60,208 nucleotides of DNA from Bacillota bacterium (GTDB taxonomy: Bacteria; Bacillota; Sulfobacillia; Sulfobacillales; Sulfobacillaceae): the NCBI GenBank assembly GCA_021784595.1, contig JAJYHT010000064.1, positions 1 through 60,208 on the forward strand, in the 5' to 3' direction. Positions 1 to 60,208 of the stretch are shown here, one piece after another. Numbering within the stretch: position 1 is the first letter of the stretch; every line of letters starts with the position of its first letter. The notes below the pieces were generated by a model. It had not been told where the DNA came from. It did no database searches and saw nothing but the letters and a program-made list of their open reading frames with translations. The translations under genes were made by a program, and so were the position numbers.

Positions 1-1
1 A

Positions 2-247
2 TGTACCGTGGAATATAACCCGGGGGCTGAAGAATTTATATGTCCTTGCCACCAAAGTCACTATGACCCGAGCGTAAGCGGCATGATTGTTATTGGACAA
101 GCGGAGCTGCCTCTTCCTCGCGTCACATTGGAGATAGACACTTTCGGGAACATTTTCGCGACCGGAGTCACTGAACTTATTTACGGATATCAGAATAATC
201 TGAAAAACGGTACGCAAGTACCGTTATGGAGTCAGGAGGGCTCATGA
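2..247 (+). CDS. aioB: Arsenite oxidase small subunit, Rieske protein (5' end missing)
   Basis: C-terminal part of the Rieske [2Fe-2S] subunit of periplasm-facing arsenite oxidase, which takes electrons from AioA. The frame is open from the window edge, so the gene begins outside. The first visible codon is a Cys that fits the second Cys of the first Rieske box, and the second box is seen as CPCHQSHYD (CxxH type) at about 41-67. The remaining tail (GQAELPLPRVTLEID) matches the family's usual end. The stop TGA overlaps the next gene's start at ATGA (244-247), so the two are translationally coupled as in known aioBA operons. Any Tat signal of this subunit would lie upstream and cannot be seen. 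Confidence 0.85.
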   Translation, partial: CTVEYNPGAEEFICPCHQSHYDPSVSGMIVIGQAELPLPRVTLEIDTFGNIFATGVTELIYGYQNNLKNGTQVPLWSQEGS

Positions 248-2751
248 TGGAAAAAGACCGTACTCCCGACGGTGGTTTGGATCCCCACCTGACCCGACGC
301 ACTGCTTTAAAGCAGGCTCTCGGCGTCTCGGTGGCTGCTGCCTCAACCTTCCTAATAAGCCACAAAGCGATGGCTGAAGCTGTTACCACGTTGCAAGCTG
401 AAGAGCCCGCCTTGCCGGTACAACTTGCCCAATCTCAAATTCCCATTCCTCCAGCAAATGCTCAGACTTTTACCACGGCGTGTCAATATTGCAATGTAGC
501 TTGTGGCTACATTGTAAAGGTGTGGCCTGTCGGCGATTCGGCGCCGCAGGGTGGCGGGCAATGGCCCAAGATGCCCATGGATGCCAATGGCGGTTGGCCT
601 TCTCCGGCACATTTTCAAAAGACGATAGTTAATGGGGTGGATTCATACGTGTGGATTCAGCCCGATAAAGACTGTGTAGTGAATCGCGGAGACCACAGTA
701 CACGGGGAGGAACCAATGCTCTCACGGTTTATTCTCCGACGCCGACGCCGTTTTCTGACACCACCGAGCGGATTTTATACCCGATGATGCGTGGCCACAA
801 GGGCGGGGCCCTGAAAAGGGTGAGTTGGACCGCGGCAATAAACCGGGTGGCCGATGAGTTGGCAAAAGTGTATAAACAGCGGGGACCCACTGCATTAGCT
901 TGCTGGCGGGCGGACCATGAGTGTATCGAGGACAACTATGCCTTTGGCAAATTGATGTTGGGACCAAAGCCTATTGGGCTTTACGATACGTCACTGCCGC
1001 CCACCAAAGCCATACCGCAAATGGCGATTCACAATCGTCCGAAGTATGCATCAGAAACCCCGTCTTATGAAGACATCGTGGGCCCCGGAGGCAGTGTCTG
1101 GCCGTATACCTATGAGGACCTGGAAATTGCCAAAGTCGTGGTGTATGCGGGTGTGAATGGCTACGAAACCGGATCCACACTGTACAACCGCATGTATACG
1201 GCGGGGCCCAAGTTGGTGGCTATCGATCCTCGCAAGACATTAGTTGCGGAAAATGCCCGTCAGACGGGGGGATACCACCTGCAGTTGATCCCCAACACAG
1301 ACATCGTGTTGGCTAACGCAATGATGCATCACATTGTCAGTCGCGGGTTGCAGGATCAAGCGTTTATCGATGCGCATATCGAGCCGACCACGTGGCAAGC
1401 GGTGAAAGCCAACGTGTTGCAGTCCAAGTATCATCCGGTAGAGGCTGCCAGGGTCACCGGGGTGTCCGCACCCGATATTATGGCGGTCGCTGAATTGATT
1501 GCACATAATCCGACGGTGATTCTGGCCGAAAAAGGATTGACATGGCAAGGAGAATTGAACCCAGGAGCTTGGGCGGGCTATGTGAACTTGGCGCTCATCA
1601 CGGGCAATATTGGGAAGCCCGGGGCCTCGGTTGGTCGTCAAGGCGGACACCAGGATGCACTGGTGGAGACGGGATGGCCCAATCCGATCAAACACGGCGT
1701 AGATCGGCCCGATGTGTGGACTTCGATTGCCAACGGTGAAATTTATGCGATGTGGCAATATGATGGGGATCCCTGGACTACGACGCAAAACTTAGCGGTG
1801 TTTCGCAAAAAACTACAAGAAATTCCGTTTTTGGTCTGCCAAAACATCTATCCGAATGGCACCACTAATGTCGCCGATGTGATTTTGCCGTCGGCTGCTT
1901 GGGGAGAACGGAATTTTGTCAGAGGCAACTTGGAGCGCCGCATCCGCCTGTATTCGAAATTTATGGACCCGCCCGGAGAAGCTAAGCCGGACTGGGATAT
2001 CGTTGCCATGGTGGGGCGCGCTTTGGGCACGCGGCATCAGTTGGTTGATCCCGCGGGATTTGCGTGGGCCGACCACACGGCGATCTTTAACGAACTAAAG
2101 CAATCAGCCGATGGAATAGGGATGGGATTGCATTATCTCACCGAAGATTCCCTGCGTGCGATGGGGACCAATGGCATCCAATGGCCCATTGTGAAAAAGG
2201 CGGATGGGTCGTTGGAAGGCACGCCGCGCCTGTATGTCAATGGGCAGTTTAATTACCCAGACGGTAAAGCGCGCCTTCAGGTCTATGATGTCCAGTGGAC
2301 GGCCACCGATCCCCATGCGTTCATGCCACCAGTTATCCGGCCGACAGCCGACTATCCGTATCGGCTCATTACGGGACGGATTAATGTCTTATGGCAGAGC
2401 ACATACAATAATCAGCGCATGCCTACCCAGATGCAGCAAATGCCCTATGCGGAGGTGTTTATCAATCCAGCTGACGCCACGCAACTAGGAGTAGGCGATG
2501 GAGATTTTGTCGACCTGTATAATGAGTTGGATACCGTCCAATTAATGACGCGGATATCGGACGTGGTTCCCGCAGGAATTGTGTTTGCACCGTTTGCTTA
2601 TGCAGGAAATAAGGTCAATGCGCTTATCCCCTCGACATACCGGTGTCCGCGCAACGCGGCTTACTTTAAGAATTCTCATGTCGGAATCCGGTCAAGCAAG
2701 GCGGAGCCGGATGTGGTCACCTCATTCGCATCATACAATTCTCTGATTTAA
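244..2751 (+). CDS. aioA: Arsenite oxidase large molybdopterin subunit
   Basis: Catalytic molybdopterin subunit that oxidises arsenite to arsenate. About 835 residues, close to the usual ~825. The [3Fe-4S] motif CQYCNVAC (CX2CX3C) lies near residue 82, followed by GYIVKVWPV as in AioA, and DHSTRGG fits the Ser that replaces a fourth Cys. Start choice: ATG 244 or 247 follows AGGAGGG at 234-240; the in-frame ATG at 226 is less likely. Odd point: the N-terminus carries TRRTALK followed by a hydrophobic stretch and AMA, a Tat-like leader. Well-studied AioA proteins have none and ride with AioB. No partner cytochrome is visible in the window. Confidence 0.93.
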   Translation: MMEKDRTPDGGLDPHLTRRTALKQALGVSVAAASTFLISHKAMAEAVTTLQAEEPALPVQLAQSQIPIPPANAQTFTTACQYCNVACGYIVKVWPVGDSAPQGGGQWPKMPMDANGGWPSPAHFQKTIVNGVDSYVWIQPDKDCVVNRGDHSTRGGTNALTVYSPTPTPFSDTTERILYPMMRGHKGGALKRVSWTAAINRVADELAKVYKQRGPTALACWRADHECIEDNYAFGKLMLGPKPIGLYDTSLPPTKAIPQMAIHNRPKYASETPSYEDIVGPGGSVWPYTYEDLEIAKVVVYAGVNGYETGSTLYNRMYTAGPKLVAIDPRKTLVAENARQTGGYHLQLIPNTDIVLANAMMHHIVSRGLQDQAFIDAHIEPTTWQAVKANVLQSKYHPVEAARVTGVSAPDIMAVAELIAHNPTVILAEKGLTWQGELNPGAWAGYVNLALITGNIGKPGASVGRQGGHQDALVETGWPNPIKHGVDRPDVWTSIANGEIYAMWQYDGDPWTTTQNLAVFRKKLQEIPFLVCQNIYPNGTTNVADVILPSAAWGERNFVRGNLERRIRLYSKFMDPPGEAKPDWDIVAMVGRALGTRHQLVDPAGFAWADHTAIFNELKQSADGIGMGLHYLTEDSLRAMGTNGIQWPIVKKADGSLEGTPRLYVNGQFNYPDGKARLQVYDVQWTATDPHAFMPPVIRPTADYPYRLITGRINVLWQSTYNNQRMPTQMQQMPYAEVFINPADATQLGVGDGDFVDLYNELDTVQLMTRISDVVPAGIVFAPFAYAGNKVNALIPSTYRCPRNAAYFKNSHVGIRSSKAEPDVVTSFASYNSLI

Positions 2752-2770
2752 AAAACGATGCAACTCGCGT

Positions 2771-2803
2771 CCAGCGGCTATGATTGCCGCTGGGCGTTCT
2801 TTC
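2771..2803 (+). terminator. Intrinsic terminator after aioA
   Basis: An 8-bp stem (CCAGCGGC at 2771-2778 pairing with GCCGCTGG at 2786-2793) with a 7-nt loop is followed by a T-rich tail ending in TTTT at 2800-2803. It lies just past the aioA stop and would separate aioBA from the regulators. Confidence 0.7.
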
Positions 2804-2898
2804 CCGTTTTAAAAGACCGTAAAATAGGTGAGAATGGTGTATCATCTAACCAATGAAAAACCAGGTGGCCTATAAAAGCAGAGGAGGGAGCGAGCGTA

Positions 2899-3231
2899 AT
2901 GCCACAAGTCTTAACGTATGATGACGACATATTAGCGACTATGAAAGTATTGTCTGATGGGCATCGCCAGCGCATTCTCGCTCTTTTGGCCCGTGGAGAG
3001 CATTGCGTGTGCGAAATTACCGACCAGATGGGACTTCCGCAGAATTCCGTATCCCATCATCTGCGAGTACTTCGAGAACAACACCTCATCATGTCGCGCA
3101 GAAAACCTGAGGACCAACGTTGGGTATATTATCGCATCAATCCCGAAACTCTTGAACGCGTTGCCCGCCAACTTCAACAATGGGCTGATGAGGCGCGCAG
3201 CGCTCCGGCTCACCCCATTGTCTGTCCTTAA
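2899..3231 (+). CDS. arsR: ArsR/SmtB family metalloregulator (first copy)
   Basis: Winged-helix repressor of about 110 residues. The recognition region reads MGLPQNSVSHHLRVL, and directly before it is HCVCEI, a Cys-x-Cys at the site where E. coli-type ArsR binds As(III) in the DNA-binding helix; a further Cys sits two residues from the C-terminus. RBS GAGGAGGG at 2881-2888. It stands alone between aioBA and a second arsR and could control either. Target and inducer are inferred from the motif and position. Confidence 0.88.
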   Translation: MPQVLTYDDDILATMKVLSDGHRQRILALLARGEHCVCEITDQMGLPQNSVSHHLRVLREQHLIMSRRKPEDQRWVYYRINPETLERVARQLQQWADEARSAPAHPIVCP

Positions 3232-3783
3232 TTCTCGTCAATGAATGATTTTGCCTTTATACACGCGATGCGGGTGTAGAAATGCCGTGGCGTGCCTTAA
3301 CGGGCCGCGATGAGCTTTTTCACCAACATTCATTCTCTCTAACTTCTGTGGGGTTTTATTGGACAGCATCTTCGCCCAGTCAGATGCCCCAACCAGCATC
3401 GTCACACCACAAACGCTAAGAAGCCACTGCACCCCTAGGCCCGGGGACGCGTTGGCGCTCACAGCCAATGGACCGGCTAGGGGTTGATAAACCTACCCAG
3501 GGCGGCGCTAACAGGAGTCATGCAGAGGCTGCCATCATAGACAAGGCGTCCGACAGTATACCCCTTTCTCGGGTGGGTCTGGACTAAGAAAAGTGTAGGG
3601 CGCGCTAAGCCGGTTGCGGGGCCATGAAGGGAGACAAATGGGAGGTCACGTTGGTATGATCGCCTACAGGTTTGTTTGCATGAGAATATAGACCGCTGGT
3701 ATCTCATTGGCCTTTTCTGTGCCGTAACATCGACCCCAATACAGACAGGGAAAAATATGAGGAGATAAATTTAAAGGGGGATG
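3232..3783. other. Intergenic stretch without a recognised gene
   Basis: About 550 bases between the two arsR genes. Short open frames exist on both strands (for example minus 3477-3707) but none has an RBS or recognisable motif. Nothing clearly functional seen apart from the promoter at its right edge; possibly decayed DNA. Confidence 0.4.
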
Positions 3784-3817
3784 TTGACACTCCACAAAAA
3801 TTAGCATATAAGTATAT
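3784..3817 (+). promoter_or_regulatory. ars operon promoter with palindrome over the -10
   Basis: Perfect -35 TTGACA at 3784-3789, 17-nt spacer, -10 TATAAG at 3807-3812. The -10 lies within a perfect dyad ATATA-AG-TATAT (3806-3817), a natural ArsR operator position. The start codon of the second arsR is at 3836, so the promoter would drive arsR and the genes after it. Confidence 0.72.
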
Positions 3818-3835
3818 CGTAATGAGGTGATACCA

Positions 3836-4213
3836 ATGTATGACTTTGAGGCAGAACTCTTCCGGGCCTTAGGCGATCCGACTAGGCTCCAAATATTAGG
3901 ATTGCTAAGGATGCGCCAAGCGTGTGTGTGTGAACTGGTGGACCTAGTCCCGGTGAGTCAACCGGCAGTATCTCAACACTTGCGAAAGTTGAAGCAAGTA
4001 GGCTTAGTTCGTGAGCAACGGGAAAAACAATGGACGTTTTACATGCTGCGTGACGACTTGTCGCCAGCAGTCGCGGAAATTATCCGGGACTTGCCCCATT
4101 TGCCAGACGCCGAGGCATGGCTCTTAACCCATCGCGTGGATACCACGTGTGCAGTTGTCCGGCGGACAGTGGGCGCTGAGCCGTTGGCGGTTTCGGCTCT
4201 AGTTGAATCTTAA
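3836..4213 (+). CDS. arsR: ArsR family arsenic-responsive repressor (second copy)
   Basis: About 125-residue winged-helix repressor leading the arsenic efflux operon. CVCEL sits immediately before the recognition helix (VSQPAVSQHLRKL), the classical As(III) sensor position, and a third Cys is in the C-terminal tail (DTTCAVV). Start ATG 3836 follows GAGGTGA at 3824-3830. The upstream promoter has a dyad over the -10, fitting autoregulation. It shares little sequence with the first arsR beyond the HTH, so they probably recognise different operators. Confidence 0.9.
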   Translation: MYDFEAELFRALGDPTRLQILGLLRMRQACVCELVDLVPVSQPAVSQHLRKLKQVGLVREQREKQWTFYMLRDDLSPAVAEIIRDLPHLPDAEAWLLTHRVDTTCAVVRRTVGAEPLAVSALVES

Positions 4214-4269
4214 CGGGTGATGACGGTGTCAACAGGACACGGTTCTATTTTTGAAAGGATGTGGAAACA

Positions 4270-4530
4270 TTGGAACCCAAAACAAAAGAATTGCTAGCCA
4301 TTGCAGCGTCTGTAGCCAGTGGCTGTGAAACGTGTTTAAAGACGCATATGACCTTGGCGAGGCAAGCGGGGGCAGAGTCCCGCGACATTCAAACGGCCGT
4401 CAACATCGCTCGCGCCGTGCGTTTGCAGGCGGTCACCAGCATCGATGATTTGGCGACACAGTGGGCACAAGGTGATCCGATCGCGGTGATTGCGGGCGAT
4501 ACCGGGTGCGGTCCAAGTTGCAACTGCTAA
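4270..4530 (+). CDS. AhpD/carboxymuconolactone-decarboxylase-like thiol protein with Cys-rich tail
   Basis: Small all-helical CMD-family protein of about 86 residues. The signature CETCLKTH fits the CxxCxxxH redox site of AhpD-like peroxidase/disulfide reductases. The last residues, GCGPSCNC, add three more Cys, which is not part of the ordinary family fold. The start is probably TTG 4270 (AAGGA at 4255-4259); GTG 4261 is an alternative. It lies between arsR and arsD, so a role in thiol reduction or in handing As(III) to the pump is likely, but the substrate is unknown. Confidence 0.75.
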   Translation: MEPKTKELLAIAASVASGCETCLKTHMTLARQAGAESRDIQTAVNIARAVRLQAVTSIDDLATQWAQGDPIAVIAGDTGCGPSCNC

Positions 4531-4545
4531 AAGGAGGCGTGCACG

Positions 4546-4863
4546 ATGATTATTGAGATTTTTGATCCTGAACTGTGCTGTTCTACGGGTGTCTGTGGAT
4601 CTGCTCCAGATCCTTCGCTGATTCGTATTGAAGAAGCGATTTCGCGATTGCAAGCCCAAGGGGCTGCAGTGAAGCGCTATCAGCTTAGTCGCCAGGCCAG
4701 CGCTTTCATGGAAAACGCCGTGGTTTATCGGACCTTGCTGGAGTCCGGTACGAGTGCACTGCCTATGATGGCCATCGATGGCACGGTGCGATTTGTGGGT
4801 CGTTACCCAACGTATGATGAAATTCAGGCTGTCCTGTTGGACACCATGATAAAGAAGGGCTGA
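4546..4863 (+). CDS. arsD: ArsD arsenite metallochaperone
   Basis: Cytosolic chaperone that passes As(III) to the ArsA ATPase. About 105 residues, near normal length. The N-terminal IEIFDPELCCSTGVCG holds the conserved Cys12-Cys13-Cys18 set needed for transfer to ArsA. RBS AAGGAGG at 4530-4536. The stop is directly followed by the arsA1 start, fitting a chaperone-ATPase pair in one transcript. The C-terminal Cys pairs of E. coli plasmid ArsD are absent, which is common. Confidence 0.93.
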   Translation: MIIEIFDPELCCSTGVCGSAPDPSLIRIEEAISRLQAQGAAVKRYQLSRQASAFMENAVVYRTLLESGTSALPMMAIDGTVRFVGRYPTYDEIQAVLLDTMIKKG

Positions 4864-5745
4864 ATGATGCGGTACCTGTTTTTTTCGGGAAAGGGTGGGG
4901 TTGGCAAGACATCACTGGCCTGTGCAACGGCGGTTACATTAGCCGATGCGGGAAAGCGGGTGTTGTTGGTAACTACGGATCCAGCCTCGAACCTTTCTGA
5001 TGTATTCGAGCAAGAGATTGGACCTCAACCTAAAGGGATTTTAATGGTCCCGAGATTAAAGGGTCAAGAAATTGATGCCGAAGCGGCAGCCCAGGCCTAC
5101 CGTGAACGGGCGCTCAGTCCCCTTCGGGGAATTCTTCCCGACGATATGTTGAGTACCCTGGAAGAACAGATGAGCGGTCCTTGCACCGTCGAAATTGCCG
5201 GGTTTGATGAATTTGTGCGTTGCATGTTTACCCAGGAGTACGACGTGGTCGTGTTTGATACGGCGCCGACCGGGCACACTTTGCGCCTATTGGCGTTACC
5301 CTCGGCTTGGTCCATTCACATCACGGAAAGTGAGCAAGGTTCAGGTCAGACTTGCATTGGGCCGGTGGACCAATTGCAAACCTCAAAAGAGCAATATGAT
5401 GAGGCCATTTCCCGATTGCAAGATCCCAAGGTGACGACTTTTATTTTAGTCACACAGCCTGAGCGTGCAGCCGTAGAGGAAACCATACGGGCGGCCAGGG
5501 AACTGGAGGAACTGGGAATTCGCGATCCATCGATCGTTGTTAATGGCGTTATTCCAGAGGACGCGGCCACGCATCCTTTCTTTGCTTCCCGCCGCTCCAT
5601 GCAACAAAGTGCGGTCGCCAACCTGGTCAAGGCGTTTGGCAATCCCGTGACCGAGGTGCCTTTGTTAGAAGACGAAGTCAAGGGTATTGCCTCCTTGCGT
5701 GAATTGGGAAAGTGGGTGGACACCGATGTCTATGCAATTCGGTGA
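4864..5745 (+). CDS. arsA: ArsA arsenite-transport ATPase, first half as its own protein
   Basis: One nucleotide-binding half of the ArsA pump motor, about 293 residues. P-loop GKGGVGKTS at residues 9-17, DTAPTGHTLRLL switch/signature near residue 137, and Cys residues in SGPCTVEIA and QTCIGP that match the metal-site Cys of the A1 half. ATG 4864 or 4867. Plasmid R773 ArsA is one ~580-residue chain with two such halves; here the chain ends with its own stop and the second half is a separate overlapping gene. Confidence 0.92.
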   Translation: MMRYLFFSGKGGVGKTSLACATAVTLADAGKRVLLVTTDPASNLSDVFEQEIGPQPKGILMVPRLKGQEIDAEAAAQAYRERALSPLRGILPDDMLSTLEEQMSGPCTVEIAGFDEFVRCMFTQEYDVVVFDTAPTGHTLRLLALPSAWSIHITESEQGSGQTCIGPVDQLQTSKEQYDEAISRLQDPKVTTFILVTQPERAAVEETIRAARELEELGIRDPSIVVNGVIPEDAATHPFFASRRSMQQSAVANLVKAFGNPVTEVPLLEDEVKGIASLRELGKWVDTDVYAIR

Positions 5746-6616
5746 TGGGCTCTCAGAGGCTCGCCGTTTCTTTCTCGCGGGCAAGGGGGGCGTAGGGAAA
5801 ACCACGCTGGCTGTGGCCACTGCGGTTAAAAGCGCGCAGGAGGGTCGGAAAACGTTATTGATTACCACCGACCCGGCTTCGCACATTGGGTTGGTACTGG
5901 AAACTTTGGTCAGTGATGACCCCACTCCCGTGCCAGGCGTGCCGAATCTCTATGCGGCCCGGATTGATCCCCAGGAGGAGACCAAACGCTATCAAGAGGC
6001 GATATTAGAAGAAGCGCGAGCGCAATATGAGCCGAGTACCGTACAACGTATGGCGGAGGAATTGAATTCTCCCTGCACCGAAGAGGTTGCGGTGTTTCGG
6101 CGGTTTCTGTGGGCGCTGTTAACAGACGAATTTTCTACGGTGGTGTTTGATACCGCGCCCACCGGCCACACCTTGCGGCTGCTGGCTTTGCCGCTTAGTT
6201 ATCGTCAACAGATAGCAGTCAAGGCGCAAGGATCCGAGGAGAGCCGCGAGGTGGACCAAGAAGAAACCGATCGCATGCAACAAGCCATGATGGTGTTGCA
6301 AGATGCACGGCGGACGATGTTTTCTTGGGTCGTTTACCCTGAATCCACCCCGATTCACGAAGCCCAACGGGGAGCAGAAGATCTTTTGACGATGGGCATT
6401 AAGACGGGAACGGTAATGGTCAATCAACTATTGCCGGAAGCCGCGTGTGTTCACCCGTTGTTTCGGAAACGCTACGAAATGCAGCAGCGACACCTTAACA
6501 ATGTGGGCAGGCAGTTTCCCGGAGCCCTTATCGTCGAGGTGCCTTTGCAAGAACAAGATGTGATCGGAATAGCTGCAGTGCGGCGATTGGTTGAGAAAAT
6601 TTGGGTGAGTGTGTGA
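5726..6616 (+). CDS. arsA: ArsA arsenite-transport ATPase, second half as its own protein
   Basis: Second half of the ArsA motor, about 296 residues. P-loop GKGGVGKTT near residue 20, SPCTEEVAVF carrying the metal-site Cys, and DTAPTGHTLRLL. The start is ATG 5726 or 5732, inside the end of the first half (10-20 bp overlap), so the two are probably made together and form a heterodimer equal to the fused enzyme. The two halves are clearly homologous but diverged, arguing for an old duplication, not a frameshift of a fused gene: each has its own start and the frames differ. Confidence 0.92.
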   Translation: MSMQFGDGLSEARRFFLAGKGGVGKTTLAVATAVKSAQEGRKTLLITTDPASHIGLVLETLVSDDPTPVPGVPNLYAARIDPQEETKRYQEAILEEARAQYEPSTVQRMAEELNSPCTEEVAVFRRFLWALLTDEFSTVVFDTAPTGHTLRLLALPLSYRQQIAVKAQGSEESREVDQEETDRMQQAMMVLQDARRTMFSWVVYPESTPIHEAQRGAEDLLTMGIKTGTVMVNQLLPEAACVHPLFRKRYEMQQRHLNNVGRQFPGALIVEVPLQEQDVIGIAAVRRLVEKIWVSV

Positions 6617-6662
6617 TAGCAGCCCAAAAGTAATATCGGAAACTAAAAAGGGAGAGATGGAC

Positions 6663-7013
6663 ATGGGAAAAATCGCGATTGTGCTGTTATCCGGCAAGGA
6701 AAATCAAGCGCGGGCAATGGCTGGCCTTCACGTAGCCAAGCGCATATACGATGCGCGGAAGGAAAACCAGATCGATGATGTGGAGGTATTTTTGTTTACC
6801 GATGGACTGCGAAACGTAGGTGAGCCAGAAAGTGAATTAAATCACTTAGTGAACGAGCTCATTGAAGCAGGCATTGTGGTGGGAGGATGCAGCAACCAGC
6901 TCAACAGTTGGAATTTAGCCGATGAGGCCAAGGCTGCTGGCGTCCATGCGGAATTTGCCCGGGATGCCTTTTCGCGATACGCTCGTGAAGGCTACACGGT
7001 GATGACGTTTTAG
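6663..7013 (+). CDS. DsrE-like small sulfur-relay-fold protein
   Basis: About 117 residues with a DsrE/DsrF-like alpha/beta fold: hydrophobic N-terminal strand KIAIVLLSG, then LFTDGL and a single Cys in VVGGCSNQL where family members often carry a sulfur-accepting Cys. Start ATG 6663, RBS AAGGGAGA at 6647-6654. It sits 46 bp after arsA2 and ends 1 bp before the next gene, so it belongs to the ars transcript. A role in thiol or persulfide handling is inference; the family assignment is moderate. Confidence 0.65.
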   Translation: MGKIAIVLLSGKENQARAMAGLHVAKRIYDARKENQIDDVEVFLFTDGLRNVGEPESELNHLVNELIEAGIVVGGCSNQLNSWNLADEAKAAGVHAEFARDAFSRYAREGYTVMTF

Positions 7014-7014
7014 C

Positions 7015-7695
7015 ATGGAACACAAGGATAAGGTTCGTTCATCGGACAATGCGGTAGAGTGGTATTGGCCACAGTGGGCAGCAGATGCTTCACTCCCCGA
7101 ATTTTTAGTGCGTGACACAGAATCCAGTCACGGACGCTATGCGACCGGCACCAAGACCATAATTGTCAAAGACCTAGTGAAGTTTCACGGCCATGCTTGT
7201 GACGGGCTTTTCCGAGGCGCTTCGGCTCTCGCGGTGGGGCTGTCACGATTGTTTCCCGATGGCATCATTGACCGGACCGACCTGCGCGTACTGTCACGCA
7301 ACAGTCCTTGCCTAGGGGATGTGGCGGCATACTTGACCGGAGGACGCGTTCGCTTTAATACACAAGATGTCCAGAGCCAGCCGGGAGTATGGTTTGTGTT
7401 GCAGAAAATATCGAGTAAAGACACCGTGCGGGTGGAGGAAGTGCCCGGAGTGTATCCCATCGCGCTAAGTGACGAAGAAGGCCGCTTGGTTTTGACAAAA
7501 GATGCCACCCCGGAGCAATTGGACCGTTTGCAGGCAGCGCAATGGGAGTGGGTTCGCGAGGTCCTGTTGAAAACACCTCGCGAGACACTTTACGAACTGA
7601 CCTCAATGCCTGATTTTTCATGGGCGGAGGTGCCTTACGACCATAAAGGGCAACGAACGGATGTCTTATTTAAGGATGTTCCCCGTATGCCATAA
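7015..7695 (+). CDS. FmdE-like domain protein of unknown role
   Basis: About 226 residues with the FmdE (formylmethanofuran dehydrogenase subunit E) core: FHGHACDGLFRG, close to the family's FHGHxCPG, and NSPCLGDVAAYLTGG, matching its second Cys segment. There is no C-terminal zinc ribbon. The genome stretch shows no methanofuran genes, so a metal- or cofactor-binding role is more likely than the archaeal one. Its start follows the DsrE-like stop by one base. Its last codons form the left arm of the terminator hairpin. Confidence 0.6.
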   Translation: MEHKDKVRSSDNAVEWYWPQWAADASLPEFLVRDTESSHGRYATGTKTIIVKDLVKFHGHACDGLFRGASALAVGLSRLFPDGIIDRTDLRVLSRNSPCLGDVAAYLTGGRVRFNTQDVQSQPGVWFVLQKISSKDTVRVEEVPGVYPIALSDEEGRLVLTKDATPEQLDRLQAAQWEWVREVLLKTPRETLYELTSMPDFSWAEVPYDHKGQRTDVLFKDVPRMP

Positions 7696-7734
7696 AGAAG
7701 GGGGGCGGTATTATCCGCCCTTTCTTTATGGCAT
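7687..7734. terminator. Long terminator hairpin that includes the FmdE-like stop codon
   Basis: Left arm 7687-7708 (ATGCCATAAAGAA then a G run ending CGG) pairs with right arm 7715-7734 (CCGCCC, T-rich, ending ATGGCAT). The inner GGGCGG/CCGCCC stem followed by TTTCTTT is a usable terminator, and the outer arms extend pairing to about 20 bp. The stop codon at 7693-7695 is inside the left arm. Confidence 0.75.
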
Positions 7735-7766
7735 AATTTTGTCTGGTTTGAGGGGGAAGTGAACGC

Positions 7767-9062
7767 ATGGCGATAGGTTTAGCGGTGGGTTTGTTTGTGG
7801 TCGTTCTGGTGTTGATCATTACGCAACCGCGCGGTCTCTCGATCGGATGGACCGCGTTGGGCGGGGGGATTTTGGCGTTGGCGCTCGGCATTGTCACCTG
7901 GGCCAATGTCGGTGCCGTGGTCGATATAGTCTGGGATGCCACCCTCACCTTTGTCGCAGTCATCTTAATTTCCTTGGTACTGGATGCCGTAGGTTTTTTT
8001 GAGTGGTCAGCACTGCATATGGCCCGTTTATCGCGCGGGCATGGTATTCGTCTCTTTCTCCTGCTGGGAATATTAGGTGCGTTGGTCGCGATGTTTTTTG
8101 CCAATGATGGCGCAGCGCTGATATTAACCCCGATTGTCTATGAGCAGACCAAAGCCTTAAAACTTGATCCGAAGGCGACTTTAGGTTTAATTATGGCTAG
8201 CGGTTTTATTGCCGATACGACATCGCTGCCGCTCGTTGTGTCCAATTTAGTCAATATTGTTTCGGCAGACTTTTTTCATTTAGGATTCGCCTCGTTTGCA
8301 TGGCGCATGGTGCCCGTGGATGTGGTGTCTCTCGCTGCAAGTTTAGGGGCACTCTACGCCGTGTATCACCGAACACTGCCTCGCCGCATTGATGTCGCAA
8401 CACTCCCCGAGCCGCGGTCTGCCATCCGGGATCCGCGAGTTTTTAAGGCCACTTGGGTAATCCTCGGCCTACTCTTGATGGGGTACTTTGCCAGCCAGCT
8501 GCTCCACTGGCCGGTTTCGGTATTTGCGGGCACCGCGGCGATTGCGCTCTTATTGATTGCACACCGTAGTCCTGCGGTAGATGTGTTTCGCGTGGTGCGC
8601 AACGCACCTTGGAAGATCGTGGTGTTTTCGATTGGGATGTACGTGGTGGTGTTTGGATTGCGCAACGTGGGTCTGACACATCTCTTAAGCGACGTGTTGA
8701 CGACAATGGCCGCGCATGGAACCCTATTCGGCATTATAGGGACAGGGGTCGTGGCAGCAGTCCTGTCCTCCATCATGAACAACATGCCGTCCGTGATGAT
8801 CAATGCTCTGGCGATTCACGATGTCATCGGTCCCGCCGCCATTCATACCGCGATGGCTTATGCTAACGTGGTGGGGTGTGACCTGGGGCCGAAAATCACC
8901 CCAATTGGATCATTGGCCACATTGCTGTGGCTCCATGTGTTGGAACGCCGAGGAATTCGCATCAGTTGGGGCTACTATTTTCGGGTGGGTATTCTGATGA
9001 CAGTACCCGTGCTGCTGATTACCCTAGCTGCACTTTGGGGATGGTCAACAGTCATCGGATAG
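7767..9062 (+). CDS. arsB: ArsB arsenite efflux permease
   Basis: Inner-membrane As(III)/H+ antiporter of about 431 residues with 10-12 hydrophobic segments. Segments FFEWSALH, ANDGAALILTPIV, SGFIADTTSLPLVVSNL and NIVSADFF are diagnostic for the ArsB (ion transporter superfamily) type, not Acr3. It would be the membrane partner of the two ArsA halves. GGGGGAAG RBS precedes ATG 7767. It lies after a terminator hairpin, so it may be read through or have its own promoter (CATAAT at 7732-7737). Confidence 0.95.
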   Translation: MAIGLAVGLFVVVLVLIITQPRGLSIGWTALGGGILALALGIVTWANVGAVVDIVWDATLTFVAVILISLVLDAVGFFEWSALHMARLSRGHGIRLFLLLGILGALVAMFFANDGAALILTPIVYEQTKALKLDPKATLGLIMASGFIADTTSLPLVVSNLVNIVSADFFHLGFASFAWRMVPVDVVSLAASLGALYAVYHRTLPRRIDVATLPEPRSAIRDPRVFKATWVILGLLLMGYFASQLLHWPVSVFAGTAAIALLLIAHRSPAVDVFRVVRNAPWKIVVFSIGMYVVVFGLRNVGLTHLLSDVLTTMAAHGTLFGIIGTGVVAAVLSSIMNNMPSVMINALAIHDVIGPAAIHTAMAYANVVGCDLGPKITPIGSLATLLWLHVLERRGIRISWGYYFRVGILMTVPVLLITLAALWGWSTVIG

Positions 9063-9116
9063 GACAATGAATGAGCCAGCCATAGCACAATCGGCGCGAA
9101 AACAGGAGGAATTTTA

Positions 9117-10475
9117 ATGACCAGGATTCTGATTATTGGGGGAAGCGATGCTGGTATTAGCGCTGCGTTAAGAGCGCGCGAAGTGGATCCCAGTGCAGCG
9201 GTCTCCATGTTGGTGGCCGATGCTTTTCCCAACTATAGTATTTGCGGATTGCCATTTTATTTGAGTGGTGAGGTGTCCGATTGGCGTCGCTTAGCCCATC
9301 GATCACTGCGCGAAATCGAAGAGGCGGGTGTCGAGGTGAACCTTAACGCTCGGGCGGTTGGGATAGATCCAGCAGGTCACACCGTGCTGGTACAGCAGGG
9401 GGAACAAGGGACCCAAACTTTTCCGTATGATCGGCTGGTAATCGGTACCGGAGCCGAGTCCATTCGGCCGCCGATACCTGGACTAGAGCTTGCAGGCGTG
9501 TTTTTATTGCATAGCATGGAAGACAGTTTTGCAGTGGCCCATTTCATGCAGGCCCAAGGGCCGCAGCGTGCACTGATTATTGGGGCAGGATACATAGGAC
9601 TGGAAATGGCCGATGCCTTACGCCATCGCGGACTTGCAGTGACAGTAGTGGAGCAGGTTGCGGCGGTTTTGCCCACAGTAGATCCTGAATTAGGCGATCG
9701 GTTGGCTTCTTATATTCGAGGTCAAGGAGCAGACGTCAGGACCGGAGTGAGAATTCATCAAATCCAGCAACATGCCCAAGGCTTGCGGGTAATGGGCGAT
9801 CATGAATTTGAGCAGGAAGTGGACATGGTGTTGGTGGTGGTGGGTGTCAAGCCGGTCACGAATCTGGCCAAAGATGCCGGCATTAGGTTGGGAGTGCGCG
9901 GCGCCATTCATGTAGAGCGGACCATGGCGACCAATCAAACCGACATTTATGCGGCGGGAGACTGTGTGGAGACCTATCACCGCCTGACAAAATCATTAAC
10001 ATATCTTCCTTTGGGCACCACTGCACATAAACAAGGTCGCGTTGCCGGGGAAAATGCGGCAGGGGGGCATCAGCAGTTCGCCGGTTCTTTGGGAACGCAA
10101 GTGGTGAAAGTCTTTGATTGGGCAGTGGCTCGGACTGGATTGCGGGATGATGAGGCAAAAGCGGCAGGCTATCATCCAGTGACCGTGGAGTTTACCACGT
10201 GGGATCATAAGGCCTACTACCCCGGAGCTCACGAGGTGACGTTGCGGATTACGGGGGATGGGGATACTGGAAAACTTTTAGGCGCTCAATTGTTAGGACA
10301 TTGGCAGGGTGCGATCGCCAAACGTATCGATATTTTTGCCATGGCCTTATACCACGGCATGGGAGTTTCCGACTTGCTGCAAGCCGATCTAAGCTACACG
10401 CCGCCGCTGGGCAGTCCGTGGGACGCTGTGCAAATGGCGGCAGATTATTGGGGGAGACAGTGGCCAAGGCCATGA
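9117..10475 (+). CDS. FAD/NAD(P)H disulfide oxidoreductase, CoA-disulfide-reductase-like
   Basis: About 452 residues. N-terminal FAD motif GGSDAGISAA, a single redox Cys in NYSICGLPF near residue 44 (as in NADH oxidase/CoA disulfide reductase enzymes), NAD(P) motif IIGAGYIGLEMADAL near 152, and IYAAGDC FAD motif near 281, then a dimerisation domain. It would reduce a low-molecular-weight disulfide or persulfide with NAD(P)H. RBS AGGAGG at 9103-9108. Placement 54 bp after arsB suggests it supplies reduced thiols for arsenic resistance. The substrate is not readable from sequence. Confidence 0.85.
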   Translation: MTRILIIGGSDAGISAALRAREVDPSAAVSMLVADAFPNYSICGLPFYLSGEVSDWRRLAHRSLREIEEAGVEVNLNARAVGIDPAGHTVLVQQGEQGTQTFPYDRLVIGTGAESIRPPIPGLELAGVFLLHSMEDSFAVAHFMQAQGPQRALIIGAGYIGLEMADALRHRGLAVTVVEQVAAVLPTVDPELGDRLASYIRGQGADVRTGVRIHQIQQHAQGLRVMGDHEFEQEVDMVLVVVGVKPVTNLAKDAGIRLGVRGAIHVERTMATNQTDIYAAGDCVETYHRLTKSLTYLPLGTTAHKQGRVAGENAAGGHQQFAGSLGTQVVKVFDWAVARTGLRDDEAKAAGYHPVTVEFTTWDHKAYYPGAHEVTLRITGDGDTGKLLGAQLLGHWQGAIAKRIDIFAMALYHGMGVSDLLQADLSYTPPLGSPWDAVQMAADYWGRQWPRP

Positions 10476-10548
10476 CTTGAATTGCGTTGTACGGAACTTC
10501 TTAGCCATATGAAGTGACAGCTTTAGGTAAAACACTGTAGAAGTTGAA

Positions 10549-10588
10549 CCTGCAGTCTGCCATATTCGGTCGTATGCGACACTGCAGG
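10549..10588. repeat. Stem-loop between the ars operon and the next gene
   Basis: Arms CCTGCAGT (10549-10556) and ACTGCAGG (10581-10588) are perfect reverse complements, with an inner CATA/TATG pair. No T run follows, so a transcription terminator is uncertain. Confidence 0.5.
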
Positions 10589-10694
10589 ACGGGAGCGCTG
10601 CCCTCATTAGTGGTCGGTGTGAAATATTTCCTCTTTACCAGCCGCCTTATTGCTAACAGACCAGTCACTATTAATATCTAGGAGGCACAAGCAT

Positions 10695-11225
10695 TTGATG
10701 AATGCGTTGTGGCAACGCCTCGACCAGCCGGGGATGGATCACGCATGGTGCAGCGAGCGCGTTTTTGGCGGCCGTTGGGTGACACTGGACCCAAATGGGC
10801 CGAGCAGTGGGGAATACCGATTTACCCTGGATGATCGATGGGGTGTAACGCAAGCCCTGGTCGATTGGGTGAATGGAACGGGCGAGTGTTCGACGCTGGC
10901 GATGGCCGATGGACACTGGCATGCAGAAGGTTCGGTGTTTTTGCGTACCACGGCAACAGCGGTCGATTTAAGCGAAACTCCTGCGACAAATACCTTGGCC
11001 ATTCGCCAATTGAATCTTGAAGTAGGACAAACCCAAACGTTGGAAGTGGTGTATATCCGACCCCATCCGTTTACTTGCCATGTGGTTGCCCAAACTTATT
11101 CGCGCCTGAATGTTGCGCATTATCGGTACCAATCGGGCGCATTTGTCAGCGTGCTGACCGTCGATAACGCGGGATGGGTAGTTTCGTATCCCCAACTATG
11201 GACAAAACTCAACACCACGCCTTGA
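10695..11225 (+). CDS. Putative glycolipid-binding domain protein
   Basis: About 176 residues. Matches the putative glycolipid-binding (formerly DUF1089) family: the C-terminal half has the characteristic DLSETPATNTLAIRQL and ends with VDNAGWVVSYPQLW. The start is TTG 10695 or ATG 10698 behind AGGAGG at 10680-10685. No signal peptide or membrane segment, so probably cytosolic. Function in bacteria is not established. Stands alone between the ars block and the citR-like gene, which converges on it. Confidence 0.7.
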   Translation: MMNALWQRLDQPGMDHAWCSERVFGGRWVTLDPNGPSSGEYRFTLDDRWGVTQALVDWVNGTGECSTLAMADGHWHAEGSVFLRTTATAVDLSETPATNTLAIRQLNLEVGQTQTLEVVYIRPHPFTCHVVAQTYSRLNVAHYRYQSGAFVSVLTVDNAGWVVSYPQLWTKLNTTP

Positions 11226-11278
11226 TTCAAGCCAGCCTAAGAACCCCTATGGTTCCAAATAAGGGTGGCTTGCGAGCA

Positions 11279-11317
11279 GCGAGTATCGCGGATGAACAAC
11301 GTTAGGCGGATACTCGC
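11279..11317. repeat. Inverted repeat between convergent genes
   Basis: GCGAGTATC (11279-11287) and GATACTCGC (11309-11317) are perfect 9-bp arms around a 21-nt loop, lying between two convergent genes. A bidirectional transcription stop is likely, but there is no clear T run next to it. Confidence 0.45.
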
Positions 11318-11339
11318 ACTGCTAAAGGCAGATTTTCCT

Positions 11340-12239
11340 TCATTCTTTGTCTGTGGTTGGCCAGCGCTCAGTGAGAATTTGCTCGGCAGTGCGCAGCGCC
11401 GTGGCGGATTCTTTATCCCTGGGTGTAATCCAATATAGGGCGTCTTGAATCCCTGCCAGCCATGGAACGTCCAGAGATAAAACGCGTCCTTCCCAAACCT
11501 CCCGACTAACGGACAATTCCGGCAGAACAGAAATGCCGACTCCCTGGGCCACCAGCTTTTTGGTTACCGCTAGTTGGTCGACCACCATGAAGCGCTGAGG
11601 CTGGACTCGGTCGGGCCATCGCGATTGCACGATCGGCCAATAAGCTGCTGATGGCTGAATGATGATGCGGTAGTGGTCTATCAACGCCTCCCAGGATGGT
11701 GGCGATTGGTCCCAGTCGGCGCCGTCTGGTGGGACGACCAAGGTAACCGAGTCCAAAAAAACGCACCGATGCCTCAATGCAGGGGAAGAGGGAATTTGAT
11801 GCCCTAACCCGGCTAGTGCACGGCCTTGTATGATCTCGACTCCAATTTTAACAGGGTCATTCACGGTAATCTCCAGATCAATTTGGGGAATGCGTCGGAT
11901 GAGCTGTCGACAGAGCCAGGGAAGCACTGTCTCGGCCGCATAGGGGGAAGCAGCGAGGGTAACGTGTTCGGATTTTTTAGCGGATGCTGTAGCCACCCGA
12001 TTTTGTCCTTCTAAGGATAAGGCTAAAAGTCTTTCCGCATAGGCTAGATATTCTCGTCCGGCATCGGTTAAAAGGGCGCGTCGACCGCGGCGCGCAAAGA
12101 GAGCGACGCCCAATTCCATTTCAAGGTTGGCGATATGGTGAGACACGGTGGCTTGATTGATGAATCGCTGGCGACCGACCTCACGGAAGTTTTCAGTGCG
12201 CGCGGCAATAGCAAAGGACTTCAACCATTCAAAATCCAT
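11340..12239 (-). CDS. LysR-type regulator, CitR-like
   Basis: About 299 residues: N-terminal winged HTH (RFINQATVSHHIANLEMELG, residues about 27-46) and a periplasmic-binding-fold effector domain. It is divergent from a citrate synthase gene 95 bp away, the same arrangement as B. subtilis citR-citA, where CitR represses citA. Two ATCA/TGAT dyads lie in the gap. The effector ligand cannot be deduced. RBS AGGAGG lies just upstream (12244-12249 on the complementary strand). Confidence 0.85.
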   Translation of the reverse strand: MDFEWLKSFAIAARTENFREVGRQRFINQATVSHHIANLEMELGVALFARRGRRALLTDAGREYLAYAERLLALSLEGQNRVATASAKKSEHVTLAASPYAAETVLPWLCRQLIRRIPQIDLEITVNDPVKIGVEIIQGRALAGLGHQIPSSPALRHRCVFLDSVTLVVPPDGADWDQSPPSWEALIDHYRIIIQPSAAYWPIVQSRWPDRVQPQRFMVVDQLAVTKKLVAQGVGISVLPELSVSREVWEGRVLSLDVPWLAGIQDALYWITPRDKESATALRTAEQILTERWPTTDKE

Positions 12240-12262
12240 AACAATCCTCCTGATGCCATTAT

Positions 12263-12309
12263 ATCATCAAGTGATTAACTCTTTGCTGATATTTCGACAT
12301 CATGTGATG
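12263..12309. promoter_or_regulatory. Paired dyads in the citR/citA-like divergent gap
   Basis: ATCA-N5-TGAT at 12263-12275 and CATCA-TG-TGATG at 12298-12309 share the same half-sites and are about 35 bp (between centres) apart. This fits tetramer binding by a LysR regulator with a recognition and an activation site. Confidence 0.55.
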
Positions 12310-12334
12310 ATATCGTAGAGTCGAGGTGAGCGAT

Positions 12335-13363
12335 ATGGCAGAGACCGTTCGTGTGGATAGTAGTTTGGAGGGCGTAGTGGTGGCGGATTCGGCCATTTCC
12401 GAAGTCAACGGCACTCAAGGGATTCTTCGCTATCGGGGAGTTCCATTGCAAGATGTCGTGTCCCGATATCACTGGGAAACACTTTTGCCTTGGTTGATTG
12501 ACGTATCTGTTCAATCCCAGAGCACGGTGAAGATTGCTGGCCTGAATCGATCAGAGATAAGTTCTCTCAATCCCATGGCCGTATTGATTAAGGTCATTTT
12601 GAATTCAGAACCGGATGGGGATATCGATCAGGATGGTGTTCAATGGTTGATGAAAACGGTGCTCTCATTTGCTCAAACACTAGGAGGAGGGACAGATCCT
12701 CAGAACGGCTTAGTGGCTGAACGGTACCTTCAGATGCTTAAAAGGGCTCCGGTGACATCCTTAGAAGCCCGGGCCTTGGATGCCTATTGGGTGATTGTCT
12801 CAGAGCACAGTTTGAATGCCTCAACCTTTGGAGTCCGCATAGCAGCGAGCACGGGCGCTACTTTGCCGATGGCATTGGCTGCGGGCGTAGGCATTCTTTC
12901 GGGTCCATTGCATGGCGGGGCCCCGAGCGGAGTTTTGGATTTATTGCAAGAAGCAGCCCAATCTGCGGATATTGGGCGATTATTAAGGGACAAAATAGAT
13001 AGTGGACAGAAATTAATGGGTTTTGGCCATCGTGTGTATCGAACTATGGATCCTCGGGCCCAAGCGTTGCGGGGGATCTTTATCGAAATGGCTTCGGACC
13101 ACGAGGAAGTTCGATTGGCATTGGAGGTAGAGAGTGCGGCTTTGCGGCTCTTACAGGAGCGCAAACCAGATCGAATATTAGCGACCAACGTTGAGTTCTA
13201 TGCCGGCGCCCTATTGCATGCGCTAGGAATTCCGCGATCATGGTGCCCGCCAACCTTCGCCTGCGCTAGGTTGGCAGGATGGACGGCGCATTACCGAGAA
13301 CAACGGCAAACCGGTCGCCTCATCCGGCCTTTGGCCGCGTATCGCGCGTCGTTTGCAAAATGA
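12335..13363 (+). CDS. Citrate synthase paralogue (CitA-like)
   Basis: About 342 residues, somewhat shorter than housekeeping citrate synthase (~370). Oxaloacetate/acetyl-CoA site elements are present: HSLNAST, GPLHGGAPSG and GFGHRVYRTMDPRA with the catalytic His residues. The segment normally NVDFYSG reads NVEFYAG, so the catalytic Asp is replaced by Glu. Start ATG 12335 after GAGGTG at 12323-12328; GTG 12326 is possible but lies in the RBS. Probably a minor, regulated citrate or methylcitrate synthase; activity may be weak. Confidence 0.85.
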   Translation: MAETVRVDSSLEGVVVADSAISEVNGTQGILRYRGVPLQDVVSRYHWETLLPWLIDVSVQSQSTVKIAGLNRSEISSLNPMAVLIKVILNSEPDGDIDQDGVQWLMKTVLSFAQTLGGGTDPQNGLVAERYLQMLKRAPVTSLEARALDAYWVIVSEHSLNASTFGVRIAASTGATLPMALAAGVGILSGPLHGGAPSGVLDLLQEAAQSADIGRLLRDKIDSGQKLMGFGHRVYRTMDPRAQALRGIFIEMASDHEEVRLALEVESAALRLLQERKPDRILATNVEFYAGALLHALGIPRSWCPPTFACARLAGWTAHYREQRQTGRLIRPLAAYRASFAK

Positions 13364-13521
13364 CCGTTTGACCAGTCAAACGTGTTCGTTTGGTAGTCTT
13401 GGCAAAAGGACACAGAATTCTGGAGACATCACGTCCCTTCCCTATGTGCATGAACTTTGGCCTTCGGTCATAAGTATCCCCGTGAGGACAAAGTACAAGC
13501 GGTGTTTGGGGAGGGATTTTG

Positions 13522-13794
13522 GTGGACTGGAAAGTCTTGTTGTCAACATTTGGGTTGATTTTCTTTGCGGAATTAGGGGATAAAACCCAGTTGACAACCA
13601 TGATGCTGGCAGCACAGAGTGATTCGGCGACTTCTGTCTTTATCGGTGCGGCTCTAGCGCTGTCATTGTCAGCGTTACTCGGCGTGGTATTTGGAGAAGC
13701 TATCACGAAATTGGTGCCTACCCACTACATTCATCTAGGGGCGGGCATCGCCTTTGTTGGGCTGGGATTTTTGCTTATTTTTGGCAAGCTCTAA
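13522..13794 (+). CDS. GDT1/UPF0016 (TMEM165-like) cation transporter, single domain
   Basis: About 90 residues with three hydrophobic helices and one copy of the family motif ELGDKT near residue 17. Relatives export Mn2+ or exchange Ca2+/Mn2+ for H+. Eukaryotic members have two copies of the motif; single-domain bacterial ones act as dimers or heteropairs, and no partner gene is adjacent. Start GTG 13522 (TTG 13519 possible) follows GGGGAGGGA at 13508-13516. Confidence 0.8.
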   Translation: MDWKVLLSTFGLIFFAELGDKTQLTTMMLAAQSDSATSVFIGAALALSLSALLGVVFGEAITKLVPTHYIHLGAGIAFVGLGFLLIFGKL

Positions 13795-13883
13795 AAGAAG
13801 TCGTTGCGAACGGGTAAAGGAGTTTGGAATAGGGCGGTCGGTTGATTCGAAATGGCGGTCGTGCTATTATACTTCAGTGTTGT

Positions 13884-13958
13884 GCGCCCGTGGTGAAGTG
13901 GATATCACGCAGGCCTCCGGAGCCTGAAGCAGGGGTTCGAGTCCCTTCGGGCGCACCA
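13884..13958 (+). tRNA. tRNA-Arg (CCG), CCA encoded
   Basis: Full cloverleaf: acceptor GCGCCCG/CGGGCGC, D-stem GTGA/TCAC, anticodon stem CAGGC/GCCTG with loop CTCCGGA (anticodon CCG, codon CGG), T-arm AGGGG-TTCGAGT-CCCTT, and genomic CCA at 13956-13958. The DNA to its right carries mobile-element remnants, so its 3' end is a plausible integration site. Confidence 0.96.
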
Positions 13959-14194
13959 AACCTTTGAAACCCGCTTCCTGTAAGGGATTGCGGGCTGTTT
14001 ATTTCCAGAAAAACCCCCACGGGCCGCAGGACGGGCCGCAATGCGACGCAAACAGACGGGACAAAAAAAGACCGTCCCGGAACCCTGCCGGAACGGACGG
14101 GAAGACGACCACCAAAAGACGGCAGGGAAGACAGGATGAGACCACGGGCCGCAGGATGGGGCTATCCATCCTATAGGGAAGACCCCGTCATACA
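13959..14194. other. Repeat-rich spacer right of the tRNA
   Basis: No gene seen. A 15-bp direct repeat CCACGGGCCGCAGGA occurs at 14017-14031 and 14142-14156. Several inverted repeats lie between, including CCCTGCCG with CGGCAGGG about 30 bp apart and GGATGG/CCATCC around 14154-14171. This looks like the edge of an integrated element. Confidence 0.5.
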
Positions 14195-14266
14195 TAAAAA
14201 ACTAAAAAACTAAAAAACTAAAAAACTAAAAAACTAAAAAACTAAAAAACTAAAAAACTAAAAAAC
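14195..14266 (+). repeat. Nine perfect tandem copies of an 8-bp unit
   Basis: The unit TAAAAAAC is repeated exactly nine times without a mismatch, starting at 14195, 14203, 14211, 14219, 14227, 14235, 14243, 14251 and 14259. Purity suggests recent slippage expansion. The unit is not a multiple of three and no gene crosses it. Confidence 0.97.
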
Positions 14267-14509
14267 TTTTTCACTGCGGGGTGACACCGGAAGCACGATA
14301 TGCTACAACGTCGATAGTTTCTCTTCCTGGTATTCTTTTTTTCGAGACTGTGCTTTTTCACCTGTTTGTTTTCGCTGTATGCCACTTTCGTTGGATAGAG
14401 CCCGCGAAATGTCGACTCAGCTTTCCGGCCTCATCGCCGCACGGCACAGCAGGAGAATACCTAACGCCTTGCGGTAGCTATACCCAAAACTCAAAAGTAG
14501 CCAACGCAC
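14267..14509. other. Spacer between the repeat and the excisionase-like gene
   Basis: About 240 bases with one weak open frame (14281-14544) that lacks an RBS and recognisable motifs and runs into a terminator. No function assigned. Confidence 0.35.
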
Positions 14510-14534
14510 GGCCTACCTATGGGAGGCCTTTTTT
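14510..14534 (+). terminator. Intrinsic terminator ahead of the excisionase-like gene
   Basis: GGCCT...AGGCC stem at 14510-14528 with inner CC/GG pairing and loop TAT, followed by six T residues (14529-14534). It would stop transcripts arriving from the left. Confidence 0.75.
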
Positions 14535-14579
14535 GTGTTGCTGATGTTGTACTGACATACGAAAGGAGGTGACCCTACG

Positions 14580-14765
14580 ATGAGACGCGGACGACCGATT
14601 GATCCCGACCAACGATATCTTTCGCCCCGGCAAACCGCACGGGTGCTCGGCGTATCGGAAGCGCTCGTGTACACCGAAATCCACAGCGGCCAGATCCCGC
14701 ACCGCACGCTCGGCGGGCGGATCTTGATCCCGCTCGAGTGGATCCAGGATTCTTCGCGGCCATAA
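14580..14765 (+). CDS. Small HTH protein, excisionase/MerR-like (helix-turn-helix 17 type)
   Basis: About 61 residues. YLSPRQTARVLGVSEALVYTEIHSG is cut here to its key parts: a start strand, helix-turn-helix around QTARVLGVSEALVYTEI, then RTLGGRILIPLEWI, the wing typical of Xis-like DNA-binding proteins. An excellent RBS, AAAGGAGGTGA, is at 14562-14572. Excisionases lie near integrase and att sites; here the tRNA is 620 bp to the left but no integrase gene is found, so the element is incomplete. It could also be a plasmid-type regulator. Confidence 0.75.
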   Translation: MRRGRPIDPDQRYLSPRQTARVLGVSEALVYTEIHSGQIPHRTLGGRILIPLEWIQDSSRP

Positions 14766-14769
14766 TCCT

Positions 14770-15012
14770 GAAACGAAACACGTTGGCAGATACAATCGGC
14801 CACGGCTCGATGCATTCCTTGCGCAGGCCCGCCGGGTGCTCTTTAAATGGCTAAATCGCCGGAGTCAGCGCGCAAGCTTTGATGGGGCAGGCTTTGAGCA
14901 GTTCTTGCGACACTACCCACTGACGCCTCCGCGTATCTTGGTCAATATCCAAGACTTGCGGCATCCGTCTCGCTATCTGACCAATGCTGTACCGTGGAGC
15001 CGTGTGTGTTAA
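14770..15012 (+). pseudogene. Group II intron reverse transcriptase/maturase, C-terminal fragment
   Basis: Open frame without start, reading KWLNRRSQRAS near its middle and FLRHYPLTPPRI after it, the end of bacterial group II intron-encoded proteins (typically WLNRRSQRRSY and hxPxPRI). About 80 codons remain; the RT fingers, palm and most of the maturase domain are gone. The stop TAA at 15010-15012 falls inside the intron's domain V, as in several bacterial introns. The cut on the left lies directly after the excisionase-like gene. Confidence 0.8.
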
Positions 15013-15066
15013 TTGCGCCCGCACGGTTCTGAGAGGGGGGTATGTCGTAAGGCATACCTCTACTCG
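14997..15066 (+). ncRNA. Group II intron domains V and VI (3' end of a truncated intron)
   Basis: Domain V: GAGCCGTGTG (14997-15006) pairs with CGCACGGTTC (15020-15029), the catalytic hairpin with its AGC triad region. Domain VI: GGTATG (15039-15044)/CATACC (15053-15058) within an outer AGAGG/CCTCT pairing. Together with the maturase fragment this is the 3' tail of an inactivated intron. Confidence 0.75.
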
Positions 15067-15805
15067 CCCACCTTACTCGCTTTACGCGCAATGCACCGCT
15101 CTGGCCGAAAAAAGGGGGGTGGACCCCGTTGTCCGACACTTTTGGCGAAGATTTTAAGAGACCCTTGGCGCCTATTGCGACCGACGTGCTGAGGTCGTTG
15201 GGATCGGAGAGGGTACCCCATACACGGAAGCGGGCGTGGAGTAATCCAGGCTTTGATGATGACGCTCATGGGAAACTCGCCAACACGGCCAGGCCCCGAG
15301 GCTCCCCTTTAACTACCTTCGCGGCCTAAGAGAAACTCGCTAAGAACAGTCAAGCCGCGAGGCCGCGTTCTACCTACCCCCCGGAATTTTACACGTGGAG
15401 TCTGAGATGTCATGGGCTACAGGCCATGGCATAGAGCCATCGCTTCTCTCACCAATGCGGCGTTTCCCGACACTAACTCACCGTTGGGAGTCACGCAGGT
15501 ATCTCCATATCTCCTGGGGGCAAAAATTCCTAACGCCCGTGGCGTGGGGGACCCACCCCAAGGAGAATGCGTGTCCTCCATGATAATGTGCTGCGAGGAG
15601 TTTACACAAAACATCGTACAGTCTCGCCCATTCCTCACACGCCAATAAAACCGTGTTCCATTGTTCAAGAGACCCGCGGTAAAATGTCAAGCACTAATTT
15701 TCTCGCGAGTGGGCGCAAAAAAGGCATAACTCAGTGAACCGGTTTTGGGAACCAGTTAATGGCAGGGAGGAAATGGCAATGGCAATGGCCTATCGTGCGA
15801 CGGTG
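15067..15805. other. Mobile-element debris with a 60-bp-spaced direct repeat
   Basis: No intact gene recognised. Two diverged copies of a ~46-bp sequence beginning GAAACTCGC and ending CTACC occur at 15272-15317 and 15332-15378. An unassigned minus-strand open frame spans 15478-15690 (about 70 codons, no motif known to me). Likely a stack of decayed insertions. Confidence 0.4.
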
Positions 15806-17050
15806 TTACGCTCCGAATCTCCTTCCATCATACAGTTGACCTCGGGTCAGCAGCCCGAAGATCACGCCGGTCAGCTTGCGTGCCGTCAACACCAACGCCC
15901 GCTTATGCGGGTGATGGGTAGCCCCACTGTACTTGCGGATGTAAAACGCTTCGAAAGCCGGGTCGCGCACACGAACCCGGTCGGCGGCTTCGATCAGGTA
16001 ATACCGCAAATAGGTATTGCCCGACCGCGTCAGCGGCCGATCGTCGGCGTCAAACGTCCCCGATTGATGGGCACGCCAAGTCAACCCCGCATATTTGGCC
16101 AGCGCTTCGTCGGATGGGAACCGGGCGATGGGACCGATTTCGGCCACGATCCCGGCCCCGTACACGGGTCCGATGCCGGCTATCGAGGTGACGGTTTGCG
16201 GGATGGCCGCCAGATCGCGGGTCATGGCCCGGTCGATCTGCCGGATTTGACTTTCCAAGGTGCGAATCGTGTCCAGGTGGATGACCAGACTGAATTGGCG
16301 CGCTTCGGTTTCCTTGGGCCGCAGTCGGAAGGCTTTTTGGGCCAATCGCTGCAGGGTTTGGGCGATATCGTCCGGCGCTTTGAGCGCGGCGCCGCCGATG
16401 TCGGCGATTTCCTTGGCCACTGTGGCCAAGGGGGTCGTCGCCAAACGATCGGGGGTATATTGTGTCAAGACATGCTGCGACGCCCGGCCAAAGACGTCCG
16501 AAAAAAATGGTTGGCGGTCATCTTTGGCTGCGGCTCGGTAGCCTGCCCACAGGCAAAACAGCTCGTTCAGGGCGCGATTTTTCTCGCGGGCCACGGTTTG
16601 CGCCAGTTGGAACCGGTGCCGCGTGACGACTCGCAAGGCGGTATAGCGGGGATCGGGCGCGGGGGCCGGCCGCAGCCGGCCAAAGCGGATGGCATCCGCG
16701 ATCAAAAACGCGTCACTGGGGTCCGTTTTGGCCCGATCGACATAGGTTTTGCGAAAGCTCTGGACGATGCTCGGATTCAGCAAAAACCATTGCGGCTGCC
16801 ACGGTTGCAGCACAACGGCTTGCCCCAGCGCCTCAAACAACGGCCAATGGTAGACCGACGTCGATTCCAATCCGACCGCCAGGCGGTCGCAGTCGGCCAT
16901 CTGGGTCACGAGCCAGTCGATCAACTGCTCGATGCCTGTGCGATCGTTCGACACGCGGTAACGGGACCGCACGGTCCCGTCCGCTGTCATGGTGCAGACC
17001 ACGTGTTCGGCTTGGCTGACATCAATTCCTACAAACAATGTCGACAACAT
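15806..17050 (-). CDS. IS110-family transposase (DEDD recombinase)
   Basis: About 414 residues, full length for the family. N-terminal RuvC-like DEDD domain begins LFVGIDVSQAEHVVC with the first Asp, later ESTSVYHWPL and DRAKTDPSDAFLIADAIR carrying further acidic residues. The C-terminal transposase-20 domain has SIAGIGPVYGAGIVAEIG, followed by AKYAGLTW and SGNTYLRYYLIEAA with the catalytic Ser region. Start ATG 17050 has GAAAGGAGG just upstream on the minus strand. The frame is intact, so the element may be active. It is oriented against neighbouring genes. Confidence 0.93.
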   Translation of the reverse strand: MLSTLFVGIDVSQAEHVVCTMTADGTVRSRYRVSNDRTGIEQLIDWLVTQMADCDRLAVGLESTSVYHWPLFEALGQAVVLQPWQPQWFLLNPSIVQSFRKTYVDRAKTDPSDAFLIADAIRFGRLRPAPAPDPRYTALRVVTRHRFQLAQTVAREKNRALNELFCLWAGYRAAAKDDRQPFFSDVFGRASQHVLTQYTPDRLATTPLATVAKEIADIGGAALKAPDDIAQTLQRLAQKAFRLRPKETEARQFSLVIHLDTIRTLESQIRQIDRAMTRDLAAIPQTVTSIAGIGPVYGAGIVAEIGPIARFPSDEALAKYAGLTWRAHQSGTFDADDRPLTRSGNTYLRYYLIEAADRVRVRDPAFEAFYIRKYSGATHHPHKRALVLTARKLTGVIFGLLTRGQLYDGRRFGA

Positions 17051-17290
17051 GGGATGAACCTCCTTTCTCGGCCAATGGCAAAACACGGTACGATCTGGAA
17101 AGGGAACCGGTCGACGCCCGCTGATTGGCCATGCTACCTCGTCATCAGCCGTCACGTCCTCTCGAGGTGTGCGACGGCACCGGTGCCAACGGTGCTCTCG
17201 GGAGACGGCGGCAACCCGCGTGTTAGCTTCCAATCAGGGGTCGGCCCAGCAGTCTTTAAGAGCCTTCTAGCGCCGTGAGGCGCCCTTTGA
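17051..17290 (-). ncRNA. Candidate bridge RNA region of the IS110 element
   Basis: Non-coding DNA upstream of the transposase start, where IS110-group elements encode the bridge RNA that pairs with donor and target DNA. Visible structure: GGCCAAT (17070-17076) pairs with ATTGGCC (17124-17130) enclosing a ~47-nt loop, and a perfect 12-bp palindrome GGCACCGGTGCC at 17176-17187. The two hairpin domains would suit the two guide loops. Guide sequences cannot be assigned without the element's ends. Confidence 0.4.
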
Positions 17291-17317
17291 GGCAGGGGGG
17301 AACTAGCTTGACCGTCC

Positions 17318-17468
17318 AGATCAGATCTAGGATCGTCGACCGGGCCTTGCAATGCAAGGCACATATTTCCAGATTGGGCTCGGTGGTGATTCCGGCCCTG
17401 GCCAGGGCCGGAATCACCACCCCGCAGGACCCTCTTCCTTGAAGGAAGTAGGTCCAAGCCCAATATCT
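17318..17468. repeat. Array of perfect palindromes, including a 40-bp one
   Basis: In order: AGATC-A-GATCT (17318-17328); CCTTGCA-A-TGCAAGG (17345-17359); a loopless 40-bp perfect palindrome (17382-17421; arm GGTGGTGATTCCGGCCCTGG); CTTCCTT-G-AAGGAAG (17434-17448), extended by GGACC/GGTCC. ATTGGGCT (17373-17380) and AGCCCAAT (17457-17464) enclose the last two, giving a possible three-way junction. No coding frame uses it. Confidence 0.9.
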
Positions 17469-17949
17469 TTATACGAGGGGGGGTCAATGGGTAATAGACC
17501 CGTGATCCAGCAAGCATGACCTTTGAGAATTCCTCCAAAACTTCATCCGGCCAGGCATGCGCTGCTGGTCCTTCTTTTCACAAGAATCGCTGGGCGCGAA
17601 CCTAGTGGTCGCTGAGTTTTTTGACGGACTACTTTTGGATGGTGAATAATGAGAAGATTGGGCTAGCGAGACGACTGACCTGGCAGCCACGCCGGTGCCA
17701 CCCGCATGGCCATAAGCCTGGGTCGCAATATTTTGCAAACCGTTAAGTATGGAGTCTCCTCGTAGAAGACGTTCGCATAATGAAGTGGTGCTCCCGAATC
17801 GCCATGGACCAATTAGTCCAGGAAATGATCATGTGCTCCTGTTTGCCGGCTGCGAAGACTTGACGGGTTTTCGCGGCCGTATTACGGTTAGGAAGGTGGC
17901 AAGCGCCCAGTGATCCAACGGAGCGTCACTACATACGTGAGGTGGACTT
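17469..17949. other. Spacer before the YerC-like gene
   Basis: About 480 bases with no recognised gene. GGGTC/GACCC forms a small hairpin near 17486-17506. A short frame contains AEFFDGLLLDGE (about 17608-17646), possibly from a broken gene, but too little remains to name it. Confidence 0.35.
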
Positions 17950-18243
17950 ATGAATCCAAAACTACGCAGTGCTGAGGTAGACTTATTATGTCGTGCGGTA
18001 TTGAGCTTAAAAACAGAAAATGAATGCTATGCCTTTTTTGAAGACATTTTAACGGTGGCCGAAATTCAGTCGATCGCACAACGGATGGCGGTAGCGCAAA
18101 TGTTGGATGCAGGCCAAACTTATGAAGATATTGCCCAGTTGACGGGAGCTTCGTCGGCAACCATTTCCCGGGTTAAGCGTTCTCTGGCATTTGGCGCCGA
18201 TGGCTATCGATTGGTTTTGGATCGTTTGCAGACGGCGCATTAG
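17950..18243 (+). CDS. TrpR-like HTH protein, YerC/YecD family
   Basis: About 97 residues. The TrpR-superfamily fold is seen in FFEDILTVAEIQSIAQRMAVA and the HTH GQTYEDIAQLTGASSATISRV. Members are small transcriptional regulators of unknown target in Bacillota and often lie near pcrA-ligA, as here (pcrA begins 470 bp on). Start ATG 17950 has GAGGTGG at 17939-17945. No tryptophan genes are nearby, so Trp binding is not implied. Confidence 0.85.
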   Translation: MNPKLRSAEVDLLCRAVLSLKTENECYAFFEDILTVAEIQSIAQRMAVAQMLDAGQTYEDIAQLTGASSATISRVKRSLAFGADGYRLVLDRLQTAH

Positions 18244-18320
18244 CGCGGTTGCTAGAATAGTCGCCTTGCAGTATATTTATCTTAGTAATTTAATAGGATA
18301 AAGTGATAAGGTGATGAATT

Positions 18321-18656
18321 ATGCGTTGGTCTCAAGCGTCTGCTGGTATGGGGTTTTCTAGAGAAGGCTCTATCAAAGGTTGGCGTCTTAGTGACTCCGC
18401 CATGGTTATTTGGTATCGGATGAGCAATGCCCAAATCGCCATGGGGGAGTTGTTGAATCTGTTGGAATGGGCATTTGGTCCCGTATCCACGATCGACACC
18501 GAATGCACTAAGTGTGGCTGGGTGTGGGAAAGCCAATGGGCGACGGCCAAATTGTCGGTAGAAGAACACCGCGCTCAGGCATTAGTAATGGCGAAGCAAC
18601 GCTCGTTGGAAGGAGCATTAGGCTTTGACCCCATCTTGGTCGATGCCATTCACTAG
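18321..18656 (+). CDS. Hypothetical protein
   Basis: About 111 residues, not recognised. One Cys pair, ECTKCGWVW, could bind a metal; otherwise mixed composition without signal peptide or membrane helix. GATAAGGTGATG upstream gives a weak RBS (AAGGTG at 18307-18312). It has sensible codon use and sits between yerC-like and pcrA in the same direction, so it is probably real. Confidence 0.5.
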   Translation: MRWSQASAGMGFSREGSIKGWRLSDSAMVIWYRMSNAQIAMGELLNLLEWAFGPVSTIDTECTKCGWVWESQWATAKLSVEEHRAQALVMAKQRSLEGALGFDPILVDAIH

Positions 18657-18675
18657 AGTACCCTGAAGCGTTCCG

Positions 18676-18684
18676 TGATATAAT
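18676..18684 (+). promoter_or_regulatory. Extended -10 promoter ahead of pcrA
   Basis: TGATATAAT (18676-18684) is an extended -10 with a consensus TATAAT; no good -35 is present. The pcrA start codon is 32 bp downstream. Confidence 0.6.
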
Positions 18685-18715
18685 GATAATACGCGGATGG
18701 CCAGGGGGTTGCAGA

Positions 18716-22889
<4,174 letters not shown>

Positions 22890-22892
22890 CCA

Positions 22893-22921
22893 TTGTCGGA
22901 CTAATCCGCGATCCGTATAAT
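22893..22921 (+). promoter_or_regulatory. Promoter of the oligopeptide ABC ATPase pair
   Basis: -35 TTGTCG (22893-22898), 17-bp spacer, -10 TATAAT (22916-22921). ATTGTCGGA is repeated directly at 22892-22900 and 22929-22937, either side of the -10, and could be a regulator site. Confidence 0.6.
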
Positions 22922-23019
22922 AGGAGTATTGTCGGATCCTGTCGTCACCCATATTCTTCATCGCGGTTAATGATATTGGTCGAACACATTGTGGACGAGT
23001 GCTGGAAGGAGAGAAAGGT

Positions 23020-24012
23020 GTGCCGGACAAGGTTCTGGAAGTCAAAAACTTAAGCACCTATTTTTATACGGATGAGGGAGTTGTGCGCTCCGTAGACGGC
23101 GTCAGTTTCCATATCGATGCGGAAGAGACACTTGGCATTGTCGGCGAGTCCGGCTGTGGCAAGAGTGTGACCTCATTGTCGATTATGCAGCTGGTGCCCA
23201 ATCCGCCTGGGAAAATTGTTTCCGGGGAGATTCTGTTCGAAGGCGACAACTTGCTTAAAAAAACCCCAGAGCAGATGCGTAAAATTCGGGGCAATGATAT
23301 TGCCATGATCTTTCAAGAGCCGATGACCTCACTAAACCCGGTATACACCATTGGGGACCAAATTGCGGAAGCAGTAATTTTGCATCAAAAAATGAACAAA
23401 CGGACAGCGTTTGAGCGATCAGTCGAAATGTTGCGTCTGGTCGGCATTCCTTCCCCAGAGCGGCGAGCTCGCGAATATCCCCACCAGATGTCGGGAGGAA
23501 TGCGGCAGCGGGTGATGATTGCTATGGCACTCTCGTGCAATCCCAAATTGCTCATTGCGGACGAACCGACCACGGCTTTGGACGTCACTATTCAAGCGCA
23601 AATTTTAGACTTGATGCGGAAATTAAAGAGGGAATTTCACACGGCGATTATGCTGATTACGCACGATCTAGGCGTGGTGGCGGAGATGACTGATCGAGTC
23701 GCCGTGATGTATGCAGGAAAAGTGGTAGAAGAGTGCTCGACAGTCGATTTGTTCCGCGAGCCCTTGCATCCCTATACGTTGGGATTGTTGGAATCCATTC
23801 CTCGCTTGGATTTGGTGACCAACGAAAAATTGCATGTGATCGAAGGCACCGTACCCAATTTGCTGCATCTTCCCAAAGGCTGCTCGTTTGCTCCGCGTTG
23901 CCCCAAGGCGATGGATATTTGCCGGCAAGAGGCACCGGTGTTGACCGAAGTAAGCGATGGCCGCAAGGTAAGTTGCTGGCTTCATTCTGAAGGCAAGGAG
24001 GCAGCATCATGA
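23020..24012 (+). CDS. Oligopeptide/dipeptide ABC transporter ATPase, OppD-like
   Basis: About 330 residues. Walker [11 protein letters not shown], signature LSGGM-type [12 protein letters not shown], Walker [14 protein letters not shown]-loop ITHDLGVV, and the C-terminal peptide-transporter ATPase extension with [12 protein letters not shown], whose Cys bind an Fe-S cluster in some members. Start GTG 23020 after GGAAGGAG at 23004-23011. It overlaps the OppF-like gene at ATGA. Permease and substrate-binding genes are not nearby, so the pair must serve subunits coded elsewhere. Confidence 0.92.
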
Positions 24013-25004
24013 GCGCAGTGTTGAACAATCCACCCGATGATAGCGAGATTCTTTTATCTGTGAAAGATTTGACAAAGTATTTTCCTATCACCGGAGGACT
24101 GTTTTCGCGGGTAGTGGCCCATGTCAAGGCGGTGGATGGAGTCAGTTTTGATTTGCGTCGGGGGGAGACCTTAGGCTTAGTGGGTGAATCGGGATGCGGA
24201 AAAACCACCACGGGTCGTGCGGTGCTGCGTTTGATCGAACCTACTTCGGGATCGATTAAATTTGAGGGCAAGGAAATTGTGAATTTGCCTAAAAGTCAGA
24301 TGCGGGCATTGCGTCGCGAGATGCAAATTATTTTTCAGGATCCCTTTGGTTCTTTGAATCCGCGCATGTCGGTAGGAGAAATTATTGAGGAGCCTTTGGC
24401 TATTCACCATATGGGCAATCGGCATGAACGCGAGCGCCGAGTCAAAGAGTTGCTCGAAGTGGTGGGTTTGGCGGGATATCACATGCGTCGTTATCCCCAT
24501 GAGTTTTCCGGTGGTCAGCGGCAGCGTGTCGGTATTGCCCGTGCCCTAGCATTGAACCCCAAGCTGATTGTGGCGGATGAACCAGTCTCTGCGCTCGACG
24601 TGTCAATTCAGTCTCAGATTCTTAACTTGTTGGAGGATCTGCAAAAAGAGTTTGGTCTGACATATTTGTTTATTGCGCACGGTTTAAACGTCATTCGACA
24701 CATTTCGGACCGTGTTGGAGTGATGTATTTGGGGGCCATGGTCGAGATTGCCGATTCTGAGGAAATTTATCGAAAACCGTTGCACCCGTATACCGAGGCG
24801 TTGTTTTCTGCCATTCCCATTCCAAATCCCACGCTGAAGCGAGAGCGCATCATTTTGCAAGGGGATGTGCCAAGTCCTGTGAACCCTCCCAAAGGATGTC
24901 GTTTTCATACGCGGTGTCCTATTGCGCAAGAACAATGCAAGGACGATCGCCCGTTGTTAAAAGAATCACTTCCCGGGCATTGGGTAGCGTGCCATTTCCG
25001 ATAA
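24009..25004 (+). CDS. Oligopeptide/dipeptide ABC transporter ATPase, OppF-like
   Basis: About 331 residues. Walker [12 protein letters not shown], signature [12 protein letters not shown], Walker [12 protein letters not shown], and C-terminal [14 protein letters not shown] extension. Its H-loop reads IAHGLNVI where the family nearly always has AHDL, so the Asp after the switch His is Gly. Partner of the preceding ATPase by four-base overlap. Ends before a strong terminator. Confidence 0.92.
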
Positions 25005-25017
25005 CAGAGCCCCTGAT

Positions 25018-25065
25018 GCAAATCGCCGTCTGGCACAACAACCAGGTGGCGATTTGCTCATTTTG
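25018..25065 (+). terminator. Terminator after the Opp ATPases
   Basis: GCAAATCGCC (25018-25027) and GGCGATTTGC (25048-25057) pair perfectly; inner CTGG/CCAG adds to the stem; TCATTTT follows. Confidence 0.75.
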
Positions 25066-25114
25066 GGCGGAAGCGTAGTCTGTACATGCGTTTTTGGAGC
25101 ATAGTATGGTCATG

Positions 25115-25133
25115 GCGATATCAGAGATATCGC
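25115..25133. repeat. Short perfect dyad
   Basis: GCGATATC-AGA-GATATCGC, 8-bp arms with a 3-nt loop, downstream of the terminator. Could be an operator or debris; no neighbouring promoter is evident. Confidence 0.4.
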
Positions 25134-25405
25134 TTCGAATTAAGTCTTAGCGCTAACTAGTGCACATGGGCGTATGCATCGAGAGGTGTGAACATCGCCT
25201 ACCCCAGCATTCCGGTATTCATGCGGCGGATTTTCCTATCGACAAAGAGGAAGGAACGAACAGTGACCAAATTGATACGGCTGATCGGTGGCGGCATTCT
25301 AAGCGGATTGCTGTCGATCCCTGTGCATCGTCTCATTCCCGCCCCCATCGTCATCATCCGGAGGTTGCTCCCTTGTGCTTTCCCAAGCCTAGTAGACGAA
25401 CAGTT

Positions 25406-25981
25406 ATGTCAGCATTGGTGCTGATCCACCTGTTGGGTTAGCACGGAGTATTGGCAGAATTTGCGGCCAGCAGCTATCATAGCACTTTTCATCTGCGCGA
25501 AGACGCCACGGGGCTGATGTTGACGGATCGGCTGGAAGTGCATTTTGTGGAACTGCAGAAGTTGCAGGCGTAGGTCGTTGGACTGGAACGGCGGCTGGTG
25601 CGATGGATGGTGTTTTTGACCACCAAGACACGCGAACAATTGGAGGAATTAGCGATGCAGGAACCCGCGCTGAAGAAGGCACTGACCACGTTGGAGTTTT
25701 TGAGCCAAGATGAACGCACCCGCCAACTATACGAGGAACGGCAGAAAGGGCTCATGACCTATACGGCGGATGTGGAAAGCGCAAGAGAAGAAGGTCACGA
25801 AGAAGGTCGCGAAGAAGGTCGCGAAGAAGGTCGCCAAGAAGGTCGCCAAGAAGGGGAGCATCAGCGGGCCGAGACTACTGCCCGCAAGATGCTTTTGGCG
25901 GGGATGGATGTCCGGCAGATTGCCGAGTTTGTAGATTTGTCCGTCGACGCAGTGGAAGCGATTCGGCGGAGCTTGCACTGA
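25406..25981 (+). pseudogene. Rpn/PDDEXK-type transposase-nuclease, broken
   Basis: Remnant of an Rpn-type (PD-(D/E)XK family) gene. The same frame reads ALVLIHLLG, stop (25439-25441), then YHSTFHLREDATG, LTDRLEVHFVEL, stop (25571-25573), then LTTKTREQLEELAMQEP and a C-terminal run of EGREEGREEGRQEG repeats ending in a small HTH-like tail (AGMDVRQIAEFVDLSVDAVE). The N-terminal nuclease core is missing. The terminal open frame 25598-25981 looks intact alone but is only the family's tail. Confidence 0.72.
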
Positions 25982-27289
25982 GCGGGGGTTCCTAGGGCAT
26001 ATTCGGGGGCGTTAGGCCCTAAGCTCCTACCGCCGATTCATCGATTGGGACCGGGCCTTCATGCGCTAAGGACGGATTCGATCACCAGGAGCGGGTGCGG
26101 CCGTGTTCGGGGCGGATCAGCCGTGGGCCCATCACTGCCCGGTCCGTCTTTCACGGCCATTCCAACCCGTATAGCTGGCCAAACCTACCGCGTCTCCATG
26201 TCCAGCATCTAGTGCGCCATCAGACAGAGGGAATAGGGATGTATCCAAAGGCGGTGTTCTGGCGTTGCCGGAAAGTCTTATTCTGCTGTTCCTGAGAGTG
26301 CCGTCATAAAGAGGTCGTTGCCAGGTACAGTTAATCCAAGTCCCTTTGAATGCACTAAGGGCAATGTCTTTGATGCACCAAAGGAACTAGGTGATGGTGT
26401 CGGCCTTCACCTTACCGGCACCTGCACCGAACCTCACGGTGTGCGTATCTCTGTGCCGCAGCGCTGAGCCGTAGTTGTAAGCCAGTACGTTGGTCATATT
26501 TGCGGCGTAAGTGAGTTCCTATGTGTCCATTGCCTGCTCTTTCTGTAGACTGTTCGTTCCTTTCTTGGGCACGCCTGCACTTATTTGAATGGTGAGGGGA
26601 TTGCATTCGTCTCCGCGATCTATGGGGGCGGTACCGCTTTTACTATGAAAAAATGAAAGATGCCCTGCCAAACGCTAACGCAATCGCCACATTTGGAAAG
26701 CGCGATCATAAGGGTGAGTACTTTTCCGCTGGCGCGGTTCACGCGATTAACTGGGCGAGTCTTTATGACGAGTTTGCGCAAATCGCGGATGCCTCGATGC
26801 TGTTGAAGAGACTGGTGTGAACGGAGTAAAACCCGGAATTCGAGCTCGAGGCGGGGGAACATCCGAAGTCAGCAGACTTCGCCCCTGCAGACTGTCTGAG
26901 ATTGCGGGTTTTATGGAGTCCGCCATCCTGCTTGAATCGGAGTACTTTACACAGCTCGTGAGGAAGATTCGGGGCGTTGGCGCATCAAGCCCATGATAGT
27001 TTGGCAAGCCGTCCAACCGCTTTGCGCGCCCTTGTTTTGATGGCCTGCCTAACAACGTTCTAACATGATGGTACTTAACGGCCGATGGTCCTCTCATTCC
27101 GATGTTTTGGTTCTAATGATACAGAAACTACTCAAACGAGATTTTTACCTCGGATTCAATGTCCGGCTTGTCAAAGTCCTAGGATGCAATCGTTTGCGTA
27201 GCCCTACAGCGATTGACAGAAGCTTTGGATCACTATATTCTCTGATTCAGATATTCCATTGATCAATAGAAAGGTATAACAATAGCGCC
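25982..27289. other. Decayed region between the Rpn relic and the ArsR-rhodanese gene
   Basis: About 1.3 kb without an intact gene. It holds an IS630-like relic near 26239-26297 (separate entry) and an unassigned 74-codon open frame at 26596-26820 (contains GRYRFYYEKMKDALP and HAINWASLYDEFAQIAD) with no RBS. The rest shows nothing recognisable. Confidence 0.45.
26239..26297 (+). pseudogene. Probable IS630-family transposase relic
   Basis: The frame reads VSKGGVLALPESLILLFL, very like the IS630 transposase segment (xAKALxLPExLxLLFLPPY) that precedes the final catalytic part, then breaks. Only about 20 codons are convincing. Confidence 0.45.
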
Positions 27290-27973
27290 ATGTCTGATGC
27301 TGATCGCATCTTTAAAGATTCTATATATGAACAGATCGCGAGAGTTGGGCGTGCTGTAGCGCACCCACGGCGCTTGGAACTTTTAGACCTATTGTGTCAA
27401 GCGCCGATGACGGTGGAGCAGCTTGCGCAAAAAAGCGCCTTGCCGATAGGAAGCGCATCGCAGCATTTGCAGCACTTAAAGGCAGCGCGGCTTGTGATTG
27501 CGGACCGTCAAGGAACCTATATGAGGTATCGTCTTAAAGACGATTTAAGTTGCTCCTTATTACACACCCTAAAAACTGTTGCGGAACAATATTATGCAGA
27601 GATGCGTGTGATAACCGAGGACTTTTTGATGGACCACCAGAATCTTCAAGCAGTTAGCATCACGGACATTCAAACACGGGGTGCCGATGATTCCTTGACT
27701 TTGGTCGATGTGAGACCCGTAGAAGAGTACAAGGCAGGTCATTGGCCTGGTGCGATATCAATCCCTTTGGAAGCACTGGCTGATCGGCTAATGGAGTTGC
27801 CTGTGGATCACACCATTGTGGCATATTGTCGTGGGCCCTATTGCCTGTTGTCTCTACATGCGGTGAAAACCTTGCAACGCGAAGGGTTTCATGCGGTGCG
27901 GCTCATCGAGGGAGTTAGTGATTGGCGGGCACGGGGTCTGCCGATTGTACTGGGAGATGCACCGTTAAAGTAA
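27290..27973 (+). CDS. ArsR-type HTH fused to a rhodanese domain
   Basis: About 227 residues. N-terminal winged HTH (residues ~15-95; IGSASQHLQHLKAARL) and C-terminal rhodanese domain (~120-220; LVDVRPVEEYKAGHWPGA, active loop CRGPYC with a catalytic Cys and a second Cys five on). The HTH lacks the CxC metal site. Such fusions probably sense sulfane sulfur or oxidants through the rhodanese Cys. It leads a methyltransferase and an MFS exporter in the same direction and may regulate them. The RBS AGAAAGG is weak and 15 bases away. Confidence 0.88.
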   Translation: MSDADRIFKDSIYEQIARVGRAVAHPRRLELLDLLCQAPMTVEQLAQKSALPIGSASQHLQHLKAARLVIADRQGTYMRYRLKDDLSCSLLHTLKTVAEQYYAEMRVITEDFLMDHQNLQAVSITDIQTRGADDSLTLVDVRPVEEYKAGHWPGAISIPLEALADRLMELPVDHTIVAYCRGPYCLLSLHAVKTLQREGFHAVRLIEGVSDWRARGLPIVLGDAPLK

Positions 27974-28095
27974 TGGCATCACTTTCAACAAGGTTATGGA
28001 TTTCAGTAAATTCTAGGGATATGTGCCTTTGATTGCCATTAAGAAAGATAAGGTAAACAACGGCAACGAAATCCCTCACAGTGGGAGGACTACCA

Positions 28096-28809
28096 TTGTC
28101 GCAGTTCGATGGGATGGCAGAAAGATATGATGCCTTTTGTCTGACTCCTATGGGATCGTTTGTGGATGCGGTCGAACGGAAGTTGATTTTAGATTTGTTG
28201 GATCCTCAACCTGGCGAAGATATGGTGGATTTGGGGTGTGGTACAGGTTCTTTTGCCATCGGCTTAGCTACTTTGGGATGCCAAGTGACAGCGGTTGATG
28301 AGTCCTTGGACATGTTGACCAAGGCTCGAACTAAACCGTGGTCTGGGGGAACGGTTACCTTCATGCAAGCCAACATATCTCAGCTCAGCTTGCCCGATTG
28401 CAGTTTTGATGGGGTCTTGTTGCAAGTGACGCTAGAATTCGTGGACAATCCGGCAAAAGTTGTCCATGAGGCTTTTCGGCTACTTAAACAAGGCGGCCGA
28501 TTGGTTATAGGTCTGATAAACCGTCACGGACTGTGGGCGCGTCATTATCAGGAACGGGCGCGTAGAGAACCTCTGTCCATTTATCGGCATGCTCATTTTT
28601 GGACAGTAGATGATTTGAATCTTTGGACTGCAGCTATCCCCTCTGAGGTGCGGGGAGGACTTTACGTGGGCCCCGATGAGTTTGGCACGACACAAGCCGC
28701 ATGGGCTTTGGAACGTGAACGGACAACGTACGTTCAGTTGGACGCAGCTGGATTTCTGGCTGTAAGATACGATCGGGATTTCATACAGGAAACACCCCGT
28801 GACGCATGA
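28096..28809 (+). CDS. Class I SAM-dependent methyltransferase
   Basis: About 237 residues. SAM motif I VDLGCGTGSFAIGLA near residue 46, acidic VTAVDES motif, and post-motif region LVIGLINRHGLW. UbiE/methyltransferase-11 type. Start TTG 28096 with GGAGGA at 28083-28088; GTG 28081 would overlap that RBS. It lacks the Cys triad of ArsM, so arsenite methylation is not supported. Overlaps the MFS gene by 11 bases. Substrate unknown. Confidence 0.85.
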   Translation: MSQFDGMAERYDAFCLTPMGSFVDAVERKLILDLLDPQPGEDMVDLGCGTGSFAIGLATLGCQVTAVDESLDMLTKARTKPWSGGTVTFMQANISQLSLPDCSFDGVLLQVTLEFVDNPAKVVHEAFRLLKQGGRLVIGLINRHGLWARHYQERARREPLSIYRHAHFWTVDDLNLWTAAIPSEVRGGLYVGPDEFGTTQAAWALERERTTYVQLDAAGFLAVRYDRDFIQETPRDA

Positions 28810-30025
28810 TCATGGTCGCGGCCAGCGCTCGGACAAAAGATCATCATGGCACCAGGCTTTATTATGGGCTTTAGCCCACGCGGTCAACGATGGCTACCCG
28901 ACCCTTTATCTTGCAGTGCTTCCTGTCTTGATGCATCGGTGGCATTTCACGGTGGGCCAAGCGGGATTGTTGGCTGGTCTGCTGGCGCTGACTACTCAGG
29001 CATTGCAGCCAGTCTTTGGTTGGTGGGCGGATCAACGTGGCGGGCCCTGGTTTATTGTAGGGGGCCTGTTGGCCGGGAGCTTAGGCAATGCCATAGGTTT
29101 AGCATGGGCCCCGTCCTATGCGGCATTTGCGGTTGCATTGATGGTGGGTGGACTGGGTAATGCCGCTTTTCATCCCCATATGGCAGCATTAGTGACCCAA
29201 ACCGATCAGACGCGCAAAGGCCGTCAAATGAGCGGGTGGATGGTGAGCGGAATGATCGGGCATGCCTTGGCTCCCATTGCCGCGGTCGCCGCATGGAATT
29301 GGGGTGGGCAGCTCGGGATGGCAATGCTTGCCGTGCCGGGACTTTTAGCCGCTGGATCGCTGTACAAATCGGCGAGATCTCTTAAACGTCCCAATCTTTT
29401 AAAGGATAAGCCTCTGCCTATTGTTTGGCGCCAAGCCTGGCGTCGCGCCCGGCCGTTTTTGGGAGTGGTGGTGCTGAGAAATCTCGGGTCAGCCAGCCTG
29501 CTGACACTATTGCCAATCCTTTGGCACATACGGGGTGGAGCATTGAACGATAGTGGGCTTCTTTTGGCCGCGGTCTACTCAGCAGGCATGGTAGGGAATT
29601 TATTAGGTGGAGCGCTATCCGACCATTGGGGATCGCGGGTTGTGTTGATTGGATCGCTCTTTTTAGCCGGGATTGCTGCGGTTGCGTGGGGCGTTATTCC
29701 CGGCACAGGATGGACATTTTGGATAGCGGTGGCAGCATGGGGATTTTCCGTAAACGGTGCCGGGGCCGTGATTCTGGTCTATGGGCAAGGACTCTTTCCT
29801 GGCCGCAGTGGGATGGCGTCGGGGCTTACAATGGGTTTGGGCAACACTGTGGGAGCTTTTGGAGCATGGGTAATCGGATCTCTCGCGCAATCCCATGGCA
29901 TGGCGCCAGCCGTGACGGTAGCCGCTGGCTGTTTATGGCTTGGATTAATTCCAATATTTTTAATGAGATCGTCTTCCGACGGTCCTCGAGATAGCCACCG
30001 CCGTCGAAAAAATTCAAAGTCTTAG
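28799..30025 (+). CDS. MFS exporter, fosmidomycin-resistance-like
   Basis: About 408 residues, 12 predicted helices. The first helix AHAVNDGYPTLYLAVLPVL and following GLLAGLLALTTQALQP match the Fsr-type branch of the major facilitator superfamily; FGWWADQRGG is the loop 2-3 motif. GTG start at 28799 lies within the methyltransferase end, so the two are coupled: an enzyme plus an exporter under a rhodanese-linked regulator suggests export of a modified small molecule. Confidence 0.85.
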   Translation: MTHDHGRGQRSDKRSSWHQALLWALAHAVNDGYPTLYLAVLPVLMHRWHFTVGQAGLLAGLLALTTQALQPVFGWWADQRGGPWFIVGGLLAGSLGNAIGLAWAPSYAAFAVALMVGGLGNAAFHPHMAALVTQTDQTRKGRQMSGWMVSGMIGHALAPIAAVAAWNWGGQLGMAMLAVPGLLAAGSLYKSARSLKRPNLLKDKPLPIVWRQAWRRARPFLGVVVLRNLGSASLLTLLPILWHIRGGALNDSGLLLAAVYSAGMVGNLLGGALSDHWGSRVVLIGSLFLAGIAAVAWGVIPGTGWTFWIAVAAWGFSVNGAGAVILVYGQGLFPGRSGMASGLTMGLGNTVGAFGAWVIGSLAQSHGMAPAVTVAAGCLWLGLIPIFLMRSSSDGPRDSHRRRKNSKS

Positions 30026-30125
30026 GATCCACCGTTGATATAAAATTGCGTGATCTCATCTAAAGGTGCTACGCTTAAAGGAAAACCTCTTCGTAAATCA
30101 AAATGTCATGGCAGTGGAGACTCTG

Positions 30126-31073
30126 ATGGATCGCCGCGTACGGTTTGGGACAATCCTCATGATGGTCGTGATCAGCTATGGAACCCTGGGCTTTCACTGG
30201 GTCAGCCAGGTTCCATGGCTGTTATCCCTGTATTATACGGTAGCGGTGATGTCTACGGTTAGTGACCCTGGCATTTCGCCAAAAACACCCGAGGCGGTTC
30301 TTTTTACCACAGTATTAGTGATTGTGGGAACGATGGGATGGATATTTTGGGTGTCTCTATTGGTTTCCGTCATAGTGGAGACGGATCTAGGAGCGTTTCA
30401 GGAAAAACGCTGGAAAAGGCGGGTGATGCGAATGAAGGGACATTTTATCGTACTGGGAGCCGGACAGGTCGGGCACAGTATTGCTTCTGAGCTGCGGGAT
30501 CAGGGCGAAACGGTGGTAGTGGCCGATACTGACCGGGAGCGCGTCACACGCATGATCCATGAGGGATATATGGCATTTCACATTGAGCGTCTGGATCAGG
30601 ACGGTGGAGAGACGGTAAATTTGGCATCAGCTCGAGGTTTAGCGTTGGCCTTGCCCGACGATGCCCAAAATCTTTATGCTTATCTTAGCGCGCGAGATGT
30701 AAATCCCCATATTTTGGTTGTGGCTCGCGCACAAACACCCCAGGCTGCCCATTATCTCAACACCTTGGGAGTGGAACGCGTGATTTTGCCCGATGTGGTA
30801 AGCGGACGCCGGCTAGCTCACATGTTGGTCAAGCCGGTTGCCCATGATTTATTGATGGCGATTTTAAATGAGGAAGGTGTCCAACTCACTGAAGTATTAG
30901 TGTCTGAAGGCAGTCAGATGGCCAACCAACCAGTGGGGCAGGTGCGACAAATCTTTGGACATGATGTGACCCTGATTGGATATTGGAGAGAAGGTCTGAC
31001 CCATATGGGTCCTAAGGCTCAAGATGTTATTAAGCCCGGTGACACCTTAATTTTAGTGCAATCCGACAGGTAG
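30126..31073 (+). CDS. RCK-domain channel-like protein with altered pore motif
   Basis: About 315 residues. Two membrane helices with a pore loop between, then an N-terminal TrkA/RCK Rossmann domain (FIVLGAGQVGHSIASEL) and a C-terminal RCK domain, the layout of MthK-type K+ channels. Where the filter TVGYGD should be, the sequence reads STVSDPGI. Start ATG 30126 behind GTGGAG (30114-30119); ATG 30108 and GTG 30066 are alternatives. It may conduct another ion or act as a sensor. About 100 bases after the MFS gene. Confidence 0.8.
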   Translation: MDRRVRFGTILMMVVISYGTLGFHWVSQVPWLLSLYYTVAVMSTVSDPGISPKTPEAVLFTTVLVIVGTMGWIFWVSLLVSVIVETDLGAFQEKRWKRRVMRMKGHFIVLGAGQVGHSIASELRDQGETVVVADTDRERVTRMIHEGYMAFHIERLDQDGGETVNLASARGLALALPDDAQNLYAYLSARDVNPHILVVARAQTPQAAHYLNTLGVERVILPDVVSGRRLAHMLVKPVAHDLLMAILNEEGVQLTEVLVSEGSQMANQPVGQVRQIFGHDVTLIGYWREGLTHMGPKAQDVIKPGDTLILVQSDR

Positions 31074-31299
31074 TCGCCAAGCAACAGCCTTTTGTCGAAA
31101 GTGGGATGCGGGCAACGGTTTGGGATTGCCGCTGTCGCACGGCGCGCCAAATTTTTGGGAGACGCAGCCTTTCCCTCGCAAGGTAAAAGGCTATCGTTCT
31201 GGAGTATAGCTCGTCATGGCGAAGACAAGGGAAATTGCCGCGCAACTACGGTGTTGACACATCCAAGAAGTTCAGTGGATTAGTTTTCTGCGTGCCGCA

Positions 31300-31308
31300 T
31301 GGTATAAT
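31300..31308 (+). promoter_or_regulatory. Extended -10 promoter of the gat operon
   Basis: TGGTATAAT (31300-31308), a TGn extended -10 with consensus TATAAT, 24 bp ahead of the gatC start. No close -35 match. Confidence 0.65.
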
Positions 31309-31332
31309 TTGTGGATTATGGGAGGCGAAGTT

Positions 31333-31632
31333 ATGAGTTTAACGAATAAAGAAGTGCAGCATGTGGCACGTTTGGCACGCTTGGCCATTTTGCCCCCTGA
31401 GATAGCGGAGGCCACCGGTACATTGGGGCGCGTTTTGGATTACATCAACTTGCTGAATGAGCTCGATACCGAACACGTCTTGCCAACGACGCATGTGGTG
31501 CCTCTTTTGACTACTTGGCGCGAGGATCGAGTCGAGCCGTCGCTTCCTCCTCAAGTGGCCGTCCAAAATGGTCCCGAAGTGTTGTCGCAAATGTTTGTGG
31601 TGCCAAAAATTCTTGACGGAGGAGCGGGCTAA
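31333..31632 (+). CDS. gatC: Glutamyl/aspartyl-tRNA amidotransferase subunit C
   Basis: About 99 residues. Assembly subunit of GatCAB, which turns Glu-tRNA(Gln) and Asp-tRNA(Asn) into the correct species. NKEVQHVARLARLAI at the N-terminus and the extended C-terminal linker ending PKILDGGAG are typical. ATG 31333 with GGAGG at 31321-31325. First gene of gatCAB; the stop is adjacent to gatA's start. Confidence 0.95.
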   Translation: MSLTNKEVQHVARLARLAILPPEIAEATGTLGRVLDYINLLNELDTEHVLPTTHVVPLLTTWREDRVEPSLPPQVAVQNGPEVLSQMFVVPKILDGGAG

Positions 31633-33099
31633 ATGGCCATTATCGATTGGGACGCCTATGACACTGCGCAAAAAGTCCAATCTGGAGAAGTATCGGCCCT
31701 AGAGTGCGTCGACGCAGCACTGGAGCGCATTGCGTCGTGGGACTCGGTAATCGGAGCATTTTTGCATGTTGATGCCGAGGGTGCTCGTGAAAAAGCCCGC
31801 ATAATGGATAGCACGATGACGCGAGAAGCAAAAGCCGCTCTGCCTTTGGCGGGGGTGCCGGTGGCAATTAAAGACAACATGGTGACCACCGATATGCCCA
31901 CCACGGCTGCATCCCAGATTCTCAAGGGTTTTCGTTCTCCCTACAATGCGACAGTTGTCGAACGGCTAGTACGGGCTGGAGCCATTTTGGTCGGCAAGAC
32001 CAATCTTGATGAATTTGCTATGGGTTCGTCGACAGAACATTCCGCGTACAAAGTCACTCGAAACCCGTGGGACACCGAACGCGTGCCCGGTGGTTCCAGC
32101 GGCGGATCGGCTGCTGCTGTCGCGGCTCGCATGGTGCCTTTCGCATTAGGATCGGACACAGGCGGTTCGATTCGGCTGCCGGCCAGTTATTGCGGCGTGT
32201 TGGGAATTAAACCGACATATGGACGTGTTTCGCGGTATGGCCTCATAGCTTACGCTTCAAGTTTGGACCAAATCGGTCCATTGACGCGCAGTGTGCGCGA
32301 TGCCGCCAAGATTCTACATATCATTGCAGGAAAGGACCCTAGGGATGCAACTTCGATTGACGCCTCATCCGTGTCATCGGAGGTGGGTCCTGTCCAAATC
32401 CAAAACGTGCGCATTGGTTTGCCCGAAGAGTACTTCGGGGATGGGATGGATTCGCGGGTGAGGGACAAAATTGACAACGTGCTGGAACAATTGCGCTCCA
32501 TGGGAGCTCGTTTAGTGCCCATCTCATTGCCGCACACCCGCTATGCCATTGCCACATATTACTTGATCGCGCCCGCAGAGGCTTCTTCTAACCTTTCCCG
32601 GTATGACGGAGTGCGATATGGCCAGCGGGTAGTCGGGCAAGATTTGGTGAGCATGTACGAGAGCACCCGTGCCAAAGGGTTTGGCCATGAGGTCAAACAT
32701 CGCATTCTCTTGGGCACGCATGCATTGTCGGCTGGATATTACGATGCCTACTACTTAAAGGCACAAAAGGTGCGCACTTTGATTAGGCAGGATTTTGAAA
32801 ATGCTTTTAAGCAGGTCGATTTAATCGTGACTCCCACGGTGCCCGATCTGCCTTTCAAATTAGGAGAGCGGGAGCAGGATCCGTTGCAAATGTACTTAAC
32901 TGATATATTTACGGTGACCACCAATTTAGCTGGAATACCCGGTTTATCACAGCCAATCGGACTGGCGGATGGTTTGCCAGTGGGACTCCAATGGATGGGC
33001 CCGCCTCTGGCTGAGGATCTTATCTTAAGCGCTGCCGGGCGGCTGGAATCTGCGTTGACGTTGCCACAATGGCCGATGCTGGGAGGGTTGGACCGATGA
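31633..33099 (+). CDS. gatA: Glutamyl/aspartyl-tRNA amidotransferase subunit A (amidase)
   Basis: About 488 residues, full length. Releases ammonia from glutamine. Ser-cisSer-Lys triad visible: Lys in VAIKDNM (about residue 76), PGGSSGGSAAAVAA (amidase signature, about 153-166) and GSDTGGSIRLPA (nucleophile Ser about 175). Overlaps gatB by ATGA. Confidence 0.97.
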   Translation: MAIIDWDAYDTAQKVQSGEVSALECVDAALERIASWDSVIGAFLHVDAEGAREKARIMDSTMTREAKAALPLAGVPVAIKDNMVTTDMPTTAASQILKGFRSPYNATVVERLVRAGAILVGKTNLDEFAMGSSTEHSAYKVTRNPWDTERVPGGSSGGSAAAVAARMVPFALGSDTGGSIRLPASYCGVLGIKPTYGRVSRYGLIAYASSLDQIGPLTRSVRDAAKILHIIAGKDPRDATSIDASSVSSEVGPVQIQNVRIGLPEEYFGDGMDSRVRDKIDNVLEQLRSMGARLVPISLPHTRYAIATYYLIAPAEASSNLSRYDGVRYGQRVVGQDLVSMYESTRAKGFGHEVKHRILLGTHALSAGYYDAYYLKAQKVRTLIRQDFENAFKQVDLIVTPTVPDLPFKLGEREQDPLQMYLTDIFTVTTNLAGIPGLSQPIGLADGLPVGLQWMGPPLAEDLILSAAGRLESALTLPQWPMLGGLDR

Positions 33100-34556
33100 G
33101 TGCAGCATATGAAGTGGTCATCGGATTAGAGGTTCATGTTGAGCTCAAAACCGCAACCAAGTTATTTTGTGGATGTGCCAATGCGTTTGGGCAAGAACCC
33201 AATACTGAGACCTGCCCCGTGTGCCTGGGGATGCCTGGGGTTTTACCGGTGTTGAATGGAGAGGCCGTTTCACTGGCTGCGCGAGCCGCCTTGGCTTTGC
33301 ATTGCGAGATCCATTCTTATAGTAAGTTTGACCGCAAACAGTATTTTTACCCCGATCTGCCAAAAGCGTACCAGATTTCGCAATATGACCAGCCCCTGGC
33401 GGAAAATGGGTATGTGGAGATTGGCTTTGGGGAGGGCAAACGGAAGATCGGGATCGAACGGATTCATCTGGAAGAAGATGCCGGCAAACTGAACCATATT
33501 GGCAATCGATTAGGTGACGCCACGGGGTCCTTAGTGGATTTAAATCGGGCCGGAGTTCCACTTATCGAAATCGTGTCTCGACCTCAAATGCATAGCCCAG
33601 AGGAAGCGCGTCAGTATTTGACGGAATTGAAAACCATATTGAGCTATCTCGATATTTCGGACTTGCGGATGGAAGAGGGTTCGATGCGGTGCGACGCCAA
33701 CATCTCTCTAAAACCCAGCGACTATACGGGTTCGTTATTCGATTTGCCTCGGGTTGAAATAAAAAACGTCAACTCGTTTCGAAACGTCCAGCGAGGGATT
33801 GAGTACGAAATTGGTCGGCAAAAGGAGCGTTTGGCCCAGGGGCTGGCTATTGTCCGTGAAACCCGCGGTTTTGACGACGCGAGTGGCACGACCTACAGCC
33901 AACGAAGCAAAGAAGAGGCCAACGATTATCGATATTTTCCCGAGCCGGACCTTCCTCCGCTGGTGCTAAGCGAAGAGTGGCTGGCCAAGCAACAGCATAT
34001 GATGCCTGAACTGCCGGATAGTCTGCGGGCTGGTTTGTTGCAGCGAGGCGTCGCCGAACGCGATGTGCAGGTGCTGGTCCAGGACCCTGACCTTTACCGT
34101 TATTGGCAACAAGCAGTAGCCGAGTTTTCTGATGTTCGCCAGGTTACGAATTGGATCTTGTCGGACTATTCCCGCCTTATGAATGCCCATTCGCTGTCGT
34201 TTGCCGCACCAACGGTTACCGCCAAAGCCTTGGCTTCTTTGCTCCGGCTGATTGAATCAGGAACACTGTCGGGAAAAATGGCCAAAGAAGTGCTAGAAGC
34301 CATGTTTGAATCCGGCGAGACGCCGCAAGCGGTGGTCAAGCGCCTGGGGCTCATTCAAATCACCGATCAAGACGCCATTCGAGATATCGTGTCTAGCGTG
34401 GTGATGGCTAACCCTGCGGTAGTTAAGGATTTTCTGGGGGGCAAAGACAAGGCCTTGGCCTTTTTAGTGGGCCAGGTCATGAAGCAAACCAAGGGCCAGG
34501 CCAAACCGGATTTGGTGAACGACTTGCTTCGGGAGGTTATCGCTACATATGCCTAA
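33096..34556 (+). CDS. gatB: Glutamyl/aspartyl-tRNA amidotransferase subunit B
   Basis: About 486 residues. Kinase and tRNA-binding subunit: VIGLEVHVELKT at the N-terminus, two CxxC-type Cys pairs (FCGCAN, CPVCLGMPG) for zinc, RKQYFYPDLPK and DFNRAG-like VDLNRAGVPLIEI, and a C-terminal YqeY-like domain. Start ATG 33096 overlaps gatA by four bases. Its last 8 bases overlap ldcA. Confidence 0.97.
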   Translation: MSAAYEVVIGLEVHVELKTATKLFCGCANAFGQEPNTETCPVCLGMPGVLPVLNGEAVSLAARAALALHCEIHSYSKFDRKQYFYPDLPKAYQISQYDQPLAENGYVEIGFGEGKRKIGIERIHLEEDAGKLNHIGNRLGDATGSLVDLNRAGVPLIEIVSRPQMHSPEEARQYLTELKTILSYLDISDLRMEEGSMRCDANISLKPSDYTGSLFDLPRVEIKNVNSFRNVQRGIEYEIGRQKERLAQGLAIVRETRGFDDASGTTYSQRSKEEANDYRYFPEPDLPPLVLSEEWLAKQQHMMPELPDSLRAGLLQRGVAERDVQVLVQDPDLYRYWQQAVAEFSDVRQVTNWILSDYSRLMNAHSLSFAAPTVTAKALASLLRLIESGTLSGKMAKEVLEAMFESGETPQAVVKRLGLIQITDQDAIRDIVSSVVMANPAVVKDFLGGKDKALAFLVGQVMKQTKGQAKPDLVNDLLREVIATYA

Positions 34557-35472
34557 ATTAGCCCCGCGTTTGCCTAAAGGGGGCCATGTGCGCATCGTGG
34601 CGACTGCGGGTCGGGTAGATCCGACCCGCATCGAGTTAGGCATTCGCACTATTAGGGCTTTCGGCTATCACGTGAGTGTGGGAAAGCATCTTTATGATCA
34701 ATGGGGATATTTAGCTGGTCATGACCACGACCGGGCCCAAGATCTGATTGACGCGCTCCAGGATCATGACGTGGATGCGGTTTTTCTTGCACGGGGTGGG
34801 TGGGGGTCATCCCGTCTTTTGCCGTATTTGGACCAGGTAAGTTTTGACACGAGCCAGGCTAAGATTTTGCTGGGATATAGTGATATCACCGCCCTTCATT
34901 TATATTTTCAAAGACGTTACAACTGGGTTACGTTTCATGGCCCAGTTGTAGAAATGGACTGGTCTATGGAGAACGGCCGCGATGCGTTCGCTCTGCTAGA
35001 AGGAGGTCACGGTCCGATTGGAGATGGCCCGTTGGAGCCCATGAACGCTTGGGCGTCGGAGTCGTTGCCTGAGGTTCAATGGATCGGAGGCAATCTGTCT
35101 TTGGTGGCAGAAAGTTTAGGGACTCCGTATGCGGTGAATGCGGACAACAAAGTATTATATTTAGAAGAAGTGAGTGAGCCCGTGTACCGGATTGACCGCA
35201 TGATGACGCACTTGTGGCTTTCGGGCACCTTGGCCAACGTTCGCGGTGTCGTATTTGGAGAAGCGACCCGATGTCTACCCCCCGACAATATTGTCGAATA
35301 TACCGCCGAGCACGTGGTAGCAGACATTTGTCAGCGAGCTCATGTCCCGCTGTGGTGGGGACTGCCAGCAGGACACGGACCACGCAAGGTGACACTGCCT
35401 ATGGGCTTGCCGCTGGCCATCAGTGAGCATCGGGTTTGGTTGCACAGTCCTGCGGTACAAGTTGATGGCTAA
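34549..35472 (+). CDS. LD-carboxypeptidase (peptidase S66), muramoyltetrapeptide type
   Basis: About 307 residues. Trims D-Ala from murein tetrapeptides during cell-wall recycling. FLARGGWGSSRLLPYLD and LLGYSDITALH (Ser nucleophile) are S66 signatures; Glu and His of the Ser-Glu-His triad are in LYLEEVSEPVYRID and LPAGHGPRKVTLPMG. No signal peptide, so cytosolic. Its start overlaps gatB and its end overlaps the methyltransferase gene. Confidence 0.88.
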   Translation: MPKLAPRLPKGGHVRIVATAGRVDPTRIELGIRTIRAFGYHVSVGKHLYDQWGYLAGHDHDRAQDLIDALQDHDVDAVFLARGGWGSSRLLPYLDQVSFDTSQAKILLGYSDITALHLYFQRRYNWVTFHGPVVEMDWSMENGRDAFALLEGGHGPIGDGPLEPMNAWASESLPEVQWIGGNLSLVAESLGTPYAVNADNKVLYLEEVSEPVYRIDRMMTHLWLSGTLANVRGVVFGEATRCLPPDNIVEYTAEHVVADICQRAHVPLWWGLPAGHGPRKVTLPMGLPLAISEHRVWLHSPAVQVDG

Positions 35473-36820
35473 GGTGGATGACACGGTCTTGTTGCAAGTG
35501 CAACGTATGGGACAATTTGGAGAAGGTGTGGGACATGATGCCGATGGGAGGGTGGTCTTTGTCTCGGGGGCGCTGCCGGGGGAAAATGTCCAGGCAAGAA
35601 TAACTGAAGTGCGTAAAAACTTTTCTCGCGCCACCACGCAGAAAGTTCTTCGACCGACGATAAACCGGATTGTTCCCCGCTGCCCTATATTTGAGAAATG
35701 CGGAGGATGCGCCTTTCAGCATTGGGATTATGGCCAAGAATTGGCATATAAAGAAGATCGGGTGCGTCAAGCATTTATTCGCATAGCCCATGTGGACCAT
35801 CCTCCAGTGGAACCCATCGTGGGCGCGGACGATCCGTATGGCTATCGCAATAAAGGACAATTTCCCTGGGGAGGACAATCAGGGCATACGTATTTAGGAC
35901 TATTTGCTCGCGGCACACATGAAGTCATCGCAACCAAAAAGTGTGATATTCAAGACTCCCTAGTGAACGAGGTATTGGCAAAGGCTCCGCTGGTAGCCAA
36001 CACTTTAGGCATTGAGCCTTACCATGAAGGTAGCGGGCAGGGAATCTTGCGGCATCTGTTGGTGCGCATTTCGCGACGAGAACAAAAAAGCCTGGTCTTG
36101 ATTGTGGTGCATCACTGGGACGATCGGCTATTTGACATGGCACACCAACTATTACAGGATATACCCTCCCTCCGTGGTGTTGGGGTCAATATCAATGCAG
36201 ATCGCACCAACCGGGTCTTGGGCAATGAAACCCGGCTTTTAGCGGGCGAGGATACGCTGGTCGACGAGATCTTAGGGAAATCATTCATCCTGTCGTTTGA
36301 GTCGTTCTTTCAAGTGAACCCATTGCAGGTGGGACGGCTCTACAGTTTAGCCTTGCAGCACATCCCCCAAGGCAGCCCTGAGGTGTGGGATTTGTATGCT
36401 GGCGTGGGCACATTGGCGATTTTGGCCTCAGACCGTGCGAAAGTGGTTAAGGCATTGGAAATTAACCAGCGGGCGGTAGAAGATGGAAAGCGCAATATTG
36501 CCATGAATCATGTCCAAAATGTAGCCATAATGGCAGGACGAGTCGAGGAAGTCATTGCCCGTTGGGTGAAACAAGGCAAGACGCCGCCGTCGTCCGTGAT
36601 CATGGATCCTCCCCGGGCGGGTCTTTTACCGCAAGTGATTGAATCGCTTAGGTCCTTAGGTGCTTCGCGCTTGATTTACGTTAGCTGCAATCCGGACACC
36701 TTGGCTCGAGATGTGGCGCTTTTAAAGCCACTTTATCGCTTGGAACATGTGGCGCCGGTGGATATGTTCCCCCGGACTGACCACGTAGAGGCAGTGGCCG
36801 CCATGGTAGTCGAAAACTAA
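35465..36820 (+). CDS. 23S rRNA (uracil-5-)-methyltransferase, RlmD/TrmA family
   Basis: About 451 residues. TRAM domain at the N-terminus, Fe-S Cys set CPIFEKCGGCAFQH (about residues 75-88), SAM site LYAGVGTLAI and catalytic YVSCNPDTLARD (Cys nucleophile). Methylates a uridine C5 in rRNA or tRNA; which one cannot be told. Start ATG 35465 lies 8 bases inside ldcA. Last gene of the gat transcript; its end meets the convergent permease 3 bases away. Confidence 0.92.
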   Translation: MAKVDDTVLLQVQRMGQFGEGVGHDADGRVVFVSGALPGENVQARITEVRKNFSRATTQKVLRPTINRIVPRCPIFEKCGGCAFQHWDYGQELAYKEDRVRQAFIRIAHVDHPPVEPIVGADDPYGYRNKGQFPWGGQSGHTYLGLFARGTHEVIATKKCDIQDSLVNEVLAKAPLVANTLGIEPYHEGSGQGILRHLLVRISRREQKSLVLIVVHHWDDRLFDMAHQLLQDIPSLRGVGVNINADRTNRVLGNETRLLAGEDTLVDEILGKSFILSFESFFQVNPLQVGRLYSLALQHIPQGSPEVWDLYAGVGTLAILASDRAKVVKALEINQRAVEDGKRNIAMNHVQNVAIMAGRVEEVIARWVKQGKTPPSSVIMDPPRAGLLPQVIESLRSLGASRLIYVSCNPDTLARDVALLKPLYRLEHVAPVDMFPRTDHVEAVAAMVVEN

Positions 36821-36822
36821 GG

Positions 36823-38238
36823 CTATTTCGAGGCGTGGGCAAGTATATAGGGTTTGGCCATCATCCAAATGAGCCAGGTTATCACGATGCCGGCAAAACC
36901 TACGATAGCTCCGTACAACTCTCCTTTGGCCAGTGGCGAAACGAGAAGCGCTCCCACCACAATGACCATGACAAAAATGGTGGTGTAAGGAAATCCCCAC
37001 AATTTATAGGTGAGTTTTTCAGGATGGTGTTTTGCTAAATATGGTCGGTAATAGAGATGGGTCAACAGCACCATGAGCCAAATGAACATCGCCTGAAAAC
37101 CAGTTGCAGTCACTAAATAGGCATAGGCTTTGGAAGGCAGCAAGTACGCTAAAATGATAGTAAGGGCCAAAAGTCCCGAACTCATCCAAATGGCATGGGT
37201 GGGCAATCCCTTTTTATTTAAGCGGCCTAAGGTTCGGGGCGCATGTCCAGCATGCGCCAACCCATACAGGACTCGGACATTGGAATATAGGGCGGCATTC
37301 ATGGTAGAAAGTACGGCAAAGAGCAACACTAAGTTCATAATCAGCCCGGCATACGGGATGTGCGTTGCGCGTAGGGCAAGAATGAAAGGACTAATGTGCG
37401 AAGACATATGGGTCCAAGGAACCAAGGACAATATTAAGAAAATGGACCCCAAGTACATTACGGCGATTAATGTGACCGTGTTGCGAATAGCTGAACGAAT
37501 TGTGCGCCCCGGATTTTTGGTTTCGGCTGCGGCCAACCCAATAACACCAGTCCCGGCATAACTGAAAAGGATTAGCAGCATGGCGGGCAATGCGCCATAC
37601 CACCCGTTGGGAAGCCATCCGCCATATGCAGTAAAATTATGAAGAGGATTGACAGGAACGGCTGCGTGGGGAGTAATATGAAAATAGGCTAAGAGGATTG
37701 CTCCGATGAAAGCTAAGACGGCCAAGGTTTTAACACCCGCCATAATACCTTCTATGGTTCCAAAGCCGCGCACACTGATGAAGTTCACCGCAACGATAAC
37801 AATCGAATATGCCAAGGACCAAATCCAAAGAGAAATGCCAGGAAACCAGAGACGAGTGAATAAAGCCGCCGCGGTGACTTCGCTGGACATCGTAAGCACG
37901 CTGGAGAACCAGAAAATCCATCCGGATACGAAAGTCCAACCAGGACCCAGTACTTGCTGCGTGTATACTAGGAACGACCCGGGGGTGGGGGTGGCGATCG
38001 ACATTTCTGCTAGTGCGGAAATTTCCAGATACATGGCCAATGCGCCAACCGCAAATAACAAAAGTGCACTCGGACCTGCATGACGCATAGCCAATCCACT
38101 GGCCATAAAGAGGCCTGAACCCATGATCCCGCCTAGAGTGAGCAACGTCAGGGTGCCAGAGGTGAGATCTTTTTGAAAGGCTTGGTGGTGACGGGTCTTA
38201 GCCGGACGGGCTTGTCTGGAAGGTGTTTTAATTCCCAA
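36823..38238 (-). CDS. Amino-acid permease (APC superfamily)
   Basis: About 471 residues, 12 hydrophobic segments. First helix TLGGIMGSGLFMASGLAM has the unwound GxG helix of APC transporters, and SYAGTGVIGLAAAETKNPGRT is the helix 6 signature of amino-acid/polyamine permeases. Start is TTG 38238 with GAGGGAG upstream on the minus strand. Amino-acid class cannot be deduced. Convergent with the rRNA methyltransferase. Confidence 0.9.
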   Translation of the reverse strand: MGIKTPSRQARPAKTRHHQAFQKDLTSGTLTLLTLGGIMGSGLFMASGLAMRHAGPSALLLFAVGALAMYLEISALAEMSIATPTPGSFLVYTQQVLGPGWTFVSGWIFWFSSVLTMSSEVTAAALFTRLWFPGISLWIWSLAYSIVIVAVNFISVRGFGTIEGIMAGVKTLAVLAFIGAILLAYFHITPHAAVPVNPLHNFTAYGGWLPNGWYGALPAMLLILFSYAGTGVIGLAAAETKNPGRTIRSAIRNTVTLIAVMYLGSIFLILSLVPWTHMSSHISPFILALRATHIPYAGLIMNLVLLFAVLSTMNAALYSNVRVLYGLAHAGHAPRTLGRLNKKGLPTHAIWMSSGLLALTIILAYLLPSKAYAYLVTATGFQAMFIWLMVLLTHLYYRPYLAKHHPEKLTYKLWGFPYTTIFVMVIVVGALLVSPLAKGELYGAIVGFAGIVITWLIWMMAKPYILAHASK

Positions 38239-38348
38239 TATGATTCGCTCCCTCGGGTCTAGACTGGTAGACTAAACATGTCGTTGTCTGTCGAGTAGGA
38301 TGCGGTTAGATTCGCTAGCTTATACCAATGTGTAGGAGTGTGAAGTCT

Positions 38349-38843
38349 TTGTCAGCACTGACGGGAAAAACAGTTACGTATTCACGCACTGAAATGACCG
38401 AATTGGCCTTGCCTGGGGATTCCAATGTTTTGGGAAATATATTAGGCGGACGGGTGATGCACTGGATTGACTTGGCAGCCGCCATGACCGCAGCACGCCA
38501 CGCAGGGCGTGTTGCCGTGACAGCGTCGATCGACAGTCTGGAATTCCTTCATCCCATAAAAGTGGGGCAGGTGGTGCACTTAGTCGCCCAAATCAATTGG
38601 GCGGGGCGAACTTCAATGGAGATCGGGGTGGAAGTATTCCGGGAGGATATGGCCATAGCTGACATCAAGCGTACCAGTTCGGCATTTTTAACATTTGTTG
38701 CCTTAGACGCCAACGGCAAGCCCGTTGAGGTTCCTCCCTTAATCTTGAGCACGTCCGAGGAAGAGGAGCGGTTCCGGGCGGCACAGACCCGCCGGGCCGA
38801 ACGTTTGGCTCATCGACAACAGGCTCAACAACATAGAGAGTGA
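38349..38843 (+). CDS. Acyl-CoA thioesterase, hotdog fold (YciA/BFIT type)
   Basis: About 165 residues. NVLGNILGGRVMHWIDLAAAMTA carries the catalytic Asp and Gly-rich helix start of the HotDog ACOT family, then SIDSLEFLHPIKVGQVV. Hydrolyses acyl-CoA. Start TTG 38349 with AGGAG at 38334-38338. 12 bases before the amidohydrolase, so probably one transcript, though no joint role is known. Confidence 0.88.
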   Translation: MSALTGKTVTYSRTEMTELALPGDSNVLGNILGGRVMHWIDLAAAMTAARHAGRVAVTASIDSLEFLHPIKVGQVVHLVAQINWAGRTSMEIGVEVFREDMAIADIKRTSSAFLTFVALDANGKPVEVPPLILSTSEEEERFRAAQTRRAERLAHRQQAQQHRE

Positions 38844-38855
38844 GGTGGGGGTGCA

Positions 38856-40016
38856 GTGCTAGCTATAGTGGGAGGTCGTGTGGAAACCATCAGCCAAGGC
38901 GCCTTGCCCGAGGCTACGGTATTGATAGATGACGCAGGCAAAATTGTCGCCGTGGGCGATGTTGGAGTAATACCCCGGGACGCGCAAGTGATCGACGCCC
39001 ATGGCCAGTATGTGTTGCCCGGCTTCATAGATTCGCATACCCACCTAGGAGTGTTTAATGATGGTGAAGGAAGAGAAGGAGCCGACGGCAACGAAATGAT
39101 TGCTCCGATCACCCCGGGCATTCGCGCTATCGATGGCTTTTATCCTGAGGATATGGCGTTGCTCGATGCGATTGCAGGAGGAATTACGGCGGCCTGGGTC
39201 ACCCCAGGGAGCGGGAATGTGATTGGAGGACAGGGCGCTACATTGCGTCTGTATGGTCGGGATGTGGAAGAGATGGTGCTGAAAAATCCGTCAGGAATGA
39301 AAAGTGCCATGGGAGAAAATCCTAAACGCGTCTATGGAACGGACAAGAAGGCGCCGATGACGCGCATGGGTGTGGCGCGTGTGTTCCGACAGGCGTTGGC
39401 AGACGCCATCGACTATGCCCAAAAGCATGACAAAGATCCTGAGGCTCCTCGCAATTTGGATATGGAAGCTTTAGGATTGGTCGTAAATGGCACCATACCG
39501 TTGCGGACTCATGCGCATCGGGCGGATGACATTCTCACTGCGATGCGCATAGCCCGAGAATTTGGCCTGCGACAAGTCATTGAACATGGTACGGAAGCTT
39601 TTAAAGTCATCGACCAACTTTTAGCTGCCGGGACGCCAGTCTCGCTCGGCCCGGCGTTGGTCGCCCGGGTGAAGGTTGAGGTGCGCGAGCGCAGTTTTAA
39701 AACGCCGGGCATTTTAGCCAAAGCTGGCGTAAAGGTGTCGCTGATTACGGATCATCCTGTGGTTCCAGTGCAATATTTGGTGGCAAGTGCTGCTTTTGCG
39801 GTGCGGGAGGGATTGGCGGAAGAAGACGCCCTTCGCGCTATTACCCAAAATCCAGCCGATATCTGTGGTGTCGGTGAACGTTTGGGATCCATCGAGCCAG
39901 GCAAAGACGGGGACATAGTGATATGGAACGGCCATCCCTTTGAATTTCGCAGCACCGTGGACAAAACTATCATTCAAGGGTGCGTCGTATACGACCGCAA
40001 TCGGGATACGAATTAG
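38856..40016 (+). CDS. Metal-dependent amidohydrolase (imidazolonepropionase-like)
   Basis: About 386 residues. PGFIDSHTHLGVF has the HxH metal site; later His in RTHAHRADDI and EHGTEAFK, and the Asp in LITDHPVV complete an amidohydrolase site. It is the subgroup that includes enamidase- and prolidase-like enzymes; the substrate cannot be named. Start GTG 38856 behind GAGGTGGGGG. Confidence 0.85.
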   Translation: MLAIVGGRVETISQGALPEATVLIDDAGKIVAVGDVGVIPRDAQVIDAHGQYVLPGFIDSHTHLGVFNDGEGREGADGNEMIAPITPGIRAIDGFYPEDMALLDAIAGGITAAWVTPGSGNVIGGQGATLRLYGRDVEEMVLKNPSGMKSAMGENPKRVYGTDKKAPMTRMGVARVFRQALADAIDYAQKHDKDPEAPRNLDMEALGLVVNGTIPLRTHAHRADDILTAMRIAREFGLRQVIEHGTEAFKVIDQLLAAGTPVSLGPALVARVKVEVRERSFKTPGILAKAGVKVSLITDHPVVPVQYLVASAAFAVREGLAEEDALRAITQNPADICGVGERLGSIEPGKDGDIVIWNGHPFEFRSTVDKTIIQGCVVYDRNRDTN

Positions 40017-40047
40017 ATTTCCGCAAGGGGCATAAAGATTTGTGTCG

Positions 40048-40078
40048 GGGCAAGTCCATACCAGGACTTGCCCTTTAA
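40048..40078 (+). terminator. Terminator after the amidohydrolase
   Basis: GGGCAAGTCC (40048-40057) and GGACTTGCCC (40064-40073), 10-bp perfect stem with loop ATACCA, followed by TTTAAT. Confidence 0.85.
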
Positions 40079-40324
40079 TATGCCTGCCGCCATGGCTCAA
40101 AGAGCGACCGCGATAAGAAAGGAATGTGGCGGATTATCAAGTGTGTGCCGAATCATGGAAGGGTTTTACGCCGTTCTGAATTTTTTACAGTAATCCGGTA
40201 ATTGCGTCGGGATCACATAAATTGACCAATAAATCGTCATTTTTCACCCTTCTTCCAAATTTATGAATTCAGATTTGTCGAACTTTCCGTTTAATTTTTG
40301 ATAGGTATTCGGAATATTTTTGGA

Positions 40325-40384
40325 TGTACCATGCTGGTACAGCGTTGCCTAAAGGCAATATACGCTGGATAGGGGGAATATCCG
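40325..40384 (+). promoter_or_regulatory. Leader with three small hairpins before the secretion-like operon
   Basis: GTACCA-TGC-TGGTAC (40329-40343 region), TTGCC-TAAA-GGCAA and GGATA...TATCC (40368-40384) lie in a row. The last encloses GGGGGAA, the only RBS-like sequence for the first gene, so it could control translation. Exact role inferred. Confidence 0.4.
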
Positions 40385-40618
40385 ATGCCTTCAGCGCAAT
40401 TGCTGATTATGCTTTCCCGGATGACCAGCCTTTTGGTTGATGTTGCCGGCGGGGTATTTACTTTAGTGATGGTTTATGGAGGAATTCGTCTAATGGTGGC
40501 ACATAGTCCTCGGGCAGTGCAAAGTTCCAAGGAGTTAATGGGTCGAGCAGCAATCGGACTGGCTTTGATCCTCTTGGTGGACGTCATACGGCAACTTTTG
40601 CAATATGTCGTCTCTTAA
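40385..40618 (+). CDS. VirB2/TrbC-like small membrane protein
   Basis: About 77 residues with two hydrophobic helices (VDVAGGVFTLVMVYGGIRL and IGLALILLVDVIRQLL), matching TrbC/VirB2 pilin or channel components. No clear signal peptide. First gene of a seven-gene coupled cluster; it overlaps the next by 14 bases. Start ATG 40385. Confidence 0.65.
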   Translation: MPSAQLLIMLSRMTSLLVDVAGGVFTLVMVYGGIRLMVAHSPRAVQSSKELMGRAAIGLALILLVDVIRQLLQYVVS

Positions 40619-41384
40619 TCCTTTAACGTGGTCCTTGGAACAATTGTCGCGTTGGGTGGATCAAGCCTTAGTTCAAGTTGCGAGCCGTCTGTTCCGTCAA
40701 GTGGTGTTTGCGCCGGTAAGGTGGAGTGATGCTGCTGGCGGACTTTATCGGATGAATTTGACCATTGCGCTATCCGCCCTATCTTTGATTGCGGTGTGGA
40801 GTTTGCTTCGGCAGATGTGGCCAGTATCTTTATATCCCAAACATCCGCAACTGACGTTGGAACGCATCGTGACCGCCGCTGTGCTGGCAGTTGTGGCGCT
40901 CCCGGTCATCCATACGCTGCTTGAACTCAACAACCAGATCGTACTGACCTTTGTTTCCCATGTCCCTACGGTCAATCTGGTGAGCGCATCGTCACTGGAA
41001 CTGTCGGTCAATCCATTGTTGGCACTGGGGTTAGGGGCGCTGGTATTAGTTCTATTAATTTATCTCGGATTCTTTTATGCCTTGCGGACTGTGGAAATCT
41101 ATGTTTTGGCGGGATTGTTCCCATGGTTTGCCATCTTGTGGGCATCAGGAACCGACGATAGTTGGCTGAACAACATTGTCCGAGAACTAATGGTCGCGGT
41201 GTTCGTGCAAAGTGTGCATGCGATGACATTTTGGATGTTTGTTCAGCTGACGACCCACACCTCCAGCCTAAGCGATGAGTTTTTGGATGCAGGTGTCTTA
41301 TGGTATATGACTAAAATTCCCGACCAATTGCGGCGGCTGTTGGGGGCTTCGGGACAACGGGGGAGATTGTTGCCATGGATGTAG
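40605..41384 (+). CDS. VirB6/TrbL-like polytopic membrane protein
   Basis: About 259 residues with five or six hydrophobic segments (LTIALSALSLIAVWSLL, IVTAAVLAVVALPVIHTLL, LALGLGALVLVLLIYLGFF, VYLAGLFPWFAI-like). Resembles the conserved membrane core of VirB6/TrbL type IV secretion channel subunits. Overlaps both neighbours. No similarity proof without a search; placement beside VirB2/VirB3/VirB4-like genes is the main support. Confidence 0.55.
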   Translation: MSSLNPLTWSLEQLSRWVDQALVQVASRLFRQVVFAPVRWSDAAGGLYRMNLTIALSALSLIAVWSLLRQMWPVSLYPKHPQLTLERIVTAAVLAVVALPVIHTLLELNNQIVLTFVSHVPTVNLVSASSLELSVNPLLALGLGALVLVLLIYLGFFYALRTVEIYVLAGLFPWFAILWASGTDDSWLNNIVRELMVAVFVQSVHAMTFWMFVQLTTHTSSLSDEFLDAGVLWYMTKIPDQLRRLLGASGQRGRLLPWM

Positions 41385-41656
41385 TACGCATCGTTCCAGT
41401 CCCTTTGTCTAAAGAGCCAGTAGTTTTGTGGGGATTGCGGCTCAAAGACTTGGTTTGGTTGGCTGTAGGGCTGGCCGCTGATCTGTTGGTCTGGCCGCAC
41501 CACCGAAGATGGGCCGATCACTGGGAGGCCATGGTGATACTCAGCAGTGGCGGTGTGATCATGGCCTGGGTGCGATATCAAGGGTTGTCAGTGTCAGAGT
41601 GGGGATTGCTGTTGTTGCGTCACACAGTTAGGCCAAAGCTTTATATCGCCAAATAG
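41375..41656 (+). CDS. PrgI/VirB3-like membrane protein
   Basis: About 93 residues. IVPVPLSKEPVVLWGLRLKDL followed by two hydrophobic helices fits PrgI/VirB3 proteins, which anchor the VirB4 ATPase to the membrane and sit directly before it in Gram-positive conjugation systems. Start ATG 41375 lies in the end of the preceding gene. Confidence 0.6.
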   Translation: MDVVRIVPVPLSKEPVVLWGLRLKDLVWLAVGLAADLLVWPHHRRWADHWEAMVILSSGGVIMAWVRYQGLSVSEWGLLLLRHTVRPKLYIAK

Positions 41657-41690
41657 GATTGTCTAAATTCATTGGGATGAGGTGCACGAG

Positions 41691-42281
41691 ATGGCGGTTT
41701 CATTAAATCGATTACTACCCATTAGAGCCATTGGACCAGGAATTTGCCTTATCGGACGGGATCGCTTTTCTGCGGTTAGCGAGGCTATTCCGGTGAACTT
41801 TTCGCTTCGATCACTAGGGGATCAACAGCGCCTCATCCATGGATATACGGTTTTTCTCAACGGATTGAATTTCCCAGTGGAACTTCTGGTTCGGTCGGAC
41901 ATGCTGCGGCTAGATGATTACTTGGGGGATTTGAAGTCACGCGAGGAGGAAATCGAACCCCATTTGCGGCCGTCATTAGGCGATTACATTGACTTTATTC
42001 AGGAAACGGTTTCCGTTCATCATCTCTTGCGGCGGCGGTTTTTTGTCATCTTGTCTTGGCAGGGATCCGATAGTCGGAGTCGCCCCTTGCGGCGGGGCGA
42101 GGTTCTATGGGATGAAGCAGAGCAGGAACTGGGACGTAGGCGGGATGTTGTAGCAGAAGGGCTGCGACCTTTGGGCATCCGACTTAGACTGTTTTCGGCA
42201 GAAGAAACCTTTAAGTTTTTTTATGCCAGTTTAGGAGGAGGACAGGCACTGCCTCCGGGAGTGAATTGGGCATGGGATTGA
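41691..42281 (+). CDS. TraC-like protein, equals the N-terminal part of VirB4
   Basis: About 196 residues. FSLRSLGDQQRLIHGYTVFLNGLNFPVELLVRSD (quoted in part) matches the TraC-like domain that forms the N-terminus of VirB4 in many Gram-positive systems. A soluble alpha/beta domain with no membrane helix. GAGGTG RBS at 41677-41682. The VirB4 motor follows with a 10-base overlap, so the pair represents a split VirB4. Confidence 0.68.
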   Translation: MAVSLNRLLPIRAIGPGICLIGRDRFSAVSEAIPVNFSLRSLGDQQRLIHGYTVFLNGLNFPVELLVRSDMLRLDDYLGDLKSREEEIEPHLRPSLGDYIDFIQETVSVHHLLRRRFFVILSWQGSDSRSRPLRRGEVLWDEAEQELGRRRDVVAEGLRPLGIRLRLFSAEETFKFFYASLGGGQALPPGVNWAWD

Positions 42282-43957
42282 TAGGACGTCTGACGCGTTC
42301 ACCAATGGTGGATGCCATTATGCCGGATTCCGTCCATCTATCAGCTGGGGAATGGCAGATGCAAGGCCAATGGTATCGAAGTTTCTCTGTTATCGCCTAT
42401 CCGCGGGAAGTTCAGCCGGGGTGGTTCGAGCCGTTGTTGCGCTTTCCTCGGCCTTTGGCCATCACTCTATATTCCGGCCCCGTGCCGTATGAAGCGCAGT
42501 TAGGTTCCATGCGACGCTCTTTGTTGTGGAGCCTAGGAAGTGAGGAGGCTAGCCGGTCTTCGGGTCGGTTAGCTGATCCCTTGCAACATACGGCTATCGA
42601 AGATGCCCAGCGGATACGGCAGGGCATTGCACGGGGAGAAACCCGTTTGATTGAGACACACTTAACCTTGACGCTATGGGGCAATAGTCGTCAGGAATTG
42701 GAAGAGTCCTCCAATCTTTTGGTAAGCATGGCCTCGGGAATGTTGCTGGTGGTCCGCGTGTTGCGATATCAACAAGACTTGGGACTTCGCCGAATGCTTC
42801 CAGTGTTTGGTTCTCCTCCCCATCCGCGCGACATGGACACCGAGGCTTGGGCCACGCTGTTCCCTTACGCGTCGCAAGAATTGATTCACCCACAGGGGCA
42901 AGTGTGGGGAACCAACGCAAAAAGTCGGTCATTGGTGATTGTGGACCGGTTTCAATTGCCGTCACCCCATTCGGTTACTGTGGCATGGTCAGGTGCCGGT
43001 AAAAGCTTCAGCGCCAAATTGGAAATTCTTCGGTCCCGGTATCGTGGGATACCCGTCAAAGTATTGGATCCTGAAGGTGAGTACCGCATGTTGGAGAAGG
43101 CAGGTGCGCACGTGTGGGCCATCGGGGATCCCGTTAATCCGGCATTTCCCTGGGATCCCTTCGTGATCTATGCCGACGACAGCGCAGAAGATGTCGAGCG
43201 GCAAACAGATTTCTTGGTGCGATTTTTACAACGTCTTGATCCTGGCGTCGATCAAATGGTGCCCGCCACGGAACGTGCATTATGGCGCATTCTTAAAGAG
43301 AGGCCGCAGACCGCTGGTCGAGACCAGCCGTATGTTTTTCGGCATGAGCGCAACGTTTTGTGCGACGGCACAGTGCTTTTGAAAGTCTTAGGTGAAATAA
43401 ATCCAATGGTGGCGGAGAGAGTGGAGTCTTTAATCCATCGGTGGCGGGTCCTAGCGCCCGAGCATAAGGGCATTAGCGCTGAATTTGAGGTATTTGACTT
43501 AAGCAGGCTAACCCAAAGGATGAAGGCGGCGGCGTACTTGGCGTTGACTGAACATATCGCTCGCACGGTCACTCAAGTTCATCGACAGCTTGTGGTTTTT
43601 GACGAAGCGTGGCAACTGTTAATCGATGAAAAAACGGCCGAATATCTTGAAGCTTTGTACCGTCGGGCCCGAAAATGGGGCACTGCCTTGTCAATCATTA
43701 CCCAAGACATAGGGGACTTTACGCGCAGCCAGGCAGCTCAAGTCTGTTTGCGCAACTCCCCTATTGTGTTGTTGCTGCGCCAGCACGCGGAAAGTTTGAC
43801 CGAGATTGCGCAATTGATGCGGCTAGAGCAAGGAGAAATAGATTTGCTGACTCTGGCGCAACGCGGGCAGGGCTTGCTCATTGTGGGGGATGATCATGTG
43901 CCCTTGAATGTGGTGGCCGCTCCGCACGAACTTCATTTGATTTCCCATTCAGAATAA
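42272..43957 (+). CDS. VirB4-like type IV secretion ATPase (motor part)
   Basis: About 561 residues. Walker A AWSGAGKS near residue 242 and Walker B LVVFDEAWQLL near 438, then ARKWGTALSIITQDIGDF and QGLLIVGDD, as in VirB4/TraE motors that power substrate or pilin movement. The DPEGEY motif (about residue 267) is also typical. Start ATG 42272 preferred to TTG 42266. Central gene of the cluster; no VirD4 coupling protein or relaxase is found nearby. Confidence 0.88.
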   Translation: MGLIGRLTRSPMVDAIMPDSVHLSAGEWQMQGQWYRSFSVIAYPREVQPGWFEPLLRFPRPLAITLYSGPVPYEAQLGSMRRSLLWSLGSEEASRSSGRLADPLQHTAIEDAQRIRQGIARGETRLIETHLTLTLWGNSRQELEESSNLLVSMASGMLLVVRVLRYQQDLGLRRMLPVFGSPPHPRDMDTEAWATLFPYASQELIHPQGQVWGTNAKSRSLVIVDRFQLPSPHSVTVAWSGAGKSFSAKLEILRSRYRGIPVKVLDPEGEYRMLEKAGAHVWAIGDPVNPAFPWDPFVIYADDSAEDVERQTDFLVRFLQRLDPGVDQMVPATERALWRILKERPQTAGRDQPYVFRHERNVLCDGTVLLKVLGEINPMVAERVESLIHRWRVLAPEHKGISAEFEVFDLSRLTQRMKAAAYLALTEHIARTVTQVHRQLVVFDEAWQLLIDEKTAEYLEALYRRARKWGTALSIITQDIGDFTRSQAAQVCLRNSPIVLLLRQHAESLTEIAQLMRLEQGEIDLLTLAQRGQGLLIVGDDHVPLNVVAAPHELHLISHSE

Positions 43958-43970
43958 CGAGGTGATATGT

Positions 43971-44519
43971 ATGACCTTACCAGTTAAAGTGCCGCGTGCC
44001 GGGGCGATAGCTATGTTGGTAGCGGGAATTTTATACACGGTGTTGAGTTTGCCCCATTTATTTGCTTCGGCTGCATCGGTTCCGGTAGCAACTCGTTTCG
44101 TGGCCAGTGGCAACGCTTTAAGCTCGAGTGATGTTTCCCAGTCGAGGATCTCGTTGCATGCCATTTCATTTTCTAAAAATTGGGTGCTAAAAGAACCCGT
44201 GGTCCCTGGTGAAGTGATAACGCCTGCTCTGTTGACCCCGATGAATCACGTGTCGGGAGTTTTGGTGGCGGTCACCCCGTCATTCTCCGAAGATATGGCG
44301 GTAGCCACTCCAGGCAGCGAAATTCAAATTGTTCTGATCTTAAGAGATGGCAGGACATGGAGGTCGCCCACCGAGCAAGTGTTAAGCGCGCCCGGTGCCA
44401 GCAATCTTTTGGGGTCGAATCAGAGTGCCATCTTGGTGCGATTGCCCATGAAAGACGCGCTGTCGTTCATGAAATTGTCTAGTCGTGCTCAAATTTTTTT
44501 GATTGGAGTGTCTCCATGA
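43971..44519 (+). CDS. SAF-domain protein, CpaB/RcpC-like, membrane anchored
   Basis: About 182 residues: N-terminal membrane helix (GAIAMLVAGILYTVLSL), then a SAF-type region (ATRFVASGNALSSSDVSQSRIS, KEPVVPGEVITPALL) as in CpaB/RcpC proteins of Tad/Flp pili. GAGGTG RBS at 43959-43964. Combining a SAF protein with VirB4-like genes is unusual. Overlaps the following gene by ATGA. Confidence 0.68.
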   Translation: MTLPVKVPRAGAIAMLVAGILYTVLSLPHLFASAASVPVATRFVASGNALSSSDVSQSRISLHAISFSKNWVLKEPVVPGEVITPALLTPMNHVSGVLVAVTPSFSEDMAVATPGSEIQIVLILRDGRTWRSPTEQVLSAPGASNLLGSNQSAILVRLPMKDALSFMKLSSRAQIFLIGVSP

Positions 44520-45454
44520 TTGTGGTGGGCAGCGGTCATAGAGAGGTTCAGCAATTCGCGAAGTCTCAAAAAGTCCTAACCCGGCTTGTGGGCAGTTGGT
44601 CTGAACTGATTGAGATTTGTCCTAAAGCGGATAGGGTTTTGATTGGTGAACGATTGCCCGGAAGACCTCCCTGGGATCAGGTGCAGGAATTTATCGCTTC
44701 ATACCAAGCAATCCAATGGCTGATTTGGATTCCCAAGGATGAGCAGGGCGCCATAGGAGATGCCGCTGGAGCGGAGATAGTGTTAGGAGATTTGTCTTCT
44801 GAGCGGCTGTTAGATTGGCTAAGTCCGCGCTTAGAGCCAGAACGGCAGTTGGTGCTGCCTAAACGATGGGTGTTGTGGAGGCCTTATCTAACGGGAGAGA
44901 ACGATATTGTTCCGGCCATGACAGCCGAAGCTAAACGGCAGCATGGTCGAGGCGTTTGGATTGATTTGGACTGGCAATTGGCGCGATTGACCGCCGCATT
45001 GCATATCGAAGTATGGGAAAGACCACTGTCACAATACGAAAAACTTAAACCTTACGCAACAGAGTGGGGAGGGATCGTGCCTGCTCCACCTCCTTGGTCG
45101 ATCATATTTGATATGCCGTCTGCAGCAGATATTCACACTTTTTTGATCCAGGACTATGCGTGGTGCGGTGTGGATATTGGCGCAAATTTTCGCACTCAGC
45201 TTGCGATGAGCGCACTAGGAACGATCCGCAATGTAGTTGTCTTATCTAATGGCTCAAATACCAAAATACTCCAAGAGGGACTTCAATCTTTGCTCACGTT
45301 GCGACCAGATTTTGAGATATTGGGAATTGGGTCTGAAAGGCTGGCTAAACCAGTAATCGAACGCGCAGGCGGCACCTGGCACCAAATGGGAGAACCGTTG
45401 ACAGCTCCGACTCGGGGATTGAAGAAAATTTTCAACAAACGGTTACCGCGTTGA
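44516..45454 (+). CDS. Probable TadZ/CpaE-like protein without a Walker A motif
   Basis: About 312 residues, not strongly recognised. The C-terminal half resembles the MinD/ParA fold (GVDIGANFRTQLAMSALGTIRNVVVLSNGS fits the vDig-n-----a---ad-vvlv-n pattern), and the N-terminal 90 residues look receiver-like. No P-loop is seen. TadZ/CpaE proteins place Tad pilus machines at the pole and some lack a working P-loop, so this is the best guess. Last gene of the cluster. Confidence 0.45.
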   Translation: MIVVGSGHREVQQFAKSQKVLTRLVGSWSELIEICPKADRVLIGERLPGRPPWDQVQEFIASYQAIQWLIWIPKDEQGAIGDAAGAEIVLGDLSSERLLDWLSPRLEPERQLVLPKRWVLWRPYLTGENDIVPAMTAEAKRQHGRGVWIDLDWQLARLTAALHIEVWERPLSQYEKLKPYATEWGGIVPAPPPWSIIFDMPSAADIHTFLIQDYAWCGVDIGANFRTQLAMSALGTIRNVVVLSNGSNTKILQEGLQSLLTLRPDFEILGIGSERLAKPVIERAGGTWHQMGEPLTAPTRGLKKIFNKRLPR

Positions 45455-46341
45455 GTCTGCACGGGATCTGCGAGTGTTTTAGTAGAAGGCAGTTAGAGGA
45501 GCATACCATGGTGCCCCCATTAGATGCCATTGCTTATGGTGCAGACGTCCGGACATGGCGCGACAACTCGAGAAACACGGCAGGGAAGTTTCCGTGCGTT
45601 TGTTCAAAATCCCCCTCCCCACAGATACCGCTATCGGGGGTGGGGGCAACAGCACCAAGAACTGGATTAAGTCCAAAACCGTGACCTGAGCGCCTTTTAG
45701 TTCCTATGACATGCTTTGCCGTAAGTGCTGGGGTATTTTCTCGTCGATTACGCATCTAGAGGATGTACTTGCCGACCAATGAGTTCTAACGCTCCGGTGA
45801 ACCATATCCCTCAACCGTCCGCGAAAAAAGGACGGATGGGATTAGCCACCGTTATGGTAATCATGGTGGCGCCTAGTGCAATCAATCCATTGAGAGCAGC
45901 CTATTGACGGCGCCGGCGGAGAACGACATTGGTAACGTTAGCGGATGAGCCGACGCGGCGACTCAGTGCGGTGTGGGGAATCTGTCCCAGCTGCTTGCAG
46001 TCCTGAAAGACGTAATGATACTGATCGTGTGATTCCCGCAACGTCGAGCAGGTTAATAAGGATCAGTGGATCCGTAGCGTCTGATACCTGTATTTTCATG
46101 CAGCTGGTTTTGTTAGAGTTCGGGCCAATAGCAAAGACTGCGTGAGCCCCCAAGCACAAGAATCCGATCAACCGATTTTAGTAGGTTGCCTGGCTTTATC
46201 GGTTTGCGTTTGACAGGACAGCCTTAGGTATCTCAGAGCATAGAATGAGCGACGTCAACTGGCGCGATTATAGTAGATTAATCTGAAGGTCGGCGACAAA
46301 GTTGCGTGAGCTTGACAGCAAGCAGATTATGGCAGGGTTTT
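45455..46341. other. Decayed region after the secretion-like cluster
   Basis: About 890 bases, no intact gene. Short frames include one at 45725-45907 with a hydrophobic stretch LATVMVIMVAPSAI, and one from an ATG at 45555 reading MARQLEKHGREVSVRLFK. A palindromic CCCC...GGGG pattern occurs around 45610-45650. Nothing can be assigned. Confidence 0.4.
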
Positions 46342-46731
46342 CTAATTGGGGCTCACCTCGGGCGGCATCCGAAAGACGGTGCCTCGAAACAAAGCAATTA
46401 ACTCATCGTGGGCGTTATGGATTTCCACGGTATACACTGCAACGCGTCGGCGCAGTGTTTTTTCTTCGCACCGTGCGACCAATTTCTCGCCCGCTCGGGC
46501 GGCTCGGATGAAGGTCATAGAGGTGTCGAGTGCCACTGATGGAATGCCATGCAGATTACTGGCTCGCGCAAATACGGCATCGGCCAATGAGAAGATGACG
46601 CCGCCGTGCGCAGTGCCGTGCTGATTTAAATGGCGGGAGGAAATGGTGAGATGCGCTATCACTAACTCGGGCCGCTCTTCGGTAATGACAATGCCTAGAT
46701 CGTCGCCAAAAACATCCCGATTTTCTGCCAC
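46342..46731 (-). CDS. PaaI-type hydroxyphenylacetyl-CoA thioesterase
   Basis: About 130 residues, hotdog fold. HLNQHGTAHGGVIFSLADAVFARASN is quoted in part: the HGG/Asp motif typical of PaaI. PaaI releases dead-end CoA thioesters in phenylacetate degradation, and the paa genes begin 1.2 kb to the right on the other strand. Start GTG 46731; the RBS GGAAGG is 13 bases away, weak. Confidence 0.85.
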   Translation of the reverse strand: MAENRDVFGDDLGIVITEERPELVIAHLTISSRHLNQHGTAHGGVIFSLADAVFARASNLHGIPSVALDTSMTFIRAARAGEKLVARCEEKTLRRRVAVYTVEIHNAHDELIALFRGTVFRMPPEVSPN

Positions 46732-47950
46732 TGCGCGTTCAGATCCTTCCTTAGATAATAGATAATTTTTGGGTGCGAGAACTACTCTAACTCTAACATA
46801 AACTGGGGATGGATGCGCGCGTGGTGGAGGGGCCCACTTTTATGGCACCACGATTCTTTGGAACCACTTTCTGGACAAGTTCCATAAGCAAAGTGGTCTA
46901 ACACCCCAATCCGAATAGGGTGAACGTTATCAAGCCAGCGATTTGGCAAGCGATAAACAGGGGGCTCGACCGACAACGGTATCCTGGAATTTCTTTGTGA
47001 GTCTTTCGAACACAATCAGGTGCGGCCGGGTCCATGCCCATCCTGGTCAAGAAGCGGGCGTGAAGAAGTGTGCTGAAATCGGGCCAAGCTGCTGACTGCC
47101 GGAAAACAGTTTGGTTTCGGGGGGACTGCCTGGCAACAGAGTCCGCAAGGAGCTACTTATTGGCTCCTGGGCATGGTGGATTTAGTTCAGGACGAGCACG
47201 CGATTCGGATGTACGATGTGACAACCCATCATGATGCAGAGGCTATCCAACGCCGTCCGGACGTCTATCATGTTCGCCCATTCACGGTGCTGTAGAATCT
47301 GGTTCACAGGCGGAAGGCCCCGATTTCGGGACTTTCTGGACGAATGGCATTATTTAAACTGCGATACTCCAACAAACGAAAAAACGAACTACACCGTAGA
47401 AAAATGGGCTTGGCTCCCGTGCGGTTTTTCGCATGGCCCTGGATTCGCACGATTCATCCAGACCCCGAACAGCGGCAGATCGCTGCGTCGGCCTTGCCAG
47501 ACACGTGTCGTGACGCTTGTTTGGAGGAAATGCAAATGGTGATGACCAAAAAGCACACTATGCGCAATGCGCGACCCATGGCAGGAGCTATCCACCACCG
47601 CCAACCAATTCACACCATCGGGCACACTGCGACCGCGGTGTCATTAGGGAGGACAAAATTCGGATCTTTATGGGGCGGGTACCGTCACCGTTGTCGGTAG
47701 TTTAATCATATGACGGTGTTTACATGCGGAACATGGGATCCACTTGTACCATTATTACCATTCTTTTTTGTTGCATGGGCCATAAATATCTCTCGACGGC
47801 GGCCTGCTGATATGTTATTTTTTAAGCAAGCGATTGCTTTGTGAATGTTCTGTCTTACCAACCATAGGGGTTGCTCCATGATCCGGGCGATGGGGATTGG
47901 GGAGCCCGTGCCAACAAGATAACAAAATACTTTTTGAGGAGGGGCAATCC
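46732..47950. other. Decayed region and upstream DNA of paaA
   Basis: No intact gene recognised. Two open frames (47231-47542, 47344-47700) lack an RBS; the second contains RIIHPDPEQRQI-like (IRTIHPDPEQRQIAAS) and LGRTKFGSLWGG, suggestive of a degraded protein I cannot name. A dyad at 47824-47839 lies closest to paaA. Confidence 0.4.
47824..47839. promoter_or_regulatory. Dyad operator candidate ahead of paaA
   Basis: AAGCAA-GCGA-TTGCTT, 6-bp perfect arms, 112 bp before the paaA start. Position fits a PaaR/TetR- or GntR-type repressor site; no regulator gene lies next to it. Confidence 0.4.
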
Positions 47951-48916
47951 GTGGAGGATACCGGACGCATGGCCGCTTTTATGGCGCGCATTGAATCGGG
48001 AGAAAAAATTGAGGCAACCGATTGGATGCCCGAAGAATACAGGAATCTATTGATAAAACAAATCCACATGCATGGCATTAGTGAGATTATGGGAGCCTAC
48101 CCGGAAAAGGAATGGGTGCCGAAGGCTCCCACGATTCGGCGCAAATTGGCCCTGAACGCCAAGGTTCAAGATGAAATCGGTCATGGCCAAATGTTGCTCC
48201 GTTTGGCGGAGGACCTCAGTCGGCCTTATGGGCGGGGAAGAGAAGAACTTATGGATGATGTGCTCGATGGGCGCATCAAATTCCACAATGTTTTCCACAT
48301 GGAGGCTCCTACTTGGGCCGATGCCGGTGTTATTGGGTTTTTGGTTGATGGCGGTGCCATCATCACCCAAGCAATGTTGTTGGATAGCTCCTACGCGCCC
48401 TATGCGCGAATGCTAAAACGCATTGTGGCTGAAGAAAGCTTTCATATGCAGCACGGAGAAGCCGTGGTTTTAGCTCTAGCGGAAGGCAACCAAGCTCAAC
48501 GCGAGATGTTGCAAGGGGCGATCAATCGATGGTGGGCGCCGATGATGTTTTTCTTTGGGCCTACCCAAATGGGAAAGTCCGCCGAGGCCATGATGGGATA
48601 TAGAATTCGCACTAAGACTAACGAGGAATTGCGCCAAAAGTTTATCAACCGCTACGTGCCCAGAATAAGAGCGTTAGGCATGACAATACCAGACGCGGAG
48701 TTGAGATTGGATCCGGCTACCCAAGAATGGCATTATTCCCAACCTGATTGGGAACTTTATAATGCGATGGTGCGTAACAATACCGGACCGCGGTCGCAAG
48801 CGCGATTGGCTCTACGCCGGCAAGCTCATGTCGATCAGCGGTGGGTGCGAGAGGCAATGAATGCCGCAGCACAACGTATTGCTAATCAAGGATCCGAGCG
48901 TCAATCCGCAATGTGA
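47951..48916 (+). CDS. paaA: Phenylacetyl-CoA epoxidase, catalytic subunit A
   Basis: Diiron subunit of the ring-1,2-epoxidase acting on phenylacetyl-CoA. About 321 residues. Metal ligands are in AKVQDEIGHGQMLLRLAEDL (ExxH) and RIVAEESFHMQHGEA (ExxH), and the typical NVFHMEAPTWADAGVIGFLVDG segment is shown only in part here. Start GTG 47951 with AGGAGGGG at 47937-47944; upstream start options are weaker. First of paaABCD. Confidence 0.95.
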   Translation: MEDTGRMAAFMARIESGEKIEATDWMPEEYRNLLIKQIHMHGISEIMGAYPEKEWVPKAPTIRRKLALNAKVQDEIGHGQMLLRLAEDLSRPYGRGREELMDDVLDGRIKFHNVFHMEAPTWADAGVIGFLVDGGAIITQAMLLDSSYAPYARMLKRIVAEESFHMQHGEAVVLALAEGNQAQREMLQGAINRWWAPMMFFFGPTQMGKSAEAMMGYRIRTKTNEELRQKFINRYVPRIRALGMTIPDAELRLDPATQEWHYSQPDWELYNAMVRNNTGPRSQARLALRRQAHVDQRWVREAMNAAAQRIANQGSERQSAM

Positions 48917-49013
48917 TTGCGACAAAACCCCAAAAGTAGCCGTAGTTAGAAAAAGCGGCGTCTGACGGGGAGTTAGAAGGATTACTAATCTTGTTTCGAA
49001 GGAGGGAGAACCA

Positions 49014-49355
49014 GTGCATGAATCTCAGACTGCGGAATTCCCGGTGTTTGAAGTGTTTGTACAAAAAGAGTCTTTAGGATTTCACATTAATGTTGGAAGC
49101 CTTAGGGCCGCCAGCCCCGAATTGGCTTTGCAGTTGGCGCGCGAAATATTTTTTCGTAGGGAGACTGCATACAATGTGTGGGTCGTTCCGCAAGACTGCA
49201 TCTTTAGCTCGCCGCATGATGAAGCCCATTTGCCTGTAGAGGGAATGGACAAACGATATCGGTTGCCAGGGGGATATGACAATGCGACTCACTGGAAGCG
49301 GTTTAAAGCGAAAGCCATGACCATTGAAGAAGTGGCTAAAGACATTCGGTCTTGA
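49014..49355 (+). CDS. paaB: Phenylacetyl-CoA epoxidase subunit B
   Basis: About 113 residues; PaaB is a small structural partner bridging the complex. FEVFVQKESLGFHINVGSL, shown in part, and ALQLAREIFFRRETAYNVWVVP are typical. Start GTG 49014 with GAAGGAGGG at 49000-49007. Confidence 0.93.
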   Translation: MHESQTAEFPVFEVFVQKESLGFHINVGSLRAASPELALQLAREIFFRRETAYNVWVVPQDCIFSSPHDEAHLPVEGMDKRYRLPGGYDNATHWKRFKAKAMTIEEVAKDIRS

Positions 49356-49432
49356 GAGATCACGTCTTCAGTAGAGAATTAGGCCTACACAGCTAAAAGG
49401 ACCACAACAACACGTTTTCAAGGGGGACCAGT

Positions 49433-50206
49433 ATGGATAACCTTCTCCAGGGCGCGGCCCACGGACTGATGGCGGTGATAAAACCAATAGCTGATGATGA
49501 ATGGATCTTGGGCCATCGCGGTTCGGAATGGCTTGCCTTGGCTCCCGATTTGGAAGGAGACATGGCTCTTAGCTCCATCAGCCAAGATAATCTCGGTCAC
49601 GCGCAATTCTACTATGAACTGCTTCACTCATTAGGGCTGCCGTCGGCAGATGAACAGGTTTATCTGCGCACGGCTGCCGAGTGGACCAATGCCCATCTGT
49701 TGGAAGTACCTAACCACGATTGGGCAGGGACCATAGCATTGCGGTATTTATATCAAGTGTTTGATGATATACGCCATCAGGGATTGCTGGCTTCTCCATA
49801 CCAACCACTAACCGATGGCGTGCGAAAGATTCGGCGCGAAGCGCAATACCACTTGCAACATTTCCAGACCGGGTTTGAGATGTTGGCGATCGGAACTGAT
49901 GAGTCGCGCCAGCGGTTGATTGAGGGAGTAAACCAGGTTTGGGAGATGCTGGGCGACCTGTTTTCGTGGGGACCAGCAGAAGCATTTTTGCCCGATCTCG
50001 GATTGCAGGGTGTGTCTGAAAAGGTGGTTAAAACGGCATGGATGGACCGTATCGAGGCCCAGTTCCGACATCTTGGACTTCCGGAGCCGGCCGCCATACC
50101 GCAACCAGCATTAAATGGTCGGCTAGGGCAACATTCTGAGGCATTGGCTGACCTGCTGGATGAAATGACCGAAGTTCGGCGCATTGGGTTATCGGCACCG
50201 TGGTAA
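49433..50206 (+). CDS. paaC: Phenylacetyl-CoA epoxidase subunit C
   Basis: About 257 residues. Diiron-like fold that supports PaaA without full metal ligands. MALSSISQDNLGHAQFYYELL and LREAQYHLQHF-like RREAQYHLQHFQTGF are typical. ATG 49433 with GGGGG RBS. Followed by paaD 18 bases on. Confidence 0.93.
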   Translation: MDNLLQGAAHGLMAVIKPIADDEWILGHRGSEWLALAPDLEGDMALSSISQDNLGHAQFYYELLHSLGLPSADEQVYLRTAAEWTNAHLLEVPNHDWAGTIALRYLYQVFDDIRHQGLLASPYQPLTDGVRKIRREAQYHLQHFQTGFEMLAIGTDESRQRLIEGVNQVWEMLGDLFSWGPAEAFLPDLGLQGVSEKVVKTAWMDRIEAQFRHLGLPEPAAIPQPALNGRLGQHSEALADLLDEMTEVRRIGLSAPW

Positions 50207-50224
50207 TGAAGGAGGTGGCTCACG

Positions 50225-50668
50225 ATGACCTCGAAAGACCAAATTATTGAAGTGTTGCGGCAAGTGATGGATCCAGAAATTCCTGGACTTAGCATTGTTG
50301 ATCTGGGAATGGTGGGGGACGTATCGGTGGAGGGGGACACCGTGCACATCGACTTGATTCCGACATTTTTAGGTTGTCCGGCGCTCGATTTCATTGGCCG
50401 CAATGTAGAAAAGGCGATGGCGGGTAGGCCGGTGGCGATTCGGTGGGTTCATGACCAGCCATGGTCATCGTCGATGATTTCTGCCCGGGGACGTCAAGCG
50501 TTGTCCGAGTGGGGGATAGCTCCGCCCTCCGAACAATCGGAAGTGACGTGTCCTTTTTGTGGCTCTCATCATACCAGCCATACCAGTCCCTTTGGCCCTG
50601 CTCTATGCCGTGCGGTATATTATTGCCATGATTGTGCTCAGCCCTTTGAAAAGATTAAAACTGTTTAA
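50225..50668 (+). CDS. paaD: Phenylacetyl-CoA epoxidase subunit D (Fe-S/zinc maturation-type)
   Basis: About 147 residues. N-terminal MIP18/DUF59 fold (VMDPEIPGLSIVDLGMV, TFLGCPALDFI) and C-terminal four-Cys zinc ribbon (CPFCGSHHT ... YYCHDCAQPF), as in PaaD, needed for maturation of the epoxidase. RBS GAAGGAGGTG at 50209-50218. No paaE reductase follows. Confidence 0.93.
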   Translation: MTSKDQIIEVLRQVMDPEIPGLSIVDLGMVGDVSVEGDTVHIDLIPTFLGCPALDFIGRNVEKAMAGRPVAIRWVHDQPWSSSMISARGRQALSEWGIAPPSEQSEVTCPFCGSHHTSHTSPFGPALCRAVYYCHDCAQPFEKIKTV

Positions 50669-50818
50669 GGACCGAAAAAACATTCTGCATCATGGATAAA
50701 GGCACTAGCCTGGGCGGAATGGATGAACCAGGGCGGTGCGGCAGCCTCCCTAAAACGTTTTCGATGTGGGTGATGTGAATGAATGTGGATGCGATAGACT
50801 AGAAAGGAGTCATGCGGC

Positions 50819-52141
50819 ATGATTTTGGATTCGGCGACGGAATCGGCTCCGCGTTCGGAGCTTGAACGATGGCAATTGAAAAAATTGCAAGAGACTCTAG
50901 AAAACGTGTATGTTAACGTGCCTTTTTATCATGAAGCCATGAATGCGGCGAAAGTTAAACCTTCTGATATTGCTTCCCTGGAGGATCTTACGCGATTGCC
51001 CTTTACCCGTAAAAGCAACTTGCGGGATAATTACCCGTTTGGCAGATCAGCCGTGCCACTAGAGCAGGTGGTGCGATTTCACGCATCGTCAGGGACTCGT
51101 GGGAAACCCACCGTGGTAGCCTACACTCAGGGAGATATTGATCGGTGGGCTCGAATTGTTGCACGGGCTGTTGCCTGTGCGGGCGGCAGACCCGGGGATA
51201 GGTTTCATAATGCCTATGGCTACGGTCTTTTTACAGGTGGGTTAGGACTTCATTACGGGATTGAAGCATTAGGCGCTGCTGTAATACCGGTATCTGGAGG
51301 CAATACCCCGCGCCAAGTGCGCTTAATTGAAGATTTCAGGCCGCGCGGCATCTCTGGCACTCCCTCCTATGTGCTGAATATTGCTGATGAAATGGTGAAA
51401 ATGGGCATAAACCCGCGCGACACCAGCTTAGAGTATGGCATATTAGGCGCCGAGCCGTGGAGCGAGGCATTGCGTGTTGAGATTGAGGAATCGTTAGCCA
51501 TTAAGGCTATGGACATTTACGGTCTCAGTGAGGTGATTGGACCTGGGGTGGCCATAGAATGCATCGAGGCACAAAATGGATTGCACATTGCGGAAGATCA
51601 CTTTTTGACCGAAGTGGTGGATCCTAATACCGGTGAACCCTTGCCTTATGGAGAAACCGGTGAATTGGTGTTTACGTCGCTGACCAAAGAGGCTTTTCCC
51701 GTCGTTCGTTACCGGACCGGAGACATTGCGTCTTTAGATCCTGAGCCCTGTGTCTGTGGACGCACCTTGATGAGAATGTCGCGCATTAAGGGGCGATTGG
51801 ATGATATGTTGATCATCCGCGGCGTTAACGTATTTCCGACGGAAATCGAGTATGTTTTGTTGCAGATTTCCGAGATAGCGCCTCATTACCAAGTGGTGGT
51901 GGGGCAGGCCGGGGCCTTGGACACCTTGGAGGTCCACTGCGAGGTCACTCCAGGATATTTTGCTGCCGTGGGTTCTTTGGATGCAGACCATGCAAAATCT
52001 AATGCTTTGCGTAATAGGGTATTGCACATGCTAAGGAGCGAACTCGGGATTTCCGTGGGGCTTCATATCCATAAACCCGGCGTATTGCCGCGCAGTGAAG
52101 GTAAAGCAGTGCGGATTGTTGACAAGCGTTCGCAAGTTTAA
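50819..52141 (+). CDS. paaK: Phenylacetate-CoA ligase
   Basis: About 440 residues. Activates phenylacetate with ATP and CoA, the first step of the pathway. AMP-binding motif SSGTRGKPTVVAYT near residue 92, YGLSEVIGPG, and RYRTGDIASL, SRIKGRLDDMLIIRGVNVFP in the C-terminal half as in PaaK. Start ATG 50819 with AAAGGAG RBS. Overlaps nothing; the aldehyde dehydrogenase starts 35 bases on. Confidence 0.95.
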   Translation: MILDSATESAPRSELERWQLKKLQETLENVYVNVPFYHEAMNAAKVKPSDIASLEDLTRLPFTRKSNLRDNYPFGRSAVPLEQVVRFHASSGTRGKPTVVAYTQGDIDRWARIVARAVACAGGRPGDRFHNAYGYGLFTGGLGLHYGIEALGAAVIPVSGGNTPRQVRLIEDFRPRGISGTPSYVLNIADEMVKMGINPRDTSLEYGILGAEPWSEALRVEIEESLAIKAMDIYGLSEVIGPGVAIECIEAQNGLHIAEDHFLTEVVDPNTGEPLPYGETGELVFTSLTKEAFPVVRYRTGDIASLDPEPCVCGRTLMRMSRIKGRLDDMLIIRGVNVFPTEIEYVLLQISEIAPHYQVVVGQAGALDTLEVHCEVTPGYFAAVGSLDADHAKSNALRNRVLHMLRSELGISVGLHIHKPGVLPRSEGKAVRIVDKRSQV

Positions 52142-52175
52142 CAGCCAGGATTTTCCACTACCGGAGGCGATCGGA

Positions 52176-53666
52176 TTGGCCCAGCAAGTGCAGTTACTGA
52201 CAACGGTCGAAGAATTTATTAAAAAGCCTCACCAACACTATATCAATGGGCAATGGATGCCGTCGATGTCGGGCGCCACCATGGATGATGTGGATCCATC
52301 CAACCGGCAAGTGCTGACCACGGTAGCGCGAGGGCAAGCGGAAGATGTCCAAGCGGCCGTCGAGGCGGCCGGTCGAGCGTTTCGCGACAAGGCATGGCGG
52401 CTTATGAGTCCCGGTTCTAAAAGCATCCTGATTTGGCGGCTGGCGGATTCGATGGCGGCGCACTTGGAAGAACTAGCCCAGTTGGACAGCATCGATATGG
52501 GGATGCCGATAAGACAGGCTCAATATGGTACGATTCCGATGGCAATTGACCATATGCGCTATATGGCGGGATGGGCCACTAAAATTGAAGGAGAAACCAT
52601 TCCAGTTTCCGCTGGAGCATTTTTTAATTACACGGTGCGCCAGCCGGTGGGCGTGGTGGGCGCCATTATTCCCTGGAACTTCCCTTTATTAATGGCGGTA
52701 TGGAAGCTGGGGGCGGCATTGGCTGCCGGCTGCACCGTGGTACTGAGGCCCGCCGAGCAATCGCCGCTGAGTGTTCTGCGTTTGGCAGAGTTGATTACCG
52801 AGGTCGGTTTTCCACCCGGTGTAATCAACGTTGTTACAGGCTATGGCCCGGAAGCGGGCGCCGCTTTGGCAGCGAATCCCGGAGTCAACAAAATATCTTT
52901 TACCGGCTCGACCGAGGTGGGAAAATCCATCATGAGGACTGCAGCCGACCGGATGACCAGGGTTTCGTTGGAATTGGGCGGCAAGTCCCCTAATATCATC
53001 TGCGCCGATGCCAATCTGAAACGGGCCATTTCGGGATCGATGCTGGGCATCTTTATGAATCAGGGGGAAGTGTGCTCGGCAGGTTCGCGAATTTTGGTAG
53101 AACGCCAGATTTATGACCAAGCTCTGGAACAAATGGCTGACTATGCGAAGAATATGCGGGTGGGAAGTCCTCTTGATCCCAAGACCCAAATGGGGCCGGT
53201 GGTCTCCCAAGAACAGTTTCAGCGGGTGCTAGGTTACATTGAATCGGCTCGCCAGGAGGGTGCCACCTTGGTGGCTGGTGGCGATAAAATGGTGCAAGCC
53301 GGTTCGGGCTTCTATATCCAGCCAACCGTATTTGCCAATGTCACTGATGCCATGACGATTTCGCGAGAGGAGATTTTTGGTCCTGTGGTGGCGGTCATGC
53401 CCTTTGATACCGTAGAAGAAGCAATAGAGCGGGCTAACGCTACGGAATATGGATTAGCGGCAGGAGTGTGGACGGAGAACGTGCGCACTGCCCATTATCT
53501 GGCGCAGAGCTTGGAAGCCGGTACGGTATGGGTAAACGCATATCATGTGTACGACGCGGCCGCACCGTGGGGAGGATTTAAGCAGTCTGGGTTTGGCCGT
53601 GAAATGGGCCATCATGCCTTGGATTTGTACACCGAAATGAAAGACGTTTGGATAAGTCTGCAATAA
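52176..53666 (+). CDS. Aldehyde dehydrogenase, likely phenylacetaldehyde type
   Basis: About 497 residues. Catalytic Cys in NQGEVCSAGSRILV and general-base Glu in SLELGGKSPN; Rossmann site with FTGSTEVGKSI. Start TTG 52176 with GGAGG at 52163-52167; the longer frame start (52095) lies inside paaK. Next to paaK it could make phenylacetate from phenylacetaldehyde, feeding the ligase. Other aldehydes remain possible. Confidence 0.88.
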   Translation: MAQQVQLLTTVEEFIKKPHQHYINGQWMPSMSGATMDDVDPSNRQVLTTVARGQAEDVQAAVEAAGRAFRDKAWRLMSPGSKSILIWRLADSMAAHLEELAQLDSIDMGMPIRQAQYGTIPMAIDHMRYMAGWATKIEGETIPVSAGAFFNYTVRQPVGVVGAIIPWNFPLLMAVWKLGAALAAGCTVVLRPAEQSPLSVLRLAELITEVGFPPGVINVVTGYGPEAGAALAANPGVNKISFTGSTEVGKSIMRTAADRMTRVSLELGGKSPNIICADANLKRAISGSMLGIFMNQGEVCSAGSRILVERQIYDQALEQMADYAKNMRVGSPLDPKTQMGPVVSQEQFQRVLGYIESARQEGATLVAGGDKMVQAGSGFYIQPTVFANVTDAMTISREEIFGPVVAVMPFDTVEEAIERANATEYGLAAGVWTENVRTAHYLAQSLEAGTVWVNAYHVYDAAAPWGGFKQSGFGREMGHHALDLYTEMKDVWISLQ

Positions 53667-53671
53667 CAGGG

Positions 53672-53704
53672 AAGGAGGACGGGATTTTGGTGCGTCCTCC
53701 TTCG
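53672..53704. terminator. Hairpin between convergent operons
   Basis: GAAGGAGGACG (53672-53682) and CGTCCTCCTTC (53694-53704), 11-bp perfect stem, 11-nt loop. Lies between the ends of two convergent genes, so probably a bidirectional stop, although no strong T run is present. Confidence 0.6.
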
Positions 53705-53712
53705 CAATGCGG

Positions 53713-55281
53713 CTAGTCTCTGCGCACAACCTCTTGACTCGCATCGCACGGTCGTTGTTCGAGCAGGTTTTTGAGCGGTTTTCCCGAATGATTACGGGGA
53801 ATTTCCTCCATCCATTCAATATAGCGGGGAATTTTGTAGCCAGCCAGGCGCTCTCGGCACCATGACGCCAGCTCTAGGCGAGAGGGATTATGACCCGGGT
53901 GCAGGACAATACAGGCTTTGACTGTTTCGCCCCAAACGGGGTGCGCAATGCCAATCACGGATACGTCGGCAACGGCGGGATGTGTTGCCAAAACGTGCTC
54001 TACTTCAGCCGGGTAAACATTTTCTCCTCCCGTTTTAATGATGTATTTCTTGCGGTCAATCATTTCCAGCGCCCCATCTGGATGGCGGATAAAAATATCG
54101 CCGGTGTGAAGCCAGTCACCGCCGAGCGTTTCCTGGGTGGCCTCCGGACGTTTCCAATATCCTGTCATGAGGGAGGGGCCTCGCAGAGTGAGTTCGCCCC
54201 GAACTCCCACAGGAACTTCCTCACCGGCATCATTCACAATACGGACTCGAAACCCTGGCAATTCGTATCCGTAGGTCGAAGGGCGCTTGGCAATTTGCCT
54301 ACGGGTGGCGGCAGTCACGATATTTCCTGATTCTGATTGGCCATATATTCCGTAGAATTTCGCGTCAAGCTCGTCTTCAACCCGCTCGCTAACCCATGCG
54401 GGCTCAAATCCAGCTCCTCCGATGATTATTCGCAGAGAGGATAAATCATATTGCTCGCGGTTTTCCAAACTTAATAACTGTTGCAGCATGGGAGGCACCA
54501 AAAAGGCGACGCTGACACGATGTTTCTCCACCATTAGAGCTACGCCGGCAGGAGAATACTTAGCCATTGGGACCACGGTGCCCCCGGCATGGAGATGAGA
54601 AAATAGAGTGCCAAGCCCAGCGACATGAAAAAAAGGTAAAAGAGCCAGATAGCGGTCATCGGCTGAAATGGAAAACGCCATTGCCATATTCATATTATTG
54701 CCAATCCATGAGCGCTGGGTGGTCATGCATCCTTTAGGAGCGCCTGTAGTGCCACTGGTATAAAGCAAGATCACGGTAGAGTCTTCGTTCAATTCGGGAA
54801 TCATATCCGGTTGCAGAGGGCTTGCCAGAGCCCCGAGCGTCTGGTAGGACAGAAACTGGCCCACCGAATCCTCTGCATCAACGATGAGGCCATGCCGAAT
54901 TGAACGGGCTTGGGCCCTGCTTTCTTCGGCGATGTGCTGTAACGCAGGGCTGGTGACCAATAAGGATGCCTCGGCGTCATTGAGAATGAATATGAGCTCG
55001 CGAGCGGTTAGACGGGTATTCAGAGGAACGGCGATGCTCCCCATGTGTGCGAGTGCCAGTAAAAGCTCGATGTATTCTGTGTTGTTCTCCATTAGTATTG
55101 CCACCCGGTCACCAGGGCGTACACCCAACGACCATAGCACTCCGCACACCTGATTGACACGGCGGAACAGTTCACGATATGTGATGGGACCGGCCTCGTC
55201 CAATATTGCTGTGCGCGTAGGCCAAATTTGATCATTGCGGATTAAGATGTCACGCAGCATCAGAGCCGAAACATTGGACAT
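53713..55281 (-). CDS. Acyl-CoA synthetase (AMP-forming)
   Basis: About 522 residues. YTSGTTGAPKGCM (AMP motif, about residue 175), YGQSESG, GDWLHTGDI and DRKKYIIKTGGENVYPAEVE near the C-terminus define a class I adenylate-forming fatty-acyl-CoA ligase. Start ATG 55281; last gene of the minus-strand operon, 42 bases after the carboxyltransferase stop. Likely activates the acid degraded by this operon; chain length is unknown. Confidence 0.9.
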   Translation of the reverse strand: MSNVSALMLRDILIRNDQIWPTRTAILDEAGPITYRELFRRVNQVCGVLWSLGVRPGDRVAILMENNTEYIELLLALAHMGSIAVPLNTRLTARELIFILNDAEASLLVTSPALQHIAEESRAQARSIRHGLIVDAEDSVGQFLSYQTLGALASPLQPDMIPELNEDSTVILLYTSGTTGAPKGCMTTQRSWIGNNMNMAMAFSISADDRYLALLPFFHVAGLGTLFSHLHAGGTVVPMAKYSPAGVALMVEKHRVSVAFLVPPMLQQLLSLENREQYDLSSLRIIIGGAGFEPAWVSERVEDELDAKFYGIYGQSESGNIVTAATRRQIAKRPSTYGYELPGFRVRIVNDAGEEVPVGVRGELTLRGPSLMTGYWKRPEATQETLGGDWLHTGDIFIRHPDGALEMIDRKKYIIKTGGENVYPAEVEHVLATHPAVADVSVIGIAHPVWGETVKACIVLHPGHNPSRLELASWCRERLAGYKIPRYIEWMEEIPRNHSGKPLKNLLEQRPCDASQEVVRRD

Positions 55282-55322
55282 TTCTAATCCTCTCCTTTTT
55301 GGTCAGAGTCAGGGGATTAAAG

Positions 55323-56864
55323 TTATAAAATGGTGCCATGCTTTCGAGATGGTAGACTCACTTCTTTGTCGGCGTACAGTTCAAAATATCGCGCGAGCTG
55401 GTTTCTCAGGTCTCGGGGTGCAATGACTTCGTCGACCACTAGTTCGGATGCCAGTTTGAAAATATCATAGCTTTTTCGGTAGTCGTCGCGCAGTGTGGTG
55501 ACTGCCTTTTGACGTTGCACAGGATCTTCAATAGCATTCAGTTTGTTGAGATAGACCGCGTTGATGGCGGCTTCTGGACCCATCACAGCAATTTCCGCTG
55601 AGGGCAGGGCCAATGTCAGTTCAGGATCATAGGCAGGCCCTGACATTGCGTAAATGCCGGCGCCGTAAGCCTTGCGAACCACTACGCAGATGCGCGGTAC
55701 GGTAGCTGACGAAGTGGCAAAAATGAACTTTCGTCCGCGTCGCAGGATGCCGCCTTTTTCTACGGCAGTGCCCACCATAAAGCCTGGGGTATCCACCAAA
55801 TAAAGCAGCGGAATATTGTAGGCATCGCACAGCCAGACAAATTCGGCGCCCTTGTCCGCACTTTCTGGGAAAATGGTGCCGCCTTTAATCAAGGGCTGGT
55901 TGGCCACCACTCCAATGACGCGGCCGTCTAAGCGGGCAAACCCCGTCACGAGTTCTCCCGCATACTGAGCCTTAACCTCCAAAAAGCTATTGCCGTCCAC
56001 AATCGCCTGGATTAATTCGCGCACGTCATAGGGGCGATTGGGGTCCAAGGGGATAATGTCGTCGATGTCTTTAGGATCGCGAAGCGGCTCTTGGGACCGG
56101 GCGCGGGGGGGCTTTTGGTCGTATGAATTCGGCAAATAGGATAGAATTTGGCGAACCAGGCGTGCGGCATCCGCTTCGCTGTCTGCAATGAAGTGGGCCG
56201 TTCCGTTTACTTTGGTGTGGATGTCGACGCCTCCCAAATCATGAGGTGTGACTTTTTGACCAATGGCCATTTCCACCATGCGCGGCGAAGCAATGGCCAT
56301 GGCCGCGTCTTTCATCATCACCAGCAGGTCGGTAAATACCGGGGTATAGGCAGTTCCCGCAAAGCAGGTGCCGTATAGGACCCCGATTTGGGGGACAGCG
56401 CCTGACATCACGCTGTGTAGGTAAAACAATTTGCCCGCGCTGTCGCGATCAACGTGATGCCCGGCGACTTCATCAATGCGTGCGCCTGATGAGTCGACCA
56501 GGTATAAAATGGGCTTTTTGGCCCGTATAGCGGCCTGTTGGGTGCGAATAAGCTTTTCACCGTGGTATTTCCCTATGGACCCCGCTTTGACTGTGAAGTC
56601 ATTGGCGGTAAAGAACACCGAGCGGCCATCTATCGAGCCAGAGCCTGTGATGACGCCGTCCGCCGCCAGTTCTTCATCGGGCCAATGCGCGAACTGCCCA
56701 AATTCGGTGACGGGAGCGCCATGGTCGAAAAATAGTTTCAGACGGTCTCGTACAAATAACTTGCCCGCGTCCCGCTGTTTGTCGTGGCCGCGCGACGGCC
56801 CGCCTTGTTGGATCCGTTGTTGTTCACTTAGCACACGTTCTTCTCGTTGCCCCATATTCTTCAT
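55323..56864 (-). CDS. Biotin-dependent acyl-CoA carboxylase, carboxyltransferase (beta) subunit
   Basis: About 513 residues. PCC/MCC beta family: KLFVRDRLKLFFDHGAP, ADGVITGSGSIDGRSVFF, and GTAVEKGGILRRGRKFIFA, AYGAGIYAMSGPAYDP in the crotonase-like halves. It transfers CO2 from biotin to acyl-CoA. The biotin carboxylase/BCCP chain is not in this window. Start ATG 56864 overlaps the small AtuA-domain gene by four bases. Among AtuA neighbours it would be a geranyl- or methylcrotonyl-CoA carboxylase-like enzyme, but substrate is not fixed. Confidence 0.9.
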   Translation of the reverse strand: MKNMGQREERVLSEQQRIQQGGPSRGHDKQRDAGKLFVRDRLKLFFDHGAPVTEFGQFAHWPDEELAADGVITGSGSIDGRSVFFTANDFTVKAGSIGKYHGEKLIRTQQAAIRAKKPILYLVDSSGARIDEVAGHHVDRDSAGKLFYLHSVMSGAVPQIGVLYGTCFAGTAYTPVFTDLLVMMKDAAMAIASPRMVEMAIGQKVTPHDLGGVDIHTKVNGTAHFIADSEADAARLVRQILSYLPNSYDQKPPRARSQEPLRDPKDIDDIIPLDPNRPYDVRELIQAIVDGNSFLEVKAQYAGELVTGFARLDGRVIGVVANQPLIKGGTIFPESADKGAEFVWLCDAYNIPLLYLVDTPGFMVGTAVEKGGILRRGRKFIFATSSATVPRICVVVRKAYGAGIYAMSGPAYDPELTLALPSAEIAVMGPEAAINAVYLNKLNAIEDPVQRQKAVTTLRDDYRKSYDIFKLASELVVDEVIAPRDLRNQLARYFELYADKEVSLPSRKHGTIL

Positions 56865-57187
56865 CCTCTCGGTTTTTCTATTGTTAGGTGTTCAGCTAGC
56901 CGTAAAAGCGCTCCACTCCATGTTTTACCTTGGTTGTCGGCGCGGATCGAGTGCGATCCTCCGCCATCCAGAGCGTTCTGGATGACAAACTTTAACGCCA
57001 TCAATCCCGGAACTTCCCAGCGCTCGACGATTCCGATCCCCATTGGTGCAAAATACGTGCGTACTTGCTCAGCTGACAACAAATCTTTAAGTTGCTGATA
57101 GCAGTCTTCGGTATAGGTGAAAAGACTAATATCTACGTGATCACCTTTGTCTGACGAGCGAGCATAGGCCATATCCTGAATTTTCAT
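56861..57187 (-). CDS. AtuA C-terminal-type domain protein, separate small gene
   Basis: About 108 residues. MAYARSSDKGDHVDISLFTY at the N-terminus is the hallmark of the C-terminal ferredoxin-fold domain that ends AtuA proteins of the acyclic terpene utilisation pathway. Here it is its own gene, overlapping both neighbours by ATGA-type four bases, so stoichiometric production with the AtuA-like protein is likely. Confidence 0.8.
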   Translation of the reverse strand: MKIQDMAYARSSDKGDHVDISLFTYTEDCYQQLKDLLSAEQVRTYFAPMGIGIVERWEVPGLMALKFVIQNALDGGGSHSIRADNQGKTWSGALLRLAEHLTIEKPRG

Positions 57188-58545
57188 CCTCTGACCTCCT
57201 CAATGGTTACGTGCACGTTCTGATCGACTGGATCGCGATCGACTAGGCTGGGCCACAGTCCCATCAAACCGCGAGCTCGATCCACGCCTATCAACCCACT
57301 CGCGGTCGGCGGCCCGCCGAGCGCTAAGGGAACCATTAATCGGCTGATTTGTTCCGCGGCCCGACGATCCTGAGTTCTGACCGCAAATCGCAAGTAGATC
57401 TCATTCAACTGGTCGGCATACTGGTCGCTGGCCAAGGGACCATGGAGCGAGTTATACCCCAAATATTCCGCACGAATTTCTTCGACTGGAACTCCTAGGC
57501 GGGCAATTTGCGCTCGTAGAATGCTTTCGGTAGCTTGGGCCTTTTTCAGCGCGTCAGGCCAGCTATAGCCCAGCATGCCCTGCCCCATATAGCCGTCTTG
57601 GTAGCCCAAAAGGGCCTTATATTGCTGCGGACGGGGAGTGCCCTTAATGCCGCAAACTTTTACGCGATCAGGTCCGACTTCTTCTATGCGGGCTCCGGTG
57701 ACATCGACCACCACATCTGGAGTCCTGTAGGCATGGGGATTATGGATTTCATACAACAATTGCTCGCGTACGGTGTCATAACTGACGCGACCCCCAGTAC
57801 CGGGGGTTTTGGTGATAATTATCTCATCGCCATTTTGAATTTCGGCAATGGGAAATCCAATGTGGTCCAACCCGGTGATGGCATCCCAGTGGCCGCCATG
57901 ATTACCACCGGTGACTTGGGAAGAACATTCCAATAAGTGCCCCACCACGGTGCCTAAGGCCACTTGATTCCAATCGTCCCAGTCCCATCCCAGGTGATGG
58001 ATGATGGGGGCTAAAAATAGCGACGGGTCGGCGACTCGCCCCGTGATGACCAAATCAGCTCCTTGTTCCAGCGCTTTGACTATGGGGCGGGCTCCCAAGT
58101 ACACGTTGGCAAATAAGGCGCGGGACCGAATGTCGCCCGGCAGGGCTGCGCCGGTTTCCATGTGTTGAAATGGCATGAACTCGTCTAATCGATTCAACAC
58201 GGCATCCCCTTGGACAACACCGACTTTCAATGTCAAACCCATGGAGGAGGCTACATCGATGGCTCTGTCGGCGGCTGCCCGAGGATTGAGTCCGCCTGCG
58301 TTGGTGATAATGCGAATGCCGTTTTTGACGGCGTCGGAGAGCGTGGCTTTCAACATGGGAATTAAATCTTTGGTGTACCCCTCTTGAGGGTTTCTCGCTC
58401 TATCTTTTTGTAAAATGGCGAGAGTGAGTTCAGCCAGATCTTCAAAGCACACGTAGTCCACAGCCTGTTTTTGAATCATCTCGATGGCGGGCAGAAAAGT
58501 GTCGCCGTAAAATCCAACGCCTGCTCCAATTCGCAGCGTATCCAT
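57184..58545 (-). CDS. AtuA-like (DUF1446) protein, N-terminal part
   Basis: About 453 residues of the AtuA family: RIGAGVGFYGDTFLPAIEM, VDYVCFEDLAELTLAI and GADLVITGRVADPSLFLAPI, GNHGGHWDAITGLDHIGFPI are typical (quoted in part). Function in the acyclic terpene pathway is known only genetically. AGGAGG RBS before ATG 58545. The usual C-terminal domain is the next gene. It lies between an enoyl-CoA hydratase and a carboxyltransferase, consistent with a branched acyl-CoA route. Confidence 0.85.
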   Translation of the reverse strand: MDTLRIGAGVGFYGDTFLPAIEMIQKQAVDYVCFEDLAELTLAILQKDRARNPQEGYTKDLIPMLKATLSDAVKNGIRIITNAGGLNPRAAADRAIDVASSMGLTLKVGVVQGDAVLNRLDEFMPFQHMETGAALPGDIRSRALFANVYLGARPIVKALEQGADLVITGRVADPSLFLAPIIHHLGWDWDDWNQVALGTVVGHLLECSSQVTGGNHGGHWDAITGLDHIGFPIAEIQNGDEIIITKTPGTGGRVSYDTVREQLLYEIHNPHAYRTPDVVVDVTGARIEEVGPDRVKVCGIKGTPRPQQYKALLGYQDGYMGQGMLGYSWPDALKKAQATESILRAQIARLGVPVEEIRAEYLGYNSLHGPLASDQYADQLNEIYLRFAVRTQDRRAAEQISRLMVPLALGGPPTASGLIGVDRARGLMGLWPSLVDRDPVDQNVHVTIEEVRG

Positions 58546-58576
58546 TGGTGAATTCCTCCTCGTGTGATGGCGTGGG

Positions 58577-59344
58577 TTAGTCATCGGGATACTGCTGGTG
58601 AGGATGAAGAAACCGTTCGACGTTTTGCGCCAAGGCTTCGCTCTTAAAGGTTAAAAGGCGTAAGAGGCCAACGTAATCAAAGGGCCAGCTGCCAGGGTCT
58701 GTCAAGTGGTTGAAGGCCTCCAGTCCTGTACTGATCGCCAAGTTACTGCGCGAGGCCAGCATTATCGCAATTTCCTCGGCGCTACCCTGAACATCGTCCG
58801 ATACTTGATGAATTAAGCCGTAGGCGAGGGCGTCGTCTGCCCCGAAAACCCGGCTGGACAAGGCTAATTCGAGAGTTCTGCGTGGTCCCATGGCCCTTGA
58901 CAGCAAGGGAAAAATTCCAAAAGGAAACAGGCCCAGTTTCACCTCTGGCAGAGCAAAAGTCGCGTCGGGCCGGGCTACTGCCACATGCGCCATAGCTATT
59001 AAACCTAACCCCCCGCCGCGGCTCGCGCCCCCCACGGCAGCGACGATGGGGGTGCGAATCTTAAGTCCAAAAGAAAATAGCGCCATGCTAGGCTCAATAT
59101 CTCGGTAGCCTTGCTCCAAGGGTTTGCTCTGAGCTGCCCTAAAGTCATTTAGGTCGCCACCCGCGCAAAAATTCTTGCCAGCCGCACTTAGCATGATGGA
59201 CCGAACCTGCGGATTTTGGTCCACTTGCCGTAAAATGGTGGTCAGTTCAGAAACCATGGCGTCTGACAGGGCGTTGCCGTTGTGGGCAGCATTCATTTGC
59301 ACATGGGCCACGCCTTCATTTATGTCAACTGATACTATGCTCAT
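58577..59344 (-). CDS. Enoyl-CoA hydratase/isomerase
   Basis: About 255 residues, crotonase fold. Oxyanion-hole segments GKNFCAGGDLNDF and VGGASRGGGLGLIAMAHVAVA, with PEVKLGLFPFGIFPLL where a catalytic Glu usually sits. Start ATG 59344 with GGAGG RBS. Follows tetR by 35 bases. Hydrates an enoyl-CoA; the carboxylase and AtuA neighbours suggest a branched or isohexenyl substrate. Confidence 0.9.
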   Translation of the reverse strand: MSIVSVDINEGVAHVQMNAAHNGNALSDAMVSELTTILRQVDQNPQVRSIMLSAAGKNFCAGGDLNDFRAAQSKPLEQGYRDIEPSMALFSFGLKIRTPIVAAVGGASRGGGLGLIAMAHVAVARPDATFALPEVKLGLFPFGIFPLLSRAMGPRRTLELALSSRVFGADDALAYGLIHQVSDDVQGSAEEIAIMLASRSNLAISTGLEAFNHLTDPGSWPFDYVGLLRLLTFKSEALAQNVERFLHPHQQYPDD

Positions 59345-59379
59345 TGTCTACCTCCATAACGTGGCATCAATTGTAAGGA

Positions 59380-60084
59380 CTAAGTCAAGCGAGGCGGCAA
59401 AGAAGACTCTAACCTATCCGGAGACGTCAGGCCGCCTACGATGACTTCTGCGAACCATTGGCCCACATGGGTCGCGTCCAATGGGGTTCCCTGCGTCGGA
59501 CTGTGATACCACCGGGCGACCCAGTTGACCGCGCCCAGAAGAAACAGCGTGGCCAGTTTTGGATCGTCAACAGAAAATTGTCCTTGTGCAATGCCGAGCG
59601 CAATGACGTCCTGGACCTGGTTCTCGTAGCGGTGGCGAAGCTCGTATAGGGCCGGAAAGGTTTGGGGGTCCAAGACCTGATCAAATCGCATCACGAGCAT
59701 GGGCGATGCCGGATGGTTTGCCAAGCTTTTCACATGCTCTAGAACAATGCCATGCAAGATGTCTCTGGGACTGGCATATTCCTTTTGCAGATGCTCCAAG
59801 GTCTGTGAAAGGTGCGTGATGGCATTTTCCAAAATTAAGGCGGCAATTTCCTCTTTACTGTTGACGTAATTGTAGAGGCCGGTTTTGGTTAATCCCATTT
59901 CATCGGCAATCATCTCTAATGTGGTGGCCTCATATCCCTTGTCTGTAAATTGGCGCGAGGCTACCCTTAATAACTCGCGCAGGCGGTGTTGGCGGCGTAT
60001 TTCTTGGCGTTGTTTGGATTTGGGCAGCACTTCTCCGGACAATTCATCAGCATCCCTTCGCAAGCCGAAATTCATGTGAACCAT
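59380..60084 (-). CDS. TetR-family regulator of the acyl-CoA operon
   Basis: About 235 residues. HTH TTLEMIADEMGLTKTGLYNYVNSKEEI is shown in part; N-terminal TetR fold, then a ligand-binding helical domain. Probably binds an acyl-CoA, as FadR/PaaR-like TetR proteins do. Start ATG 60084 chosen because the promoter (60147-60112) and a dyad lie upstream of it; ATG 60075 possible. No clear RBS. First gene of the operon, likely autoregulated. Confidence 0.85.
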   Translation of the reverse strand: MVHMNFGLRRDADELSGEVLPKSKQRQEIRRQHRLRELLRVASRQFTDKGYEATTLEMIADEMGLTKTGLYNYVNSKEEIAALILENAITHLSQTLEHLQKEYASPRDILHGIVLEHVKSLANHPASPMLVMRFDQVLDPQTFPALYELRHRYENQVQDVIALGIAQGQFSVDDPKLATLFLLGAVNWVARWYHSPTQGTPLDATHVGQWFAEVIVGGLTSPDRLESSLPPRLT

Positions 60085-60094
60085 GTTCGTTATG

Positions 60095-60147
60095 ATGACT
60101 AGTATTGATCTATGAGTCATGTTAGAATTAGCGCGCAAATATGTCAA
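60095..60147 (-). promoter_or_regulatory. Promoter and operator of the TetR-led operon
   Basis: On the minus strand: TTGACA (60147-60142), 17-nt spacer, TAACAT (60124-60119) as -10. ATGACT-N14-AGTCAT (60095-60120) is a 6-bp-armed dyad just downstream of the -10, the usual place for a TetR autorepression site. Confidence 0.6.
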
Positions 60148-60208
60148 TCTATAGTTTCCTTGCTGATCTGGTGCAGTATACGTGAGAATGCGGAGGTCAC
60201 ATTGTTGA

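What the first reader, a model, noticed from the sequence alone, without database searches (positions are those of the whole stretch)
17318..17468. Palindrome array with a loopless 40-bp perfect palindrome
Four perfect dyads lie within 130 bp; the largest has 20-base arms and no spacer, rare because such DNA is unstable in most bacteria. An outer pairing (17373-17380 with 17457-17464) encloses two hairpins, giving a three-way junction. It is just outside the IS110 gene. It may be a recombination end, a single-strand origin, or a structured RNA.
Basis: seen in the sequence. Interest (0 to 1): 0.6.

Follow-up and report, generated by a model that had tools for sequence, protein, structure and literature searches.

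The report
Bridge-RNA end of an IS110 transposon
The palindrome cluster is the outer tip of an intact jumping gene (IS110 family) and is predicted to be the folded head of the guide RNA that steers this element into ribosome-binding sites in front of genes; it is a new twist on a known RNA-guided system, not a new kind of system.

Summary
A perfect, spacerless 20+20 bp palindrome sits in a three-way junction, is far beyond chance, and is not an assembly error: diverged copies occur in about 15 related genomes, two of them on one 3.2-Mb contig. It is not "just outside" the IS110. It is the outermost ~105 bp of the left end (LE) of a complete 1,808-bp IS110-group element (15670-17477). Transposase and LE are conserved together. 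A 17-bp-spaced sigma70 promoter forms across the predicted circle junction, and the ~355-nt RNA that follows folds as a bridge RNA: the three-way junction (5' domain), a target-binding loop and a donor-binding loop. The left target guide covaries with each copy's own insertion site (p ~ 1.5e-5). Boundaries are fixed to the base by two copies inserted in CRISPR spacers and by orthologous empty sites. The guides spell anti-Shine-Dalgarno sequence (TTCCTCCT-like), and the insertion leaves the AGGAGG with the downstream gene. Targeting of translation starts is already reported for IS900, so this is a new variant of a known kind. Most unusual is hairpin P3: its two arms diverge between copies but stay perfectly matched, with a self-complementary TGGCCA tip. 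Bridge-RNA dimerisation by P3 is possible but untested.

The parts
15670..17477 (-). Complete IS110-group element (1,808 bp counting both CT cores; LE at the high coordinate)
   Evidence: Homology blocks end at these points in all full copies. Copies in CRISPR spacers and orthologous empty sites fix the boundaries.
15809..17050 (-). IS110 transposase/recombinase, 414 aa, no internal stop
   Evidence: Pfam DEDD_Tnp_IS110 4e-35 and Transposase_20 3e-20; IS621 (8wt6) and ISCro4 (9t56) chains match; full length with no stop.
17051..17477 (-). Left non-coding end (LE), 427 nt, encoding the predicted bridge RNA
   Evidence: Conserved and structured in all full copies; window RNA folds with z = -6.95.
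17468..17473 (-). -10 box TATAAA of the circle-junction promoter
   Evidence: Invariant in the LE alignment; 17 nt from the -35 box across the predicted junction.
15685..15690 (-). -35 box TTGACA in the right end
   Evidence: Conserved TTGAC(A/T) in right ends.
17476..17477 (-). CT core dinucleotide, LE side
15670..15671 (-). CT core dinucleotide, RE side
17373..17464 (-). Three-way junction = 5' domain of the bridge RNA; outer helix P2 17373-17380/17457-17464
   Evidence: 17 copies: 89.4% of cells paired, 20 of 33 pairs changed on both sides, 0 of 500 shuffles reach this.
17382..17421 (.). P3: the 20+20-bp perfect palindrome with TGGCCA centre
   Evidence: 17-22-bp perfect arms of different sequence in related copies; lost in G031 and G017.
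17427..17455 (-). P4 hairpin GGACC..CTTCCTT/AAGGAAG..GGTCC
17344..17360 (-). P5 hairpin between the junction and the bridge-RNA core
17334..17343 (-). 5' strand of the 10-bp stem that closes the bridge-RNA core
   Evidence: (I4)
17107..17116 (-). 3' strand of the closing stem
   Evidence: (I4)
17294..17303 (-). Left target guide (LTG) GTTCCCCCCT
   Evidence: Covaries with the insertion-site flank, p ~ 1.5e-5; best of all LE columns.
17254..17261 (-). Probable right target guide (RTG)
   Evidence: Opposite the LTG in the fold. A 6-nt match to the target in G013, weak in other copies: inference.
17213..17220 (-). Probable left donor guide (LDG) CGCGGGTT
   Evidence: Matches the RE end CGCGGGT: inference.
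17137..17142 (-). Probable right donor guide (RDG) ACGAGG
   Evidence: Reverse complement of the LE end CCTCGT: inference.
17478..17487 (.). LE-side flank = left target (read as TTGACCCCCC on the - strand)

Best explanation
The palindrome array is the LE tip of an IS110-group insertion sequence and encodes the 5' domain of its bridge RNA. Proposed working: (1) the element excises as a circle and joins RE to LE, so the -35 (RE) and -10 (LE) boxes form a sigma70 promoter; (2) transcription starts at about 17460 on the - strand, right at outer helix P2, and makes a ~355-nt RNA of three-way junction, P5 hairpin, target-binding loop and donor-binding loop; (3) the transposase binds this RNA, the donor loop pairs with the RE-LE junction, and the target loop pairs with an anti-Shine-Dalgarno site (Y-rich, CCTC-CT) just upstream of a gene; (4) recombination at CT inserts the element with LE facing the gene, so the gene keeps its AGGAGG. 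In step 3 the 5' domain with long hairpin P3 most likely acts like the 5' stem-loop of IS621, as a peripheral helix that strengthens RNA-protein binding. Shown by sequence: element boundaries, conserved LE structure, guide-target covariation, site preference, promoter spacing. Inferred: excision, transcription, complex formation and the role of P3.
For: Homology runs unbroken from the transposase to the end of the three-way junction in 6-8 copies and stops there. RE and LE ends carry the CT core, TTGACA and TATAAA. The consensus fold gives all IS110 bridge-RNA elements; the transposase strand folds better as a consensus than the opposite strand (-107.5 vs -94.4; A-C mismatches 13 vs 33). LTG-target covariation p ~ 1.5e-5, top of all LE columns; the two copies in G023 differ at one guide base, and their targets differ at the matching base. 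Removing the element restores CRISPR spacers of 35 and 36 nt among neighbours of 34-39 nt and aligns with orthologous empty sites. Nine insertion sites lie 10-16 nt upstream of starts of Pfam-recognised genes. Published IS110 features match: bridge RNA in LE, circle-junction promoter, CT core, first loop target and second loop donor (PMC11208160).
Against: No expression data. RTG-target matches are weak outside G013. G031 and G017 lack P3 although the G031 guide matches its target exactly, so P3 is dispensable or was lost after insertion. The 5' domain is much larger than the single stem-loop of IS621. Some lone LE tips (C76, G033) persist without the rest of the element, so a second role at host genes cannot be excluded.
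Confidence: 0.9

Rival explanations
1. P3 acts as DNA: it extrudes as a cruciform or hairpin that marks the LE for excision or keeps itself perfect by template switching; its RNA form is incidental.
For: P3 changes almost only on both arms at once (56 two-sided vs 12 other variant cells) whereas the rest of the bridge RNA shows 30 vs 68; GU steps are nearly absent; spacerless perfect palindromes are the form expected from self-templated correction.
Against: G031 and G017 have lost P3, and the G031 guide still matches its target. The related G022 family has a short junction and no long palindrome yet has at least three different insertion sites. IS110 recombines double-stranded DNA with a RuvC-like enzyme (PMC11208158). 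Cells are not independent events.
Confidence: 0.2
2. The structure is a host-gene leader or riboswitch that happens to be dispersed, with the IS110 as a neighbour.
For: Solo copies lie directly upstream of start codons (C76 before an enoyl-CoA hydratase gene); all read SD-ATG after the structure.
Against: Downstream genes are unrelated. Two copies are in CRISPR spacers and one interrupts a methyltransferase-like reading frame. Homology includes the transposase. The guide explains the SD context.
Confidence: 0.05
3. The palindromes are the insertion target (REP-like repeats), as for IS621.
For: IS621 and other IS110 or IS1111 elements do target palindromic repeats (PMC11208160, PMC11187229).
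Against: The junction is inside the element in every full copy; empty sites and restored CRISPR spacers contain no palindrome.
Confidence: 0.01
4. Assembly artefact or chance palindrome.
For: The window's own assembly has 101 contigs, so its copy could in principle be misjoined.
Against: Seen in 15 of 34 family genomes, with two copies on a 3.2-Mb contig; compensatory changes in 20 pairs.
Confidence: 0.01

Closest known systems
IS621 / ISCro4 (IS110 group) and their bridge RNA (PMC11208160, PMC11208158)
   Same: DEDD plus Tnp recombinase, long LE with the RNA, RE-LE junction sigma70 promoter, CT core, target loop first and donor loop second, short RTG
   Different: LE of 427 nt against a 177-nt bridge RNA; 5' domain is a three-way junction with a long self-complementary hairpin plus P5 instead of one stem-loop; core enclosed by a 10-bp stem; target is anti-SD rather than REP
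IS900 of Mycobacterium avium subsp. paratuberculosis (Doran 1997, cited in PMC8141618)
   Same: IS110-family element reported to target translation-initiation signals; has a long ORF antisense to the transposase (hed), as five of the six full main-family copies compared here also do
   Different: By recollection, IS900 inserts between the RBS and the start codon; here the SD stays with the downstream gene. Its bridge RNA was not compared here
ISEc21 and IS1111-type seekRNA elements (PMC11187229)
   Same: RNA from the non-coding region chooses the target
   Different: IS1111 RNA lies downstream of the transposase gene; seekRNAs are reported as 70-100 nt

Membership tests
IS110 family, IS110 group | DEDD RuvC-like and Transposase_20 domains | tested here: met
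IS110 family, IS110 group | Long non-coding LE upstream of the transposase, shorter RE | tested here: met
   LE 427 nt vs RE 139 nt
IS110 family, IS110 group | Dinucleotide core, no target duplication beyond it | tested here: met
   CT core; precise empty sites
IS110 family, IS110 group | Circle-junction sigma70 promoter | tested here: met
   TTGACA-17 nt-TATAAA across RE-CT-LE by sequence; activity not tested
Bridge RNA | Target-binding loop that matches the insertion site | tested here: met
   LTG covariation; RTG weak
Bridge RNA | Donor-binding loop that matches the element's own ends | tested here: inconclusive
   LDG CGCGGGTT and RDG ACGAGG match by eye; donor ends vary too little for a covariation test
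Bridge RNA | Transcribed and bound by the transposase | not testable with these tools
   needs RNA-seq and binding assays
IS1111 group | RNA in the RE, subterminal inverted repeats | tested here: not met
   RNA is in the LE; subterminal repeats were not searched for
Rfam families | Match at gathering score | tested here: not met
   only a tRNA in the window; weak sub-threshold hits elsewhere

The most novel reading that the evidence does not exclude
P3 is a dimerisation hairpin. Its tip CUGGCCAG is self-complementary, so two bridge RNAs could pair by kissing loops or by arm exchange. The IS621 structure indicates that the target and donor loops of one synaptic complex come from two different RNA molecules, so a built-in RNA dimer would pre-pair them. 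That would be a new device in RNA-guided recombination.
Probability: 0.15. Interest if true: 0.8.

Novelty: new variant of a known kind. Interest (0 to 1): 0.5.

Why it matters
It adds a bridge-RNA architecture absent from Rfam and not found in the papers searched: a three-way-junction 5' domain and natural guides that spell the anti-Shine-Dalgarno motif, a target present at many gene starts, with the site left usable. That would link the old IS900 observation (insertion at translation-start signals) to a guide-RNA mechanism and give natural guide-target pairs for studying specificity. The maintained self-complementary hairpin raises a testable question about how two bridge RNAs come together.

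Tried and rejected
First idea: a riboswitch-like leader RNA, because solo copies precede start codons; rejected when blastn showed that the conserved unit includes the transposase. REP-type target and assembly artefact rejected. RTG-target matching was tried by eye and is convincing only in G013. Rfam gave nothing. Literature searches for IS110 with Shine-Dalgarno or ribosome-binding-site targeting found no explicit bridge-RNA case; the IS900 precedent was found through PMC8141618. No structure prediction was run; the transposase already matches solved IS621 and ISCro4 chains.

Full report
Observation. The palindrome at 17382-17421 is perfect and spacerless, with 20-bp arms against a maximum of 9 in twenty shuffled windows. 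The outer pairing 17373-17380/17457-17464 encloses it and an imperfect hairpin at 17427-17455. Both strands can draw the junction, so the next question was whether it is used as RNA, and of which strand.

Copies. A search of the window's own genome found diverged copies on two other contigs with the same plan. A covariance model from three sequences found the structure in 15 of 34 genomes of the family, and 17 loci were aligned. Of 33 pairs, 20 have changes on both sides; 0 of 500 shuffles reach the observed pairing percentage or covariation score, and sliding the partners destroys the signal. This alignment is fitted to the model's structure, which flatters the counts, but the arm sequences of P3 differ so much between copies that the covariation is plain by eye. 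Rfam has no such family. Named relatives are Bacillota MAGs including Sulfobacillus sp..

What it belongs to. Pairwise blastn of oriented loci showed that the conserved unit in full copies runs from the transposase through a ~430-nt non-coding stretch and ends at the edge of the junction. Both ends of the element are sharp: LE = CT|CGTATAAAG, RE = TTGACATTTTACCGCGGGT|CT. In the window the element is 15670-17477. Two copies sit inside CRISPR spacers; removing the element with one CT leaves spacers of 35 and 36 nt in arrays whose other spacers are 34-39 nt. The joined flanks of the G031 copy align with uninterrupted orthologous sites in sister genomes. The boundaries are therefore established, and the junction is inside the element.

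How it works. Joining RE to LE gives TTGACA-17 nt-TATAAA, and the predicted start falls at outer helix P2. The window RNA folds with z = -6.95; the nine-copy consensus shows the three-way junction, hairpin P5, a 10-bp stem enclosing a small hairpin, a target loop and a donor loop. The consensus is better on the transposase strand (-107.5 vs -94.4 kcal/mol) with fewer A-C mismatches. The bases at 17294-17303 (- strand) behave as the left target guide: across nine copies they match their own flank far better than other copies' flanks (p ~ 1.5e-5), and no other column of the LE does as well. Two copies in one genome differ at one guide base (TTCCTCCT vs TTTCTCCT), and their targets differ at the matching base. 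The donor guides match the element's ends by eye. The right target guide is weakly supported.

Where it inserts. The guides are anti-Shine-Dalgarno variants. Nine insertion sites lie 10-16 nt upstream of starts of genes with Pfam matches (Kinase-PPPase, GH4, response regulator, PIG-L, KduI, NAD synthase, glycerol-3-phosphate dehydrogenase, enoyl-CoA hydratase, DoxA), and three more are before ORFs of at least 100 aa. The exceptions (two CRISPR spacers; one methyltransferase-like reading frame) contain the same sequence motif, so the motif and not the gene context is read. The core CT stays with the LE, so the gene keeps AGGAGG. A related family (63-64% identical transposase, up to 11 copies in genome G022) and a 48%-identical one in another taxonomic family (G060) also insert at SD-like sites.

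The palindrome itself. P3 is 17-22 bp and perfect in most copies, with TGGCCA at the centre in nearly all. Variant cells are two-sided 56 times against 12 others; in the rest of the bridge RNA the ratio is 30 to 68. These are cells, not independent events, but the contrast is large. P3 is missing in two copies and short in the G022 family, so it is peripheral. The closest tested analogue is the 5' stem-loop of IS621, which is flexible, helps RNA binding and only slightly affects recombination when removed (PMC11208158). The same paper indicates that target and donor loops come from two RNA molecules, which makes dimerisation through P3 an attractive but untested idea. A DNA-level reason (template-switch correction or cruciform) remains possible.

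Membership and novelty. All sequence-testable features of the IS110 group are met; expression and binding could not be tested. Insertion at translation-start signals is already reported for IS900 (Doran 1997 in the reference list of PMC8141618). What is new is the explicit guide-target evidence, the 5' domain architecture and the maintained palindromic hairpin. The papers searched are only those held as open full text, so an earlier description elsewhere cannot be excluded.

Noticed in passing
window 15734-17278 (+): A 514-aa ORF runs antisense across the whole transposase, like the hed ORF of IS900. A stop-free antisense frame of 526-585 codons exists in five of six full main-family copies compared and 537 in the G022 family, but not in G013. 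The transposase has no TTA, CTA or TCA codon (P 8e-7 under host usage, 0.003 under its own A-ending share).
   Followed up: partly
L042 and L040 (G019:C2 and G023:C1): Two copies of the element lie inside CRISPR spacers that carry an SD-ATG-like motif, so the IS entered two different CRISPR arrays.
   Followed up: yes
L006 about 4070 (G000:C28) and four G022 copies: A different element, apparently another IS110 whose protein begins MAKHSVEQSD, abuts the LE at exactly CT|CGTATAAAG, as if it targets the LE tip of these elements.
   Followed up: partly
L007 about 3955-4050 (G000:C76), L051 (G033:C6), L054 (G001:C109): Lone LE tips without the transposase persist near genes (before an enoyl-CoA hydratase gene in C76); possible relics or co-opted leaders.
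   Followed up: partly
G023:C1 copies (L064, L076): Both transposase copies in G023 carry the same in-frame TAG, while the antisense frame stays open in the copy tested.
   Followed up: partly
G000:C59:21725-21998, C101:12506-12632, C100:52147-52278: Other partial matches to the IS110 coding region (95-99% identical), all at contig ends, suggest further copies broken by the assembly.
   Followed up: no
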